The position numbers and the translations under genes were made by a program. The notes beneath the pieces are model-generated. The model saw nothing but the letters and a program-made list of their open reading frames with translations, was not told where the DNA came from and did not search any database. A stretch of 36,517 bases of DNA, from positions 1-36,517 of the IMG/VR virus record IMGVR_UViG_3300009151_000186; one strand, written 5' to 3'. This document shows, one piece after another, positions 1 through 36,517 of the stretch; the first letter of the stretch is position 1, and every line of letters begins with the position of its first letter. This stretch comes from a virus.

Positions 1-429
1 AGTTTCCTTGATGCTGATTTTTTTAACCGCATCTTGAGCCTTAACCATGCTTTCAAGCCAAACCTTCAACATCCCGTTGACCAGTTCAGCGTCCTTGATT
101 TCAATTTTGTCGTTCAAGGTAAACGCACGTTCAAATGCACGATTTGCAATTCCTTGGTATAGGAATTCTTCGTTTTCATTCTCTTTCGTTGAACCCTTGA
201 TAGACAATTTATTGCCGTCCAACAAAATTTCAATATCTGACTTTGCGAAACCCGCAACAGCCATCTCAATGACATACTTGTTGTCTTTGACTTGTTTGAT
301 ATTGTATGGAGGATAGCCCATAGATTTAGCAGAAGCCTCGGTGGCCTTGCGAATGGCGGCGACAGTTTCTTCGAAACCGATAAATTGACCGAATAGGTCC
401 TTGCCGAATACATCTTTTATGTAAGTCAT
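1..429 (-). CDS. hsp20: Small heat shock protein, Hsp20/alpha-crystallin family (3' end cut by window)
   Basis: The frame is open for 143 codons from ATG at 429 to the window edge and begins MTYIKDVFGKDLF. The middle carries the alpha-crystallin pattern: 'PPYNIKQ', 'YVIEMAVAGFAKSDIEI', 'NKLSIKGS' and 'RAFERAFTLND'. Family members are ATP-independent chaperones that hold unfolding proteins. Hsp20 genes are common in cyanophage-type T4-like phages, where a role in head assembly or host stress is assumed but not proven. An AAGGAG Shine-Dalgarno lies 7 bp before the ATG. The gene follows regA after a 179-bp leader with a late-type box, so late expression is possible. The product is clear; the C-terminal end is not in the window. 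Confidence 0.92.
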   Translation of the reverse strand, partial: MTYIKDVFGKDLFGQFIGFEETVAAIRKATEASAKSMGYPPYNIKQVKDNKYVIEMAVAGFAKSDIEILLDGNKLSIKGSTKENENEEFLYQGIANRAFERAFTLNDKIEIKDAELVNGMLKVWLESMVKAQDAVKKISIKET

Positions 430-605
430 AATTGCTCCTTTAAAGCGAGTTAATTTTTTGATACCCCGAAGGCGTATCGGATAATCCTGCTTACTTTATA
501 CAGGCCTGACTATCGTGCAGTAGTGTAATCACACGTTGAATTACGTTTCAAATCGGACGCCTTTATATCGTAGCGACAAACGATCCCCAAGGTAGAGGAA
601 CTTCT
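430..605 (-). other. Long 5' leader of hsp20 with a hairpin
   Basis: No gene is seen in this gap. At 460-478 the minus strand forms a bulged hairpin with a UUCG tetraloop (GATACGCC-TTCG-GGGTATC). It is followed by A residues, not T, so it is not a terminator on this strand. It ends about 30 nt before the hsp20 ATG and could affect leader folding or stability. Confidence 0.4.
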
Positions 606-613
606 TATTTATA
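606..613 (-). promoter_or_regulatory. Candidate T4-type late promoter for hsp20
   Basis: The minus strand reads TATAAATA, an exact match to the T4 late promoter -10 box. It overlaps the regA stop codon and lies about 180 bp upstream of the hsp20 start. A second possibility is a sigma70-like pair further in: TTGGGG (585-590), 17 bp, TATAAA (562-567). Part of the match is forced by the regA codons TTA TAA, so this is inference. Confidence 0.4.
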
Positions 614-1013
614 ATTTCTTTTTAGAACCGATGTTATATTTTGGAACTAATTGCCAATCATACTTCTCTTTATGTGAAATGATCTTTATTTGTGATATGA
701 AAATTGGCGGAGGAGTTTCAATCTGTGTTGGATCCACTAAAGTAATTAAACCCCAATCGCTTAACAATTTTGCAATAGCGTTTCTGCGAGATAAATCATT
801 CTCCGTCAGATCGGATGGTTTACCATCCAACGCGAACAATTCTTTAAAGTGTGTCACATAATACTTACCCTGTTTGTGTAGTATGTGGCAAGATTGATAT
901 AGCGTGTTGTCCCGTTTGGATGCAACTCCTATTCTTGTTAGAGTTTCCCGCACCCTTAAAAAGTCATCTGGCTGTAGTAGTGTTACTTCAACTAAGTCCT
1001 GTATTCCTATCAT
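609..1013 (-). CDS. regA: RegA translational repressor of early mRNAs
   Basis: This 134-residue protein aligns by eye with T4 RegA (122 aa) along most of its length. Shared segments include 'VRETLTRIGVA', 'LYQSCHILHKQGKYYVTHF', 'ELFALDGK' and 'AIAKLLSDWGLI'. T4 RegA binds AU-rich initiation regions of many early phage mRNAs, including those of gp44, gp45 and itself, and blocks ribosomes. Gene order 45-44-62-regA is that of T4. The ATG overlaps the 3' end of gp62 by 26 bp and has GGAG 8 bp upstream, so translation is probably coupled. The C-terminal tail is lysine-rich. Confidence 0.95.
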   Translation of the reverse strand: MIGIQDLVEVTLLQPDDFLRVRETLTRIGVASKRDNTLYQSCHILHKQGKYYVTHFKELFALDGKPSDLTENDLSRRNAIAKLLSDWGLITLVDPTQIETPPPIFISQIKIISHKEKYDWQLVPKYNIGSKKKL

Positions 1014-1401
1014 TATTATTCACTCCGCCTTTTATTGTTTTTGCTCTTATTTCGGCAATTTGTTCAATAGAGAGAATACGCATTGCATCTTTGGCTTTTT
1101 CATTAGAGTAACCAAAATACTGCTTAACACAATCCAAATCCTTCAGAACCTCAGACTTCTGCCACGGTTGGAATTTCCGTTTCATAGCCCTGACAGTATT
1201 TAGCAGGTAACGATATTGAATGTCGTTATCCAGTTCCGGATGCAAATTCATCTCGTTCACATAGAGAATACAATCCATGTGGAAAGACAATGCGCGATTA
1301 ACAATAAACGGCTTATATTCTTTAATGTCCGTCGGATCAGTCAGCATATCCTTCTTTGTCTGAAGGATTGACGGAAGAATATCTTTGAATAGATCAGGCA
1401 T
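988..1401 (-). CDS. 62: Sliding clamp loader small subunit gp62
   Basis: 137 residues, lying directly between gp44 and regA as in T4. The N-terminus 'MPDLFKDILPSILQTKKD' and the motif 'NRALSFHMDCILYVNEMN' fit the gp62 family, which has low overall conservation and is slightly longer in T4 (187 aa). With four gp44 subunits it forms the clamp loader that opens gp45 rings at primer-template junctions. Its ATG shares bases with the gp44 stop (TAATG), a classic translational-coupling arrangement. No enzymatic motif is expected in this subunit. Confidence 0.88.
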   Translation of the reverse strand: MPDLFKDILPSILQTKKDMLTDPTDIKEYKPFIVNRALSFHMDCILYVNEMNLHPELDNDIQYRYLLNTVRAMKRKFQPWQKSEVLKDLDCVKQYFGYSNEKAKDAMRILSIEQIAEIRAKTIKGGVNNNDRNTGLS

Positions 1402-2336
1402 TACTTGAACTCACAATCAGCCATGAGTTCTGTCAGACACGCAATCATATTGATTTCATGGTCTGCAACAAAAGCTGCTTGATACTGATACTTAGCAAGA
1501 ATCAACACCATTTGTGGAACCGAATCTGGCTTTAACAATTCATAAAGCCCGTCATACAATTTACGATAGATTTTTGTTGGATCATTGTCGAGATTATTAG
1601 TGACCCATTTACGAGCAGACGAAAAATCTTTACCCTTCAGCGACTTGACTAGATCACCCAATTGCACATCGGACACTGAAGCCAATACACCCTTGTCAAT
1701 TGAACCACTAGCCGAATACCGCTGGAGTTCATTTAAGATGCGACGATTGTCTGGAAAGTGCTTTGTGATAATTGCTGCAACTACTTCTTTATCGTATGTA
1801 ATCTTTTCAGCGTTGAGGATTAATTCCACCCGCTTAAAGAATGCAGTGGCCATCTTAGCCTTCGACCCATTCAGTTTAAAATCAATAACTGTGCATCGTG
1901 AGTGAATCGCATCCATGATACGGTTCTTGAAATTACAAGTAAAGATGAATGAACAGTTTGAGGCATACTCCTCAATCACACCACGAAACGCAGGCTGCGT
2001 CGAATTTGTATTTAGATAGTCAGCCTCGTCTATGATAACAACTTTGCGGCCGCCCATCAGGGACACTGAGGATGCATAATTCTTAATCTTATTGCGTAGA
2101 ACATCAATGCCAGAATCGTCTGAGCCGTTGATTACAATATAATCACAACCAACTTCATTACAAAGTGCTTTTGCAACAGTTGTTTTACCAACACCAGCCG
2201 TCCCCGAAAGCAACAGATTCGGGATTTCTTTCTTGTTGACATATTCCTGGAACGTAGACTTCAAGGCTTCAGGAAGAATGCATTCCGAGATTGTCTTAGG
2301 TCGATACTTTTCAACCCACAAAATATGCTCAATCAT
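1401..2336 (-). CDS. 44: Sliding clamp loader ATPase gp44
   Basis: This 311-residue AAA+ protein opens with 'LWVEKYRPKTISE', the standard clamp-loader N-terminus. Walker A is GTAGVGKTT (45-53), Walker B VVIIDEAD is around D103-E104, and the SRC motif is at 146-148. The lid and C-terminal collar follow. It hydrolyses ATP to load gp45 on DNA together with gp62. A sigma70 consensus promoter lies directly upstream (2362-2390), and TGGAG precedes the ATG. Length matches T4 gp44 (319 aa). Confidence 0.97.
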   Translation of the reverse strand: MIEHILWVEKYRPKTISECILPEALKSTFQEYVNKKEIPNLLLSGTAGVGKTTVAKALCNEVGCDYIVINGSDDSGIDVLRNKIKNYASSVSLMGGRKVVIIDEADYLNTNSTQPAFRGVIEEYASNCSFIFTCNFKNRIMDAIHSRCTVIDFKLNGSKAKMATAFFKRVELILNAEKITYDKEVVAAIITKHFPDNRRILNELQRYSASGSIDKGVLASVSDVQLGDLVKSLKGKDFSSARKWVTNNLDNDPTKIYRKLYDGLYELLKPDSVPQMVLILAKYQYQAAFVADHEINMIACLTELMADCEFK

Positions 2337-2361
2337 TCAAAACTCCATAATGTAAAAAGAC

Positions 2362-2390
2362 ATTGTACCACGAAAGCAGCACAATGTCAA
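2362..2390 (-). promoter_or_regulatory. Sigma70-type promoter upstream of gp44
   Basis: On the minus strand TTGACA (2385-2390) is separated by 17 bp from TACAAT (2362-2367). The predicted start is about 20 bp before the gp44 ATG. This would let the gp44-62-regA unit be transcribed by unmodified host polymerase, separately from gp45. Confidence 0.8.
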
Positions 2391-2417
2391 TAGTAAATTT
2401 GCGTCAATACAACAGTG

Positions 2418-2615
2418 TTAGGAAAGCTTCAATGCGGTCCTCATCCGATCAACAACTTCATCAATAGGCTCAATGGTCGCAACACTACCGTTCAACAAAT
2501 TGATCATTGTCAATTGAATGCCTTCTGGATTTTTACCGGTAAAAATTACCGACAATTGTGCAGTATTGATATAAATTGGATTGCCGGTCTCGGCATCAAT
2601 AACTGAGACTAGCAT
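2418..2615 (-). CDS. Small conserved-looking protein between gp45 and gp44
   Basis: 65 residues, starting 2 bp after the gp45 stop (TAATCATG) and so in the clamp unit. I do not recognise a named function. The pattern (isoleucine-rich strands, 'INTAQLSVI', then 'IQLTMINLLNGSVATI' and a final helix 'EVVDRMRTAL') resembles the small FlbD/SwrD-like fold, but that is a structural impression only. T4 itself has no gene here. The final helix and the position suggest a replication accessory role, which is inference. Confidence 0.75.
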   Translation of the reverse strand: MLVSVIDAETGNPIYINTAQLSVIFTGKNPEGIQLTMINLLNGSVATIEPIDEVVDRMRTALKLS

Positions 2616-2617
2616 GA

Positions 2618-3286
2618 TTAGAAGGTGCTTTCTTTAGATTCAAACGCAACCCAATACTGAATATCATCTTTCGTGTTTTTAAAGTGTGCAAAACCCTTGA
2701 ATGAGATTTGAACATCATAAGTGCCTTGAACCATCTTGATGTTTTCAGTCTTAAAAACAATCTTGTAAATCTTGCCGTTACCTTGGCCAACTTGGATCGA
2801 ATTTGTATGTTGCCCATCAGCAGACGCATCACAAGAAACAACTTCAATAGTTTCGCCGTCAGATTCGACAGAAATGTTTGGAGAAGACAATACACTGGCC
2901 GTCTTCATAATCTCTGAGTAATCAATATCAGTCAACGTAAACGAACAATCAATTTGTGTCAATTTAATCTCTTTATCTGGCGGAGAAACAATCATATTCT
3001 TCGCAGTCATACGATATTTGAGTTTGCTACGATCTCCCTTGAAGATAATATTGATATCATCAAATTCGAGATCAACCTTGTCCTTGAACAAAGAATGTAC
3101 CGACAAGAATTGGTTCAAATCGTATACACAGAAATCTTGAGGAAAAGTATCCTTTAGGATGGCTTGTGCAAGAACCGTCTTGCTGGCGGACACTGTGGTC
3201 AATTTATTTCCACGTTTGAACTCTAAGCCCTGGTTGATACCGGAGAAGTTCTTCAATACGCTGAGAGTTTCGTTAGATAGTTTCAT
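2618..3286 (-). CDS. 45: DNA polymerase sliding clamp gp45
   Basis: The protein is 222 residues from the preferred ATG at 3286, whose product MKLSNETLSVLKNFS matches T4 gp45 (MKLSKDTTALLKNFA). A longer frame begins at 3298, but GGAAAG lies correctly spaced only for the 3286 ATG. The C-terminus 'YWVAFESKESTF' matches the gp45 end. The trimeric ring tethers gp43 to DNA and, in T4, also acts as the mobile enhancer of late transcription with gp33 and gp55. It has its own consensus sigma70 promoter and is the first gene of the clamp unit. Confidence 0.95.
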   Translation of the reverse strand: MKLSNETLSVLKNFSGINQGLEFKRGNKLTTVSASKTVLAQAILKDTFPQDFCVYDLNQFLSVHSLFKDKVDLEFDDINIIFKGDRSKLKYRMTAKNMIVSPPDKEIKLTQIDCSFTLTDIDYSEIMKTASVLSSPNISVESDGETIEVVSCDASADGQHTNSIQVGQGNGKIYKIVFKTENIKMVQGTYDVQISFKGFAHFKNTKDDIQYWVAFESKESTF

Positions 3287-3315
3287 TTTTCTTTCCATTA
3301 CAAAATTGTGGATGC

Positions 3316-3344
3316 ATTATACAAGCTTTTTGGACTTTTGTCAA
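3316..3344 (-). promoter_or_regulatory. Consensus sigma70 promoter upstream of gp45
   Basis: The minus strand carries TTGACA (3339-3344), a 17-bp spacer and TATAAT (3316-3321), both perfect hexamers. The -35 box overlaps the stop codon of the upstream gene (3341). The predicted start is near 3309, giving a leader of about 20 nt to the ATG at 3286. Confidence 0.88.
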
Positions 3345-3649
3345 GAAGTATTTTCATTGGAATATTTTATGTCATGCTCATAGAGGAACATCATACAACA
3401 CATCGCATGTGCTAAATGGTGAATTCCCGACTCTTCGTCATTTTGTTCGCCTTGTTTCCAAGCCCAAACATGTCTTTGCATGGCATCAAAGTACCGGCGT
3501 TTTGAGTCCGGTACTTTTTGCCAATTGTCTCGTTCGTATTTTTGAGCACCAAAGGTTAAGACCTTAACGGTCTCTTCTAGTGCAAGTGGCGGAAGTAAAC
3601 CGTATTCCAATTTACCTCCATCAAATTTACGACCTTTTACATCCATCAC
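3341..3649 (-). CDS. dATP/dGTP pyrophosphohydrolase-like protein (DUF5664 type)
   Basis: 102 residues with the features of the phage dATP/dGTP diphosphohydrolase N-terminal family (formerly DUF5664): 'KFDGGKLEYGLLPPLALEE', 'VLTFGAQKYERDNW', 'YFDAMQRHVWAW', then 'ESGIHHLAHAMCCMMFL'. The conserved acidic residues and His-His pair fit an all-alpha metal-dependent NTP pyrophosphatase. Relatives such as MazZ supply dGMP or dAMP in phages with modified purines, but this one is short and no PurZ is in the window. It overlaps the glycosyltransferase gene by ATGA. Family assignment is fairly sure; substrate is not known. Confidence 0.75.
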   Translation of the reverse strand: MMDVKGRKFDGGKLEYGLLPPLALEETVKVLTFGAQKYERDNWQKVPDSKRRYFDAMQRHVWAWKQGEQNDEESGIHHLAHAMCCMMFLYEHDIKYSNENTS

Positions 3650-4443
3650 ATTTCGCCAACATAATTAGCAACTGCCGGCATATCTCCTTGGAAATGATAT
3701 GTTCCAATATGTGCTGTCCGCATCCAAGGGCACAAGAAAATCTGACCGCCAATTTTTCTCCACCATTGACAGAACATGTAATCTTCCGACAAATATCGTC
3801 GAGAATCTTTGTCGATTACTGTATCAAAATATGCATGGATGTATCGAGTGCCATCAAAGTTTGCTTGACCAACGTGATCAGGTTTGTAACGCAATTCTGG
3901 ATAAGCCTTTTCAAACTTAGGAAACACTTCTCGCTTAACCATCATAAAACCGGTACCAATCTCTAACACCTCAAGTGGTTCAGTGACTGTGAATTGTGAA
4001 GTGCCTTTAACTGGGTTAAATACGAAATCTCCGGCAACTTTTTCCAACAATTGTGGATCAATATCTGGATTCTTCTCAATTGCACGTTTGACTGATTTCC
4101 ATTTAATGGCCTTCTTAGGATATGGACCACCAATAACGTCCTTGTCCAGAGCTAACATCGCGATCACATCTTGTGGATTGAAGTTAACATCCGAATCAAT
4201 GAACAATAGGTGTGTACAATCTGACCGATTTAAAAATTCATCAACGAGATAATTTCTGGCCCGTGTAATCAAGGACTCATTAAACAAGAATGAAAATTTA
4301 GCAGGTACGCCATATTGCATACACAGACTTTGTAAGTCCAAACAAGCTTTCATGTATAGCCCGTGATTTTGCCCACCATACATTGGTGTTGCAATGAATA
4401 AACTGTGCTTTTGCAGTTCTTCTGTTTTAATTGAAATTTCCAT
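3646..4443 (-). CDS. GT-A-type glycosyltransferase-like protein
   Basis: 265 residues. The N-terminal 'HSLFIATPMYGGQNH' strand, the 'FNESLITRARNYLVDEFL' helix and 'THLLFIDSDVNF' give a GT-A nucleotide-sugar fold with a DxD-like motif at D83-D85. A downstream 'GTGFMMVKREVF' and 'SEDYMFCQWWR' supply the usual acceptor-side acidic residue. Similar proteins occur in many T4-like environmental phages; targets (host envelope, modified DNA base or virion protein) are unknown. It starts just after a terminator hairpin, with GGAG 7 bp before the ATG, and is coupled to the pyrophosphohydrolase gene. Confidence 0.8.
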   Translation of the reverse strand: MEISIKTEELQKHSLFIATPMYGGQNHGLYMKACLDLQSLCMQYGVPAKFSFLFNESLITRARNYLVDEFLNRSDCTHLLFIDSDVNFNPQDVIAMLALDKDVIGGPYPKKAIKWKSVKRAIEKNPDIDPQLLEKVAGDFVFNPVKGTSQFTVTEPLEVLEIGTGFMMVKREVFPKFEKAYPELRYKPDHVGQANFDGTRYIHAYFDTVIDKDSRRYLSEDYMFCQWWRKIGGQIFLCPWMRTAHIGTYHFQGDMPAVANYVGEM

Positions 4444-4460
4444 TTAAACTCCGGTGAATG

Positions 4461-4487
4461 ATAAAAACCACTCCGCCGGAGTGGTTT
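4461..4487 (-). terminator. Rho-independent terminator after the winged-helix gene
   Basis: On the minus strand a 10-bp stem (AAACCACTCC / GGAGTGGTTT) with a 3-nt loop ends in a run of T. It closes the unit that contains only the HTH gene. The glycosyltransferase gene starts 18 bp later with no room for a promoter, so some read-through is probably needed. Confidence 0.85.
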
Positions 4488-4498
4488 GCAATTTACAT

Positions 4499-4768
4499 TT
4501 AGGCAGTGAAGGAATACCCAGCACTCAAAGCAGCCTTAACGAGGGCTTTGGTGGGTGTACCTAGACGGTAAAAGGTAATCGTGCGGCCGTCCATATGCTG
4601 GCGCGTGTTGGTGTAGATGCAATGACCTTCTTGGCGAAGTTCATGGATCCTCGCAGGAACATTCTTGATGCCAAAGCGGCGCTGGGCTTGCTTAATGGTG
4701 AAGGTGTTATATCCAACAGTCTTCTCCAAAGTATTCAACATCTTTTGTTTTGCGTTTAACTTGCTCAT
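4499..4768 (-). CDS. Small winged-helix/HTH DNA-binding protein
   Basis: 89 residues from ATG at 4768, chosen because TTAGGAG lies at proper spacing; an upstream GTG at 4801 falls inside the leader hairpin. The segment 'TIKQAQRRFGIKNVPARIHELRQEGHCI' is a helix-turn-helix and 'DGRTITFYRLG' forms the wing, as in the HTH_39-type phage family. It is a lone transcription unit with a consensus sigma70 promoter containing an operator-like palindrome and ending at its own terminator. That layout suggests an early regulator, possibly autoregulated. No target is known. Confidence 0.82.
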   Translation of the reverse strand: MSKLNAKQKMLNTLEKTVGYNTFTIKQAQRRFGIKNVPARIHELRQEGHCIYTNTRQHMDGRTITFYRLGTPTKALVKAALSAGYSFTA

Positions 4769-4787
4769 AATAAAACTCCTAATAATT

Positions 4788-4816
4788 AAAAAAAGACTCA
4801 CATTTGTTTGTGAGTC
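4788..4816 (-). terminator. Hairpin plus T-run at the 5' end of the HTH transcript (terminator-like)
   Basis: The minus strand reads GACTCACA, a 6-nt loop, TGTGAGTC, then seven T. It has the form of a terminator and could end the transcript of the upstream DUF4338-like gene. It also begins at the predicted +1 of the downstream promoter, so the HTH mRNA would start with this stem-loop. Confidence 0.75.
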
Positions 4817-4821
4817 GCATC

Positions 4822-4850
4822 ATTATACACCTATGTAGGTGAAATGTCAA
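4822..4850 (-). promoter_or_regulatory. Perfect sigma70 promoter with palindromic operator in the spacer
   Basis: TTGACA (4845-4850), 17 bp, TATAAT (4822-4827) on the minus strand. The spacer holds the inverted repeat CACCTA-2 bp-TAGGTG at 4828-4841. A protein bound there would block polymerase directly. The natural candidate is the HTH protein it drives. Confidence 0.88.
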
Positions 4851-4877
4851 GTGTTTTTTATTTACACTCAACTTTTT

Positions 4878-6140
4878 TTACCTTCCAACTTGTGGCAGGT
4901 ATTTTGCTTTGGTTTCTTCCCAAGACAAATAAATTAGATCGTCATAGAATAGGTTTTCATAGGAAACTGTTTTCTTTTTCTTCAACATAGAAATACGACC
5001 TTTGGCATACTTAGTTTTCCAAATGTGTGCTAATGACTCTTCGCTGGTATCAAAAGATTTGATGAGTTGTTCGTCACCTATCTCTTTTCTGAGATATTCA
5101 TTTGTGTTATTATACAATGGCGAAAAATAAATTCCACGTTGGTGTTCTGTCCGAATCAGTTCTTTAGGAATGCCCAATTTAGAATATGCAAAATTCAAAG
5201 AACGATTTTTGTGATCCCGCTTCAAAGGAAGACCTTGAAGATTCTTTGCTTCCCACCATTCAAAATATTTACGCGGATAGTTCTCTTTAATCCATTCATA
5301 CACCATTTTTGATGTGGATCGTTTAGGTTCAAACGCGACCGACCCTGAAGAGAATCCCATTTTGTTCCAATGTTCAAGCCCATCATATTGGGATAAGCCA
5401 TTCGCTTTGGCTTTTCCGTACAGTGATGTGGTTGTCACACCAACCAGCGTGTCCTTATATCGAGTTTTCCAATCATTTTGTACTGTATCGGATAAACACA
5501 ATAGTGCTAACAATTTACCGCCCATGTAATTATAACCGAGCGGCTGCAAAGGAACAATAGTCGAACCAATTGCGGTGTGGTTAATCATGCCCTGTTGCGT
5601 CTTGACATCCCTTGACCAACCAATTGCAGAATCTCTTGGTGTGAGATCCAAAAAGTCTGAAGAGATACACATAACTCCTAGGTATTTACCAGTCACACGA
5701 TCCTTAGCCGCATAGAAGAGATTGCGGCCAATGTTGGAGTTGTTCTTCATTGTAGAAGAAAAAGTCCTGACTGCGTTCCATGTCTCTGCAAGTTCGCCGT
5801 TGTGTAATTCCAACATAGGCTCAAGTTTCTCATAGTCATCTGGACCTTCTGGCATCCAGAAATTCTTTTTGACTTCTTCAATGATTTTATTTTGAGACTG
5901 ATTGACCATACGCAACTCATCACCCCACAATGTGGAGATAGATTCAGTTGGATATCGTTCCTTGACTTCACACCATTTTTGATAGAGTGTATACTCTTTT
6001 ACATCCATTTGGGATGCGTAAGATAGGTCTTCGATTAAATTCTTCTTGACTGTATCCACTTCAATGTGGGGAATAACAGTATTATTTTTCTGCCATTCAA
6101 TCCACTGTTTATCTACATGTTCAATAGGCGTTTTTGACAT
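4878..6140 (-). CDS. DUF4338 (DruA-like) family protein
   Basis: 420 residues from ATG at 6140; a TTG at 6161 in frame is less likely as a start. The central part follows the DUF4338 pattern in order: 'GKYLGVMCISS', 'RDSAIGWS', 'INHTAIGSTIVPL', a 'GGKLLALLCLS' helix, 'DWKTRYKDTLVGV' and 'GLEHWNKMGFSSG'. Members include the DruA protein of the Druantia defence system and many uncharacterised phage proteins; the biochemical activity is unsettled. The N- and C-terminal thirds are charged and not recognised. It overlaps def by 20 bp. I am moderately sure of the family and have no firm function. Confidence 0.6.
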   Translation of the reverse strand: MSKTPIEHVDKQWIEWQKNNTVIPHIEVDTVKKNLIEDLSYASQMDVKEYTLYQKWCEVKERYPTESISTLWGDELRMVNQSQNKIIEEVKKNFWMPEGPDDYEKLEPMLELHNGELAETWNAVRTFSSTMKNNSNIGRNLFYAAKDRVTGKYLGVMCISSDFLDLTPRDSAIGWSRDVKTQQGMINHTAIGSTIVPLQPLGYNYMGGKLLALLCLSDTVQNDWKTRYKDTLVGVTTTSLYGKAKANGLSQYDGLEHWNKMGFSSGSVAFEPKRSTSKMVYEWIKENYPRKYFEWWEAKNLQGLPLKRDHKNRSLNFAYSKLGIPKELIRTEHQRGIYFSPLYNNTNEYLRKEIGDEQLIKSFDTSEESLAHIWKTKYAKGRISMLKKKKTVSYENLFYDDLIYLSWEETKAKYLPQVGR

Positions 6141-6747
6141 TATTACCAATTCTTTCTGCAATTATTTTAGACGCCTGGGATTTAGCAATTCGATCCATAA
6201 GTTTCTTACTCTTGGTAAGACCAGACTTCAGTGCCAGTGGCTTCACTCTGTCAGTATACACTATTCCATTCATGTGGTCAAGCTCATGCAGAAAACAACG
6301 CGCAGAAATACCATTAAATGTTGCAAAGTGTTGTTTTCCTGTGAAATCTTGATACTCCACATCGATTTCTTTAGCTCTGGTAATACGCAAGCCCAATAAC
6401 GGAAAAGAAAGGCAACCTTCTATCAAGTGCGCTTCACCCCTGGATGCAATCACTTTAGGATTGAAAAATGCCACATACTCATCACCTGAACCCATGACAA
6501 AAACTCTATGGCCATACCCACATTGATTTGCAGAAAGCCCAATTCCCTGGTGTTTTTTGCAAGTTTCAACCAATGTGGATGCAAAAGCATTGGCATCTAT
6601 TGAAGGTTTTTCAAAATTAAACTCAGGTATGGCTTGTCGTAATACCAAAGAATCTTCATTGATTAACGTGAAAGTTGGTATAATAGGTTTATCCAGTTTT
6701 CTGGAGTCAATTGCATCTTTTGTATTGAATGTAATAATTTCGCTCAT
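6121..6747 (-). CDS. def: Peptide deformylase
   Basis: 208 residues with all three deformylase motifs: GIGLSANQ (68-75), EGCLSFP with metal-binding C112, and HELDH with H154, E155 and H158. The enzyme removes formyl groups from nascent N-termini using Fe2+ or another metal. Phage versions are usually shorter and lack the C-terminal helix; this one retains a basic C-terminal extension of about 45 residues. It follows gp46 with an ATGA overlap, so it is made with the recombination genes. Phage deformylases are seen in cyanophages and other aquatic T4-like phages. Confidence 0.95.
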   Translation of the reverse strand: MSEIITFNTKDAIDSRKLDKPIIPTFTLINEDSLVLRQAIPEFNFEKPSIDANAFASTLVETCKKHQGIGLSANQCGYGHRVFVMGSGDEYVAFFNPKVIASRGEAHLIEGCLSFPLLGLRITRAKEIDVEYQDFTGKQHFATFNGISARCFLHELDHMNGIVYTDRVKPLALKSGLTKSKKLMDRIAKSQASKIIAERIGNNVKNAY

Positions 6748-8459
6748 ATTTCTACCTGTGAAAAGTTGTTCTTCTTTTGAAATTTGATGATGCTCCTGAA
6801 CTTGTCAAAAAGCTGGTCACCTTTGTGTGAAATAACAAATATGTTGGTGTCTTGCCCCATCTCTTGTATCAATTTCAAGAATTCATCTGTTCCTACTGAA
6901 TCCAAACTTGAATCAAACACTTCGTCCAATATCAACAAATTTGTGTTTGTCGAATTCTTTAATTTAGCAATTTGTCTCCAAGTAAACAACAAAGCCAAAT
7001 CTATTCGCATCTTCTCTCCTTCAGAGAAATTTGAATAACTGAATTCATCTCTGTGTCTTGATTTTATGGTTTCTTCGAAATTTTCATTCAGGTTGAAATT
7101 AACGAAAAAGTCCATTGCTTTCAAATACTTATTAACGAACTTGTTGATGATGGGGAGATATTGTTTGATAATTTTAGTTTTAATCCCATTATCTTTCAAC
7201 AGAGATGCCGCATATTCGTGATAGTGTTTTTCTACCGAAAGTTCTTCTTGTGTGTTAATCAATGCAGCCAATTCATTCTTTAGTTTTTTCAGTTTCTCAT
7301 TGTCTTCTGTCAATGAACCCTTATGGATAGACAACTGTTTGATTTCTTTACGCAACTTTACATTATAATGGTTTATTGCAGTTATAGTAGAATTATGACT
7401 AACAATCTCATTGTTATGTTCTGTAATATGGTGGTTTATCTTAGTTATTTCTGAAGTTCTTTCTTGTAATTTTTGTATCTCAATTGTAATTGCACCTAGG
7501 CCTTTAATGATTTCCGTTTTCTTTGTATTGCGTTCATCCAATTGAGAATTTCTAAAAGTTTGTTCTATATGTTGTTTGCAAGTGGGGCAGTTATCACTGT
7601 GTTCATAAAAATCAATATCTTTATCCACTTTTTTGATGTTGGCCTCTAACTTAGCTTCAAGCTGAACATATTTTTTACTTTTATTTTCAACTCCAGTTTT
7701 GTCTATAATAGTTTTATTCAATGACGCAATGTGCTTTTGGATTAATGCAATATCTTTTTCTAGTTGTGTAATTTGGAGTTCACTCGTCGTAATCTCTGCT
7801 TCTTTTTTAGATACTTCATCATCATTGTGTTTCTTGTGGTCTTCAATATTTTGATTCTGGAATTGTATCTTTTCAGAAGTTAACTCCATAGCATACTTAT
7901 TTTTTGTATTGTTATCCTTGATTGCGGCCATCCGGTCTTTGATTAACCCGTTCATGGATGTAAATATCTGAATGTCTAGTAGTTCTTCAATAATCGTCCT
8001 ACGATCCGCAGGAGACAATTGCATGAAAGGGACAAATGCGGCCGAACCAAGAATAACAATCTGCGTGAAAGATTTAAAATTAAATTTAAGTATAGTCTTT
8101 TCTAAGAAATCTTGGTAATCTTTAGACTTTGCATCCTGGTTTAACATTACTCCGTTGTAATGTATCTCAAACAAATTGGGTTTAATTCCGCGAACAATGC
8201 GATATTTATTTTTACCTATAGTGAACTCAACTTCAACCACGGTATCTGTATTGTTGATTGAGTTGACTAGGTTGGGTTTGTTGATCTTGCGGAAAGGCTT
8301 ACCAAACAAACCAAAACACAAAGCGTCCAAGATGGTACTTTTACCTGCACCATTGCTGCCGACAATGAGGGTATTAGTTGACTTATCGAGCCGAATTTCC
8401 GTGAAAGCATTCCCGGTCGATAATAGGTTTTTCCATCGGACAACTTGAAATTTTATCAT
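6744..8459 (-). CDS. 46: Recombination endonuclease subunit gp46 (Rad50/SbcC-like)
   Basis: 571-residue SMC-type ATPase. Walker A GSNGAGKST (34-42) is followed by a long coiled coil with the zinc-hook CPTC at 291-294. The ABC signature SEGEKMR begins at 479 and Walker B 'NLLILDEVF' has D512-E513. With gp47 it resects DNA ends for recombination-dependent replication and host DNA degradation. It starts with an ATGA overlap of gp47. Length equals T4 gp46 (560 aa). No anomaly is seen. Confidence 0.97.
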   Translation of the reverse strand: MIKFQVVRWKNLLSTGNAFTEIRLDKSTNTLIVGSNGAGKSTILDALCFGLFGKPFRKINKPNLVNSINNTDTVVEVEFTIGKNKYRIVRGIKPNLFEIHYNGVMLNQDAKSKDYQDFLEKTILKFNFKSFTQIVILGSAAFVPFMQLSPADRRTIIEELLDIQIFTSMNGLIKDRMAAIKDNNTKNKYAMELTSEKIQFQNQNIEDHKKHNDDEVSKKEAEITTSELQITQLEKDIALIQKHIASLNKTIIDKTGVENKSKKYVQLEAKLEANIKKVDKDIDFYEHSDNCPTCKQHIEQTFRNSQLDERNTKKTEIIKGLGAITIEIQKLQERTSEITKINHHITEHNNEIVSHNSTITAINHYNVKLRKEIKQLSIHKGSLTEDNEKLKKLKNELAALINTQEELSVEKHYHEYAASLLKDNGIKTKIIKQYLPIINKFVNKYLKAMDFFVNFNLNENFEETIKSRHRDEFSYSNFSEGEKMRIDLALLFTWRQIAKLKNSTNTNLLILDEVFDSSLDSVGTDEFLKLIQEMGQDTNIFVISHKGDQLFDKFRSIIKFQKKNNFSQVEI

Positions 8460-9538
8460 GCCTGTTCTAAATTTAGTGCCTCAACGTATAGTTCTCTCAT
8501 CATGCTCTTGAGTTTGTCGTTGTTGATGCTATCGTTGTTCAGTGTGTCCACAAATTTGTTGATAATTGTGATTGTGTCTTCCGCTTCGTCTATTGTATCA
8601 CTTTCATCGGCGTCTGTCAAGTCTATAGCATCTTCGACAATGGTAATGTCCACAGGATTAACCAAATACAGTTTATTCATAAATTGATCAAACAGATACG
8701 GATTGGTTTTGTTCACTACTACAACTTTAACATATTTCCCGGTATGTTTATTCAAATCTTTATTGATTACTTCCGAAATCGTTTCCAGTTTATCATCGTA
8801 TATAATCCTTTGGAACATAATGTTCGGATTGACGACAAATTCAAGTTCTCTATTTGAAAGATCCAAGAAATGAAACCCCCTAGCATCGTTATAATCTTGC
8901 CAAGTAAGTTCATAAGGATTGCCAAGATAGTGAATGTTAGAGCTACTAGACTTATGATGATAATGCCCAGAGCAAACCAAATCATACCTCCTGAAATTAT
9001 TCCCATTTAATCCCTCCGCAGCGGGCATACCCCGGTGCATTGCAAATCCAGCAATCTCAAAATGGCCCATACACAACTTTGCTTTTGAATTTTTGATTTC
9101 GTCCATACATGCATCATAGTTCTCTGGGCAAATCCAAGGAATCATCAAAACATCATCAGATTCATTTTGATAGTTCAAATGTATAGTCTGTGGAGAATCA
9201 ATCACATTAATGTTGTCGTATTCTCGCAACAACAAGTCTACAGAATTAACTTCATTGGTATTTTTAAAATACGTATCGTGGTTGCCCGCTAACATATGCA
9301 CTTCTATGTTACGTTTGACTAGTTCATCAAAGAACATTTCTTTTGCTCTTTTGAGTGAGTAGAAATTTACATATTTACGGCGATCAAAGGTGTCACCCAG
9401 AATTAATACAATTTTTATACCAAATTCATCTATTTTAGGAAAGAAAGTTTCTTTGTAGAACTTCTCGTAATAATCCAAGAAATGTGTTGAATCATTCCTT
9501 GCTCCAAAATGTTGGTCCGTAATAATTGCAACTTTCAT
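8456..9538 (-). CDS. 47: Recombination endonuclease subunit gp47 (Mre11/SbcD-like)
   Basis: 360-residue calcineurin-like phosphoesterase. Metal-ligand motifs occur in order: D8-x-H10, GD (D49), GNHD (86-88), 'CMGHFEIAG' and 'CSGHYHH'. It is the Mn2+-dependent nuclease partner of gp46. The C-terminal acidic region (DADESDTIDEAED) is Asp/Glu-rich and comes before the helical Rad50-binding end. It sits in an ATGA-linked chain 9957-gp47-gp46-def. Confidence 0.97.
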   Translation of the reverse strand: MKVAIITDQHFGARNDSTHFLDYYEKFYKETFFPKIDEFGIKIVLILGDTFDRRKYVNFYSLKRAKEMFFDELVKRNIEVHMLAGNHDTYFKNTNEVNSVDLLLREYDNINVIDSPQTIHLNYQNESDDVLMIPWICPENYDACMDEIKNSKAKLCMGHFEIAGFAMHRGMPAAEGLNGNNFRRYDLVCSGHYHHKSSSSNIHYLGNPYELTWQDYNDARGFHFLDLSNRELEFVVNPNIMFQRIIYDDKLETISEVINKDLNKHTGKYVKVVVVNKTNPYLFDQFMNKLYLVNPVDITIVEDAIDLTDADESDTIDEAEDTITIINKFVDTLNNDSINNDKLKSMMRELYVEALNLEQA

Positions 9539-9957
9539 TCATTTTCCATATTAAATAAATTAGGAGCATTTTCATACTCATTCGCCACCCTATCATACAA
9601 ACGCATGACTCGTTTTCTATAATCAAATCCCAACATACTTGATTTAGATCCTTCAGCATACGGAGGCACACGGCCTACACTGGTATATTGTTCTGAGGTT
9701 AAGTCGATTATTACATTATCCCAGTCGATTACCCACCAATGCCAAATGCCTTCGTCGTCTAAACCCCGATACATATGCAATGCTTTTACACCAAAAATCT
9801 TATACAAACAACCTGCTGCATTGTGACAATGACCAAACATTGGATTATTCATGTTTCTTACTACCCATTTCCTAGGTAGTAAATCATAAGTAAGATTCTT
9901 TCGTATTAACTCGGAAATCTTGTCAAGGTTCGATTCATTGTAATCCAAGAGCCTCAT
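9535..9957 (-). CDS. Putative papain/transglutaminase-fold cysteine protein
   Basis: 140 residues, function not recognised. A Cys in 'GHCHNAAGCLY' (C44), a His in 'GIWHWWVID' (H73) and an Asp in 'VIIDLT' (D85) occur in the order and spacing of a Cys-His-Asp catalytic triad of papain or transglutaminase-like proteins. Similar short proteins are found between gp55 and gp47 genes of environmental T4-like phages. It is ATGA-coupled on both sides. It could be an amidase, protease or inactive relative; the sequence alone does not decide. Confidence 0.75.
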   Translation of the reverse strand: MRLLDYNESNLDKISELIRKNLTYDLLPRKWVVRNMNNPMFGHCHNAAGCLYKIFGVKALHMYRGLDDEGIWHWWVIDWDNVIIDLTSEQYTSVGRVPPYAEGSKSSMLGFDYRKRVMRLYDRVANEYENAPNLFNMENE

Positions 9958-10370
9958 TTCTGCTCTTTGACTTTTTCAATATTCAAAACTCGTTGTCTGA
10001 GTTCTGTTGTGCTGAAACTATGTTGTCTAGAGTTGAAGTAGGCACTTATTGGTAAATTGAATCCCGTGAACTGCTTATCCCGGTATTCTTCTCCAATGAT
10101 CCTAACATCAATCTTGTAAGATGTCAAGATGTCCATCAACTCTTTTTCAGTTGCATACGGAATGATCATATCCACATACTTGCAAGCATCCAACTGAATA
10201 AACCTCTCCAACACAGTCTGCACTGGCTTATTTTTCTCAGGCCTGTCAATCGTAGGATCAGTTTGGAGACCAACAACTAAAAACTCACACTGTTGTTTAG
10301 CTTCTTTGAGCATCATTACATGGCCTGCATGGAACAGATCAAAACATGAACAAGTAAATCCCACCTTCAT
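9954..10370 (-). CDS. Cytidylyltransferase-like nucleotidyltransferase
   Basis: 138 residues from ATG at 10370, directly behind the gp55 stop (TAATATG) with a strong GGAGG; the longer open frame upstream lies inside gp55 and is rejected as coding. The HIGH-type motif appears as FHAGH (13-17) after 'VGFTCSCFD', and 'FSTTELRQRV' near the end replaces the usual ISTTxIR. This is the TagD/RfaE-C type fold, which joins CTP or ATP to small phosphates. Such genes occur in T4-like cyanophages. The substrate is unknown; links to the phage glycosyltransferase or to cofactor metabolism are guesses. Confidence 0.85.
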   Translation of the reverse strand: MKVGFTCSCFDLFHAGHVMMLKEAKQQCEFLVVGLQTDPTIDRPEKNKPVQTVLERFIQLDACKYVDMIIPYATEKELMDILTSYKIDVRIIGEEYRDKQFTGFNLPISAYFNSRQHSFSTTELRQRVLNIEKVKEQK

Positions 10371-10371
10371 A

Positions 10372-10914
10372 TTATTCCTCCAAGAAATTTTCAATGCCTT
10401 TTGGCTTTTTGACAACCTTTTTTTCGTCTTTTTTCTTTTGTTGACCAATTTCATAGTTCTCAATAAACTCAGCAATGTTGTCGTATAGTTCAAACTGTCT
10501 TGTTGCACCGCCCTCAGTAGATTCCATCGTGTCAAATTCGTCTAAGATGCCCATCTGTTCAGTGGCCTTATACTTGACATACAATTGTTTCTTTTCCTTC
10601 TGTATGCGCCTAAGGAATGCAAAGTAGATAATTTGTGTAAAGTATGCAAATGGATTAGAAGACTTCAACGGATCAAAATTCTCAAAATACATCAGACAAT
10701 TTTCAATGCCATCGGAAATCATTTCGTCTCTGTAGGTATAACTAATGAAGTTAGGTTTATGTGATAGCCCTTCAGCAATTTTCATCCAGCATTCACCAAT
10801 GTAGTTGGGTATGACTTCGTTAGGATTGTTCAACTTCCGTTCTTTGTACTCAATGAGTGACTGTAAGAATGCGGCATTGTTGATGTAGTGCTTCTTTGGT
10901 TTGGTTGTTATCAT
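10372..10914 (-). CDS. 55: Late-transcription sigma factor gp55
   Basis: 180 residues matching T4 gp55 (185 aa): 'IAEGLSHKPNF', 'YRDEMISDGIENCLMYFENFD', 'NPFAYFTQIIYFAFLRRIQKEK' are the region-2-like core-binding and -10-recognition segments. The Lys-rich tail and 'IENFLEE' end match the clamp-binding C-terminus of T4 gp55 ('LDFLYE'). It directs host polymerase to TATAAATA late boxes, several of which are present here. Upstream is an extended -10 type promoter with TTGTCAA repeats. Confidence 0.95.
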   Translation of the reverse strand: MITTKPKKHYINNAAFLQSLIEYKERKLNNPNEVIPNYIGECWMKIAEGLSHKPNFISYTYRDEMISDGIENCLMYFENFDPLKSSNPFAYFTQIIYFAFLRRIQKEKKQLYVKYKATEQMGILDEFDTMESTEGGATRQFELYDNIAEFIENYEIGQQKKKDEKKVVKKPKGIENFLEE

Positions 10915-10926
10915 AGTGTGTTCTCA

Positions 10927-10932
10927 AGTATA
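10927..10932 (-). promoter_or_regulatory. Extended -10 promoter candidate for gp55
   Basis: On the minus strand TGG-TATACT forms an extended -10 box about 13 bp before the gp55 start. The nearest -35-like TTGTCA is 14 bp upstream, too close for a standard promoter. Assignment rests on the extended element. Confidence 0.4.
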
Positions 10933-10945
10933 CCACAAATAAGTG

Positions 10946-10974
10946 TTGACAAGGGGCTTGACAAGTGTTATAGT
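10946..10974 (+). promoter_or_regulatory. Plus-strand sigma70-like promoter in the gp55 upstream gap
   Basis: TTGACA (10946-10951), 17 bp, TATAGT (10969-10974) on the plus strand. It faces into the 3' end of the minus-strand gene 10995-11375. No plus-strand gene follows, so an RNA from here would be antisense. Two direct repeats TTGACAAG (10946-10953, 10958-10965) overlap it. Confidence 0.45.
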
Positions 10975-10994
10975 CCCGGTGTTGATGCTTCATG

Positions 10995-11375
10995 TTAATG
11001 TTTTATATGTTCTTTTGGATCCAGGTCATCTAGTGATTGCATTAGGAACTCCATCATTTCAGGATTAGAACCAACATCATCTCCATTCGATGCATTACTT
11101 GCTTTAAGTTTATCCACAGAGTTACCATAGTATTCCATAAACTCTTCCGTTGGATTTACCATAAACAGGATATCCTTAAAGTGTAGGACCATTTCATTTT
11201 GTTGCATGACTTGAACCGGCAAAAAGTGCCCCATTGAAATGTGTGTTGATTGGTTTCTATGACCAATGTCAAAGATCATTGGGCTGGATAATAGATAGAG
11301 ACCTTCGTCTATTTCCTCAATTACGGAGATGATATCTTCACCAGATATTAATCTTATAATTTTTACATTGTTCAT
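10995..11375 (-). CDS. Conserved T4-like protein of unknown function, possible Sm-like N-terminus
   Basis: 126 residues, ATGA-coupled to uvsW. The N-terminal 'VKIIRLISGEDIISVIEEID' followed by strands 'YLLSSPMIF' and 'ILFMVNPTEEFMEYY' looks like a small beta-barrel of the Sm/Lsm kind, and the second half is acidic and disordered. Similar proteins occur next to recombination genes in environmental T4-like phages. An RNA-binding role would be inference from the fold impression only. Confidence 0.75.
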   Translation of the reverse strand: MNNVKIIRLISGEDIISVIEEIDEGLYLLSSPMIFDIGHRNQSTHISMGHFLPVQVMQQNEMVLHFKDILFMVNPTEEFMEYYGNSVDKLKASNASNGDDVGSNPEMMEFLMQSLDDLDPKEHIKH

Positions 11376-12877
11376 TTCTTCAATCCTATTTTATATGTTT
11401 TGAATACGAACTTTTCTTCAGTATATATCTTCATTCTTTCAACAAAATGTTTTAGCGTGAAGTTCATGTGTTTTTTCCATCTAAGATCATCAGCAATATC
11501 ATAGAGTGTTGCTTTAATTTTACCTTCTGATTGTCTGAGCCCTCGGCCAATAGACTGTAGGCTCCGCACCCGACTTTTGCTTGGTGATGCAAAGATGATA
11601 TTGTGTAAGTTACGGATATTAATACCTGTACTGAAAGTACCAAAAGAGGCAACAACAATAGCATCTTTTTCTGTTTCCATTATCTTTCTAATGTTTTCTC
11701 TGTCCTCGGTGTCCGTACCGCCGTGAACAAAAAATACTTTTCGGTCACCAATCTTCTCAGTATCCTTGATCATATGATAAAGGATTTGGCCATGCTTGGC
11801 AACCATTTGATATAGTATAAGTGTATTAGTATTCAAACTAACTGCAAGATTTTTAATAAATTTGTTGCGTTGTTCATTTGCAATTAGATATTGGATTTCT
11901 TCTTGATAGTCTAACCCCTTCATTTCTTCACAAACTTCATCTGGATGTTTCAATACTAGACATTTTATTTCGAAATCAGATAATTCTTTCTTGTCTATTA
12001 GCTCCTTTGTCGTTATAACACGCTTGGTTGAGCCAAAAAGTCCTTCTAGTACTAACTTGTGTGTCTTACTGCCATCTAGCGTTCCAGTGAGTCCTATGCG
12101 ATATTTCGTATTAACACATGCAGTCAATATTGATGTTAACGATTGTGCTTTGAATAAATGCGCTTCATCACCAATAACATAGTCAAATTGAGCAAAAAAA
12201 GAAGCCGGCATTTGATACAAAGATTGCCAGGTGGAAATAGTCAAAGGCATGTCTACAGTCTTATCTTTGCCTTGATATATTCTGTGGACATTTTCTGAAA
12301 CAGCAAAGTTGTTTGCACTTGAATAATCTTCAAAGTCGGAATACAATTGTTCAACCAAGGATGTAGTTGGAACAATAATCAAGCCTTTTAGTTTTTGGTA
12401 TGTTAACAGTTGTCTGAACAACGTGTATATAATTAACGATTTACCTGATGCTGTGGGTGAAAGCAACAATGCTCTACGTCTTTGCATTGCATGACAAAGT
12501 GCAGCGACCTGGTGCTCTCTAGGCTGTATTGGTTCGCCTCTGGCGTGTAGGTTCAACGTGTCGATAAATTTCTTTGCATGATATACAGAGAATTCATCTT
12601 CTATACCTAAATCGCCTTCAAAACCATAGGTGTAGCTTCTCTCTTCACAAAAACTTTGTAGATGTTCTAACAACCCAGTGTATAGTTGATTAGAACGCAT
12701 ATCAAAAAGACGGATTTTACCATCCCAAATTCTATTTCTAAACGCTGGAACAAATTGGTGGCCTGGTACAAAGAATGTAAAGAATTCCGAAAGTTCTTGA
12801 GCAATGTGTTTTTCACATTTTATGCGTATGAAAACCTCATTGACTTTTGAGATGAATAGATCGTCATTAGTTTCCAC
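11372..12877 (-). CDS. uvsW: UvsW recombination helicase
   Basis: 501-residue superfamily 2 helicase. An N-terminal small domain (1-110) precedes the Q-like 'PREHQ', Walker A SPTASGKS (140-147), GDEAH (236-240), 'GLTGTLDGS' (motif III) and 'QSIGRGLRQ' (motif VI). T4 UvsW unwinds R-loops and branched DNA, and shuts off origin replication late. The start is GTG at 12877, overlapping the end of uvsY by 11 bp. The order uvsY-uvsW is as in T4. Confidence 0.96.
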   Translation of the reverse strand: METNDDLFISKVNEVFIRIKCEKHIAQELSEFFTFFVPGHQFVPAFRNRIWDGKIRLFDMRSNQLYTGLLEHLQSFCEERSYTYGFEGDLGIEDEFSVYHAKKFIDTLNLHARGEPIQPREHQVAALCHAMQRRRALLLSPTASGKSLIIYTLFRQLLTYQKLKGLIIVPTTSLVEQLYSDFEDYSSANNFAVSENVHRIYQGKDKTVDMPLTISTWQSLYQMPASFFAQFDYVIGDEAHLFKAQSLTSILTACVNTKYRIGLTGTLDGSKTHKLVLEGLFGSTKRVITTKELIDKKELSDFEIKCLVLKHPDEVCEEMKGLDYQEEIQYLIANEQRNKFIKNLAVSLNTNTLILYQMVAKHGQILYHMIKDTEKIGDRKVFFVHGGTDTEDRENIRKIMETEKDAIVVASFGTFSTGINIRNLHNIIFASPSKSRVRSLQSIGRGLRQSEGKIKATLYDIADDLRWKKHMNFTLKHFVERMKIYTEEKFVFKTYKIGLKK

Positions 12878-13301
12878 CGATGAACCTTTCCCATGTGATG
12901 TAATCGCGTAATTGCCAGGTTCTTTGTTTCAATTCACCCATAATGGATTCAATGACCGATACGGTTTCTTCGTGATATATTTTCTTTTCGAGCAATTTTA
13001 TAAGATCATTGTCCGATTCTAGGTATGTGGAGATGTCAGATTTAAGTGTGTATCTAAATTGATCCCAGCCGTATTTGTCCAATTCTTCTTGGTCCATTTT
13101 GCCTGAGTAATATTCCCATTTTGTTTTACGCATCCGAAGATAATCAAAATTACATCGTTTGGATGCCATTTTGTGTTTCGTGAGTATGGTGAGATATTTG
13201 TTGTGTAACTTAGGTATCTTTAAGAGTTCTTTGCCGGGTTCGGTCTGATCTATATCAGCATCAGAGTTCCAAAGCTCCAGTATTTCATTGAGTGTTTCCA
13301 T
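12867..13301 (-). CDS. uvsY: UvsY recombination mediator
   Basis: 144 residues from ATG at 13301 (METLNEILELW); the frame extends back to 13343 but the extra stretch is hydrophobic and contains a hairpin. The family signature is 'LHNKYLTILTKHK', 'RMRKTKWEYYSGKM' and the C-terminal 'ESIMGELKQRTWQLRDYITWERF', comparable with T4 UvsY (137 aa). UvsY loads UvsX recombinase onto gp32-covered ssDNA. It precedes uvsW in the same unit. Confidence 0.93.
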   Translation of the reverse strand: METLNEILELWNSDADIDQTEPGKELLKIPKLHNKYLTILTKHKMASKRCNFDYLRMRKTKWEYYSGKMDQEELDKYGWDQFRYTLKSDISTYLESDNDLIKLLEKKIYHEETVSVIESIMGELKQRTWQLRDYITWERFIGGN

Positions 13302-13319
13302 ATACATCCATAATAAATT

Positions 13320-13359
13320 AACAATAAAAATGCACAATAACAAACGTTATGTTATTGTG
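13320..13359 (-). terminator. AT-rich stem-loop between the tube-like gene and uvsY
   Basis: A 9-bp stem CACAATAAC/GTTATTGTG (13333-13341 with 13351-13359) is followed on the minus strand by CATTTTTATTG. It may be a weak terminator separating late structural from recombination genes. No clear promoter for uvsY is visible after it. Confidence 0.45.
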
Positions 13360-13887
13360 TTAAGCTGAGGTTATATCAAAATATTCGTATCTAAAAGTTG
13401 CAGTTGCAGTTATGATGGTGTCAGCCGACAAAGTAGTATCAAAGTTTATATCCGATAAGGATACTGGAAACATTCTGTGGAAATTAATTCTAGCAATTGG
13501 ATTATTCAATGCAGACAATACAGTCAAATTTGCATCAGAATAATTATTTGGTTTTGATAGATATACATTCTGCACTGCATTATATTCAGCACGATCAGCT
13601 AAACTTTTTGGAGATGCAATTGCTAAAAACCATTTATATAGTTCATTCCAAGATTGTATGCTTTCGTCCACCATAAATCTAATACTAAATTCACTGTATG
13701 ACAATTTGGTTCCTGCTACTGGCACATCCTGTAACGGTGTGTTTAATGTGGCTGAGCCAACACTGACGCCAGGAAGATTTGCTTCTTGGCAAAAATATTG
13801 AACTGTAGGAATCCTGACAAACGAAAGTATAAACTTTGACGGTTGTAGAAAGTTTGTATTTTTTGGGGTTCTGTTTAGTGCTGTCAT
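13360..13887 (-). CDS. gp19-like tail tube family protein (second copy)
   Basis: 175 residues. The pattern 'SFVRIPTVQYFCQEANLPGVSVGSA' then 'LSYSEFSIRFMVDESIQSWNELYKWF' and the C-terminal 'FPVSLSDINFD...ITATATFRYEYFDI' follows the same plan as gp19 in this window (LPGSSIG, FADWTITVINDENFMIRNSIEAW, FPVDLSPIDLD, FSVTFAYQYW). It is therefore a paralogue of the tail tube protein, perhaps a baseplate-tube junction protein. The ATG has no Shine-Dalgarno; a CATAAATA late-like box ends 5 bp before it. It lies after a strong terminator. Confidence 0.82.
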   Translation of the reverse strand: MTALNRTPKNTNFLQPSKFILSFVRIPTVQYFCQEANLPGVSVGSATLNTPLQDVPVAGTKLSYSEFSIRFMVDESIQSWNELYKWFLAIASPKSLADRAEYNAVQNVYLSKPNNYSDANLTVLSALNNPIARINFHRMFPVSLSDINFDTTLSADTIITATATFRYEYFDITSA

Positions 13888-13904
13888 ATGAGTATTTATG
13901 TCAT

Positions 13905-13928
13905 TAAAAAACCGCCCGAAGGCGGTTC
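13905..13928 (-). terminator. Rho-independent terminator with UUCG loop
   Basis: Minus strand: AACCGCC-TTCG-GGCGGTT followed by T. It closes the unit with the Ala/Val-rich gene and the 30-codon ORF. Confidence 0.92.
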
Positions 13929-13930
13929 TA

Positions 13931-14023
13931 TCATCCTACTTTTACCGTAAATGATGTTGGTACATCAATTTTTACCGGTTGGTTGAATAATTTTTTAAAA
14001 AAAGTCATAACAAAATTTTTCAT
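13931..14023 (-). CDS. 30-codon ORF behind the Ala/Val-rich gene
   Basis: ATG at 14023 lies 1 bp after the upstream stop (TGAAATG), with GAGG 10 bp before. It encodes a basic, partly hydrophobic N-terminus (MKNFVMTFFKKLFNQP) and ends VKIDVPTSFTVKVG. This end repeats the C-terminal motif of the preceding protein (VAIDVPAYLSIEVK). It ends right before the terminator. It may be a translated microprotein or a remnant of a longer paralogue; nothing proves expression. Confidence 0.5.
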   Translation of the reverse strand: MKNFVMTFFKKLFNQPVKIDVPTSFTVKVG

Positions 14024-14024
14024 T

Positions 14025-14741
14025 TCATTTAACCTCAATTGACAAATATGCTGGAACATCAATTGCTACTGTTTCTGGAACTGCCATAACTGCAGCTACG
14101 ATGCTCTCATACACTTCGGCCGTCGGTGCTTCTCCTGTTGCGGCTGTCACTACATCCGTAATTGCTTGAATTGCTTCAGCCACTGCATCCTCATCTGTGA
14201 CTGCAGGTGTTGCTGCAACCGCCGCCAAGATAGCTTCTGTAACTGCTTCAGGGTCGTTAACAACTTCTGCTGCTGCTGCTACAACGGCAGACACTGCTGC
14301 AGTAACTGCGGCCGCTGCAGCCGGCTCTTCAATTGCCACTGCTTCAGCTTGTGCAGTAACTACATTAGTTACAACCGATGCAGCCTCTTCATTGTCCGCT
14401 GATGGTGATGCTGCAACAACTTCTTGTACTGCTTGTGCAGTTTCTTCTGCTGTTGCACCGGCTAATGCGACTACGGCTGCAACTGCGGCCACAGTTTCTG
14501 CTGGTACATCAACTGTAACCCAACCTGTAATTTCTTCACCTAATGCATTTCCTGCCAAATCGATTGTTTGTGCAAATACAGCAAATTGTCCTGGTCCAAC
14601 ATTTTCAAATATTGCAACATATGGAGCTGCCGTTAAAATTTGTTCACCCGCACCGATTAAAGCAACTTTGATTCCTGCGGTTTCAGTACCGGCTGAAAAT
14701 TCTTGTTGTTGTGATACCACTGTGATGATTACTGTAGACAT
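14025..14741 (-). CDS. Ala/Val-rich putative virion protein downstream of gp23
   Basis: 238 residues, not recognised. Residues 1-80 look like one beta-sandwich domain ('VIITVVSQQQEF', 'GIKVALIGAGEQIL', 'PGQFAVFAQTIDLAGNALG'). From about 83 to 225 the sequence is almost entirely Ala, Val, Glu and Thr in helical repeats of roughly 30 residues with acidic or Pro breaks. It ends in 'IDVPAYLSIEVK'. It is transcribed right after the major capsid gene from its own late-type box and is bracketed by two strong terminators, as for an abundant late product. A head or virion surface protein is the best guess. Composition differs clearly from its neighbours. Confidence 0.82.
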   Translation of the reverse strand: MSTVIITVVSQQQEFSAGTETAGIKVALIGAGEQILTAAPYVAIFENVGPGQFAVFAQTIDLAGNALGEEITGWVTVDVPAETVAAVAAVVALAGATAEETAQAVQEVVAASPSADNEEAASVVTNVVTAQAEAVAIEEPAAAAAVTAAVSAVVAAAAEVVNDPEAVTEAILAAVAATPAVTDEDAVAEAIQAITDVVTAATGEAPTAEVYESIVAAVMAVPETVAIDVPAYLSIEVK

Positions 14742-14788
14742 AATATTCTCCTGTTTAATTAATTAATTGCCTAGCTCCTAGGCCTGTA

Positions 14789-14796
14789 TATTTAGA
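14789..14796 (-). promoter_or_regulatory. Late promoter-like box before the Ala/Val-rich gene
   Basis: TCTAAATA on the minus strand matches TATAAATA at 7 of 8 positions. It lies directly after the gp23 terminator and about 50 bp before the ATG at 14741, which has AGGAG upstream. Confidence 0.5.
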
Positions 14797-14799
14797 AAT

Positions 14800-14827
14800 A
14801 AAAAAAAGGGAACCGAAGTTCCCTTTT
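14800..14827 (-). terminator. Rho-independent terminator after gp23
   Basis: Minus strand: AAAAGGGAAC-TTCG-GTTCCCTTTT followed by more T. The stem has 7 G/C-containing core pairs and a UUCG tetraloop. It ends the major capsid transcript. Confidence 0.94.
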
Positions 14828-14868
14828 ATACAACGTCACTCTTTTCGGTGACTTTATTTTGCTTACAA

Positions 14869-16221
14869 TTACATCAAGTTCTTGACTGCGAACAGGCGAT
14901 AGTAAACGTTAGACTGTGAGTTCAATTTACCTGCACCCATTGTCAGACCTTCAGCAAACGGATTTGCTACCATGCCGTAACGAGTCTTGAAACCAATCTT
15001 AGGTTGGAATGTGAACTGGTCAACTGCACGAACCATTTGCAACGGCACGTAAGGGCAATAGAACAGACCAGCATCATAAGGTGAAGAACCCTTATAACCA
15101 ATTGTAACCAACTCTTGGTTAGCTGTATAACCGCCATAATATGGATCGATGTACACTTTGATACGACCGTGTAACATACCAGCAAAAGTGTTGCCAGTAT
15201 CATCAACTTGCAGGTCAGCTTGCAGTGAAGGTGTATAAGAAAGCACACCTGCCATGGCCATTGCTGATGCAACGTCTGAAGAAACGATCATGACGTTACC
15301 CTTACCGCGACGGGTTAACTTCGCAATTACGTTAGCATCACGTTCGATTTGGAAGATCAGACCTTTGAAACGCTCAACTGACCAACGACCATTTGAGTCG
15401 GTGTCTAAGTCGAAATAACCTGCAGTCGTTGTTCCGTATTGAGCACCGATTTTAGCAGTGTTGTATACAGTACGAATAACTTCGCGGTTAATTTCAGCAA
15501 GAATTTCTGTAGACAGAATATTTGACAATTCTGTTTCAGCATCAAGCCCGTGAATTGCTTTCAAGTCTTGAGCCAGTTCAAGTGAATACTCAGCCTTCAA
15601 TGCACGGCTTTGAGCAGTAACTGTAACCTTTTCAATGCTGAAGGCCATTTGCTGGAATGCAGGTCCTGATTCTGAACCTAACAGTTCAGCAACGGACGTA
15701 GGCATTGCAATACCTGTCGTGGTATTTGATGAACCTGAAGCATTAACTTGAGTGTTGCTTGCAACGTCAGAAATGTTCGTACCAGTGAAACCGTACGGAT
15801 TTGCAAGGGAATTAGCTCCAGAGAAAATCGTATTAGCTTCATTGAAGAATGCTTCTGCACCGCCGCCAACACCTTGACCAGTGCCTTGAGTGTTATAACG
15901 TGCGCGCATCGCAAAGATCAGACCTGTAGGTCCAGTCATCGGCTGAACGCCAGCAATATCATAAGCAATCAGGTTAGGCAACGAACGGCGAACCAAACTG
16001 ATTAAGATTGGATCGAAATTAGATACACCGCCAGCAACGTTTGATGGTCCTGTGTCTGTTAGCGTTTCCATCAGTGCGTGACGATCTTGACGCATTGCTT
16101 GTTGTTGGTTTTCCAACACAAGAGCCGTAACAGCACGCTTGTATGGATCTTTAATGGCTTCTAATTCTGGATGCTCCAGAACTGGTGCCCATTTCTTTTG
16201 TAGTTCTTCGGTCATGTACAT
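14869..16221 (-). CDS. 23: Major capsid protein gp23
   Basis: 450 residues. Signature stretches match T4 gp23: 'SLVRRSLPNLIAYDIAGVQPM', 'GPTGLIFAMRARY', 'RALKAEYSLELAQDLKAIHG', 'LSTEILAEINREVIR' and the end 'FKTRYGMVANPFAEG'. The HK97-type subunit forms the capsid hexamers. A gp21-type cleavage site (L/I-x-E) is seen at L50-M51-E52, before 'TLTDTGPSN'. AAGGAG precedes the ATG. It follows gp22 and ends at a strong terminator. It is shorter than T4 gp23 (521 aa) as in marine relatives. Confidence 0.97.
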   Translation of the reverse strand: MYMTEELQKKWAPVLEHPELEAIKDPYKRAVTALVLENQQQAMRQDRHALMETLTDTGPSNVAGGVSNFDPILISLVRRSLPNLIAYDIAGVQPMTGPTGLIFAMRARYNTQGTGQGVGGGAEAFFNEANTIFSGANSLANPYGFTGTNISDVASNTQVNASGSSNTTTGIAMPTSVAELLGSESGPAFQQMAFSIEKVTVTAQSRALKAEYSLELAQDLKAIHGLDAETELSNILSTEILAEINREVIRTVYNTAKIGAQYGTTTAGYFDLDTDSNGRWSVERFKGLIFQIERDANVIAKLTRRGKGNVMIVSSDVASAMAMAGVLSYTPSLQADLQVDDTGNTFAGMLHGRIKVYIDPYYGGYTANQELVTIGYKGSSPYDAGLFYCPYVPLQMVRAVDQFTFQPKIGFKTRYGMVANPFAEGLTMGAGKLNSQSNVYYRLFAVKNLM

Positions 16222-16260
16222 AGGGATAACTCCTTGTTGTGAATCTGTATGTGGTATATA

Positions 16261-17463
16261 TTATTTTACTAATGTCTTAGAAATAAGACTAGCATATTGC
16301 TCCATCAAAGGATCTGAAGATTTTGTAACCTTCTTTTCTTCTTCGATTAAAACTTCATCCAAAGCAGACTGTTCCGCAACTTTAACACCAACCTTGAAAT
16401 AAGATTCAATTAAGGTTGATAGTTTGTTTGAGAATTCTTCTTCAGTAGTAAATTCAACACTTTCTGCAAGTGATTTTAATTTCTCTACTTGGGTCTGCGG
16501 CAGGCCTTCACACGCTGTGTAGATTGCCTCAATTTTCTTTTGTTCATTAATTTCTTTTGACAACTCGATGCCACGGCTGATTTCTTCATTCAGTGCTGCT
16601 TCTAGTTCAGCAACTTTTTCAGCCATTTCTTCGACTACATTAACTTTGTCTTCTGGAATATCAATCCAGTGTTCAACGAATAGATTGCGTAATCCGCCAA
16701 TGAAATCTTCTGCAATTTCAGCACGTAGACCTGTTTCTACTGCTAATGCATTTTCTTTCATCCACTCTTCAACCATGTAGTTTAGATAGTCATCGACTTT
16801 AGATGCCAAATCTTCTTTAATCTGTTCTACTGCAACTTCAAACTGTTCAATCAATTCTCTTTCAACTTGTTCAGAGATGATTTCGATGCGTGACATAACT
16901 GCAGCTTCAAAGATCGTTGTAGCTTTTGATGCAAATTCTTCAGATAGCCCTTCACCTTCCAAAAGTGCGCGAACATCTTCTGACATATCTAGACCTTCAG
17001 CATATGATTGGAAAGTTGCACCAGGATTCTTTTGCATTGTTTGTGTAGGTGCTTTACCCATGATACGATCACGAATAGCACTGTACTGGTCTTCAGTAGA
17101 TTGTGCAGGATGCATAACGTCTTTGCGACCCATGGTTTGCTGTGGCTGGTTTTGTGGCGTAGCTGCACCAACCCCAGCTTTTTCTGCACCAACTGGTGGT
17201 GTAGCGCCCGGAGGTGTAGCTTGCGGCGTACCTTTTAGGTAATCTGGCAATTCATCGTCCATTGAATTTGGCGAATGACCAACAAGACCAGCATCTTTTT
17301 CACCATAGGCTACTTGTGCTTGTGTTCTATTAGAGCCGACTTCACCACTTGGATGTTGGTCGGAACCTCTTGCACCACGTTTTGCTGCAACATTTGCATC
17401 TAAGGTTTCTTTAGAACCTTCTAAAATTGCATTAGCGGCTTCTGAAAGTTTGAATCTTTTCAT
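16261..17463 (-). CDS. 22: Prohead core scaffolding protein gp22
   Basis: 400 residues, very acidic, with long predicted coiled coil from about 190 to 370 and a Pro/Gln/Gly-rich middle (80-130). The start 'MKRFKLSEAANAILEG' and end 'QYASLISKTLVK' fit gp22 of exo-T4 phages. It builds the inner core around which gp23 assembles and is degraded by gp21. Many L-x-E style sites are present, as expected for a protease substrate. An exact late box lies upstream and GGAG precedes the ATG. It is longer than T4 gp22 (269 aa). Confidence 0.9.
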   Translation of the reverse strand: MKRFKLSEAANAILEGSKETLDANVAAKRGARGSDQHPSGEVGSNRTQAQVAYGEKDAGLVGHSPNSMDDELPDYLKGTPQATPPGATPPVGAEKAGVGAATPQNQPQQTMGRKDVMHPAQSTEDQYSAIRDRIMGKAPTQTMQKNPGATFQSYAEGLDMSEDVRALLEGEGLSEEFASKATTIFEAAVMSRIEIISEQVERELIEQFEVAVEQIKEDLASKVDDYLNYMVEEWMKENALAVETGLRAEIAEDFIGGLRNLFVEHWIDIPEDKVNVVEEMAEKVAELEAALNEEISRGIELSKEINEQKKIEAIYTACEGLPQTQVEKLKSLAESVEFTTEEEFSNKLSTLIESYFKVGVKVAEQSALDEVLIEEEKKVTKSSDPLMEQYASLISKTLVK

Positions 17464-17493
17464 TTTAAAAAATCTCCTTGATTTTATATTGAA

Positions 17494-17501
17494 TATTTAT
17501 A
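17494..17501 (-). promoter_or_regulatory. T4-type late promoter for gp22-gp23
   Basis: Exact TATAAATA on the minus strand (CGTATAAATATTC), between the gp21 stop and the gp22 start, about 30 bp before the ATG. No similar box is seen directly in front of gp23, so this may serve both. Confidence 0.75.
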
Positions 17502-17503
17502 CG

Positions 17504-18148
17504 TTATAGTTTTTTCATGAAGTTTTCAAATATGCGAAGACTTACTGTTTCGATTTGCGCTGTAGTTGCAGATTTGATTTCTTTAACTGCTGCTGCGTGG
17601 TCTATTTCTGTCCAGACATTATTAATCAACATCCATTCTTTACCTTCCATAATACCGCGAACAAAAGCTCCTGGCGCGGAAGGGTCTGCTACAATATCTG
17701 CCGCTGTGGCTAGATAAAAATCGGGCTGAACAATATTAACTCCGTTAACGTTCTTCAATGAGCCCATGCCTCTTGATGAAACTCCCAATTGTGCGCCGCC
17801 TTCAATTAGTTGTCGAGCTATGCATCCCATTGGAGTTTCTAAAATCTTTGCTTTACCAATCCATTGATTGCCTTCTTCACGCAACCCAACAATCATGTGT
17901 GATACGCGATCCAAATTAATGGTTGGTGATTCTGGATGACCAAGTTCACCAAATGCTCGGTTTTTATTGATGTATTCTTCAGTGTATCGATGAACTTCTT
18001 TTTTCATCGTATTGTATTCATATAAACGACCATTCTTATTTTTCTTTTCTGAAACTAAGAATGGTCCTTCAATATAAAGTTCTTTTTTACCGTCACTACC
18101 TTCTGTGATGTAATTGACGGTTTCATTGATTTCTTTAATTAGTATCAT
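17504..18148 (-). CDS. 21: Prohead core protease gp21
   Basis: 214 residues from ATG at 18148, 1 bp after the upstream stop; the frame is open further up to 18256 but that part overlaps the previous gene. It is a herpesvirus-assemblin-type serine protease: 'LYIEGPFLVSEKKNKNGRLY', 'FGELGHP' with His71, and 'LGVSSRGMGS' with Ser124 or Ser125. It processes head proteins after an x-E site. The position between gp20/gp67 and gp22 is as in T4. Confidence 0.94.
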   Translation of the reverse strand: MILIKEINETVNYITEGSDGKKELYIEGPFLVSEKKNKNGRLYEYNTMKKEVHRYTEEYINKNRAFGELGHPESPTINLDRVSHMIVGLREEGNQWIGKAKILETPMGCIARQLIEGGAQLGVSSRGMGSLKNVNGVNIVQPDFYLATAADIVADPSAPGAFVRGIMEGKEWMLINNVWTEIDHAAAVKEIKSATTAQIETVSLRIFENFMKKL

Positions 18149-18149
18149 G

Positions 18150-18692
18150 TTATCCGTTCCCGATGCCTGGAGTGACACCATAAGGTCTATAATTGAAAGC
18201 TGCGGGTTCTTGGAACTGGCCGCGTGAATAATACTCATTGTGTTTTCGTAATTCAAAAATCATCGTATAAGAACAGTTAGCAGTCATGCCGCGGGTTTGG
18301 ACGCCTATATCACCTAGACAACCTGACATACCTTTAGCATTGTTTGGAATTGTAACCCAGTTACCTGCTGCATCATATTCGCCGTTGCCATTTAGCATAA
18401 ACATAGCTTGGGCAGTATCTGCATGCCAGAATATACTAACATCACCTGTGCTATCGCAATCATACCACAGTCGATATAAACTTAAACCGTAATATGGTAA
18501 TGCTGTGTTGGCTGCATAACCTGCAACGTTCATAACTGGATAACCATTTGTGGCTAAAGCTCCACTAAGCGAATTAGCCTTAATTCTAAAGTGATCGTCT
18601 TCTTGGCCAGTACCGTCAAATCGTGCAGTTAATTTAATAATTGCATGTTGTGTATCATCTTTTAATACTTGATATGTGTAACTATTAGCCAT
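18150..18692 (-). CDS. Putative virion protein in the prohead cluster
   Basis: 180 residues, no named family recognised. It is rich in aromatic residues and Gly, with beta-type segments ('ALPYYGLSLYRLWYDCDSTGDVSIFWH', shown in part) and a Tyr/Pro/Gly-rich tail. It takes the place of T4 gene 68 but does not resemble gp68. Related proteins occur in other environmental T4-like phages in this position. It ends 1 bp before gp21. A structural role is inferred from position only. Confidence 0.78.
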   Translation of the reverse strand: MANSYTYQVLKDDTQHAIIKLTARFDGTGQEDDHFRIKANSLSGALATNGYPVMNVAGYAANTALPYYGLSLYRLWYDCDSTGDVSIFWHADTAQAMFMLNGNGEYDAAGNWVTIPNNAKGMSGCLGDIGVQTRGMTANCSYTMIFELRKHNEYYSRGQFQEPAAFNYRPYGVTPGIGNG

Positions 18693-18771
18693 ATTTTGAT
18701 CCTATAATATTATTAGGTTGTAATGCTTTTGATAATTCAGTTATCCTGCGCTGGTGTAAGTCAAGATTACT

Positions 18772-18779
18772 TATTTATT
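18772..18779 (-). promoter_or_regulatory. Late promoter-like box AATAAATA
   Basis: 7 of 8 matches to TATAAATA on the minus strand, in the 107-bp gap between the gp67-like gene and the gene starting at 18692, about 80 bp before its ATG. AGGATC precedes that ATG. No gene is seen in the gap. Confidence 0.4.
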
Positions 18780-18799
18780 AATTTTTTGCAATCGTAATA

Positions 18800-18976
18800 T
18801 CAATCAACCTCAACTTCGCTTTGAGTTCCTTCATTTGACATTAAACCTTGTGCAATTTCTTGTTTTTTGGCTTCGATGTGAGCAACAACGCGATCTTGAA
18901 TTGAAGCATATAATGCATTACGGAATTCAACGCCGTTGTCATCCATTGCATAGTCGATTAATTTTGTTGAGTCCAT
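18800..18976 (-). CDS. 67: Prohead core protein, gp67-like
   Basis: 58 residues from ATG at 18976, with AAGGA 8 bp upstream and 10 bp after the gp20 stop. The pattern 'FRNALYASIQDRVVAHIEAKKQEIAQGLM' followed by an acidic tail (SEVEVD) follows T4 gp67 ('FAEAMAARTIDLIKEEKIAIARNFL' plus acidic tail). T4 gp67 is an internal core protein needed for correct head shape, and it also lies directly after gene 20. This copy has a much shorter acidic tail. Confidence 0.8.
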   Translation of the reverse strand: MDSTKLIDYAMDDNGVEFRNALYASIQDRVVAHIEAKKQEIAQGLMSNEGTQSEVEVD

Positions 18977-18986
18977 GTGAGTTTCC

Positions 18987-20660
18987 TTAGCTGTTTATTG
19001 CTCGTTTTACGGCATTTAAAATTGGTGTATATTGTTCGTTCTTTGGATTCTTCTCTTTACTTTGATCTAATCGAATATCCAATTTATTTTGATGTGCGCC
19101 TTTTTCCATATCAATTTGCGAAAGCATTTGTTGTTGAGCTACATTAGTGGTAATTTCAACCGGCAAACCTAGCCCCGCTTCTTTCTCTTCTTCCATTTCA
19201 CTTTGCATGATCTTAATTTCATCGTCATTCAATCTCAACACATTGCGTTGAATCCATGCTTGTGAGAAATATCGACCCGTATAAGGATCAACTTCTTGTA
19301 ACAAGCTCAAACGATCTTTCATCAACTCAGCTTCTTTGAGTTCAGAGAAATTATTATCTTTGATGAAATTGTAATGAATGTGTTCTTGGAATTCTTTCCA
19401 TTCTTCGTCAGTGCAAATACCTTTTAATACACACTGTACTCTTAAACATTGGTCAAACAAATCTGAAAACTTTGAACGCAAGCGACCAACAAATTTAGCA
19501 AACTTTAGTTCATCTCTGGTGATTTCACCAACACGACCTAAAGAGAACCCAGAACTCTGTGGATCTAACCTGGACACTGGAACGTTCAATGACTTATATA
19601 GCTTACGTTCAAAGTATTTAACGTCTTCCAGTTCACCCAGGTTCTGCCCACCTGGTAGTGTAGTAATCTCTGTGCCTTTGCCGCCTTCTCTACGTGGTAA
19701 CCAGAAGTCTTCCATCATGGACAAGAATTTGCGGTCATCTCTAATTTCACCAGTATTGGCATCATACACAAGTTTGTTCTTGTATTTTACCATAATATCA
19801 CGGAGATATTGCTCCGCTTTTAATTTGGGAAGATTACCAACGTCGATGTAGAATATACGGCGTTCCGGCGCGCGTGAGATGCGGTAAATAACTGTAGCAT
19901 CTTCAATCATGCGTAATTGATTCAATGGCTTGATAGCTTTATGTAGATATGACAGGACCACAGCCCTGCGCGAATCCATAAGGCCTGAAACAACTGAAAC
20001 GATTGAATCTGTAGTAATGCGTGTGCCTACTGGTCCATAGTTCGAGGACGATCCTGTCGTAACTTTGTCATTGAAAATGTAGTATTCATTCACAACATTC
20101 ATTATTTCGACGCCGGTCCGTTCATCTTTTTGCTTCTTGACTTCACGGACTTTACGCAATTTTCTAGGATCAATGTAACGTAGTTCCCGAATTCCCATTA
20201 TTGGATTTTCTCTATCGATGATGATATGAAAGAAAATCTTGCCGTCAATGTAATATCTACGGAAAATGTCTTGTGCCATGTCTGTATAATTCAACAAACG
20301 CAACACTGTATGAAATTCTTCTTTGATAGCTTTTTTAATCTTGTCTGGTTGTTTTAGATCGTCCAGAACGATTTGAATAATTTTACCGTCGTCATCTTGA
20401 CAAATCGCTTCATTTACAACATCATCAATTGCTGATTCAATTTCCGGTTGCATGGCCATTTCCCGATATCGGGAAATAAGTTCCACTTCATTCTTTGCAG
20501 TTCCATCTAAATCAACATAGGTTCCGTAATAGGCAGCAGAAGTAATCGTTAACGCACCATCATCATTCGACGGCGGCGTAAACGATTGTTGTTTAGCTTG
20601 GGATTCTTCTTCCTCTTGGCGAGAAATGGTGAACCCAAAAAGTGAAAATTTATTTGCCAT
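18987..20660 (-). CDS. 20: Portal vertex protein gp20
   Basis: 557 residues. Diagnostic stretches: 'EVELISRYREMAMQPEIESAIDDVVNEAI', 'HIIIDRENPIMGIRELRYIDPRK', 'RISRAPERRIFYIDVGNLPK', 'FWLPRREGGKGTEI' and 'DPQSSGFSLGR' (given in parts). The dodecamer is the DNA entry channel and the start point of head assembly. A terminator ends the preceding gp19 unit about 35 bp upstream; no late box is obvious in front. A GGAT lies rather far from the ATG. Confidence 0.97.
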   Translation of the reverse strand: MANKFSLFGFTISRQEEEESQAKQQSFTPPSNDDGALTITSAAYYGTYVDLDGTAKNEVELISRYREMAMQPEIESAIDDVVNEAICQDDDGKIIQIVLDDLKQPDKIKKAIKEEFHTVLRLLNYTDMAQDIFRRYYIDGKIFFHIIIDRENPIMGIRELRYIDPRKLRKVREVKKQKDERTGVEIMNVVNEYYIFNDKVTTGSSSNYGPVGTRITTDSIVSVVSGLMDSRRAVVLSYLHKAIKPLNQLRMIEDATVIYRISRAPERRIFYIDVGNLPKLKAEQYLRDIMVKYKNKLVYDANTGEIRDDRKFLSMMEDFWLPRREGGKGTEITTLPGGQNLGELEDVKYFERKLYKSLNVPVSRLDPQSSGFSLGRVGEITRDELKFAKFVGRLRSKFSDLFDQCLRVQCVLKGICTDEEWKEFQEHIHYNFIKDNNFSELKEAELMKDRLSLLQEVDPYTGRYFSQAWIQRNVLRLNDDEIKIMQSEMEEEKEAGLGLPVEITTNVAQQQMLSQIDMEKGAHQNKLDIRLDQSKEKNPKNEQYTPILNAVKRAINS

Positions 20661-20693
20661 GTGTTTTTGAGATCCAATTCAAATAGTGCATTT

Positions 20694-20720
20694 TGAAAAA
20701 GGGTCGAAACGACCCTTCTC
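20694..20720 (-). terminator. Rho-independent terminator after gp19
   Basis: Minus strand: AAGGGTCG-TTT-CGACCCTT followed by TTTC. An 8-bp stem with a 3-nt loop, 20 bp past the gp19 stop. Confidence 0.85.
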
Positions 20721-20738
20721 TGTATAAAGTATTATATA

Positions 20739-21320
20739 TTAAGTTGTTAACCCTGTAAGTGTTCCATTTGTACCGGTTGTCCAGTATTGGTAAGCGAATG
20801 TAACAGAAAACTCTTCAATTGAATCATTCGAAGCCCAATCCAAATCAATAGGGCTTAAATCGACCGGGAACAGCCCAACAAAGTTATATCCTTTGATTGC
20901 ATTCATGCCTGCATTGGCTGAAGTTGGTCCAGATTTACTGTATTGGTAAACTTGTGCGTCTGTTGTATAACTTTGTAATGTAGGTGAAATTGAAACCCCT
21001 GAAGCTGTACGGACGTTACTTTCATTACTGTTGATTGAATTCATCCAAGCTTCGATTGAATTTCTAATCATGAAGTTTTCATCATTGATAACTGTAATTG
21101 TCCAGTCTGCAAATGTTCTATTACCTGCAAATTTCATTTCACGACCAAAGTAATATACCGGCACAGTACCAATTGATGACCCAGGCAGCTGGGCTGCCTT
21201 TGCCATGAAAGATAATTGGTTATTTGTTGTGCCCGGAAGAGTCATAACAACCTGAAACAGATTAGGGCGGGCTCCGTCTCCAGTCAGTCTTTGTGTGAAA
21301 TCGCTAATTTGGAATGCCAT
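20739..21320 (-). CDS. 19: Tail tube protein gp19
   Basis: 193 residues. 'PNLFQVVMTLPG', 'AQLPGSSIGTVPVYYFGREMKF', 'FADWTITVINDENFMIRNSIEAW' and 'FPVDLSPIDLDW' (in parts) are the gp19 family core. Hexamer rings stack into the tube inside the sheath. It follows gp18 and is closed by its own terminator. GGAGAT precedes the ATG. A diverged paralogue lies at 13360-13887. Confidence 0.96.
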   Translation of the reverse strand: MAFQISDFTQRLTGDGARPNLFQVVMTLPGTTNNQLSFMAKAAQLPGSSIGTVPVYYFGREMKFAGNRTFADWTITVINDENFMIRNSIEAWMNSINSNESNVRTASGVSISPTLQSYTTDAQVYQYSKSGPTSANAGMNAIKGYNFVGLFPVDLSPIDLDWASNDSIEEFSVTFAYQYWTTGTNGTLTGLTT

Positions 21321-21340
21321 TTTTATCTCCTATTTGTTTT

Positions 21341-21348
21341 TATTTATT
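21341..21348 (-). promoter_or_regulatory. Late promoter-like box AATAAATA before gp19
   Basis: 7 of 8 matches to TATAAATA on the minus strand, overlapping the gp18 stop and about 20 bp before the gp19 ATG. It would allow tube protein to be made in excess of sheath. Confidence 0.45.
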
Positions 21349-23107
21349 ACGCTGTGGTATTAGTAATTGTTGAAAAACTAACACCTGTGCCAACTGCAAT
21401 AAAATTCAACTGGATAAAGTTGATTGACCTAGCGGGTTGGATATAAATGTCACCAACAAATGTATTGCTATCAATGATCTGCGGAGTATTATTTGTAGAA
21501 TCACAAACAACTTGGAATGCAGTAATACCGCGTTGAGCTTGAACACTACGTAAGAATGGCGTAACTAGCGATACAAACTGAGCTTGTGTGAAAGCATCAT
21601 TGAATTCAAACAACGAATACTGTGCAGCTTTAGCGATTGCCTGTTCTAATGTAATGAACAATCTACGAACGTTGATTCTATCGAATGCTGATGGTTGCGT
21701 TTGCATTGTCTTGTCACCGAACAATACAGTTCCTTGCCCCGGGAAGGATGAAACTGGATTAATACCTACTTGATACAATGCATCTCTACCCGCTTGGTTA
21801 GGATTCCATGCCAGTTTAATTACGTTCTTGATTACGCCCCTATTGTAACCTGCTGGTGACCACCATGGATTATTTACTGAGTCTGTATATACACACAGGC
21901 CTGCAATGTCACCATTCAACGGCACCCAACGATATGTGTTGTTGTATCTATCAAACATATACTTCCAACCAGAATCAGCAAAACCGTAACTACCTTTAGG
22001 TCCGCCAGTTACTGAACTTAACCCTGCCATCCATGAAAGCACATCTTGTTGGATATTAGCATTATTAACAACAGATACAAGTGGTGGAGAAACAAATGCA
22101 ACACAATCTTTACGAGTTGAAGCCATATTAATAGCGGCCAGTTGTACAGTGTTACTGGTAGCTGGACCTGTCATCAATAAAGAAACCGTGGTTTGTGCAG
22201 GATCCGCAAAATAATTCATTGCGGTAATAATGTTAGCATCTGTTATCGTAACATCTGTGCCGCCAGCTAATGTGGATGTATAAGACCCGACCAATGTTGC
22301 AAAATTAGTGTTCGCAGCTGGTCTACCCCATGTTGCTGAAGTAGCACTGTAGTTTACAGGATCCATTGCAAAAATGTAATTAGACTTAGTAAAAATTGCA
22401 TTCTTGTAATAATTAGACAAGCCTGAAGAATCTACACTATCTATAGCTTTAGATAGATATGGATATACTTCTAGAACAGTACCCTTAGTGCCGCTGAATA
22501 ACCCACCAGTATCTACAACTGCAATGTGGATTTGGTCATTTGCTGCACCTTGTTGTGCGGCCTTATATGTTGTGCTAGGTAAGCCATTAAAGTATCCGGC
22601 TAATGAAACATTTGGTAATGCCGTTCCTGCACTAGTAACTGCAACGTTCCATTCAGCAAATGCTTGAGCACTAGAACCTGCATCAATTACAGAAACTGTT
22701 AATGAATTTCCTAAAGCTCCAAAATGTCGAGCAATGAAAGGACCATAAGCATTTCCATTTGGTCCAGACAGATACGAATATTGATATACGTCCCTATTTG
22801 CTACTTGGATTGTTACCGAAGTATTGGATGTACTATTATAACTGGCCGCATTAATTGCGCGGGACACTTGTAGGTTGTTGCCATAAGCTAAGAATGATGC
22901 TGCAGTGAAGAACGAAGCGGCAGTATTGTTGTCTGGTGCACCATACATGCTGATAAGTGTTTTTTCATTGTCAATCGTAACAATTCTTCCTGCCGGACCC
23001 CAGGTAAAAGGACCTGCGTAAGCACCGGCGGTAGATACAACTGAAGGTACTATAGTAGTTAAGTTAACTTCTGTTATAACAGGGCCTGGAGATAATTGAG
23101 CTGCCAT
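21347..23107 (-). CDS. 18: Tail sheath protein gp18
   Basis: 586 residues. The start 'LSPGPVITEVNLTTIVPSV' and 'GAYAGPFTWGPAGRI' are typical of T4-type sheath, as are 'CVAFVSPPL' and the C-terminal core 'DRINVRRLFITLEQAIAKAAQY'. The contractile sheath drives injection. The middle (about 90-280) is the variable outward-facing part. AAGGAG and an exact late box lie upstream. Shorter than T4 gp18 (659 aa), in line with marine relatives. Confidence 0.97.
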   Translation of the reverse strand: MAAQLSPGPVITEVNLTTIVPSVVSTAGAYAGPFTWGPAGRIVTIDNEKTLISMYGAPDNNTAASFFTAASFLAYGNNLQVSRAINAASYNSTSNTSVTIQVANRDVYQYSYLSGPNGNAYGPFIARHFGALGNSLTVSVIDAGSSAQAFAEWNVAVTSAGTALPNVSLAGYFNGLPSTTYKAAQQGAANDQIHIAVVDTGGLFSGTKGTVLEVYPYLSKAIDSVDSSGLSNYYKNAIFTKSNYIFAMDPVNYSATSATWGRPAANTNFATLVGSYTSTLAGGTDVTITDANIITAMNYFADPAQTTVSLLMTGPATSNTVQLAAINMASTRKDCVAFVSPPLVSVVNNANIQQDVLSWMAGLSSVTGGPKGSYGFADSGWKYMFDRYNNTYRWVPLNGDIAGLCVYTDSVNNPWWSPAGYNRGVIKNVIKLAWNPNQAGRDALYQVGINPVSSFPGQGTVLFGDKTMQTQPSAFDRINVRRLFITLEQAIAKAAQYSLFEFNDAFTQAQFVSLVTPFLRSVQAQRGITAFQVVCDSTNNTPQIIDSNTFVGDIYIQPARSINFIQLNFIAVGTGVSFSTITNTTA

Positions 23108-23157
23108 TTGTGTCTTCTCCTTAATTAATTCGTTATTTGGTAATTATACCATGTGAA

Positions 23158-23165
23158 TATTTATA
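23158..23165 (-). promoter_or_regulatory. T4-type late promoter for gp18
   Basis: Exact TATAAATA on the minus strand about 50 bp before the gp18 ATG. An extended -10 motif (TGG-TATAAT) follows at about 23144-23149 without a -35, which may be incidental. Confidence 0.75.
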
Positions 23166-23176
23166 ATACGCGGTCT

Positions 23177-24382
23177 TTAGAGATTTCTCATCATGTCTCT
23201 GGTCCATGAGCCGTAAGTATCTCCTCCATTCGCTGTTTCCCAAACGTCACCTCCAACAACTTCAAAGTCGTTTTCTAGCCCGTCTTCTATAATTGGTTCA
23301 AGTAGTGCTTCATCATCAATTTGATTCATACTTTCTAATTGAATCTGTTTACGGATATCGTGACTTACAATTTCTTTGAAATATTTCTGTGTCGTTACCC
23401 ATGCAAATAATACCAGTGTCATAACTAGGTCATCATTTGCACCCTCTTCAGCTTTGAAAGAATTCTTTTCTGCTACAAATGTAGTCAATTCTGAAATTGT
23501 ATCAAAGTCGTTTGTTATTAATCGGTCACCTTCCAACAACATCTTTAAGTTGGAGCAACCAATGCGTTTGACTTGCGGTGACATTTTAACACCTAACTGC
23601 ACACCTCTAGCAAAACCTGCAGATAGTTGTTGTGGTTTTTTGTTGCCTGTGAATACTTTCCATAAGTTTTCGTATTCTAATTCTGAATGTAGAATTTCTG
23701 CAACTTGTGGAGTGTTGTTGATTTCTATTAGAATGTACGCATCATTATATAGCCGTGCTGCGTTGTATATCATAGTAGGGAATAACAACGGTGAAACTGA
23801 AGAACTGCTGTACTTGGCCACTTGTTTATATGGCATTTTTGATATATCGAATACTGAGAATGCGGAAGCGTCCATGTTCCTGCCCTCAGAAACGTCTACT
23901 GTCATTGCGTATAGATGATCCTTGACTGTATCTCCATCATCTTTGATTGGTTGCTCATATATCTTCATCTTGTCATGTTCATACACAGGATCAACATATG
24001 TCAATTGTTGTAATTTTTGGCCAGATATCAGTGTGTTTGTAGAACCCAAGAATTCACAATTGTGAGACACAACTCCATTAGAATAAAATTGGTATGCTTC
24101 TACACCAACAACATCCAAAAATTCAAATTTACCTTCTATGTAATCTATATTGAATAATGAAACATAATCATTTTTTGTTTTTATCTTATCATCAAAGGTT
24201 AACTCCACGGCTTTTTTCCAACCAGATTCTGTCAAAAATTGATGTAAAGTTGAACACTCCACATGTTTACCGTCGCATAAATCCAATACAATTTTTCCAG
24301 ACTTTTTAACTGATTGTACACCTTTAAAATTTTTGAATCCGGCCGGCGTTAGTATTTCATATTCACTTTGTTCATAGAACAT
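23177..24382 (-). CDS. 17: Terminase large subunit gp17, C-terminal half with C-intein
   Basis: 401 residues. Residues 1-108 are a C-intein: 'ILTPAGFKNFKGVQSV', block B-like 'CSTLHQFL' (His47) and the terminal 'YSNGVVSHN' with His107-Asn108. Cys109 (+1) opens the extein 'CEFLGSTNTLISG', which continues the T4 gp17 sequence. The RNase H-like nuclease follows, with likely metal ligands D163 ('MTVDVSEG'), E220 ('ILIEINN') and D317/D318 ('GANDDLVMTL'). Packaging activity needs joining to the N-half encoded at 24959-25852; spliced length would be 559 aa. The ATG overlaps the HNH gene end by 11 bp, so the halves are translated separately from one mRNA. Confidence 0.95.
   Translation of the reverse strand: MFYEQSEYEILTPAGFKNFKGVQSVKKSGKIVLDLCDGKHVECSTLHQFLTESGWKKAVELTFDDKIKTKNDYVSLFNIDYIEGKFEFLDVVGVEAYQFYSNGVVSHNCEFLGSTNTLISGQKLQQLTYVDPVYEHDKMKIYEQPIKDDGDTVKDHLYAMTVDVSEGRNMDASAFSVFDISKMPYKQVAKYSSSSVSPLLFPTMIYNAARLYNDAYILIEINNTPQVAEILHSELEYENLWKVFTGNKKPQQLSAGFARGVQLGVKMSPQVKRIGCSNLKMLLEGDRLITNDFDTISELTTFVAEKNSFKAEEGANDDLVMTLVLFAWVTTQKYFKEIVSHDIRKQIQLESMNQIDDEALLEPIIEDGLENDFEVVGGDVWETANGGDTYGSWTRDMMRNL
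24059..24382 (-). other. C-intein coding segment (108 codons) of the split TerL intein
   Basis: It spans the start of the gene to Asn108, directly before Cys+1 of the extein. It begins with its own Met and holds most of the intein fold, including blocks B, F and G. The beginning and end resemble the AceL-TerL C-intein by eye (start MF..., 'GF.NF.G.Q.V', end 'NGVVSHN' followed by CEF). Confidence 0.93.
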
Positions 24383-24941
24383 TTCGTTTGCCTTTGATTA
24401 TGTTTATCATTTGTTTGTCTGATATGCAATATTTACTGTGATATGTTTTAGCAAATGCTGTCTCATAGCTTACAATTTTTCCATTTTTACTTTTTGTTCC
24501 GGCTTCAGGTAAGTTAGGTTTTTCGTTATATAGTGCAATAATTTCTTTACATTGTTCATCTTCCAATTTGCAATTATGCCTTTTGCCTTGCCGAACAGAA
24601 CTCATTTTTTCTATAGTTTCTACACTAAAACAATTTTTTTTATTTTTGTTCCATGGTATATTACCTTTTTTTGCGCCACCAACGCCGGGTCTTTTTTTGC
24701 CGGTCTGTAACTCTGAACTGTATTTTGGACCTAATCCTAATCTTTTTGATATTAAAGCCGCAGCAAACCAATCTTCTTGATTTAAATGAATTTCTAAGTG
24801 CTCACGTATAGTTAAAAGTTTCAAATTGGTTAAGTCGTCATTATTATGATTTCCATCTACATGGTGAATTTCATATGAAAACCCCATATCGTCTTTTGGT
24901 ATTGGTCCAAAATTTTTTATCCATAATTGGCGGTAGTTCAT
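24372..24941 (-). CDS. Free-standing HNH homing endonuclease between the intein halves
   Basis: 189 residues. HNH core 'YEIHHVDGNHNNDDLTNL' (H26, H27, N39) with 'LTIREHLEIH' (H48, H52). Next comes a NUMOD3-like DNA-binding stretch ('GNIPWNKNKK' and 'SVETIEKMSSVRQGKRH'). The C-terminus ('ISDKQMINIIKGKRN') looks like a NUMOD1/HTH module. It has GGAA before its ATG, 17 bp after the N-half stop, and overlaps the C-half start. It probably cuts intein-less terL alleles and so spreads the whole cassette. It seems intact, and its AT-rich, Lys-rich composition differs from the neighbouring terminase parts. Confidence 0.92.
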   Translation of the reverse strand: MNYRQLWIKNFGPIPKDDMGFSYEIHHVDGNHNNDDLTNLKLLTIREHLEIHLNQEDWFAAALISKRLGLGPKYSSELQTGKKRPGVGGAKKGNIPWNKNKKNCFSVETIEKMSSVRQGKRHNCKLEDEQCKEIIALYNEKPNLPEAGTKSKNGKIVSYETAFAKTYHSKYCISDKQMINIIKGKRNVL

Positions 24942-24958
24942 AGCATTTCCAAGGAAGT

Positions 24959-25852
24959 TTAACTCATATTATTTAGTAATTCTTTGAGTTTAACTTCCTT
25001 GACAGTATTTGTTAATTTATCTTTAATCGTCACCACAGTTTCACCGTCAAGGCACTCAAACTCTTGTCGGAACTGTTCTTGAGAAGTGTTCCGAATAGTT
25101 TCTTCTTTCCATTTCTCATCTCTTCCTGGCACCATGGACCAATGAATTTCAAACGGTTGATATCCGTTTTTCTTATTGATTGCATCCATCCACAATTTGT
25201 AGAATAGATTCATACCATTCGGTGTAGATACGATAATGATCTTGGTTGTTTTACCCGAAGAAATAACTGGATACACCGAGTTGAAGAACTCATCAGCAAT
25301 ATTGGCTGGAACGAAAGCAAATTCGTCCAAGAATACTGCATTAAAACTTCCTCCACGAACAGCAGAAGATGATGTAGACGAGGCCATAATCTTAGAACCA
25401 TTTTCTAGTTCTACGTTACCTTTGTTCCATGTAATGATGCCCTGTTGCAGCCATTCTGGTAAGTTTTCATATGCAAGTTGGTACTTTGCTAGAATGTCCC
25501 GAGCAAGTGAGCCTTTATTGGCAAGAACTGCAATATTTTGAGAATCTGTAAACAATGTTAACCAAAGGAGATATGCAACTGATGTTGTAGTTTTTCCAAC
25601 CTGCCGCGGGCATTTGGTAATAACGAAACGATTTTGTTGAAACAGCCTTAACATCTGTTTCTGAAAGTCCCACATCTCAAAGGGCATTAAGCCTCGGTCG
25701 ACGTTGACGATTTTAATATAATGGGTTGCAAAATAAACTGGATCTTTTGCACACTTCATATACTCTTCAACTTGTTCTTGCGTGTAGTTGAGTTGGACAC
25801 CAGCCCTTTTTAGAAGTGGATTATCACGATACGAATTTTTATTAGAAATCAT
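24959..25852 (-). CDS. 17: Terminase large subunit gp17, N-terminal half with N-intein
   Basis: 297 residues. Residues 1-266 are the packaging ATPase: Walker A CPRQVGKTT (81-89), Walker B 'AVFLDEFAF' (D176-E177) and motif III 'VSTPNG'. The extein stops at 'QEQFRQEFE', exactly where T4 gp17 continues with C-E-F-L-G. Residues 267-297 (CLDGETVVTIKDK... to LLNNMS) are an N-intein with catalytic Cys267 and a block A pattern. Trans-splicing with 23177-24382 would rebuild a normal terminase. It starts with an ATGA overlap of gp16. Confidence 0.95.
   Translation of the reverse strand: MISNKNSYRDNPLLKRAGVQLNYTQEQVEEYMKCAKDPVYFATHYIKIVNVDRGLMPFEMWDFQKQMLRLFQQNRFVITKCPRQVGKTTTSVAYLLWLTLFTDSQNIAVLANKGSLARDILAKYQLAYENLPEWLQQGIITWNKGNVELENGSKIMASSTSSSAVRGGSFNAVFLDEFAFVPANIADEFFNSVYPVISSGKTTKIIIVSTPNGMNLFYKLWMDAINKKNGYQPFEIHWSMVPGRDEKWKEETIRNTSQEQFRQEFECLDGETVVTIKDKLTNTVKEVKLKELLNNMS
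24962..25054 (-). other. N-intein coding segment (31 codons) of the split TerL intein
   Basis: It runs from Cys267 to the last residue before the stop. At 31 residues it is far shorter than the roughly 100 residues of ordinary split inteins and close to the 25 of the AceL-TerL N-intein. The split lies just after block A. Confidence 0.92.
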
Positions 25853-26265
25853 CTATTGCCTTTGATCAACTCACTCAATTCTTTTGTGCTTCCAACAAAG
25901 ATGGCTTTATCGATGGTTGTGCCACCAATTTCTTGTTTTTTATCCATATCTCTCATTTGTTTTTGCACTGCAAGCAATTCTTTATTTGCATCAACCATGT
26001 TTTTGAATATTGTACCGTATACTTCAAATGCCCTGGGATGTTGGCCTGCTTTCGCTATCATCAATATTTCATCCATTGCATCTTTACCCTGATCTAACAG
26101 GTCTTGTAGATTTGTTTTAGTTTGCTCATACGCATCAGACAAATCTTCTTCTAAATCTGGAGCAGTTGAAGTAACTACAGGCAGATTAATTTTTTTGACT
26201 GCGGGTAAAACTTTAGGTTCTGAGACCTGAAATATTTCACCCATAGATTTTTCAAAGTTATTCAT
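25849..26265 (-). CDS. 16: Terminase small subunit gp16
   Basis: 138 residues from ATG at 26265; a TTG at 26277 is in frame but less likely. Helical core 'LSDAYEQTKTNLQDLLDQGKDAMDEI', 'HPRAFEVYGTIFKNMVDANKELL' and the end 'KAIFVGSTKELSELIK' match T4 gp16 ('HPRAYEV', 'NAVFVGSTTDLQKML'). It recognises phage DNA and stimulates the gp17 ATPase. ATGA-coupled to the N-half of gp17. Confidence 0.93.
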   Translation of the reverse strand: MNNFEKSMGEIFQVSEPKVLPAVKKINLPVVTSTAPDLEEDLSDAYEQTKTNLQDLLDQGKDAMDEILMIAKAGQHPRAFEVYGTIFKNMVDANKELLAVQKQMRDMDKKQEIGGTTIDKAIFVGSTKELSELIKGNR

Positions 26266-26269
26266 TATG

Positions 26270-27241
26270 TTATTCAATTATGGTTGTGGTGTATGTATAA
26301 CTGCTATTAGAGTTGGCATTACTTGGATTTGGTGTAATAGTAATTTTACTGTACTGCGTTGGTGAAACTGCATATGAACTGAATAAGTAATTGGCATTTG
26401 TTATTTTACCAATCACTGGTTGATTCGATACAAAATTGCCAGTTAATCCGGTTGTAGTTAAAACATTATTATACCAGCTTAATACTTTAGCTGAAGCAGT
26501 TGATAAGGATGAATTGGTTCCTTGGTATACAATCTCACCCAATTGGTAATTCCCAGTACCACCTGCAACCATATTAAATGCCACAGATTGCAATTCATTT
26601 GGATCATTATATACGTTAGTAATTGATGTGTTGATTAATCCTGTAGAACTTATTGCACCAAAGATAAATCCTTTGACGGTAAAGTTTAGTGTCCAAATAA
26701 CCATTCTAGTATCTGCTTCTTTGTCACCTTCATATGTGACTTCATAATCGGTATTGTTTAGTATAATTGGAACTTCTTTGATGATACCCAATTCTGGAAT
26801 CATGTTGACTTTAATTGTATAGTCTGGTGCAAAATACGGTAAAATGTGTTCAATAATCTGATTACCGTCTTCAATATTTCTCACATAAAGATACAATGAA
26901 AAATCAAAGTTGTATGGCACCGGATTATATTGGGATACTACACCTGAACTGGTTTGTGCAAAATTCTTGCCACTAGTGAATTGTTTTCTGGTAGAATCAT
27001 ATGCCAAACCATTCATTTCATATGACATTCTAGGCAATGTTATTTGGACTTTTTTATCTAGTGTTGGATCACCCTGTAGTCGCATAACATACAATTCTTT
27101 AGTTGCATAATCTATAGGAACAATAAACCGTTCTTGTTCCGTTTCGTCTGGATTATACCGCAACAACGTGATTGAATTGAACAAGTTACCAAAGGCGACT
27201 GTCAATTTTCGGATCATTCTATTGTATGTAATATTTGACAT
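26270..27241 (-). CDS. 15: Tail sheath terminator/stabiliser gp15
   Basis: 323 residues. 'YNRMIRKLTVAFGNLFNSITLLRY', 'IVPIDYATKELYVMRLQGDP', 'LPRMSYEMNGLAYDSTRK' and 'VPYNFDFSLYLYVRN' identify gp15, which caps the sheath and joins the tail to the head. From about 205 the protein has an extra beta-type module ('YQLGEIVYQGTNSSLSTASAKVLSWYNN' in parts) not in T4 gp15 (272 aa). The same pattern ends gp14. Its ATG shares bases with the gp14 stop (TAATG). Confidence 0.94.
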   Translation of the reverse strand: MSNITYNRMIRKLTVAFGNLFNSITLLRYNPDETEQERFIVPIDYATKELYVMRLQGDPTLDKKVQITLPRMSYEMNGLAYDSTRKQFTSGKNFAQTSSGVVSQYNPVPYNFDFSLYLYVRNIEDGNQIIEHILPYFAPDYTIKVNMIPELGIIKEVPIILNNTDYEVTYEGDKEADTRMVIWTLNFTVKGFIFGAISSTGLINTSITNVYNDPNELQSVAFNMVAGGTGNYQLGEIVYQGTNSSLSTASAKVLSWYNNVLTTTGLTGNFVSNQPVIGKITNANYLFSSYAVSPTQYSKITITPNPSNANSNSSYTYTTTIIE

Positions 27242-28122
27242 TATAGCCCACCAATTGGATTATTTTCAGCTGTATTGATAATTGGGGCACCAGAAGTTTC
27301 AAGAATACTGTTGGCATAAGATTCTTTTATTGCTGGAGAATTTAACGGATCATAAGTTGTCAATACAAATCTTGCATTACTTGATGCTCCTATGATAATA
27401 TTATTGCCAATAAATTCACCTGCAATATTTGTTACTGACAATGTGTTTGTGTGTGGTATCCAAGACTGTACAGTAGCTACTGTTGTTGCATTTGCATAAG
27501 TACTATCTGCAGATTGGAATACAAGTTCTTTGATCCCGTAAGTTCCTGTTCCTGCACCAGTATTTAAGTGTATGGTGTATGCAGAATCTGTAACAACTTG
27601 ATCTATATCTGGCATACCAGTAGAAATAACTTCTTGTGAATACTTGAATTTTTCTAATTCCAATTCATAAAAATATGGCGCTTTTCTTCCCAACATGAAT
27701 GAATCTTTATTTTGTTCAACAAATCTTATTTCATATATTTCACCACCACCATTCAAGAAGGGCACATACACCAAATCGCCTTCAAGTGGTCTGGCTTGTG
27801 GATTTTGAGGTGTTCGTTGGGCAAAACTGCGTTTAGATACAATCACAGTGACATGATTCCGGATTTCTAAACCAAATTTAGAAAAGAAATCTTTTTCACC
27901 CATATGACCCATGACACTGGAAAGATACATCTCCACAGGAAATGCAGCATTAAATTTCTTTACCGGATCTTCACCATAAAGTAAATCTCTAGCGATTTCA
28001 TTGTCGTTAGGAATATAAAATGCGTCAAAACCCATGATCTTGATAGACTCAACAATCAAGTCTTCAATGATCCTTTGTTCTGGTTTTGATTGGTAGTTGG
28101 AGAAATATTTACTGGTAGCCAT
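27241..28122 (-). CDS. 14: Neck protein gp14
   Basis: 293 residues. 'QRIIEDLIVESIKIMGFDAFYIPN', 'DLLYGEDPVKKFNAAFPVEMYL', 'FGLEIRNHVTVIVSKRSF' and 'RPLEGDLVYVPFLNG' (in parts) are the gp14 core that seals the filled head with gp13. The region 190-265 carries a beta module ('IKELVFQSADSTYANATTVATVQSW') shared with gp15. It starts 1 bp after the gp13 stop. Confidence 0.94.
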   Translation of the reverse strand: MATSKYFSNYQSKPEQRIIEDLIVESIKIMGFDAFYIPNDNEIARDLLYGEDPVKKFNAAFPVEMYLSSVMGHMGEKDFFSKFGLEIRNHVTVIVSKRSFAQRTPQNPQARPLEGDLVYVPFLNGGGEIYEIRFVEQNKDSFMLGRKAPYFYELELEKFKYSQEVISTGMPDIDQVVTDSAYTIHLNTGAGTGTYGIKELVFQSADSTYANATTVATVQSWIPHTNTLSVTNIAGEFIGNNIIIGASSNARFVLTTYDPLNSPAIKESYANSILETSGAPIINTAENNPIGGL

Positions 28123-28123
28123 G

Positions 28124-28897
28124 TTAATTCATAAAGAATTCTAGAATTCCGCCGTAGTTCTTTTCCATGTCTGCTTCAAGTCTTCTTATGTCCAATAATG
28201 CAGCATCGGTAGTTTCTTTTCCGTTCAATACTACTCCACCAGGCAACTGCAGGCCGCCAAATTTAGACATGTTTTCTCCCCAATTTCTCTTGATGAGTGC
28301 AGTAGAATATTCTTTCAACCAACGGTCATTCCATACATTAGGATACTTGGTTGTATCTAATCCAGCATAGCACTCTGAGATGATTGTTGTGCCTAACGGC
28401 GATTGTTGATTTCCCCAACCCCAGTCGATGTAGAGTCTTTGCATTGCACGGTTCCAACGAATAGGAACCGATCCTGTGAACATAAGTTCAAGTGAGCGTA
28501 GGTGTTGTTGTGTGAGTGTGTAATTCACGTAGGATGCAGACGTAAAGTCATACAACTCATTCAATCGTAACTGGTATCTCAAGTCAAACATATTGATAGA
28601 AGACTGTGAATCTACTACTGGAAATATGCGAGTTATGCCAGAAATTTCAAGATTGTCGTCTTCTTTGTCTAATGCTGCAGAAGCATCTAGATACTTATTG
28701 TTAATATCGGTTTGTGTTAAGACATGGATCCAGTAGAATTTTTGTGTGCCGTCGAAGTGGTAATCTTGCCAATACTGAATGGCGTCATCGATTCTATCTT
28801 CGATTTGTTCATCATCTATATTGATATCAATGACCGGCGCACCCAGTCTACGGAGACAATAGTTCTTAAAATCTTGCCTATTTGTTATCGACGCCAT
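28124..28897 (-). CDS. 13: Neck protein gp13
   Basis: 257 residues. 'NRQDFKNYCLRRLGAPVIDINI', 'QIEDRIDDAIQYWQDYHFDG', 'WNDRWLKEYSTALIKRNWGENMSKF' and 'GGVVLNGKE' are gp13 family segments (given in parts). It is the first gene of the neck-terminase unit and has AGAGGAG before the ATG. A GATAAATA late-like box lies about 25 bp upstream. Somewhat shorter than T4 gp13 (309 aa). Confidence 0.95.
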   Translation of the reverse strand: MASITNRQDFKNYCLRRLGAPVIDINIDDEQIEDRIDDAIQYWQDYHFDGTQKFYWIHVLTQTDINNKYLDASAALDKEDDNLEISGITRIFPVVDSQSSINMFDLRYQLRLNELYDFTSASYVNYTLTQQHLRSLELMFTGSVPIRWNRAMQRLYIDWGWGNQQSPLGTTIISECYAGLDTTKYPNVWNDRWLKEYSTALIKRNWGENMSKFGGLQLPGGVVLNGKETTDAALLDIRRLEADMEKNYGGILEFFMN

Positions 28898-28920
28898 TGG
28901 GTAATCTCCTCTTAATATCC

Positions 28921-28928
28921 TATTTATC
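28921..28928 (-). promoter_or_regulatory. Late promoter-like box GATAAATA before gp13
   Basis: 7 of 8 matches to TATAAATA on the minus strand, at suitable distance from the gp13 ATG and facing away from the plus-strand late box at 28984. Confidence 0.5.
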
Positions 28929-28942
28929 TTTCAAAAACTTGC

Positions 28943-28970
28943 GTAAAAAAAATGTAAACTGGTTTACTTT
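28943..28970 (-). terminator. Weak terminator-like hairpin between divergent late boxes
   Basis: GTAAA-CCAG-TTTAC on the minus strand is followed by A and eight T. It is AT-rich with only 5 firm pairs. It is placed to stop leftward transcripts from the fibre cluster before gp13. Confidence 0.45.
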
Positions 28971-28983
28971 TGCGTTTTTGATG

Positions 28984-28991
28984 TATAAATA
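28984..28991 (+). promoter_or_regulatory. T4-type late promoter on the plus strand
   Basis: Exact TATAAATA (TGTATAAATAACC) about 38 bp before the plus-strand ATG at 29029, with AAAGGAG in between. Confidence 0.75.
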
Positions 28992-29028
28992 ACCATTTTA
29001 ACATGTCTTTATTAAAGGAGAAACTGAC

Positions 29029-29208
29029 ATGACTCAGCAAGAGCAACCAAAAGTGACAATCACATTAACTATAGATGCATTGAATGTAGTGGCCGCAGGA
29101 TTAGGAAAACTTCCAATGGAAACGTCATTAGAAGTATTCAATGAGATCCAGAAACAAGCTAAAGATCAACTGAATTCTGAACCTGCACAAACACAGGTTG
29201 TTCAATAA
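29029..29208 (+). CDS. Small plus-strand protein, only gene in this orientation
   Basis: 59 residues (MTQQEQPKVTITLTIDALNV... ending AQTQVVQ). AAAGGAG lies 9 bp before the ATG and an exact late box is further upstream, so it looks real. The pattern (a beta-strand, then 'LNVVAAGLGKLPMETSLEVFNEIQKQAKDQL' as two helices) resembles a short phage protein widely seen in environmental myoviruses and other tailed phages, whose function is unknown. It ends 4 bp from the convergent minus-strand gene. The helices suggest a protein-protein contact role; nothing more can be said. Confidence 0.85.
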   Translation: MTQQEQPKVTITLTIDALNVVAAGLGKLPMETSLEVFNEIQKQAKDQLNSEPAQTQVVQ

Positions 29209-29212
29209 CTAG

Positions 29213-29659
29213 TTACGGGCGTTCAGCCGATTGGACTTCAGTAGTCAAAATGTCTACTGAACGCTCTTGAGTTAGTAGAGCTTTTGTTACTAACATAGGA
29301 AAGCCGGCGACTACTCTGTCTGTTGATGTTAGGTCAATAGAAGAGGCGTTGTCGAATCGTGTCTTCCAGAGTTCTACTTCAGCATCTGTCTTAGCAGCAT
29401 TGATGATGGATATGAACTCTGCGTCGGTCATACGATTAAGTAGGGCTATTTTAGAAATAACGTTAGGTTCAGGAACAGTCAATGGGGCTGGTGGGATTAC
29501 AGGAGCAGTGAATACTGCATTCTCATAAGTCCAGCCAATTCCAGGCTCTGGTGTGATATCGGTGAGATTGATCCAAGTACCATCAATATTCATTGCTTCT
29601 TCAGCAATGGCTATATTACGTACTACGTTATCCGCACCTACTATTGCAAATCTTAACAT
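29213..29659 (-). CDS. Putative tail fibre assembly/chaperone-like protein A
   Basis: 148 residues from ATG at 29659, which has GGAG at 7 bp; the ATG 6 bp further up is too close to it. The N-terminus 'RFAIVGADNVVRNIAIAEE' and 'GIGWTYENAVFTAP' is typical of small phage tail-fibre-assembly proteins. The C-terminal half ('ISKIALLNRMTDAEFISIINAAKTDAEVELWKTRFDNA' in parts) is nearly the same as in 31356-31775. It is the last gene of the fibre cluster and is convergent with the plus-strand gene. Confidence 0.8.
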   Translation of the reverse strand: MLRFAIVGADNVVRNIAIAEEAMNIDGTWINLTDITPEPGIGWTYENAVFTAPVIPPAPLTVPEPNVISKIALLNRMTDAEFISIINAAKTDAEVELWKTRFDNASSIDLTSTDRVVAGFPMLVTKALLTQERSVDILTTEVQSAERP

Positions 29660-29670
29660 TGTCATTCTCC

Positions 29671-30720
29671 TTATAAATAAAAGCGAATTGCAGCAAAACC
29701 GTTGCCACCTAAAGAAAATGAGCTACCTGCGGGTCCACCACCACCACCGCCTCCTCCAATTCCGCCTGAACCACCAATTCCAGTTGAACCTGCAGTACCC
29801 GCACTTAATATACCACCACCACCACCACCACCACCTGGTGTGCCTGAACTTCCTGCCCCACCTGCAAACCCAGCATATCCCCAAATAGATATAGTAGCTA
29901 AACTACCCCCAGATCCACCTTGTCCATTACCCCCTCCACCACCGCCACCAAAAGAACCTGGACCACCAATACCACCGCCGGATGAAGTATAATTTACACC
30001 ACCGCCGCCTCCTGGACCAGCACTGCCACCTGGCCCCGATCCAACAGATATTGCACCGCCGCCTCCGCCTCCGCCACCTAGCGATCCCGGCATACCATTA
30101 GTACAAGTAGCTACAATAGAAGAATTAGTACCTACACCACCTACACCACCTAATCCTGTGATACTACCATTATTATAGATATTTCCGCTGGGTTGATTAT
30201 TTGATGAATAAAATCCACCAGTAGTTGGATAGCAATTCCAAATTAATTGTCCAGGAAACGGACTACCGCCCATTCCTCCAGAAATATATTGCTGTACACT
30301 CCCACCTCCACCTCCACCACTTGTACCCGATCCAGAATAGTAACCAGGTGGAGTATAAATATGAGAACCGTGCCCGCCACCACCAACTTCAGCATACTTT
30401 GTTCCAGCCGAAGTTACTGACGTAGAACCCCCAGCAGTTGCATTAGCTGCACTACCAGCACCAACTATTATGTATAAGGGATATCCAGTAATAGGAATAA
30501 CGTATACAGATAGTCCACCAAAACCTCCACCTCCACCTCCATTACCATACGAACTGTTTCCTCCAGATCCGCCTCCACCACATAGTAGAGCTTCAATGCG
30601 TTGAGTACCTGGTGGTACAGCAATAGTCCTAGAAGTTAAAATAGTAGGAGTTTGAATATACCTAGAGATTGATCCTGCGGGTACTCCTGAACTAGCGCCT
30701 GGAAAGTTTCCTACATTCAT
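29671..30720 (-). CDS. Glycine-rich tail-tip adhesin-like protein
   Basis: 349 residues. After a short lead ('TIAVPPGTQRIEALLCGGGG'), about half of all residues are Gly, in blocks of GGGGGG separated by short variable loops. This fits the glycine-rich polyproline-II sandwich seen in the gp38-type adhesins of T2/S16-like phages and other fibre tips. Host-binding loops lie between Gly runs in those proteins. It sits within the fibre cluster, its ATG overlapping the preceding stop (TAATG). Exact role is inferred. Confidence 0.8.
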   Translation of the reverse strand: MNVGNFPGASSGVPAGSISRYIQTPTILTSRTIAVPPGTQRIEALLCGGGGSGGNSSYGNGGGGGGFGGLSVYVIPITGYPLYIIVGAGSAANATAGGSTSVTSAGTKYAEVGGGGHGSHIYTPPGYYSGSGTSGGGGGGSVQQYISGGMGGSPFPGQLIWNCYPTTGGFYSSNNQPSGNIYNNGSITGLGGVGGVGTNSSIVATCTNGMPGSLGGGGGGGGAISVGSGPGGSAGPGGGGGVNYTSSGGGIGGPGSFGGGGGGGNGQGGSGGSLATISIWGYAGFAGGAGSSGTPGGGGGGGGILSAGTAGSTGIGGSGGIGGGGGGGGPAGSSFSLGGNGFAAIRFYL

Positions 30721-31112
30721 TAGAAGTCCCCAGCGCGAGTTACTAAGACGTTGAAGCCCTCGGCGTTGTTAGTAGACGCTCGTAATGAGTATCCAGTAGG
30801 GATAACAAGACCTTGATTCAATAACGTGTAACTCCAAACAGCCTGAGTAGTGCTAGGTGTAGTTGCAGTGACTAGAATCTCCTGCCATAGGAATCCTGCA
30901 GTGCCATTGTGTACAAACAACCTAATCACACCAGCAGTTGTAGAAGCACCCGTAGCGACGATATAGATGTCATCGATACGTGAACCAGATGAACCTGCTG
31001 TAAAAATCGTCGTGTATACACCAGTGGCGCCATCACGATTGGTGTTTGCAGTCGCTGTTAGTGCTACTGTCGCTGCTCTTACTGTTGATGCGTATTGTGC
31101 TGATGTAGACAT
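30720..31112 (-). CDS. Fibre-cluster beta-rich structural protein
   Basis: 130 residues, rich in Thr, Ala and Ser: 'TANTNRDGATGVYTTIFTAGSSGSRIDDIYIVATG' (in parts), 'GVIRLFVHNGTAGFLWQEI' and 'LVIPTGYSLRASTNNAEGFNV'. This jelly-roll-like pattern is frequent in phage fibre loci, without assigned function. AAGGA precedes the ATG. Likely a fibre component or a tip-associated protein. Confidence 0.78.
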   Translation of the reverse strand: MSTSAQYASTVRAATVALTATANTNRDGATGVYTTIFTAGSSGSRIDDIYIVATGASTTAGVIRLFVHNGTAGFLWQEILVTATTPSTTQAVWSYTLLNQGLVIPTGYSLRASTNNAEGFNVLVTRAGDF

Positions 31113-31121
31113 CGTTCTTCC

Positions 31122-31352
31122 TTAGGTTATTCCAAATGATTGTGTCATGTAGTCCGGGGGTCCAGCAGCAGCACTGGTCTGAACAGTACCATCAGGAAAC
31201 TTGAAGCCTCCCGTAGTAGAGTAGATCAGCCCGGCTACACTTAACATATATGAGGTGTTAGCCGCGATGCCAAGCCCTACCGGACCGGCGTAGTAACTGG
31301 ACTGGTTCAGTGCTAGCGGAAAGCTAGATAAGAACTTAGCATTCGTGGTCAT
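31122..31352 (-). CDS. Short fibre-like protein
   Basis: 76 residues. It contains 'GLGIAANTSYMLSVAGLIYSTTGGFKFPDGTVQTSAA', given in parts; 'GGFKFPDGTVQTSA' is a common motif of phage fibre shafts just before the tip or chaperone domain. Here the motif stands near the C-terminus of a very short protein, so it could be a fibre fragment made as an independent piece. It lies 3 bp from its upstream neighbour's stop. Confidence 0.7.
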   Translation of the reverse strand: MTTNAKFLSSFPLALNQSSYYAGPVGLGIAANTSYMLSVAGLIYSTTGGFKFPDGTVQTSAAAGPPDYMTQSFGIT

Positions 31353-31355
31353 AGG

Positions 31356-31775
31356 TTATCTCTCGTTAGGCTGTATAGGGTCAGTTAAGATTTTAGTAGC
31401 ACGCTCTTGTGTTAGTAAACCTTTTGTTACTAACATCGGAAATCCTGCGACTACTCTGCTGCCGTCGTTTAGGTCAATTGTTGTAGCGTTGTCGAACCTA
31501 GTTTTCCAGAGTTCTACTTCAGCGTCCGTTTTAGCTGCGTTGATGATGGCTATAAATTCAGCATCAGTCATACGATCAAGAAACGCAATTTTGGTGATGA
31601 TGCTAGGTAGTACTACAACTGGACCGTCAACAAACACACCGTTCTCGTACTTCTTGCCGAGCAGAGTAGTATCATACTCGGCAATCTCTATCATATGTGC
31701 AGCGTCTATTGTGCCGGTAGTTTGATTAATTCCAACTACAAGGTTATTGTCGTCTAATTGTACATAATTTGGCAT
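31356..31775 (-). CDS. Putative tail fibre assembly/chaperone-like protein B
   Basis: 139 residues. The C-terminal part from 'ITKIAFLDRMTDAEFIAI' to 'LLTQERATKIL' is almost the same as in 29213-29659. The N-terminal 60 residues ('YVQLDDNNLVVGINQTTG', 'GKKYENGVFVDGP') are unrelated in sequence but of the same plan (variable head, 'YENGVF', then the shared tail). It is placed among fibre genes, consistent with a fibre-assembly helper specific for one fibre. Confidence 0.8.
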   Translation of the reverse strand: MPNYVQLDDNNLVVGINQTTGTIDAAHMIEIAEYDTTLLGKKYENGVFVDGPVVVLPSIITKIAFLDRMTDAEFIAIINAAKTDAEVELWKTRFDNATTIDLNDGSRVVAGFPMLVTKGLLTQERATKILTDPIQPNER

Positions 31776-31784
31776 ATCTATCCT

Positions 31785-32105
31785 TTAATAATATTCAATT
31801 ACTTGCCAACTAATTCTATTATAGTATGTGTAAGCACCACTTACATAGTATCCTCCAATATATGTGAAGGCTGTACTTGTTAAACTAGCTAAAGCTGGAG
31901 TTAAAGCATAGTAACCTGTACTTACAAATACATATCCACCCAAATTTAATATAATATAAGATTTTGCTGGATTAACAGCACTTATGGTTACACTTACAGT
32001 TTGTGCTTCAGAATATTGACCCATATTAGCACCCGCACCATTAAAAGATACACCCGTTTGTATCGACTTTACCCCACCTGTTGTAAATTGAGTTAAGTTA
32101 CTCAT
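31785..32105 (-). CDS. Small beta-rich fibre-cluster protein
   Basis: 106 residues from ATG at 32105, chosen because it overlaps the upstream stop as ATGA; a GTG 12 bp earlier is in frame. Alternating hydrophobic and Tyr-rich strands ('TVSVTISAVNPAKSYIILNLGGYVFVS', 'SWQVIEYY') suggest a small beta-sandwich. Such proteins are common beside fibres in environmental phages. No function known. Confidence 0.75.
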   Translation of the reverse strand: MSNLTQFTTGGVKSIQTGVSFNGAGANMGQYSEAQTVSVTISAVNPAKSYIILNLGGYVFVSTGYYALTPALASLTSTAFTYIGGYYVSGAYTYYNRISWQVIEYY

Positions 32106-32740
32106 AGTGTTGCCCACCCTATAGTTGCGTTGAGATACCTAAGTTGTAGTGTGGTATAATTTGTGGTATTTATTGTAAGACTTTCTAATAACCCCATAAT
32201 CTTATACGATGCAGTATTAGCAACCACATTATTAGCTAATCCATTACCTGAAGTGATGTAGATTAAATCTCCAGCAGTAGCAGTAGCCGGCATTGTAATA
32301 GTAGTAGCCGCCGCGTTTGTTATTACATAGTGATTACCAGCTGCAGCAGTTTGAGTAGTACCAGAAACTATGACTAAAGTTGGGAAACCTCCAGCAGGAG
32401 CATTACTGGTCCAAGTTGTGCCGTTACTAGTAAGGACATTTCCTGAAGCTCCTGGGCTTGATAGACTTGTACCGCCATTGGCTGCTGGTAAAATTGTTGT
32501 AGGTCCGGTTCCACCGTTGGCTACTGGTAGAATCCCTGTAACTCCTGTAGTTAGTGGTAATCCAGTAGCATTGGCAAGTGTAATTGTAGGTCCTACGCTG
32601 AGTACTGCATTACCAGTGCCGGTTACACCAGTTAGTGCAGTGCTGGGTAGCTTCCAAGCGGTACCATTCCAAGTCCAGGTTCTAGTACCATAGGTGTAGG
32701 TTTGGTTAACCGTTGGGCTTGAAGGGAAAGCTAATGCCAT
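32102..32740 (-). CDS. Tail fibre-like protein
   Basis: 212 residues. The start 'LAFPSSPTVNQTYTYGTRTWTWNGTAWKL' (in parts) is a module typical of cyanophage-type fibre proteins. It is followed by Gly/Thr repeats ('ILPVANGGTGPTTILPAANGGTSL') of a fibre shaft and a beta-rich C-terminal domain ('AGNHYVITNAAATTITMP'). Probably a short fibre or a piece of a fibre complex. TAAGGA precedes the ATG. Confidence 0.82.
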   Translation of the reverse strand: MALAFPSSPTVNQTYTYGTRTWTWNGTAWKLPSTALTGVTGTGNAVLSVGPTITLANATGLPLTTGVTGILPVANGGTGPTTILPAANGGTSLSSPGASGNVLTSNGTTWTSNAPAGGFPTLVIVSGTTQTAAAGNHYVITNAAATTITMPATATAGDLIYITSGNGLANNVVANTASYKIMGLLESLTINTTNYTTLQLRYLNATIGWATL

Positions 32741-32749
32741 AATTATTCC

Positions 32750-35700
32750 TTAGCGAGCGTTAGCGAAATTTAACGGGACTTCGGCGAAGGCTGCGTAGAT
32801 ATATGTTGCAGATGTATTAATGGACCCGGTATTATCGCCCCTAATCTTAAAACCATTTGACACAAAATCTAACAGATTAGGCGACTGAGTGCCTTCAAGA
32901 TCAGATACGTTTGGTCGAAGGTTTGCGCCTGTAGCATTGTATGTGTTGCGGGTAGAATCATACACAAGCCAACTCAATGTTGCGTCCGTTGATGATTTAA
33001 TCATTACCCACCGCGGTCTAAACCCAGTGTATATAAACGGACCATCTGTACTAGCATTGCCTGTGTATGTACCAAATTTGGAGTACCCTGCAACTGGTGC
33101 CCAACAGTAGTTAACGTAAGTTTCTCCGTTTTCATTACCATAACCATATACCGGGGGTGTAAATACATTAGCCGTCGGCGCTGTATTCCAATTACCGGAA
33201 TTTTTGGCCGAGGTTGTATTTAACCAAAGATTAGCATTACCGTTAGATATGTGATAGGTGGACCAGTTTAACAAACCTAATCCTCCAGAGCTTCGTTTTT
33301 TAGTTATAATAAAATGCGGAATAGCTCCTAACCCATGCCCTACAGTAGCAACCCCACTTAAAGTGTCAACACCATTACCAGTATACGTCACAACAGAGAA
33401 ACCGGCAGGTTTGTTTGCACTCACCGATGATGTAATAGTTCCAGAAGTGTTGGCTACCGCTGTGCCACCGGCTTTCCATTGCCAAGCTACATAAGTATTT
33501 CCATTAATATTTACATTTGAGTCGGAACTAATACCAAGAGAGAAACCATCAGAATTAAATGCAGTTAAACCAGTAGTATATGTTTGTTCCGCAGTAGTGG
33601 CATCCGAGAACATTGTTTTATAAACACCTCTAACTGAGTCTATAAGATTATGTGATCCGGCAACCCGTGCTTTTACCCAAACTAAATCTGGTTGAAAAGA
33701 AATACTATTATTTGCATTACTAATACTTCTAGTAGCACCAGTTCCAGTGTAGATCGTAGCAGCCATCGCTGCTGCAGGATTCGGAACTGCGGAAGCTGGC
33801 AAGTTGAAAGTATTTAATGCTAGATAGCCTGCAGGAATTGAAGCCTGCCAAGGTTGTTGACCAAAGTTTACGGAGCCTGTTGCGTAGTTGTCTCCCATGA
33901 CACCCATCATAGGTACCCAAGTAACACCAGCAGAAATAAGATCAGTAAATGCAGCGCCAGTCTTAGATGCGCCGCTCGTAGGAACCCCAGAGTTTAGCCA
34001 CGTACCGTTCTTACCAAAGTACAGCGCCCCGTTATCCATGTCAATGGCAACTGTAATAATATCATTTAATGCTGCGGCAGCACCGTAAGAGGTATAGGTT
34101 CCATTGCTTGCTTTTGTACCATCATATCCATAATAACTTCTAAAAACTGATGGTACGGCTTGCGTTTTAATAGTTGCAACATCCATTATACCAGGTTCAG
34201 AGTATGCTACTGGAGCCCCTGATTGTGACACATATTCATAATACCATTTTCCAGTTGCTGGTATAGCTATAGTTCCTTGTATCCATCCAGCACCAGTACT
34301 TGCCCGATTATAAGACCAAGACAGATTACCATTACTGAGAGCAATTGGTGTCGGAGTCATAGTTGTTCCGCCAATCTGTAGCGGATTCAACACAGCATAA
34401 TTACCAACAGTAATACTTGTCGGTGTTGGGCTGTCTATTAGCGAATCGTAAGTATCTCCGGCAGTAAGACTAATATTTGTGGGTGTCCAATTATTACCAT
34501 TAGTTGATGAGTCTTTACCAATCGCAGCGGCTGTATTAGCGCTATTATCTGCAAATTTAAGGCAGAAACCATTTGTGCCATAAGTACCTGCGTAAAACTT
34601 AGGAACCCAAGCTCCTGAAGTTACTGAAACTTGACCAAAACTTGCAGGGGTTAAGGCTTGACCGTCTACGAAGTTGACCTCGGCCATTTCGCCGTCGAAG
34701 AATTGCGTGGTGTTATAAGCAAAAGAACTAATTTGATGCAACGCAGTGGAATTCCAAAACGATTGTGTGTTTTGTGCGGGTGCGCCAACAGTAAACGTAA
34801 TTGTTTGTGAAACCCCATTTACATATATAAGCATCCGGTTTGCGGCAGTTGCATTTGAAGAGTCCCAAACAAAAACAATATGATACCAAGCAGCAGGGTC
34901 ACGGTAAACGGCGGGTGTGTAGGCATATCCCGCAAGGTTTGTGGGTTCCCACTCTAGAGAATCTGGATACGTTGTGGAAAACCTAGCAATATCATACCCA
35001 GCAGCAGAAAAAATTGTATTGGTTGCGTTAAGAGTTCCGCGCTTTACCCACATGCTCATTGTCCATGTGGTGCGGTTTCCAGCACCAGCAGGAGTCCTGT
35101 TCAAATACGCACTCGCAGAAGACCGTAAACGCAACGATCTAGCAACTGCATATGTAGCGGTAATAGTAATAGAGAAAGCCTTAGGGCTATCTTGCAATTC
35201 AGCATCAGTAGCGACTACTGTAAAGTTAAAAGTAGTATCTGAAGATATGCCAGTTACGGTACCAGATAGTAGGCCGCTACTAGATAATGTTAACCCTGTA
35301 GGTAGAGTACTACCACTTTGCAACGCATAGACAACTGAACTATCGCTAGTACCAGATAACTGTATAGAGATAGCGGTATTAAGCATACCATTAGGTAGCG
35401 GTGATGTAGATACCCAAGTTGGAAGCGCACTAAAGGTAATTGCATTAACCCTGATTGCTACTGCTCCACTGGGATTACTAACATAAAGAATGTAAGTGCC
35501 TGCAGCTAGAGCAGGTAGTTGAGCACGCACTTCAGTAGAACTTATAAAAGTTACTGAAGTTGCTATTACAGTACCAACTACTACGGTACATCCGCTAACA
35601 AAACCTGTACCTGTGACTTTGATGTATCCACCAGTTAAACTAACTGCGGTGTCATCAGTATTAGCATAGCTGGCATCAGTAACTGTGATACCGCTGATAA

Positions 35701-36127
35701 TTACTCCGTCACCAGGTGGCCCTTGAATACCCTGAATACCCTGAGTAGCACCTGCTTGAGATGCTTCTACCCAAAAGTTTCCAGTACGTATATATAAAGA
35801 GCCATCAGTAGTATCATACCACATCATTCCTTCAATAGGAACTGCAGGTGCTGTAGGTCCACTGAAACTCGCTGTGATTGATGCGTCACTGGCAAAGCCA
35901 ATTAATTCTATTTCATCATTGAGTGCAGCACCTGCTGTAAGAGTTACTGAGGTGCCTGATGTTGCTGTATAGTCAACAACGTTTAATCGTACACCGTTCT
36001 GATATACGTCCACATAAGGAGGTGAGTAAATTACTGCAAAAACGGTTTGACCAGAGGTGGCTATATAGCTTCTCTTGTCTATAGCGTTCTTGCCGCTGCC
36101 CTGGATTAGTGTGCTTAATTGTGTCAT
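32750..36127 (-). CDS. Large multidomain tail fibre protein
   Basis: 1125 residues. Approximate domains: 1-80 virion-attachment module with 'YVDVYQNGVRL'; 80-140 linker with collagen-like 'GIQGIQGPPGDG'; 140-235 IPT/TIG-like; 235-325 Ig-like (He_PIG type, 'LPTGLTLSSSGLLSGTVTG'); 330-500 laminin-G/concanavalin-like ('TWTMSMWVKRGTL', 'FDGEMAEVNFVDGQAL'); 590-790 SPRY-like ('GKWYYEYVS', 'DNGALYFGKNGTW'); 800-1125 C-terminal module ending 'YIYAAFAEVPLNFANAR'. Lectin-type domains point to glycan binding. The C-terminus is a close paralogue of the neighbouring gene's. No Shine-Dalgarno is seen before the ATG. Confidence 0.9.
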   Translation of the reverse strand: MTQLSTLIQGSGKNAIDKRSYIATSGQTVFAVIYSPPYVDVYQNGVRLNVVDYTATSGTSVTLTAGAALNDEIELIGFASDASITASFSGPTAPAVPIEGMMWYDTTDGSLYIRTGNFWVEASQAGATQGIQGIQGPPGDGVIISGITVTDASYANTDDTAVSLTGGYIKVTGTGFVSGCTVVVGTVIATSVTFISSTEVRAQLPALAAGTYILYVSNPSGAVAIRVNAITFSALPTWVSTSPLPNGMLNTAISIQLSGTSDSSVVYALQSGSTLPTGLTLSSSGLLSGTVTGISSDTTFNFTVVATDAELQDSPKAFSITITATYAVARSLRLRSSASAYLNRTPAGAGNRTTWTMSMWVKRGTLNATNTIFSAAGYDIARFSTTYPDSLEWEPTNLAGYAYTPAVYRDPAAWYHIVFVWDSSNATAANRMLIYVNGVSQTITFTVGAPAQNTQSFWNSTALHQISSFAYNTTQFFDGEMAEVNFVDGQALTPASFGQVSVTSGAWVPKFYAGTYGTNGFCLKFADNSANTAAAIGKDSSTNGNNWTPTNISLTAGDTYDSLIDSPTPTSITVGNYAVLNPLQIGGTTMTPTPIALSNGNLSWSYNRASTGAGWIQGTIAIPATGKWYYEYVSQSGAPVAYSEPGIMDVATIKTQAVPSVFRSYYGYDGTKASNGTYTSYGAAAALNDIITVAIDMDNGALYFGKNGTWLNSGVPTSGASKTGAAFTDLISAGVTWVPMMGVMGDNYATGSVNFGQQPWQASIPAGYLALNTFNLPASAVPNPAAAMAATIYTGTGATRSISNANNSISFQPDLVWVKARVAGSHNLIDSVRGVYKTMFSDATTAEQTYTTGLTAFNSDGFSLGISSDSNVNINGNTYVAWQWKAGGTAVANTSGTITSSVSANKPAGFSVVTYTGNGVDTLSGVATVGHGLGAIPHFIITKKRSSGGLGLLNWSTYHISNGNANLWLNTTSAKNSGNWNTAPTANVFTPPVYGYGNENGETYVNYCWAPVAGYSKFGTYTGNASTDGPFIYTGFRPRWVMIKSSTDATLSWLVYDSTRNTYNATGANLRPNVSDLEGTQSPNLLDFVSNGFKIRGDNTGSINTSATYIYAAFAEVPLNFANAR

Positions 36128-36137
36128 GGTTTATTTA

Positions 36138-36517
36138 TCAACGTGCATTGGCGTACTTCAGCGGATTCTCGGCGAAGGCTGCGTAGATATATGTTGAGCC
36201 GGATGCGTTTGTTGCGCCGCCACCAGCATCTCTACTCTTAAAACCGTTGGACAATATGTCAAGTGCGGCGGATGGGGTACCCTCTGCGTCTGACAAGTTG
36301 GCAAACAACCAGTTGCTACTTGTGTTATAAGTTGAAGTGGATGTGTTGTAGATATTCCAATTGCTTATATCACTAGTACGTTTAATCATCAACCACCGTG
36401 GCCTAAACCCAGTGTAGATAAACGGACCATCCGCACTACCATTGCCCGTGTATGACCCGAATGCGCTGTAACCTGCTACCGGTGCCCAGCAGTATGCGAC
36501 TTGAGTTACCCCGCTTG
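36138..36517 (-). CDS. Second tail fibre protein, C-terminal end only (5' part outside window)
   Basis: The frame is open from the window edge to the stop at 36138 (126 codons). It reads '...QVAYCWAPVAGYSAFGSYTG...' to 'TYIYAAFAENPLKYANAR' and is paralogous to the last 120 residues of the 1125-residue fibre ('NYCWAPVAGYSKFGTYTG', 'TYIYAAFAEVPLNFANAR'). An internal ATG at 36392 is not the real start. The upstream part and total length are unknown. Confidence 0.88.
   Translation of the reverse strand, partial: SGVTQVAYCWAPVAGYSAFGSYTGNGSADGPFIYTGFRPRWLMIKRTSDISNWNIYNTSTSTYNTSSNWLFANLSDAEGTPSAALDILSNGFKSRDAGGGATNASGSTYIYAAFAENPLKYANAR

What the first reader, a model, noticed from the sequence alone, without database searches (positions are those of the whole stretch)
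23177..25852. Large terminase made from two genes joined by an atypically split intein, with an HNH endonuclease gene in between
Seen: gene 24959-25852 ends the ATPase half at FE and continues with a 31-residue Cys-starting tail. Gene 23177-24382 opens with 108 residues ending in HN, followed by C-E-F-L-G, which is where T4 gp17 resumes. An intact HNH endonuclease gene lies between. Known: trans-splicing split inteins occur in phage genes of environmental samples ('fractured genes'), and the AceL-TerL intein at this TerL site has a 25-residue N part. Inferred: this is a full-length relative in genome context, and packaging depends on trans-splicing. The type is known, but the 31/108 split with an HNH partner in a nearly complete late operon appears uncommon.
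Basis: partly seen in the sequence, partly recalled or inferred. Interest (0 to 1): 0.92.

Follow-up and report, generated by a model that had tools for sequence, protein, structure and literature searches.

The report
Packaging motor gene split by mobile intein
An uncultured T4-like virus encodes its DNA-packaging motor as two separate proteins that must be stitched together by a self-splicing "split intein", with a DNA-cutting gene between them that spreads the package between viruses; the arrangement is real and belongs to a known type, but the cutting enzyme proves to be one form of a swappable two-part enzyme.

Summary
Window 24959-25852 encodes TerL residues 1-266 plus a 31-aa Cys1 IntN, 24372-24941 an intact HNH endonuclease, and 23177-24382 a 108-aa IntC plus TerL residues 267-559. 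IntC matches the atypical TerL split intein Cat (PDB 6dsl) in sequence (E 1.6e-7) and fold (E 2.1e-7). So TerL is most likely made by trans-splicing, and the three parts form a homing cassette. The cassette is mobile: the window's exteins group with intact TerLs, its endonuclease and intein with a distant carrier clade (AU p 9e-47), and other carriers share 97-99.9% identical cassettes in 69-79% identical genes. In relatives the endonuclease gene is preceded by a decayed copy of the insertion site overlapping a T4 late promoter, resembling the I-TevI autorepression operator; in the window this is a promoterless relic at best.

The parts
25055..25852 (-). TerL N-extein (residues 1-266, ATPase half), start of the first TerL gene (24959-25852)
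   Evidence: Pfam Terminase_6N E 5.7e-24; 90% identical to intact TerL of L005
24962..25054 (-). IntN, 31 aa, Cys1; stop codon 24959-24961
   Evidence: Cys1 and C-x-x-G-[DE]-T start as in other carriers; BLAST to IntN of L002/L004
24948..24966 (-). Putative decayed copy of the insertion site (C-extein start): TGAGTT-AAACTT-CCTTGGA, i.e. TGARTT/YYTNGGN with a 6-nt insertion; no late promoter here
   Evidence: Gapped match 13/13, p 0.003 (random stretches of all loci) or 0.0008 (of the window); ungapped only 10/12, p 0.09. Clear copies in relatives
24693..24941 (-). HNH nuclease half (residues 1-83) of the 189-aa endonuclease gene 24372-24941
   Evidence: Pfam HNH_3 E 2.3e-7; phrog_12324 intron-like DNA endonuclease E 2e-22 over residues 1-80; 51-52% to I-TevIII-like phage HEGs
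24375..24692 (-). Putative DNA-targeting half (residues 84-189), shared with the GIY-YIG-type endonucleases
   Evidence: 51% identity over 99 aa to the L188 GIY-YIG ORF, E 4e-32, beginning at residue 84; tree
24059..24382 (-). IntC, 108 aa, ends VVSHN (penultimate His, last Asn)
   Evidence: 6dsl CatC E 1.6e-7, fold search rank 1; H47, D90, S106-H107-N108 invariant in 26 sequences
23180..24058 (-). TerL C-extein (residues 267-559, nuclease half), Cys+1
   Evidence: Pfam Terminase_6C E 1.7e-10
24372..24382 (-). 11-nt overlap of the HNH stop and IntC gene start (likely translational coupling)
   Evidence: Sequence; overlap of 1-29 nt in the HNH loci where both ends are present
25849..26277 (-). 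Neighbour: small terminase
   Evidence: phrog_445 E 1.5e-29
21347..23107 (-). Neighbour: tail sheath; a TATAAATA late-promoter-like site at 23158-23165 lies just upstream
   Evidence: phrog_23 E 1e-119

Best explanation
The locus is a mobile split-intein/homing-endonuclease cassette lodged between TerL residues 266 and 267 of a T4-like phage. Working model: TerL-N-IntN and IntC-TerL-C are translated from one late transcript; IntN (31 aa) docks onto IntC (108 aa); Cys1, His107/Asn108 and Cys+1 catalyse class-1 trans-splicing, giving the 559-residue large terminase. The HNH enzyme recognises the intact TerL site through its C-terminal half and cuts it with its N-terminal HNH domain, so that repair copies IntN+HNH+IntC as one unit. 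Shown here: anatomy, homology, conserved catalytic residues, purifying selection in relatives, horizontal movement as a unit, nuclease-domain swap. Inferred: the splicing reaction itself, cutting by the HNH enzyme, and which half binds DNA.
For: IntC homology and fold to Cat. Intein residues invariant in 26 IntCs; Cys1 with Cys/Thr+1 throughout the HNH and GIY groups. 68 loci with uninterrupted TerL and the identical join. HNH motif residues invariant in 20 homologues; dN/dS of endonuclease genes 0.05-0.26, IntC up to 0.24. The 57 full-length HNH relatives all sit in fractured TerL. Mobility: window exteins in a 100/99 clade with 12 intact TerLs, AU p 8.6e-47 against grouping them with L083/L092, while its endonuclease groups with L082/L092 at 98/90 and IntC gives AU p 0.00115 against its nearest HNH-carrying extein relatives. 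L216/L227, L166/L190 and L188/L196 share 99.9, 99.0 and 97.2% identical cassettes between 69-79% identical exteins. A contiguous 126-aa mini-intein of the same family exists (L212, IntC 95/97 identical to L214).
Against: No biochemical or proteomic evidence. The intein fragments score under Pfam's intein cutoff, and IntC is only about 48% identical to its nearest relative found. No co-conversion tract was seen next to the transferred cassettes. The recent-transfer pairs are all of the GIY type, not HNH. The HNH model's linker is low-confidence and no PDB fold passed E 0.001.
Confidence: 0.88

Rival explanations
1. The gene was broken by an endonuclease and the two halves assemble without splicing, as in phage Aeh1 NrdA split by mobE or T4 topoisomerase split by mobA; the intein tails are relics.
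For: Precedent for working split phage enzymes without splicing (PMC2988022). The halves divide TerL near the ATPase/nuclease domain boundary.
Against: All intein catalytic residues are kept in 26 IntCs, IntC is under strong purifying selection in relatives, the conserved block ends exactly at the intein ends in transferred copies, and a contiguous mini-intein of the same family exists.
Confidence: 0.07
2. The endonuclease gene lies in a group I intron (or other RNA-level join) inside the intein, so joining is by RNA splicing.
For: I-TevIII-like HNH enzymes occur in group I introns.
Against: No Rfam family matches anywhere in the window; only 17 nt separate the IntN stop from the HNH start and the HNH overlaps IntC by 11 nt, leaving no room for a ribozyme.
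Confidence: 0.01
3. The HNH protein is not a homing enzyme but works in packaging, as the HNH protein beside the terminase of HK97 does at cos (discussed in PMC10448857).
For: HNH genes next to terminase can be packaging factors.
Against: Close relatives lack it entirely (intact TerL); in related fractured loci a GIY-YIG enzyme takes its place, or it is gone with both halves kept (L215, L233, L222).
Confidence: 0.04

Closest known systems
AceL-TerL / GOS-TerL / Cat atypical split inteins (PMC11766414; PDB 6dsl)
   Same: Same gene; same short-N/long-C split (25/104, 37/115, 30/104 against 31/108); Cys1/Cys+1; sequence and fold match to CatC; relatives with IntC 79-89% identical to CatC are inserted at the identical FE|CEFLGS site.
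   Different: Window IntC only about 35% identical to Cat-type loci; the endonuclease between the halves is HNH in the window, GIY-YIG in Cat-type loci.
Fractured genes (Dassa et al. 2009, NAR 37:2560; from the abstract as I recall it, the paper is not held)
   Same: Conserved gene broken by a split intein with a free-standing endonuclease gene between; mainly phage.
   Different: About half of those endonucleases were Vsr-like; here a two-part HNH or GIY-YIG enzyme. L001 at the same TerL site has a DUF559/MTES_1575 ORF and a Ser1 intein.
T4 I-TevIII / phrog_12324 intron-like HNH endonucleases
   Same: HNH half (1-80) 51-52% identical, phrog E 2e-22.
   Different: No similarity detected beyond residue 80; no isolate in INPHARED matches 80% or more of the protein.
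I-TevI autorepressor operator (PMC2988022)
   Same: Relatives have a homing-site look-alike overlapping a TATAAATA late promoter directly before the endonuclease gene.
   Different: Inside a split intein, not a group I intron; binding and repression untested; the window lacks the promoter.
Cultured phages with inteins in TerL: E. coli HY03, Yersinia phiR1-RT, Pseudomonas PspYZU05, Vibrio VP-1, C. coli IBB_35 (PMC3322345)
   Same: TerL in pieces with an endonuclease ORF; VP-1 uses the same site (D|CSFLGS) with a GIY-YIG ORF fused to IntN.
   Different: HY03 (and, by the same gene layout, phiR1-RT and PspYZU05) is split at the Walker B DE|CAF site with a different endonuclease; IBB_35 was described as intein plus intron with an HNH gene.

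Membership tests
Atypical TerL split inteins (AceL/GOS/Cat) | Insertion in TerL between FE and C(E)FLGS | tested here: met
Atypical TerL split inteins (AceL/GOS/Cat) | Short N fragment (25-37 aa) and about 104-115 aa C fragment on separate genes | tested here: met
   31/108 (published sizes)
Atypical TerL split inteins (AceL/GOS/Cat) | Sequence and HINT-fold homology to Cat | tested here: met
   E 1.6e-7 sequence, E 2.1e-7 fold; IntC modelled alone
Atypical TerL split inteins (AceL/GOS/Cat) | Nucleophiles Cys/Ser1, penultimate His, last Asn, Cys+1 | tested here: met
Atypical TerL split inteins (AceL/GOS/Cat) | Trans-splicing activity | not testable with these tools
   Needs expression
Fractured gene | Broken gene + split intein + endonuclease ORF between | tested here: met
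HNH homing endonuclease | HNH motif intact | tested here: met
   H26, H27, N39, H48 and others invariant in 20 sequences
HNH homing endonuclease | Patchy presence and horizontal transfer, with empty sites in relatives | tested here: met
   (recent-transfer pairs are GIY-type)
HNH homing endonuclease | Cuts the empty site | not testable with these tools
   Needs purified protein
I-TevI-type autorepressor (considered for the cassette family) | Homing-site look-alike overlapping the late promoter before the ORF | tested here: inconclusive
   Met in GIY and Thr+1 HNH relatives; window has at most a relic and no TATAAATA there
I-TevI-type autorepressor (considered for the cassette family) | Enzyme binds the look-alike and represses the promoter | not testable with these tools
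   Needs binding and reporter assays
T4-type large terminase | Terminase_6N + Terminase_6C, next to small terminase | tested here: met

The most novel reading that the evidence does not exclude
The cassette family uses one DNA-targeting half for two jobs: it directs an exchangeable nuclease (HNH in the window's lineage, GIY-YIG in Cat-type lineages) to the TerL insertion site, and it binds a captured, decayed copy of that same site placed before its own gene, where a T4 late promoter has arisen from the TerL codons (TCTACAAATA to TTTATAAATA needs two C>T changes), so that the enzyme shuts itself off. The window would be a late state in which this operator-promoter has decayed and the enzyme rides on the terminase transcript.
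Probability: 0.4. Interest if true: 0.75.

Novelty: new variant of a known kind. Interest (0 to 1): 0.55.

Why it matters
It shows that a two-gene split intein with an endonuclease gene between its halves moves as one unit between phage packaging-motor genes. It links the Cat/AceL inteins used in protein engineering to their natural endonuclease partner, and gives a natural set of states at one site: empty, split with HNH, split with GIY-YIG, split without endonuclease, re-fused mini-intein. That makes the origin, spread and decay of split inteins directly testable. The shared targeting half on two nuclease types, and the insertion-site copy at the promoter, suggest clean experiments on endonuclease evolution and self-control.

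Tried and rejected
Group I intron: Rfam search of the whole window empty. Reading phage B23's hit as an intein at this site: its intein is at the Walker A site and the FE|C site is uninterrupted. Homes in bacterial genomes: the genome-contig scan with the HNH alignment gave one partial hit. Fold search of the HNH model: no reliable match, best relevant one I-HmuI 1u3e at E 1.9. Ungapped search for the insertion-site copy in the window itself: not significant (p 0.09); the gapped match was devised after seeing relatives and counts as weak support. Co-conversion tracts beside recently moved cassettes: none seen. Dassa 2009 and Bachmann & Mootz 2015 were not held, so prior description of the HNH/GIY-YIG partners or of the site copy cannot be excluded.

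Full report
1. The observation. The window is a 36,517-base virus record. On the - strand, TerL-N (24959-25852), an HNH ORF (24372-24941) and TerL-C (23177-24382) lie in that order between the small terminase (25849-26277) and the tail sheath (21347-23107) of a T4-like structural gene cluster. TerL-N ends RQEFE|CLDGETVV...NNMS (31 aa after FE). TerL-C begins with 108 aa ending VVSHN, then CEFLGS. The HNH stop overlaps the IntC start by 11 nt. Pfam finds Terminase_6N, HNH_3 and Terminase_6C above cutoff; the intein pieces fall below the Pfam intein cutoff. A PDB sequence search finds CatC (6dsl) at E 1.6e-7, and the IntC model (pLDDT 92) finds 6dsl first, TM 0.82.

2. How common it is. Scans of IMG/VR gave 134 loci with a TerL IntC at this site: 66 with a GIY-YIG ORF between the halves, 52 with HNH, 6 with no endonuclease, 1 with a Vsr-like ORF, and 9 unresolved, mostly because the contig ends. 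These are lower bounds because only the best 80 per scan are kept. All 57 full-length relatives of the HNH protein in L082-L138 lie beside IntN and/or IntC of TerL, as far as the contigs reach. So the HNH partner is a regular feature and the claim "uncommon" fails. 68 loci have an intact TerL, joining FE to C/T-EFLG without a scar.

3. A swapped nuclease. Loci whose IntC is 79-89% identical to CatC (L162-L241) have, where complete, a 189-aa ORF with a GIY-YIG domain (E 3e-8). Its C-terminal half is 51% identical over 99 aa to residues 84-182 of the window's HNH protein (E 4e-32), while the N-terminal halves show no relationship. On a tree of the C-terminal halves the GIY group is one side of a branch (98/93), so one swap is enough to explain the distribution; its direction is not known. 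The HNH half resembles I-TevIII-like enzymes. Modular homing endonucleases are known in general (PMC2988022, PMC10448857); a swap at one and the same split-intein site I did not find described in the papers available.

4. Mobility. The window's exteins form a 100/99 clade with 12 intact TerLs and L001/L003, and the window is its only HNH carrier. Its endonuclease groups with L082/L092 (98/90), whose exteins are far away (AU p 8.6e-47 against joining them, using L083/L092). IntC gives the same picture (AU p 0.00115). Recent transfer is seen among relatives: L216/L227, L166/L190 and L188/L196 share cassettes 99.9, 99.0 and 97.2% identical between exteins 69-79% identical; for L188/L196 identity drops to 67% in the first 30 nt on either side. 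dS agrees: L166/L190 is 0.03 in endonuclease and IntC against 1.2-1.3 in the exteins. Purifying selection acts on endonuclease and IntC in relatives.

5. States of the cassette. L215 is almost identical to L214 except for a clean absence of the endonuclease gene; both halves remain separate genes. L233 and L222 also lack the endonuclease. L212 carries a nearly identical intein as a contiguous 126-aa mini-intein. VP-1, a cultured Vibrio phage, has IntN fused in frame to a GIY-YIG endonuclease with IntC separate.

6. The insertion-site copy. Just after the IntN stop, most relatives have a copy of the C-extein start. In the GIY group it reads TGTGAGTTTTTTGGATTATAAATA, at offset -5 in nearly all. 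In the Thr+1 HNH group it reads like ACTGAATTTCTTGGATTTATAAATA, at offset +1 in all nine. The core matches 11-12 of 12 in nearly all of these, with p at or near the test's floor of about 0.0006 in most; loci within a clade are not independent. The first codon tends to follow the +1 residue (TGT/TGC with Cys; ACN or one- to two-base variants with Thr). TATAAATA lies where the S-T-N codons would be. The GIY copy is more conserved (0.95) than IntN third positions (0.77) and is gone where the endonuclease is gone. T4 I-TevI has a homing-site look-alike overlapping its late promoter and represses itself through it (PMC2988022). The same role here is a hypothesis. In the window only a relic can be argued for (24948-24966; ungapped p 0.09, gapped p 0.003 or 0.0008), and TATAAATA is absent there although it stands before the tail sheath gene (23158-23165).

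7. Verdict. A carrier of a known kind of element (atypical TerL split intein in a fractured gene), in a variant with a two-part HNH endonuclease. Trans-splicing and cutting are inferred with high confidence but untested.

Noticed in passing
L003:1598-5087: TerL encoded in three pieces: a split intein at the Walker A site (K|C, 44-aa IntN) with a 312-aa DUF559-type endonuclease between, and a second, Ser1 split intein at FE|C whose two genes overlap with no endonuclease. It would need two trans-splicing events for one protein.
   Followed up: partly
L001:2922-6185: Same TerL site as the window, but a Ser1 intein (GOS-TerL-like) and a 386-aa DUF559/MTES_1575 endonuclease with an HTH domain: a further, unrelated endonuclease type at the same site.
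   Followed up: partly
L212:2535-4571: Contiguous 126-aa mini-intein, IntC 95/97 identical to split L214: apparent re-fusion of a split intein.
   Followed up: partly
L243 (Vibrio phage VP-1) 1337-4679: Cultured phage with an intein at Walker A and, at the same site as the window, IntN fused in frame to a GIY-YIG endonuclease with IntC in a separate ORF; the start of the IntC ORF is missed in the annotation.
   Followed up: partly
L244 (E. coli phage HY03) 2007-4859; same gene layout in phiR1-RT (L246) and PspYZU05 (L248): Cultured T4-like phages with TerL split at the Walker B DE|CAF site by another short-N split intein and an endonuclease ORF; tractable for testing TerL trans-splicing.
   Followed up: partly
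L145:3474-6945: An HNH relative stands near the neck genes, and TerL-N with IntN is followed by TAATTCCTAGGAATTATAAATA and a GIY-YIG-like ORF: insertion-site copy in another lineage.
   Followed up: no
L006:2734-5523, L002:927-2771: Further TerL inteins at other sites: a contiguous insert of about 369 aa near residue 173 ending HQ|C (L006), and a Walker A intein (L002).
   Followed up: no

Follow-up and report, generated by a model that had tools for sequence, protein, structure and literature searches.

The terminase large-subunit gene (terL) of the window, that is, of the whole 36,517-nucleotide stretch of viral DNA analysed here, is interrupted by what we consider, with a probability of about 0.86, to be a mobile split-intein homing cassette of the fractured-gene kind, whose HNH endonuclease would cut intein-less terL at or near the junction QEFE|CEFLGS. 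This T4-like terL is split, and on the minus strand its N-half, the HNH gene and its C-half follow one another (Table 1). The host gene stands in two parts, with an intein half at each end of the break and a separate endonuclease gene in between, which is the layout of a fractured gene. Both halves of terL and both halves of the intein are intact; the C-intein ends in HN, the C-extein starts with CEFLGS, and the residues for trans-splicing (Cys1, the terminal HN and Cys+1) are all present. The first-pass annotation had described the HNH gene as a separate gene whose end overlaps the ATG of the C-half by 11 bp, and this was borne out: the gene starts 17 nt past the N-half stop and is not fused to the intein. 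In most of the 27 cassettes examined the HNH stop likewise overlaps the C-half ATG, by ~8-14 nt, and the gap between the N-half stop and the HNH gene is short. The HNH gene is single-copy in the 36.5-kb contig, and the Pfam matches above cut-off are Terminase_6N, Terminase_6C and HNH_3.

The C-intein matches CatC (6dsl_B, E 1.1e-7), so the intein belongs to a known, atypically split kind. Its short N-intein of 31 aa, its long C-intein of 108 aa and its sequence kinship place it with the AceL/GOS/Cat-type TerL inteins; in atypically split TerL inteins the N-intein measures ~25-37 aa and the C-intein is long (PMC11766414).

Table 1. Features of the split terL gene and its cassette, in window coordinates.
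Feature	Position	Strand	Details
Whole cassette (N-intein, leader, HNH gene, C-intein)	24059-25054	-	996 bp, between terL codons ..QEFE and CEFLGS..
terL N-half: N-extein 25055-25852 (ATPase part, 266 aa) and N-intein 24962-25054 (31 aa), stop	24959-25852	-	Terminase_6N E 5.7e-24; CLDGE..NNMS stop
Inverted repeat / RNA hairpin upstream of HNH start, arms 24950-24973 and 24978-25001	24950-25001	-	z -4.6; covariation
Degenerate T4-type late-promoter-like octamer ACTAAATA in hairpin loop	24970-24977	-	where relatives have TATAAATA
Homing-site-like (operator-like) 22-mer	24947-24968	-	13/22 to the window's own terL junction; rank P 0.07; same place as in relatives
HNH homing endonuclease gene (putative)	24372-24941	-	189 aa, ATG start, stop included; HNH_3 E 2.3e-7, above Pfam cut-off
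HNH_3 catalytic core, residues 6-48	24798-24926	-	HNH_3 match; invariant residues; model E24-27, E40-43, H45-54
C-terminal DNA-binding region, residues 105-189 (predicted)	24375-24629	-	site-specific; HTH_3-like in 6/26 members; helices 128-182
Overlap (11 bp) of HNH stop with C-half ATG, ATGTTCTATGA	24372-24382	-	coordinates exact; ~8-14 nt overlap in most relatives
terL C-half: C-intein 24059-24382 (108 aa) and C-extein 23177-24058 (nuclease part)	23177-24382	-	Terminase_6C E 1.7e-10; CatC match

Residues 1-80 of the HNH protein match phrog_12324 (intron-like endonuclease) with an E value of 2e-22 and, taken by themselves, match I-TevIII-like endonucleases from T4-like isolates as well. HNH_3 is present in 26/26 members, with H26, H27, N34, N39 and H48 invariant in 26, and pairwise dN/dS among relatives with intact cassettes is 0.10-0.36; by its pattern of substitutions, the gene is under purifying selection. 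The NUMOD-type modules that had been proposed to follow the HNH core were not confirmed, with NUMOD3 not significant in the window protein (E=1.6) and reaching E<0.1 in 1/26 HNH members; NUMOD3 is significant in GIY-YIG relatives that have the C-terminal half in common. A match to Trypan_glycop_C on the lysine-rich linker fell below the Pfam cut-off and was dismissed as compositional. A sequence search of the PDB returned no HNH homologue of the window protein, and a fold search with the HNH model (pTM 0.42, domains flexibly linked) gave no match at E<=0.001. In this predicted model the helices of the C-terminal region are confident.

The exact terL codon that bears the cassette is uninterrupted in 74/80 of the closest TerL relatives, and the stretch QEFE|CEFLGS is almost invariant in these 74, which were chosen without regard to it. 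The comparison of phages with and without the cassette, suggested by the first-pass annotation, revealed a precise difference both among uncultured contigs and among cultured phages. In the former, L002-L004 carry a 995-bp cassette that L049/L125 lack, the flanks being 96-97% identical on both sides. In the latter, Vibrio phage VP-1 has a 1072-bp GIY-YIG cassette at the terL site, and it is absent from VAP7, a phage 97.4% identical upstream and 98.7% identical downstream in which the break falls on the same codon. Vibrio phages SD25 and BX-1 have an uninterrupted terL of 2271 bp, the same as VAP7. For the lineage of the window itself no near-identical empty phage was found, the nearest empty terL having ~79% DNA identity.

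Some of these records have peculiarities of their own. L008/L134 (2600-3720) was considered as an empty site beside a partial cassette and was rejected, since a duplicated 119-bp C-extein piece and a missing stretch suggest mis-assembly, probably of a population with both alleles; L049/L125 serve as the empty site in its stead. In VP-1 (L384, MH363700.1, 1087-4429), the start annotated for the C-half (record 77112) falls within the C-intein; the reading frame is already open from position 3146 of the locus, so the annotation clips the intein start. A further, separate P-loop intein seems to be present in both VP-1 and VAP7.

The phylogenies of the cassette and of its host gene disagree. In the HNH tree the window groups with L002 (97/93), inside a clade of L211, L216, L218 and L219 (95/92), and the HNH data reject a grouping of the window with its TerL kin (AU p 1.2e-31). 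In the TerL tree the window instead joins L245, L254, L259, L264 and L266 (98/97), and the HNH grouping is rejected (p 8.7e-6). The intein tree follows the HNH gene, with the TerL grouping rejected (p 8.8e-8) and the HNH grouping kept (p 0.34). The identities are inverted as well: HNH proteins are 56-65% identical to that of the window where the TerL C-extein is only 40-47% identical, and 37-45% identical where the C-extein is 63-77% identical. The agreement of the HNH and intein trees, their contradiction of the TerL tree and the inverted identities argue, on phylogenetic grounds, that the intein and the HNH gene are moving together, as one unit, between terL lineages.

The C-terminal region is confined to the terL site in every search made. 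Full-length HNH relatives occur in ~60 viral contigs, each time flanked by intein halves and at one and the same terL codon. With residues 105-189 alone as query, 22/22 contigs returned sit at the terL site; among 50,697 phage records, the ten best matches (E<=0.004, most of the query covered) were all Vibrio phages, eight of them annotated as terminase large subunit. In the three Vibrio phages inspected (VP-1, 1.244.A and K469) the domain belongs to a GIY-YIG nuclease, itself fused to the N-half of terL, and the codon is the same. A profile search placed the domain in 102 ORFs, 102/102 at the terL site, in loci sampled mostly through terL, intein or HNH, the 22-contig and phage-record searches being those that used the DNA-binding domain alone; 12 of the 102 have no HNH domain, nine being of the GIY-YIG type and three decayed. 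For this work alignment A4 was used instead of A3, as the alignment spanning HNH and GIY-YIG types was too diverse as a query. Split inteins of similar type that occupy other positions in terL do not have the domain.

At 20 other places the HNH domain occurs without the terL-site DNA-binding domain, and in loci L268-L284 residues 1-80 match and the C-termini are different. A search of bacterial genomes gave one match, to the HNH domain only and with another C-terminus, and a plasmid search gave none. Relatives with the HNH gene at unrelated sites and without the intein had been named beforehand as evidence against terL as the target; the catalytic domain alone was found in such places, and not the full-length HNH protein with its C-terminal domain. 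A DNA-binding domain confined to the terL site, together with an HNH domain that occurs elsewhere with other C-termini, argues from these distributions that the catalytic domain is exchangeable (HNH or GIY-YIG) and that the DNA-binding domain stays with the site.

The leader upstream of the HNH start contains further elements. Across the 12 cassettes of the group of the window, 90.6% of cells are paired in the hairpin, compared with <=48% when the pairing is slid, and the stem shows both-sided changes in 7/16 pairs. The octamer TATAAATA, the T4 late-promoter consensus, stands at a constant place in or beside the leader in 21/25 HNH cassettes, where 1.2 would be expected. A hairpin upstream of the start with a late promoter in or next to it, usually in its loop, is found in the family; the window is one of the exceptions to the octamer, with ACTAAATA in that place. 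Elsewhere in the window, TATAAATA occurs on the minus strand at 23158-23165, ~51 nt upstream of the tail sheath gene, and at 17494-17501, ~31 nt upstream of a 400-aa ORF (16261-17463); both copies are consistent with T4-type late promoters in the phage, and the total count of the octamer in the window is not significant.

Beside the octamer, at insert positions 77-92, a 22-mer resembling the homing site beats other terL 22-mers (P<=0.05) in 17/25 HNH cassettes and in 0/12 control cassettes (Fisher p 7e-5), figures to be read with the width and offset of the test having been picked after a first alignment and with the cassettes being related by descent, so that the counts are not independent. 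The controls, none of which has such a copy, are other terL-site cassettes with a Vsr/PD-DExK-type nuclease, a different HNH or no endonuclease. Among six GIY-YIG cassettes, four are without a clear copy; the GIY-YIG contig L376 has one with 20/22 matches. These copies of a homing-like site in the leader support terL as the target.

All three elements (late promoter, hairpin and operator) are also known from the T4 endonucleases I-TevI, II and III, and I-TevI uses the operator to repress its own expression (PMC2988022). By analogy, the leader suggests an I-TevI-like control of the cassette endonuclease. The window retains the hairpin, and its promoter and operator copies are degenerate; given the degenerate octamer and the weak operator-like copy, the regulation of its leader may be altered or lost.

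The first-pass annotation had named the intein-less terL junction (FE/CEF) as the probable homing target, a proposal that is supported, on comparative sequence grounds, by the presence/absence pairs, by the co-inheritance of HNH and intein against TerL, by the site-restricted domain and by the leader copies. The following course may be envisaged. Late in a mixed infection, the C-terminal domain would direct the HNH enzyme to an intein-less terL, to be cut at or near QEFE|CEFLGS, and the break would be repaired from the cassette-bearing genome, so that N-intein, HNH gene and C-intein are copied in together. TerL would be rejoined by split-intein trans-splicing, which would make the insertion a low-cost one, and the insertion would destroy the target and thereby protect the element. 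In most relatives the hairpin with its late promoter and the homing-site-like copy probably make expression of the enzyme late and self-limiting, on the pattern of I-TevI, and translation of the C-half is probably coupled to the end of the HNH gene.

Three other explanations were weighed. The HNH gene might parasitise the intein and not terL, targeting and entering an uninterrupted intein gene and thereby splitting it. In keeping with this, the intein that L131, the closest relative of the window (TerN 85% and intein ~80% identical), carries at this terL site is unbroken and has no HNH gene; in the DNA of L131, AAAGAATT of the N-intein is joined to GTTC of the C-intein. Short imperfect repeats flanking the HNH interval would also fit such an entry. 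However, both L131 and the window fall within a group of split inteins that carry HNH, so that loss of the HNH gene followed by re-fusion is a simpler history than an unsplit ancestor, and we infer, with moderate node support, that this is how the unsplit intein of L131 arose. Near-identical pairs, moreover, differ by the whole cassette at the terL codon and not by the HNH gene alone, the leader copy resembles the terL junction, and similar split inteins at other terL sites are without the DNA-binding domain. We regard an intein parasite as improbable.

Smaller still is the probability that the HNH protein is inert cargo, no longer cutting, in a cassette spread by ordinary homologous recombination. 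Decayed versions do exist, as in L351/L352/L357, where the split intein is retained and HNH is reduced to a C-terminal remnant (L359 has the intact version), and the leader signals of the window are degenerate; nevertheless, the HNH residues invariant in 26 members, the dN/dS of 0.10-0.36 and the movement of the cassette into one exact codon across divergent lineages of terL speak for an active enzyme. HNH proteins next to terL are packaging partners in HK97-like phages (PMC10448857), and a domesticated partner of the terminase would fit an HNH gene that is embedded in the terL operon, is under apparent purifying selection and would be translated with terL. This we hold to be the least probable reading of all, because 74/80 of the closest TerL relatives do without the insertion, HNH descent follows the intein and not TerL, HNH decays while terL stays intact in L351, and the catalytic domain has been swapped for GIY-YIG.

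In fractured genes, as Dassa and others are said to have described in 2009, an endonuclease gene stands on its own between the two parts of a split intein, and the endonuclease family in question was reportedly a Vsr-like (EDxHD) nuclease. The layout of the window is alike, with the host gene in two, intein halves at the break and an endonuclease gene between; the difference lies in the enzyme, which here is HNH or GIY-YIG with a common DNA-binding domain. In comparison with I-TevIII and the I-TevI group, residues 1-80 are I-TevIII-like, and the upstream hairpin and late promoter of most relatives are alike, with the homing-site-like copy as a candidate for the operator (PMC2988022), whereas the window HNH gene lies between the two halves of a split terL intein rather than within a group I intron, and has another C-terminal DNA-binding domain. 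In collaborative homing, an endonuclease gene adjoins an intron whose insertion site it attacks (PMC10448857, PMC2988022). The likeness is that an endonuclease outside the splicing element would attack the insertion site; however, the HNH gene of the window lies inside the inserted segment and not beside an intron, so the label of collaborative homing given in the first-pass annotation is not exact in the strict sense, and fractured-gene arrangement is the better term. In Pseudomonas phage MIJ3, the DNA polymerase B gene also has an HNH ORF between split-intein halves; the host gene differs, and the available portion of that article contains no work on mobility, target or regulation (PMC6892783). 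AceL-TerL, GOS-TerL and the consensus Cat (PDB 6dsl) are alike in the 31-aa N-intein, the 108-aa C-intein, Cys1 and Cys+1, and the accessible parts of the papers on them treat the intein as a tool, without endonuclease, mobility or regulation among their topics. The layout is therefore known (fractured genes, MIJ3 PolB); the portion of the literature covered contains no mention of swapped catalytic domains, a T4-style leader or the cultured pair.

Split inteins are widely used tools, and to our knowledge their origin, persistence and spread in nature have been poorly tested. The natural before-and-after pairs, with cultured phages among them (VP-1 with the cassette; VAP7, SD25 and BX-1 without), make split-intein homing directly measurable. 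The swapping of one catalytic domain for another, with DNA-binding domain and target unchanged, shows a way in which homing endonucleases may diversify, and the leader suggests that intein cassettes adopted the expression control of T4 intron endonucleases. Whether the terL split-intein cassettes form a distinct, self-regulated homing class is, in our estimate, evenly balanced; such a class would have one DNA-binding domain dedicated to the terL junction, swappable HNH or GIY-YIG domains, a late promoter and a hairpin at the ribosome site, both overprinted where the N-intein ends, a homing-site copy as operator, and endonuclease loss that heals the split intein to a single chain, as in L131.

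Other inteins and nucleases were observed in or near terL. In terL of viral contigs, at least four sites carry this type of C-intein (TerN ~87/88, 174/175, 182/183 and the site of the window), the contigs examined being L138, L159, L166, L175, L181, L182, L192, L195, L206 and L207, and several of these have two or three inteins in one terL. Split-intein cassettes at the same or neighbouring terL sites in L307, L182, L195, L137-L147, L167 and L193 have a Vsr/PD-(D/E)XK-like middle gene or its remnant. L001 (275-1018) has a GIY-YIG-like ORF between structural genes, a few kb upstream of its fractured terL, and L375 has a similar NUMOD-like fragment near its start. Among cultured phages, Campylobacter phage F370 (L387) and ~42 related records carry a related C-intein at a different terL site, in the ATPase part.
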